The translations under genes were made by a program, and so were the position numbers. 8,971 bases of DNA from Candidatus Sabulitectum sp. (lineage in GTDB: Bacteria > Fermentibacterota > Fermentibacteria > Fermentibacterales > Fermentibacteraceae): NCBI GenBank assembly GCA_023145935.1, contig JAGLDB010000068.1:1-8971 (forward strand), given 5' to 3'. Of the stretch, positions 1 through 8,971 are shown piece after piece. Position 1 is the first letter of the stretch, and each line of letters starts with the position of its first letter. The notes beneath the pieces were generated by a model, which saw only the letters and a program-made list of their open reading frames with translations, was not told the DNA's origin and did no database searches.

Positions 1-396
1 CCATGGTACATCGGAGCATGCGGTTTCGAATTTTTTCCGGATACTGCCTGTCAGGCTTCCAGACTGGGTAACTTTGATACTCTGGTTGGATGGCCGGTGT
101 TTAAAACATTCTACAGCGGGAACGCCAATGTGTTTGCCGCGGTTCCATCTCTTCATGCGGCGAATCCGGTGACCTGCCTTCTGGCAAGTTTTCAACTGAA
201 GAACCGTATACTCACCGCTGTCTTTTTCCTGGTAACCTGCGGTATGTGGTTCGGAGCTGTGTATGGAAACCATCATTATCTGATCGATGTGCTTGCAGGT
301 GGCGCAACTGCTCTTGCAGCATTCTTTGTTGTACGGGTTCTTCTACGAAAAACAGGAATGAATAAATATCTTCTCCGATACGAGAAACTTCTATAA
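1..396 (+). CDS. PAP2-superfamily (AUR1-like) membrane phosphatase/phosphotransferase, C-terminal part
   Basis: The frame is open from the first base of the window, so the start and N-terminal half lie upstream; 131 residues are visible. Two PAP2 signature blocks can be read: VPSLHAANP (the C2 motif, S-x-H) near residues 49-57 and GNHHYLIDVLAGG (the C3 motif, H-x3-D) near residues 86-98. These supply the phosphoryl-transfer histidines and the aspartate. The blocks and the upstream PWYIGACGFEF stretch look more like the AUR1/inositol-phosphorylceramide-synthase-like branch than like undecaprenyl-PP phosphatases. Hydrophobic stretches around LTAVFFLVTCGMWFGAVY and LAGGATALAAFFVV are membrane helices, so the protein is integral to the membrane. 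Family knowledge suggests a lipid phosphate ester or phospholipid headgroup as substrate; which one cannot be told. It ends with TAA and faces the minus-strand genes convergently. Confidence 0.85.
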   Translation, partial: PWYIGACGFEFFPDTACQASRLGNFDTLVGWPVFKTFYSGNANVFAAVPSLHAANPVTCLLASFQLKNRILTAVFFLVTCGMWFGAVYGNHHYLIDVLAGGATALAAFFVVRVLLRKTGMNKYLLRYEKLL

Positions 397-408
397 GAAT
401 CCCAATCA

Positions 409-449
409 GACAATTTTCAGGGTCGGTATGGTCTCTGAATTGTCGTTTT
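409..449 (+). terminator. Probable intrinsic terminator after the PAP2 gene
   Basis: GACAATT-TT-CAG (409-420) pairs with CTGAATTGTC (435-444), with a 2-base TT bulge. GG (421-422) can extend the stem against 433-434. GTTTT (445-449) follows on the plus strand. It lies 13 bases after the PAP2 stop in the gap between two convergent genes. The reverse direction has no T-run, so it is better read as a plus-strand terminator. Confidence 0.55.
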
Positions 450-474
450 ATCCATCAATGATCATGTGCTATAC

Positions 475-1575
475 TCAGAGTTCTCTCTCGGGAAATGCCC
501 ACAAGACCTCGCCTGCGGCCGAAACATGAAGCAGAGTTGTCTGGTCACTTCCCTCTTCAACCCCGGTAACAAGAAAACTGTGATCATTAAGAAACTGGAT
601 CCCAGTGGGAATGAATTTCAGGTTCACGGAAAGCTTTTCAATGAGTTCTCCTTGGAGATCCGTGAATGCGATCCAGAAAGCAGACTCCTCCGGCGAGTGA
701 CCCATAAGTACGATATCGGTTCCCGCCTGCAAACCTGCAAAGGAAATGTCTGAGAATTCCTCCATGGGAAAAGAGTAGTATTCCAGCATATCGCCATTAC
801 GAGAGTGTTCGGTTACACAATAGCTTGCCGGTTGTTCTCCGGTTGCCATTGTTCTCCACAGAGCCACCAGTTCTCCGGAGGGTGCATATGAAAGATCAAC
901 AACAAAATCACCGTATTCGTGATCTTTCTCTGGAAGAAAGTGCGACCACAGTACATTATCAACTGAACCATAGCCGGTTAACTGGGGATTCTCAATTGCG
1001 ACAATTGGAGAGACTGCAACAGCAAAAGAGTTTTCCTCCACTGCCAGAGCAGTTCCTGCAGGATGCAGTGTTTCAACTGCAAAAACAGTTTCGATCACTG
1101 AACCGTTCTGATCAAGTCGTGCCAGATGCACTCCCCTCTGGCTGGACCAGGAATCCCACATAAGAACATAGCCGTCCTGGAACTGGAAAAGGTTCTGCGG
1201 GGAATCATAGCAGAAAAATGAAATGGTGTCAGATGCAATAACTTCCCCGGTTGTGCTCCACTTTGTGATAAGAATGTCAGTGTAACCAATTCCAAAAGCA
1301 AGAGCCGTTAAAAACCCTCCGTCAAAACACGGGCATGCAGAAACGTCTGTGGCGTCTCCGCGAACAGTCCCACTTTCCCTTTCCCACAGCAGCTCACCCT
1401 CAGGCGAGAGCAATCCTATGCCGATGGCAGTTTCATTATCAGATGTATTCTGATATGAAACGAAATAGTGACCTTCCCCGGAGACAGGAAGAACTGCAAA
1501 AATGTCACTGCTGAAACCAGTAGAGATACCGATCATCAATAAAAGGATAAGGGCGGAATATTTCATAATAAACAT
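475..1575 (-). CDS. Secreted beta-propeller-like protein of unknown function
   Basis: I do not recognise a named family. The product begins MFIMKYSALILLLMIGISTG, a short basic N-terminus followed by a hydrophobic core, which reads as a signal peptide cleaved around TGFSS; no lipobox is seen. I chose the ATG at 1575. The ATG three codons further in (1566) is equally possible, and an in-frame GTG at 1602 would add nine residues that do not look like a signal peptide. The mature protein has at least six spaced copies of a turn pattern, x-x-G-(E/S/D)-(L/V/M)-(L/I), for example SPEGELLWE, STTGEVIAS, DQNGSVIET, DLQGELIEK and SAAGEVLWA. Such patterns are usual in PQQ- or kelch-like beta-propeller blades. 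The protein is therefore probably an extracytoplasmic propeller of about 366 residues. It is separated from the upstream lipoprotein gene by a strong terminator, so it is probably transcribed alone. It stops at TGA, closely followed by an in-frame TAG. Confidence 0.7.
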   Translation of the reverse strand: MFIMKYSALILLLMIGISTGFSSDIFAVLPVSGEGHYFVSYQNTSDNETAIGIGLLSPEGELLWERESGTVRGDATDVSACPCFDGGFLTALAFGIGYTDILITKWSTTGEVIASDTISFFCYDSPQNLFQFQDGYVLMWDSWSSQRGVHLARLDQNGSVIETVFAVETLHPAGTALAVEENSFAVAVSPIVAIENPQLTGYGSVDNVLWSHFLPEKDHEYGDFVVDLSYAPSGELVALWRTMATGEQPASYCVTEHSRNGDMLEYYSFPMEEFSDISFAGLQAGTDIVLMGHSPEESAFWIAFTDLQGELIEKLSVNLKFIPTGIQFLNDHSFLVTGVEEGSDQTTLLHVSAAGEVLWAFPEREL

Positions 1576-1654
1576 CTTTTCTTTCGGGGTTGTTGACTGC
1601 ACAAAAGATAGTGCAGCGGAATTCTACAGACAATGCAGTGTAAGAGAATTCTGT

Positions 1655-1690
1655 GGATAAGAAAAGAAGCGCCGGGGATTCCTCCCCGGC
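1655..1690 (-). terminator. Intrinsic terminator after the lipoprotein gene
   Basis: On the minus strand GCCGGGG pairs perfectly with CCCCGGC (7 G/C-rich base pairs, 1671-1677 and 1684-1690) around the loop AGGAAT. A T-rich tract, GCTTCTTTTCTTATC, follows. It starts about 15 bases after the lipoprotein stop codon and separates that gene from the next one on the same strand. Confidence 0.85.
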
Positions 1691-1705
1691 ATAAAGAATA
1701 GATTG

Positions 1706-2551
1706 CTATCTGTTAACCAGTTCGCATTCCATAAGGCCGACAATATTAAAGGATTCCCCTTCAATGATTCCACGGATCTGAACACCATCACGGTTTTCAG
1801 TCATTCCAGCAGAGATGTCCTCGGGGATATCACCGGTCATTTCGCAGGCTGCGCACTTGCTGCGGGTTTCAGGATCCTGAAGATCAATTCTCACCACATC
1901 ACCAGAAGAAAGAGAAGAGGTAGTAGTAGAGCTGTAATAGCCCTCAACAGTGACTTCCATACCGATCCAGATGTTGAACAGATCAAAGAATCCCTGAACT
2001 TCCACAGCAGAAGTTCCGTCATACGCATAGGGGCTCACTTCGTCTATGGGAACAACAACAGCATCGGTAACAACTGTACCTTCCACCAGTTCAATTCTTC
2101 CTGTCCAGCTGTAATCAACTGTTCCTGATACTGTAACAAGTTCATCCGCAGCAATTCTTAAATTCAGTGTTTCCGGGAATGTAACCTTAACAAGTTTGTC
2201 TCGCTCGCCGGCAGCTGCTACCAGTTCCATATCGTCCTCGATTGTAATGCTGTCGCCGTAATGAACAAAGGGATATCCCTGAATAACAACTATCTGTTCG
2301 TCCCAGGCATAGAATGCGTTAAAAAGAGCACCTGCAGCAACCGGAACATCTGCAGTTACAAATGACGGATCAAGAGTACCTTCGGGGTACAAAGGAGCAG
2401 CTTCTGCTTCAACTGGCGCATCTTCAGCAACTTGTGCGTCCTCTACGCTTTCTGCTCCGAAGCTATCTGCTGGTTCCTGCTGATCAGACTCGCCACATCC
2501 CGCAGCAAGTACTATCAGCATCAGCATTAACATTCCCAATAAACTTTTCAT
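1706..2551 (-). CDS. Lipoprotein with duplicated beta-rich (OB-like) domain
   Basis: The 281-residue product starts MKSLLGMLMLMLIVLAAGC: a hydrophobic signal ending in a lipobox (L-A-A-G-C19), so it should be lipidated at C19 and anchored in a membrane. Residues 20-52 form an acidic Ala/Glu/Asp-rich linker. The rest looks like two related beta-rich domains. LFNAFYAWDEQIVVIQGYP (about 77-95) resembles FFDLFNIWIGMEVTVEGYY (about 188-206), and the ends VTVSGTVDYSWTGRIELVEG and VQIRGIIEGESFNIVGLMEC also match in pattern. The strand and turn pattern recalls small OB-fold proteins, which is an inference. Only the second copy holds a C-x-x-C (KCAACEM, C233/C236). The ATG follows a strong GGGGG ribosome-binding tract. 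It lies 43 bases after the dehydratase gene on the same strand and is probably co-transcribed with it. I cannot assign a function. Confidence 0.75.
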   Translation of the reverse strand: MKSLLGMLMLMLIVLAAGCGESDQQEPADSFGAESVEDAQVAEDAPVEAEAAPLYPEGTLDPSFVTADVPVAAGALFNAFYAWDEQIVVIQGYPFVHYGDSITIEDDMELVAAAGERDKLVKVTFPETLNLRIAADELVTVSGTVDYSWTGRIELVEGTVVTDAVVVPIDEVSPYAYDGTSAVEVQGFFDLFNIWIGMEVTVEGYYSSTTTSSLSSGDVVRIDLQDPETRSKCAACEMTGDIPEDISAGMTENRDGVQIRGIIEGESFNIVGLMECELVNR

Positions 2552-2594
2552 ACTTCCCCCCTATATTTTACAAAACGACTGCAACAGCAGACAT

Positions 2595-3641
2595 TTAAAA
2601 GAAATGTCTTGCCAGACCAAGGACTCCCTGGCTCCAGGGAGCTCTGTGGGTTACTCCATCACTCTTTTCAAACTTACTTACATTATCAAGATACCACTGG
2701 TAATTTCGGAGAAGGGCATCTTTGTTTGAGAACTCAGGAGTAAAACCGATCAATTTCTCAGCTTTTTCTATGGAGACAAAAGAATCTTTCGTAGCTGTCT
2801 TGTAAACCCATGGATACAAGGGTGAGAGATTGAAAAAATCAAGTACCTCAAGAGCAAAAATCACCAGATGCGCCGGGGATTCCTTGATTTTCTTTCCAAA
2901 CCCTGCCTTGTCCAGAACAACCTGGTAATCTTCCCGCATGGTTGAGAATACTTTCGCTCCTATGTTGAATTCGGTGTTAATTGCTTCAGTGTTCAGGTGC
3001 TCTGCAGACATAATTACTGCATTGCACAGATCCTCAACATGAAGAAGCTGGTACAGATTCTCGCCTCTGCCTATCATGGGGAAACTTCTTCCCTCGGCTG
3101 CCCACTGATAGAAAATGGCAAATACTCCAAGTCGTTCCGGTCCCACGAATGACTTCGGTCTTATGCTGGTGATAGTCATTCCTTTTTCACGGAACTCTCT
3201 GACGATCTTCTCTGCTTCTATTTTTGTATGTCCATATGGTCCAACACCCACAAGAGGGTCATCTTCAAACAGTGGATGCTTCTCCGGAATTCCGTAGACA
3301 GCGGTGGATGAAATGTATATTCCGCGTTTCACCCCATGGGCATGTGCCGATTCTATTACATTTCTGGAACCCTGAATGTTTGTTGAGAGAATGTCCGATT
3401 TTTTGTACAGAGGAAGAGCAGCAGCACCGTGCATGAAAACATCAATGTCCTGAGACATGCATTCATCAACTGCTTTTCTGTCCCTGATATCCACAATACG
3501 GTGGTCAATACGATCCGCCATGTCCGGATATAGGAAAGGAGCAATATCTAGGGAGATAACCTCGTGACCTTTTTCAACAAGAGCGCGTATAAGATTTATG
3601 CCGAGAAAACCGGAACCGCCAGTTACAAGCCATTTGCTCAT
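2595..3641 (-). CDS. NAD-dependent epimerase/dehydratase (extended SDR)
   Basis: This 348-residue protein has a typical extended short-chain dehydrogenase layout. The Rossmann glycine motif TGGSGFLG is at residues 7-14. An acidic residue ends beta-2 (SLDIAPF, D32), which favours NAD over NADP. HGAA is at 71-74, the active-site Ser/Thr stretch ISSTAVYG at 110-117, and the catalytic pair Y136-x3-K140 in GPYGHTK. RPKSFVGPERLG and LLHVEDLCNAV are usual for the substrate half of this family. The length fits. Such enzymes act on nucleotide sugars or on sterol/terpenoid-like alcohols; the sequence alone does not decide which, and no glycan cluster is nearby. A GAAGG ribosome-binding site sits 8 bases before the ATG. 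The gene follows a terminator, so it probably has its own promoter (a possible -35 TTGACT is at 3704-3709), and it likely shares a transcript with the lipoprotein gene downstream. Confidence 0.88.
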   Translation of the reverse strand: MSKWLVTGGSGFLGINLIRALVEKGHEVISLDIAPFLYPDMADRIDHRIVDIRDRKAVDECMSQDIDVFMHGAAALPLYKKSDILSTNIQGSRNVIESAHAHGVKRGIYISSTAVYGIPEKHPLFEDDPLVGVGPYGHTKIEAEKIVREFREKGMTITSIRPKSFVGPERLGVFAIFYQWAAEGRSFPMIGRGENLYQLLHVEDLCNAVIMSAEHLNTEAINTEFNIGAKVFSTMREDYQVVLDKAGFGKKIKESPAHLVIFALEVLDFFNLSPLYPWVYKTATKDSFVSIEKAEKLIGFTPEFSNKDALLRNYQWYLDNVSKFEKSDGVTHRAPWSQGVLGLARHFF

Positions 3642-3707
3642 TTCTTATCCCTTCTGAGATTATGTGTAATTATGTCAGGCAAATTAACCGGAATACGGAT
3701 GAAAGTC

Positions 3708-3741
3708 AATAGGAAAAGGGAGGGTTCCGGTGAACCCTCCC
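3708..3741 (-). terminator. Strong intrinsic terminator after the selenoprotein gene
   Basis: There is a perfect 10-bp inverted repeat, GGGAGGGTTC (3718-3727) and GAACCCTCCC (3732-3741), with a 4-base loop. On the minus strand it is followed by TTTTCCTATT. It begins 21 bases after the TAG stop of the gene at 3763-4752. Confidence 0.9.
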
Positions 3742-3762
3742 ACTCTCTGATGAACACAAAGA

Positions 3763-4752
3763 CTATCTGATTACGGCAACCTGTGTATTCACAACTTCAC
3801 CTGTATTTGCCGTAAGTCTTATGAAATACACACCTGTCTCTTCAATGCGAATATTCTCAATTGAGCCTGCTGTGAACTGGTAAATGGAACGCCCTGCGAT
3901 ATCAAATATTTCTACTGTTCCAGTTGTTCCAGAGGGCACAAAACTTGAAACAGCAAAAGTACCTGTGGAGGGATTCGGCCAGGCATTAAGAACAGAGCTT
4001 GTTACTTCTACGAGTTCTTCTACATCGTAAATGCCTGTAGAAGTGTCGTGAAGATCAATAAAGCTGGCATTCAGAACTTCCTTTGTTCCTGTACTGAATT
4101 GAACATATGTTGCCACATTTAGATCATCGTAGGGATGCTGAGAAGAATTAAGAGTGTAGTTGCCTGACACCTGAATGGTCTGAGGATAGGAACCGGTAAA
4201 ATTGAGTACAGTACCATTCAGTGGGTACGCAACGGGAATCCACATCATTTCATGACCATTGTAGCCACCCCAGGCTGAAGTTGCCACCTCATGATCTTCA
4301 AGAATAACGGTCCATACCTTAATGGTTCCCGCAGCTGGTGCCTGCTCGGCTGTAACGCTTACAAAGGCTGTTCCACCGTTTTCGTCTCCAACCATATTCA
4401 CATCAATGTCCATATGGCATGGTACTGCAAGTCTGGTGTTTATAGCAGCGTTGTAGGAGGATGAAGATGAACTGGCAGCAAGGCCATCAATCTTTACAGT
4501 GGGAGTTCCAGTGATACCATAAAAACTTTGTCTACCCCAGTTGTAGGAATTGCCTGCCGGGCCATTGTGAAACATGTAGATGGGTGCAACATTACCTGCT
4601 GCTACTATTGGATTAAGAACTGCTTTAACGGCTGACCAGCCGCCATAACAAGAGCTTCAACCAGTTTGAGTGTAGTACTCCCACAAAACAACCCTTTCTG
4701 CTGCGAACCCTGCAACAGATAGAATCAACAGTGCATAAATCGTTAATTTCAT
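3763..4752 (-). CDS. Exported Omp28-like thioredoxin-fold selenoprotein (in-frame UGA = Sec32) with sorting tail
   Basis: Starting at the ATG at 4752 the frame reads MKLTIYALLILSVAGFAAE, a clear signal peptide. It continues VVLWEYYTQTG-TGA-SSCYGGW and stays open to TAG, giving 329 residues with one internal TGA (4657-4659). The TGA falls on the first Cys position of the redox motif, giving U32-S-S-C35. This matches the E-x-(F/Y)-T-x-T-x-C-x-x-C start of Omp28-related thioredoxin-fold proteins. Further family marks are the IYMFHN strand, the RQSFYGITGTPTVKIDG segment with the cis-Pro loop at P84, and a middle beta domain. The end (about 250-329; WPNPSTGTF, VEIFDIAGR, GVYFIRL) is a T9SS type A/FlgD-like sorting tail. 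AGAGG lies 5 bases before this ATG. The later Met60 start has no ribosome-binding site and would remove signal peptide and active site. A SECIS-like hairpin follows the TGA. Role inferred: extracytoplasmic thiol/disulfide or peroxide chemistry. A pseudogene or sequencing error is the main alternative. Confidence 0.85.
4620..4651 (-). promoter_or_regulatory. Bacterial SECIS-like hairpin downstream of the UGA codon
   Basis: Counting the U of UGA as 1, bases 15-22 (UGGCGGCU) pair with 27-34 (AGCCGUUA) around the tetraloop GGUC (23-26; 4634-4637). The stem has 8 base pairs including two G-U. Beyond a single A-A mismatch (14/35), bases 9-13 also pair with 36-40, so the whole hairpin spans 32 nt. 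The apical GGUC and its distance from UGA match the E. coli fdhF SECIS (GGUC at about 22-25, from memory), where loop G and U contact SelB. The hairpin lies inside the coding sequence, as expected for bacteria. Confidence 0.8.
4657..4659 (-). other. In-frame UGA read as selenocysteine (Sec32)
   Basis: This TGA is the only interruption in a 330-codon frame (329 residues plus stop). It lies at the nucleophilic position of a C-x-x-C motif (U-S-S-C). Coding character and family motifs continue on both sides. TGA serves as a normal stop for rimM, trmD and the gene at 475-1575, so it is not reassigned throughout the genome. Confidence 0.82.
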
Positions 4753-4783
4753 ACGAACCTCTTTTCTGAATAGAGTTTCATGA

Positions 4784-4812
4784 AATATATGTAGAAATGT
4801 TGCATGCCACAA
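4784..4812 (-). promoter_or_regulatory. Possible sigma70-type promoter of the selenoprotein gene
   Basis: On the minus strand TTGTGG (4807-4812) and TATATT (4784-4789) are separated by 17 bases. The -10 box is a 5/6 match to TATAAT; the -35 box keeps only TTG. It would give a leader of roughly 25 nt before the ATG at 4752. It lies in the 89-base gap after the RNase HII-YraN gene, which shows no convincing terminator, so readthrough from the ribosomal operon is also possible. Confidence 0.4.
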
Positions 4813-4841
4813 TACCTACCCAATCGGTATTTTATTACAGT

Positions 4842-5807
4842 CTACAGCATCGTGCTGTCCACAACGATGCTCTCAACACTGTTTGCGGTTACAATGGCAG
4901 CTTCAATTGTGTACATCCTCTGACTTCCTGAAGAAGCTATCCAGATCTCAGCTGCTTCTCTTATCCTCTTAAGCTTTGTCTGATCAATTTTTTCCATTGC
5001 CTGCCTGAAGGCACCGGTGAGAGTGGATTTCACCTCAATAAACAACACAGAATTGTCTTTTTCTGCAATAAGATCAATTTCTCCACAGATGGAATGCCAG
5101 TTCCTTTCAAGAATTGTGTAGCCGAGGTTCTCATAATAGCGGGCGGCCCTGTTCTCTGCTGCTTTTCCTGTATCTGGCGGATCCACAGGAAAAAGAGACA
5201 ACTGGCCGGTTTGATACATTCTGCTCAGTGGAGCAAAAGACATTCTATGGATAGGAGAAGGACCGATCTTTTCAAGAACAGTGATGTGAGCTGCTGTACC
5301 GTATCCTTTGTGCCGGTCAAAACCGTATTCGGGAAATTCTTCGCTTGCTTTCAGCATAATATCATCCCGTGTAACTTTTGCGATAACACTTGCTGCAGCG
5401 ATTGAAAGGCTTCTTGAATCGCCTTTCACAAGGAATCTGCAAGGAGCTTCCAGACCGGAAACACTGTTTCCATCAATGAGAAAGACATCTGTAGGTATAA
5501 TGAGAGGGGCCATGGCTCGCTTGAATGAGGTTCTTACAGCCCAGGCCATCCTGTTTCTGTCAATCTCGGAAGAGGAAACAATGCCAACAGACAGAGCCAC
5601 CGCAGCACTCTCAATTTCAGGCTTTAATCGCCTGCGTGATCTATCTGTAAGTTTCTTGCTGTCGTTAAGAATATCATTGTGGAAATCTGAAGGCAGAATA
5701 ACAGCACAAGCCACAAGAGGGCCAGCTAAAGGCCCTCTTCCAGCTTCATCCAGGCCGGCGATCACGCCGTACTCAGATCGGTAACGCTGATCAAAAAGGT
5801 AAAGCAC
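4842..5807 (-). CDS. rnhB: Ribonuclease HII fused to YraN/UPF0102 nuclease-like domain
   Basis: One continuous frame of 321 residues joins two proteins that are usually separate. Residues 1 to about 198 are RNase HII, which cuts RNA in RNA:DNA hybrids and starts ribonucleotide excision. They contain GLDEAGRGPLAGP (D20, E21), LIDGN (D112) and KGDSRSLSIAAASVIAKV (D130). The four acids keep the E. coli spacing (D16, E17, D108, D126), and HKGYGT and GPSPIHRMSFAP end the domain. After a short linker, about 211-321 is YraN, a PD-(D/E)xK-like fold of unknown role, with E218 (AAEN), GEIDLIA (D245) and FIEVKS (E258, K260). The start is ambiguous: GTG at 5807, which I prefer for its AAGG 5-6 bases upstream, or GTG at 5813, one base after the rplS stop. 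A more distant ATG at 5930 would overlap rplS by 116 bases and is unlikely. Both active sites appear intact. Confidence 0.9.
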   Translation of the reverse strand: MLYLFDQRYRSEYGVIAGLDEAGRGPLAGPLVACAVILPSDFHNDILNDSKKLTDRSRRRLKPEIESAAVALSVGIVSSSEIDRNRMAWAVRTSFKRAMAPLIIPTDVFLIDGNSVSGLEAPCRFLVKGDSRSLSIAAASVIAKVTRDDIMLKASEEFPEYGFDRHKGYGTAAHITVLEKIGPSPIHRMSFAPLSRMYQTGQLSLFPVDPPDTGKAAENRAARYYENLGYTILERNWHSICGEIDLIAEKDNSVLFIEVKSTLTGAFRQAMEKIDQTKLKRIREAAEIWIASSGSQRMYTIEAAIVTANSVESIVVDSTML

Positions 5808-5814
5808 TGACACC

Positions 5815-6171
5815 TTACTTATTGTAAACTCTGCGTTCCTTGATTCTAGCAGCACGGCCTGTCTTCTTCCTGAGGTAGAAGAGCTTGCTTCTGCGAACCT
5901 TGCCGTGTCTGGTAATTTCGATTCCGGCAATTCTCGGTGAATTCAAAGGGAAAACCCTTTCTACACCCACTCCGCCGGAGATCTTTCTTACCATGAAGGT
6001 TTCGTCAATTCCGCCGCCTCTGCGGGCAATCACGGTACCTTCGAAAATCTGCACTCTAACCTTATCGCCCTCTATTACCTGATAGTGAACACGAACGGTA
6101 TCACCCGTTCGGAAATCAGGAAGATCTGTTTTGATCTGTGCCTGACCTACACTTCTCAGCAGTTCATCCAT
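5815..6171 (-). CDS. rplS: 50S ribosomal protein bL19
   Basis: The 118-residue product is a full-length bL19, which sits at the 30S-50S interface of the ribosome. Diagnostic stretches are [51 protein letters not shown] and [17 protein letters not shown]. The ATG lies inside the end of trmD (8-base overlap, with AGGA just upstream), so translation is probably coupled. The trmD-rplS order is conserved in very many bacteria. The RNase HII fusion gene begins immediately after its TAA. Confidence 0.97.
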
Positions 6172-6910
6172 TGTCCTGCTCCTTCGCGCGGTCCGCTTCT
6201 TTCATTATTTCAGCGAACCGTATTTCTATCTCTTTTTCATCACAATTTACAAGCAGATCAGGTCTGACCTCTCTGGTTTTAGCCAGTGCAGCCCTGAAAC
6301 GCCATTCAGCTATTAAGGCATGGTTACCGGACAAGAGTTCTTCAGGAACTTTCATTCCCTGGTACTCCGCCGGACGGGTATATCTTGGAAAATCAAGAAG
6401 ACCCGTTGCGAAACTATCACTGCGAGCTGATTCCAATCGCCCCAGCACCCCGGGAAGCCATCTGAAAATGGCCTCTATAAGGTACATGGCTGGAATTTCT
6501 CCGCCGGACACTACCGCATCACCAACACATATTTCATCGGTAACCGCCTTCCGGCGGAACCTCTCATCAACCCCTCCGTATCTGCCGCAAAAAACAATAA
6601 GTTTCTCACACTCTGCCAGCTCTCTGGCATAACCGGTGTCCAGCGGTCTACCCTGCGGGGTCATCAGAGCAACTCGGGCACCTTCTCTCCAGGATATCTC
6701 ATCAAGTGTGTCAAACAGAGGCTCCGGTCTAAGAACCATACCGGCTCCACCGCCAAACTGATAGTCATCCACAGAGCCTCTCCTGTCCACAGGATGCCTG
6801 CGTATGTCATGCACCTGGACAGAAGCTACTTCCTTCTCCAGCCCTCTTCCGATCACTCCTGTTTTCAGGAAGGTAGAGAACAGTTCAGGAAACACTGTGG
6901 CAACAGCCAC
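6164..6910 (-). CDS. trmD: tRNA (guanine-N1-)-methyltransferase
   Basis: TrmD transfers methyl from S-adenosylmethionine to G37 of tRNAs, preventing +1 frameshifts. The 248 residues match the family length. Signatures are VFPELF at the start, [13 protein letters not shown] (48-59), the trefoil-knot cofactor site [11 protein letters not shown] (108-118), [13 protein letters not shown] (130-142), and the flexible loop with the catalytic Asp in SDSF (D165) followed by [10 protein letters not shown]. The GTG at 6910, two bases after the rimM stop, is the conventional start. The in-frame CTG at 6916, which overlaps that TGA as CTGA, would give [11 protein letters not shown] and align exactly with the usual MKIDxLTLFPE, so the true start is uncertain by two codons. 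It ends in TGA and overlaps rplS. Confidence 0.96.
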
Positions 6911-6912
6911 TT

Positions 6913-7419
6913 TCAGAGCGGGTTGTATAGTTCCTCCAACCCATCCGGCAAATCAACCTCTATGGTTCTATCTGCTGAATCAACCTTCCCGGTAAGGACA
7001 AGATTAAGTGGAATAGGAAAAACTCCCCTGTCTCCCTTAACTATCAACTGAGGGTTTGAGTTGTTATACTCAACTTCCTCAACAGGATACTTCTTTCCGC
7101 AGGAAACAACTATGAACTGGGTAAAAGCATAGACTGGCATAGGAAAGCCGGGTTTAAGTACCCGATCCACATCCACTTCAACAGCTTCACCTACCAGTTC
7201 TGCAGCCTGCGCTTTCTTCCAAAGTTCCGAGCAATCCACTGTTACCCGCTCATTGTCCCGTTTTCTGGATCTGGTAACCGTAAGAATACGATCTCCAGCG
7301 TACAGTATCGTCCCCTCTTCAAGAGGTTCAGCCGGGCCAAAAACAAAAAGCTTCAGTATAATTCTCCCATTCAAACCATGGGTTCTCTCAATAAAGCCGT
7401 AGGGTACTCTTTTCTCCAT
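6913..7419 (-). CDS. rimM: 16S rRNA processing protein RimM
   Basis: RimM assists late 30S assembly and binds uS19. The 168-residue product has the N-terminal beta-barrel start YGFIERTHGLNGRIILKLF (canonical G-x-I-x-x-T-H-G-L-x-G-E). It also has a divergent middle (KAQAAELVGEAVEVD) and a C-terminal PRC-barrel region with VFPIPLNLVLTGKVDSADRT and VDLPDGLEELY. Conservation is weaker than in its neighbours, but the motifs and its place between khpA and trmD settle the call. ATG begins 6 bases after the khpA stop with no strong ribosome-binding site, which suggests coupling. It ends with TGA. Confidence 0.92.
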   Translation of the reverse strand: MEKRVPYGFIERTHGLNGRIILKLFVFGPAEPLEEGTILYAGDRILTVTRSRKRDNERVTVDCSELWKKAQAAELVGEAVEVDVDRVLKPGFPMPVYAFTQFIVVSCGKKYPVEEVEYNNSNPQLIVKGDRGVFPIPLNLVLTGKVDSADRTIEVDLPDGLEELYNPL

Positions 7420-7425
7420 GAATTA

Positions 7426-7656
7426 CTAGTCCATTATTTCTATGGTGGCCTTCTGGCCTTGTCTTGCTGCAGCGGAGCGAACAATCATTCGCATGGCCTT
7501 GGCAATTCTACCTTCCTTACCGATAACGCGACCGAGATCGGCTTCCTCAACTCTGAGCTCGTAAACCGTCATGTCTTCCTGGGTTGTTTCTTCAACAGAC
7601 ACACCATCAGGATTCTCGACCAGGGTGCGGGCCATGTGTTCAACGAGTTCTCTCAT
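7426..7656 (-). CDS. khpA: KH-domain RNA-binding protein KhpA
   Basis: This is a minimal single KH domain of 76 residues with the RNA-binding G-x-x-G loop at VIGKEGRIAKAMR (G46-K-E-G49). The family (KhpA, formerly YlqC) binds many RNAs, often as a heterodimer with KhpB. The position between rpsP and rimM is the conserved one in Bacillus-type and many other genomes. The ATG at 7656 has GGAGG five bases upstream. The 45-base gap before it holds only the TAG-TGA end of rpsP and this ribosome-binding site. Confidence 0.94.
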   Translation of the reverse strand: MRELVEHMARTLVENPDGVSVEETTQEDMTVYELRVEEADLGRVIGKEGRIAKAMRMIVRSAAARQGQKATIEIMD

Positions 7657-7700
7657 CTCATCCTCCGGTTTTTGAAGTTAGCGGGTCAGCCTCGCACTCA

Positions 7701-8021
7701 CTACGAGTTTCTGCTCTCACCCTTGATGAATACTGTTTCGGGCACAATACCTTCTTCACCCTGCAGAATACGGTTCCATTTTGCAATGGTACCTGTTTTG
7801 CGCAGCAGACTCTTCATGGTGTCAGAAAGCTGAGCTCCGTTACCAAGCCACTTAAATACCTTGCCCTCGTCGACTTTCATCTCGAGAGGTTTCCTCAGGG
7901 GATCATAGTATCCCAGTATCTCAATGAAACTGCCACTTACCGCTCTGCGCGAATCGGCAGCCACTATTCTGTAGAATGGGGTCTTGGCGCTGCCCATTCT
8001 TCTAAGTCTGATCTTTACCAA
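7701..8021 (-). CDS. rpsP: 30S ribosomal protein bS16
   Basis: The 106-residue product starts MVKIRLRRMGSAKTPFYRIV and continues AADSRRAVSGSFIEILGYYDP, both diagnostic of bS16, a small-subunit assembly protein. A longer C-terminal tail after GNGAQLSDTMKSLLRKTG is common outside enterobacteria. The start codon is TTG at 8021, fixed by the family N-terminus (M-V-K-I-R-L) and by an exceptionally good ribosome-binding site, AGGAGGTGA, whose AGGAGG lies 6 bases upstream. The weak start codon is thus balanced by a strong site. It stops at TAG, with an in-frame TGA directly after. Confidence 0.97.
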   Translation of the reverse strand: MVKIRLRRMGSAKTPFYRIVAADSRRAVSGSFIEILGYYDPLRKPLEMKVDEGKVFKWLGNGAQLSDTMKSLLRKTGTIAKWNRILQGEEGIVPETVFIKGESRNS

Positions 8022-8059
8022 TCGTCACCTCCTGTTTTGCATACAGATTCAGGTGCAGG

Positions 8060-8971
8060 CTAGCCGAATAATGCTGCCATTCCTCTGCTTGTACGCATTT
8101 TTTTCATCATCTTCTTCATGGTTCTGTATTCTTTCAGCAGCCGGTTAACATCAGTGACAGTTCTACCGCTGCCTCTCGCTATTCGTTTTCTTCTGCTGCC
8201 GTTGATTACTTCCGGACGCAGTCTCTCCTTTTTGGTCATGGAGTTTATCAAGGCTTCCATCTGGGTAAACTGGGAGGAATCAAGATCTACTCCTGCAGGT
8301 CGCATCCCCTTTGGAAGCATGGCCATTAATTCGTTAAGCGAACCCATCTTCTTTATTTTTACCAGTTCTTTTCTGAAATCTTCAAGATTGAAAGAGTTGG
8401 TCTTGATCTTCTTCTGAAGCTTAAAGGCCTCTTTCTCGTCAAACATATCCTGAGCTTTCTCTGCAAGGCCAACAATGTCACCCATGCCCAGGATTCTGCC
8501 AGCCATCCTCTGCGGATCAAATTCTTCCAGGCCCTTAACGCTCTCACCGATACCAATGAATTTTATAGGTCTGCCGGTTACAGCTCGGAATGAGAGAGCA
8601 GCTCCACCACGGGAATCGCCGTCCATCTTGGTAAGAACCGCTCCGGTAAACCCAATCTGCTCATTGAATTCAAGGGCAACATTCACAGCATCCTGGCCGG
8701 AAAGACCGTCAAGAACAAGAAGAGACTCATCAGGATTAGTTACTGATTTTACCCTCTCAAGCTCTTCCATAAGGGCACTGTCAACATGAAGCCTGCCTGC
8801 TGTGTCCACAATAACCACATCGTTGTACTGCAGAGATGCTTTGTGTATAGCTGCTTTTGCAACCTCTGCCGGGTCAGTCTGGCTTCTGTCACAGTAAAAA
8901 TCAGTACCGGCTTTCTTCGCCATCACTTCCAGCTGTGTAATAGCAGCCGGTCTCTGAAGATCTGCGGCAAC
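8060..8971 (-). CDS. ffh: Signal recognition particle protein Ffh, C-terminal part
   Basis: Ffh is the SRP GTPase that carries ribosomes translating membrane proteins to FtsY. The frame runs off the right edge, so the N domain and P-loop are missing. The visible part opens with VAADLQRPAAITQLE (the insertion-box region), then DTAGRLHVDSALMEEL (G3), LTKMDGDSRGGAALS (G4), and FIGIGESVKGLEEFDPQRMAGRILGMGD leading into the M domain. The RNA-binding helix-turn-helix is at ERLRPEVINGSRRKRIARGSG, and the end is methionine- and lysine-rich (KEYRTMKKMMKKM). The 304 visible residues end at TAG (8060-8062), 38 bases before the rpsP start. The ffh-rpsP neighbourhood is conserved. Confidence 0.97.
   Translation of the reverse strand, partial: VAADLQRPAAITQLEVMAKKAGTDFYCDRSQTDPAEVAKAAIHKASLQYNDVVIVDTAGRLHVDSALMEELERVKSVTNPDESLLVLDGLSGQDAVNVALEFNEQIGFTGAVLTKMDGDSRGGAALSFRAVTGRPIKFIGIGESVKGLEEFDPQRMAGRILGMGDIVGLAEKAQDMFDEKEAFKLQKKIKTNSFNLEDFRKELVKIKKMGSLNELMAMLPKGMRPAGVDLDSSQFTQMEALINSMTKKERLRPEVINGSRRKRIARGSGRTVTDVNRLLKEYRTMKKMMKKMRTSRGMAALFG

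Follow-up and report, generated by a model that had tools for sequence, protein, structure and literature searches.

A gene on the reverse strand of the window (the whole stretch of 8,971 nucleotides analysed, from a Candidatus Sabulitectum sp.) very probably encodes a selenoprotein, in which the UGA at codon 32 would be decoded as selenocysteine (Sec) by means of SelB, tRNA-Sec and a downstream hairpin, giving an exported thioredoxin-fold protein with a U-x-x-C motif. Although databases shorten it at an apparent stop codon, the gene most likely specifies the whole of a thioredoxin-like protein that is exported and carries selenium in the active site. Support comes at the level of sequence from the alternation of TGA with Cys codons, a covarying hairpin, Sec genes in relatives, the score of a sorting domain and the predicted fold (features in Table 1).

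Table 1. Coordinates of the gene, its parts and other features of the window
Feature	Position	Strand	Basis
Complete CDS, 329 aa, Sec at residue 32 (UGA read as Sec)	3763..4752	-	Full-length alignment with L001, 90% identical
ORF as given by standard gene caller, truncated, 270 aa (P0001)	3763..4575	-	ORF call
In-frame UGA, putative Sec codon of U-S-S-C, codon 32	4657..4659	-	TGA 51 / Cys 35 among 86 phylum copies
Ribosome-binding site AAGAGG, 5 nt 5' of ATG	4758..4763	-	By eye
Bacterial SECIS-type hairpin, 8-bp stem, loop GGUC at 4637-4634, 19 nt past UGA, -9.4 kcal/mol	4626..4645	-	Folding; covariation in relatives; absent from Cys copies
Probable signal peptide, residues 1-18	4699..4752	-	By eye; helix 2-15 in model
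Thioredoxin-like domain and start of next beta domain, residues 19-165; U32, C35, probable cis-Pro P84	4258..4698	-	Alignment, model
Type IX secretion C-terminal sorting domain, residues 258-322	3787..3981	-	PF18962, TIGR04183
Possible intrinsic terminator directly 3' of gene	3718..3741	-	One found, shuffles mean 1.0, hence not above chance
RNase HII (PF01351) and UPF0102 (PF02021) fused in one ORF	4842..5930	-	Product aligns over 308-322 aa in L001-L005
Putative lipoprotein, C-A-A-C motif	1706..2551	-	No Pfam family at E 1

The frame runs from the ATG at 4752-4750 to a TAG ending at 3763, with a single in-frame TGA and no internal TAA or TAG. The original prediction that the standard ORF, starting at Met60 (4575), is headless was borne out, as this form lacks the signal peptide, the first strand and the active site. 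The single TGA (4659-4657) does bridge to an upstream ATG with an AAGAGG ribosome-binding site, and the extension restores both an N-terminal signal peptide (judged by eye) and the active-site segment. Taken alone, 58 stop-free codons are weak evidence (chance approximately 0.035), so the strength of the case rests on relatives. Over the 31 codons 5' of the TGA, the nearest relative (L001) shows four synonymous and no non-synonymous differences, and the window copy is identical to that of L001 over 93 nt of codon context. Gene order in L001 to L004 matches the window as far as tested, and the neighbouring genes in L001 are 94 to 100% identical to those of the window. A promoter scan gave matches no more numerous than in shuffled sequence.

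It is very unlikely that the functional start is at Met60 with the upstream part untranslated, or that low-level readthrough of the stop yields a regulated extension. The ATG at 4575 is the one chosen by standard gene callers, but it gives the headless form, the sole clear ribosome-binding site precedes 4752 and the Cys homologues are full-length.

A protein database search returned 88 proteins, with query coverage of ≥ 97% in three and ≤ 88% in the other 85. When 22 of these were aligned, 19 began 3' of column 32 (the position of the TGA) and the remaining three (P0056, P0064 and P0065) had Cys there. A scan of genomes found 35 loci, all labelled Ca. Fermentibacterota or synonyms. From 142 rows, with identical-context copies (including that of the window) and rows without the column set aside, 85 distinct copies from the phylum carried TGA (51), TGC (22) or TGT (12) and, as L198 adds one TGC, the totals are 51 TGA and 35 Cys among 86, with no other codon; three further copies without column 32 stand outside the 86. 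At least one match with an internal TGA was found in 27 of the phylum's 42 genomes and a match of any kind in 38, that in G033 being the tail only. Thus the TGA stands, as proposed, at the attacking-Cys position of C-x-x-C (T-G-U-S-S-C); relatives retain it, and within the phylum it alternates with Cys alone. An in-frame UGA opposite the Cys of homologues, the mark of a bacterial selenoprotein, is therefore present.

A wider search of 290 relatives matched 68 genomes, including 31 that are not among the phylum's 42. Among the matches listed, 21 held a TGA, at column 32 in 20 and two codons later in one (L161); outside the phylum the listed matches comprised 20 with TGA, 36 with Cys and one with Asp (n = 57). 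The Asp copy (L206, G145:C4) is from a genome that also has a TGA copy (L176). In L161 (from position 404) the motif reads C-G-U-A-A-C, and 3' of the shifted TGA lies an 8-bp hairpin with a GGUC loop; it is perhaps a shifted Sec. The outside copy L158 has been deposited as a headless 604-aa protein (P0089), labelled Gemmatimonadetes bacterium. Many mis-annotated relatives, in Fermentibacterota and beyond, look like the same Sec protein.

The bacterial SECIS (bSECIS) model, as given in PMC13188914, has a loop of 3 to 9 nt with G in its first two positions, a stem of 4 to 16 bp, a distance of 16 to 37 nt from the UGA and an energy of at most -7.5 kcal/mol. The window hairpin (GGUC, 8 bp, spacing 19, -9.4 kcal/mol) lies within every one of these limits. 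Taken singly it is not decisive: against shuffles its z was -1.83, with 8 of 200 equally stable, and 1244 of 20000 synonymous recodings were as stable (P = 0.062). An Rfam scan of positions 4500-4760 gave no match.

Relatives are more informative. A hairpin of the model's shape occurs in 51 of 52 TGA rows, with a spacing of 19 in 44. With the stem-loop scored alone, 50 of the 52 reach -5 kcal/mol but only 21 the published -7.5; L029 is weak, its best being -1.0 (not stable), and L128 has no hairpin. Some model hairpin occurs in 20 of 34 Cys rows, none reaching -5. Pairing holds in 91.4% of the cells of the TGA alignment; both sides have changed in 37 cells, as against 10.5 in shuffles, and none of the 500 shuffles attains its covariation score. 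However, two of the five measures were not beyond shuffles (pairs changed on both sides, four, 134/500; further pair types, 11, 190/500). The Cys alignment gave no covariation signal. The stem variants CAGCU/AGCUG, CAGCG/CGCUG and CAGUG/CACUG differ by exchanged base pairs, with a constant GG in the loop. Under synonymous recoding, P ≤ 0.05 was obtained for 39 of 51 TGA copies versus 4 of 34 Cys copies in the phylum, and for 12 of 20 versus 3 of 26 outside it, the Cys counts excluding L161 on account of the TGA two codons past its Cys. The genes for SelD, a known selenoprotein, in the same relatives' genomes have a GG(U/C) loop 22 nt past the UGA in the five copies shown.

These data bear on the possibility that this is a decaying Cys gene, in which TGC or TGT has mutated to the nonsense codon TGA, or has been misread as TGA in sequencing, and of which only a truncated remnant is left. 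Cys codons are one base away from TGA, and frameshifts or breaks occur in a few copies (the L128 region and G002:C186). However, 51 distinct copies, drawn from independent assemblies, share this TGA and have intact frames on either side of it, the differences 5' of it are biased to synonymous ones and the covarying hairpin is confined to TGA copies. Random decay, which the original prediction had considered hard to reconcile with the TGA, is thus highly improbable, even more so than a start at Met60.

The selenoprotein reading called for Sec genes, and these were found when relatives' genomes were searched. Among 25 gene-bearing genomes, selA was present in 23 at E 1e-15 (21 above the cut-off), selB above the cut-off in 21, tRNA-Sec at ≥ 68 bits in 21 and selD in 24; the anticodon was TCA in all eight tRNA-Sec loci scanned with ARAGORN. 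No tRNA-Sec was found in the nearest relative's genome (G001). In G015, a small assembly, selA, selB and tRNA-Sec were not found and a selD with TGA was present. Across the 42 genomes of the phylum, selA was found in 38, tRNA-Sec in 36 and selB in 35. Outside the phylum, selA was found in 13 and tRNA-Sec in 11 of 13 genomes with a TGA match, and each in 9 of 13 genomes with only non-TGA matches among those listed, counts that cover 26 of the 31 matching genomes beyond the phylum. In several genomes (G002, G003, G004 and others) selD is matched twice, with one internal TGA in each match. Sec copies adjoin selD, selA and selB in L130 (G001:C253) and selD with a piece of selA in L131 (G017:C99), and a broken copy adjoins selA and selB in L132 (G002:C186). 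A Cys copy adjoins selA in G144:C5.

General recoding, with TGA decoded throughout as a standard residue (Trp or Cys), would leave the frame open through the TGA but is the least probable explanation of all, given that relatives have tRNA-Sec and SelB and that, the 10 other window genes among the 11 checked lack an in-frame TGA, three of them (a 375-aa ORF, trmD and rimM) having TGA as their stop codon, so TGA is not generally reassigned. Decay, a general code change and a downstream start were all rejected for the reasons given above.

The selenoprotein would begin with a signal peptide and the segment R-V-V-L-W-E-Y-Y-T-Q-T-G-U-S-S-C, followed by a thioredoxin-like part and a beta domain, and would end in a type IX sorting tail. 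The sorting domain scores above the cut-offs (PF18962, 36 versus 27; TIGR04183, 36.3 versus 23). The predicted structure has a strand at residues 22-28 and a helix at 33-51, following U32, with pLDDT > 90 there; this model and the match to HBP35 both support a thioredoxin fold whose first helix begins with the C/U-x-x-C motif. The probable cis-proline P84 was deduced from a TPT motif. Lower-ranked immunoglobulin-like Foldseek matches were confined to beta domains.

Decoding of the UGA by SelB and tRNA-Sec would be directed by the hairpin within the coding sequence, approximately 20 nt downstream. The signal peptide would export the protein and its C-terminal tail sort it to the cell surface, probably through the type IX system. 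There, the U-x-x-C thioredoxin fold most likely acts as a thiol-disulfide (or related) oxidoreductase, with Sec as the attacking residue and Cys35 as the resolving one.

A quick tree of 75 copies (rows < 300 aa left out, root not inferred) indicates at least two changes between Sec and Cys. L022 (5968-6951 of its contig), a Cys copy nested within the main Sec clade, fits no SECIS-model hairpin of negative energy and is likely to represent a change from Sec to Cys. L108 to L112 form another Sec group, which lies separately beside the Cys group. Tandem Sec copies, each with a TGA, number three in L017 and L126 and two in L003, L013 and L028.

As gene callers cut this selenoprotein family ahead of the active site, its members are deposited as headless proteins. 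Selenocysteine would here be placed on a class of protein made for display on the surface of uncultured anaerobes. Paired Sec and Cys forms, Sec copies in tandem and one or more changes from Sec to Cys provide a natural test set for why Sec is used outside the cell. A broader reading, rather less likely than not, is that of a selenium redox system displayed on the surface: Fermentibacterota would have an expanded family of U-x-x-C thioredoxins exported by the type IX route, in tandem arrays and in places adjoining Sec genes, with Sec and Cys forms interchanged over several phyla, such that much of the Sec machinery of these bacteria might serve extracellular redox reactions.

Assignment to Omp28-like proteins held in part. 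The thioredoxin fold stands, and homology to Omp28-related outer membrane proteins (PF11551; solved part 2r2c) is supported by profile comparison (hhalign against 11 PF11551-annotated proteins: probability 99.8, E 1.8e-27, 142 columns). However, scores are below the Omp28 cut-offs of Pfam (PF11551, 20.1 versus 34.9 bits) and NCBIfam (NF033782, 14.1 versus 150), so the protein is best described as an Omp28-related, HBP35-like thioredoxin-fold protein and not a formal Omp28 member. The outside Sec relative L158 does pass PF11551 (58.9 bits).

No Omp28-related selenoprotein was said to have been described, and Table 1 of PMC13188914 (119 families or subfamilies) has no Omp28, HBP35, DUF1223 or type IX entry by name, a comparison of names in which some entries are unnamed hypothetical proteins. 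Omp28, DUF1223 and type IX sorting are likewise absent from the wording of the paper itself. In open PMC papers no Omp28-family or Fermentibacter selenoprotein was found; co-mentions were a rabbit diet paper (type IX secretion and selenoprotein), a phyla review and a Helicobacter pylori comparison (selenocysteine and Omp28). The window protein matches no NCBIfam selenoprotein model at E 1, and a PDB sequence search gave one meaningless match only.

Among the closest known systems, HBP35 of Porphyromonas gingivalis (PDB 5y1a) is 14% identical to the window protein and is described with two active-site cysteines and no Sec, in contrast to U-x-x-C here. For AGR_C_4864 of Agrobacterium (PDB 2axo) and DUF1223 (PF06764), no Sec form is listed in PMC13188914; the window protein falls below the PF06764 cut-off (30.7). 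The UxxC thioredoxin-like selenoproteins (Trx, DsbG-like, thiol:disulfide interchange protein, SaoT and others; PMC13188914) have the UxxC thioredoxin fold and bSECIS in common with it but are different families, none of which has, by name, an Omp28/HBP35 domain or type IX tail. As far as these searches go, the family is new, while its mechanism would be the known bacterial one.
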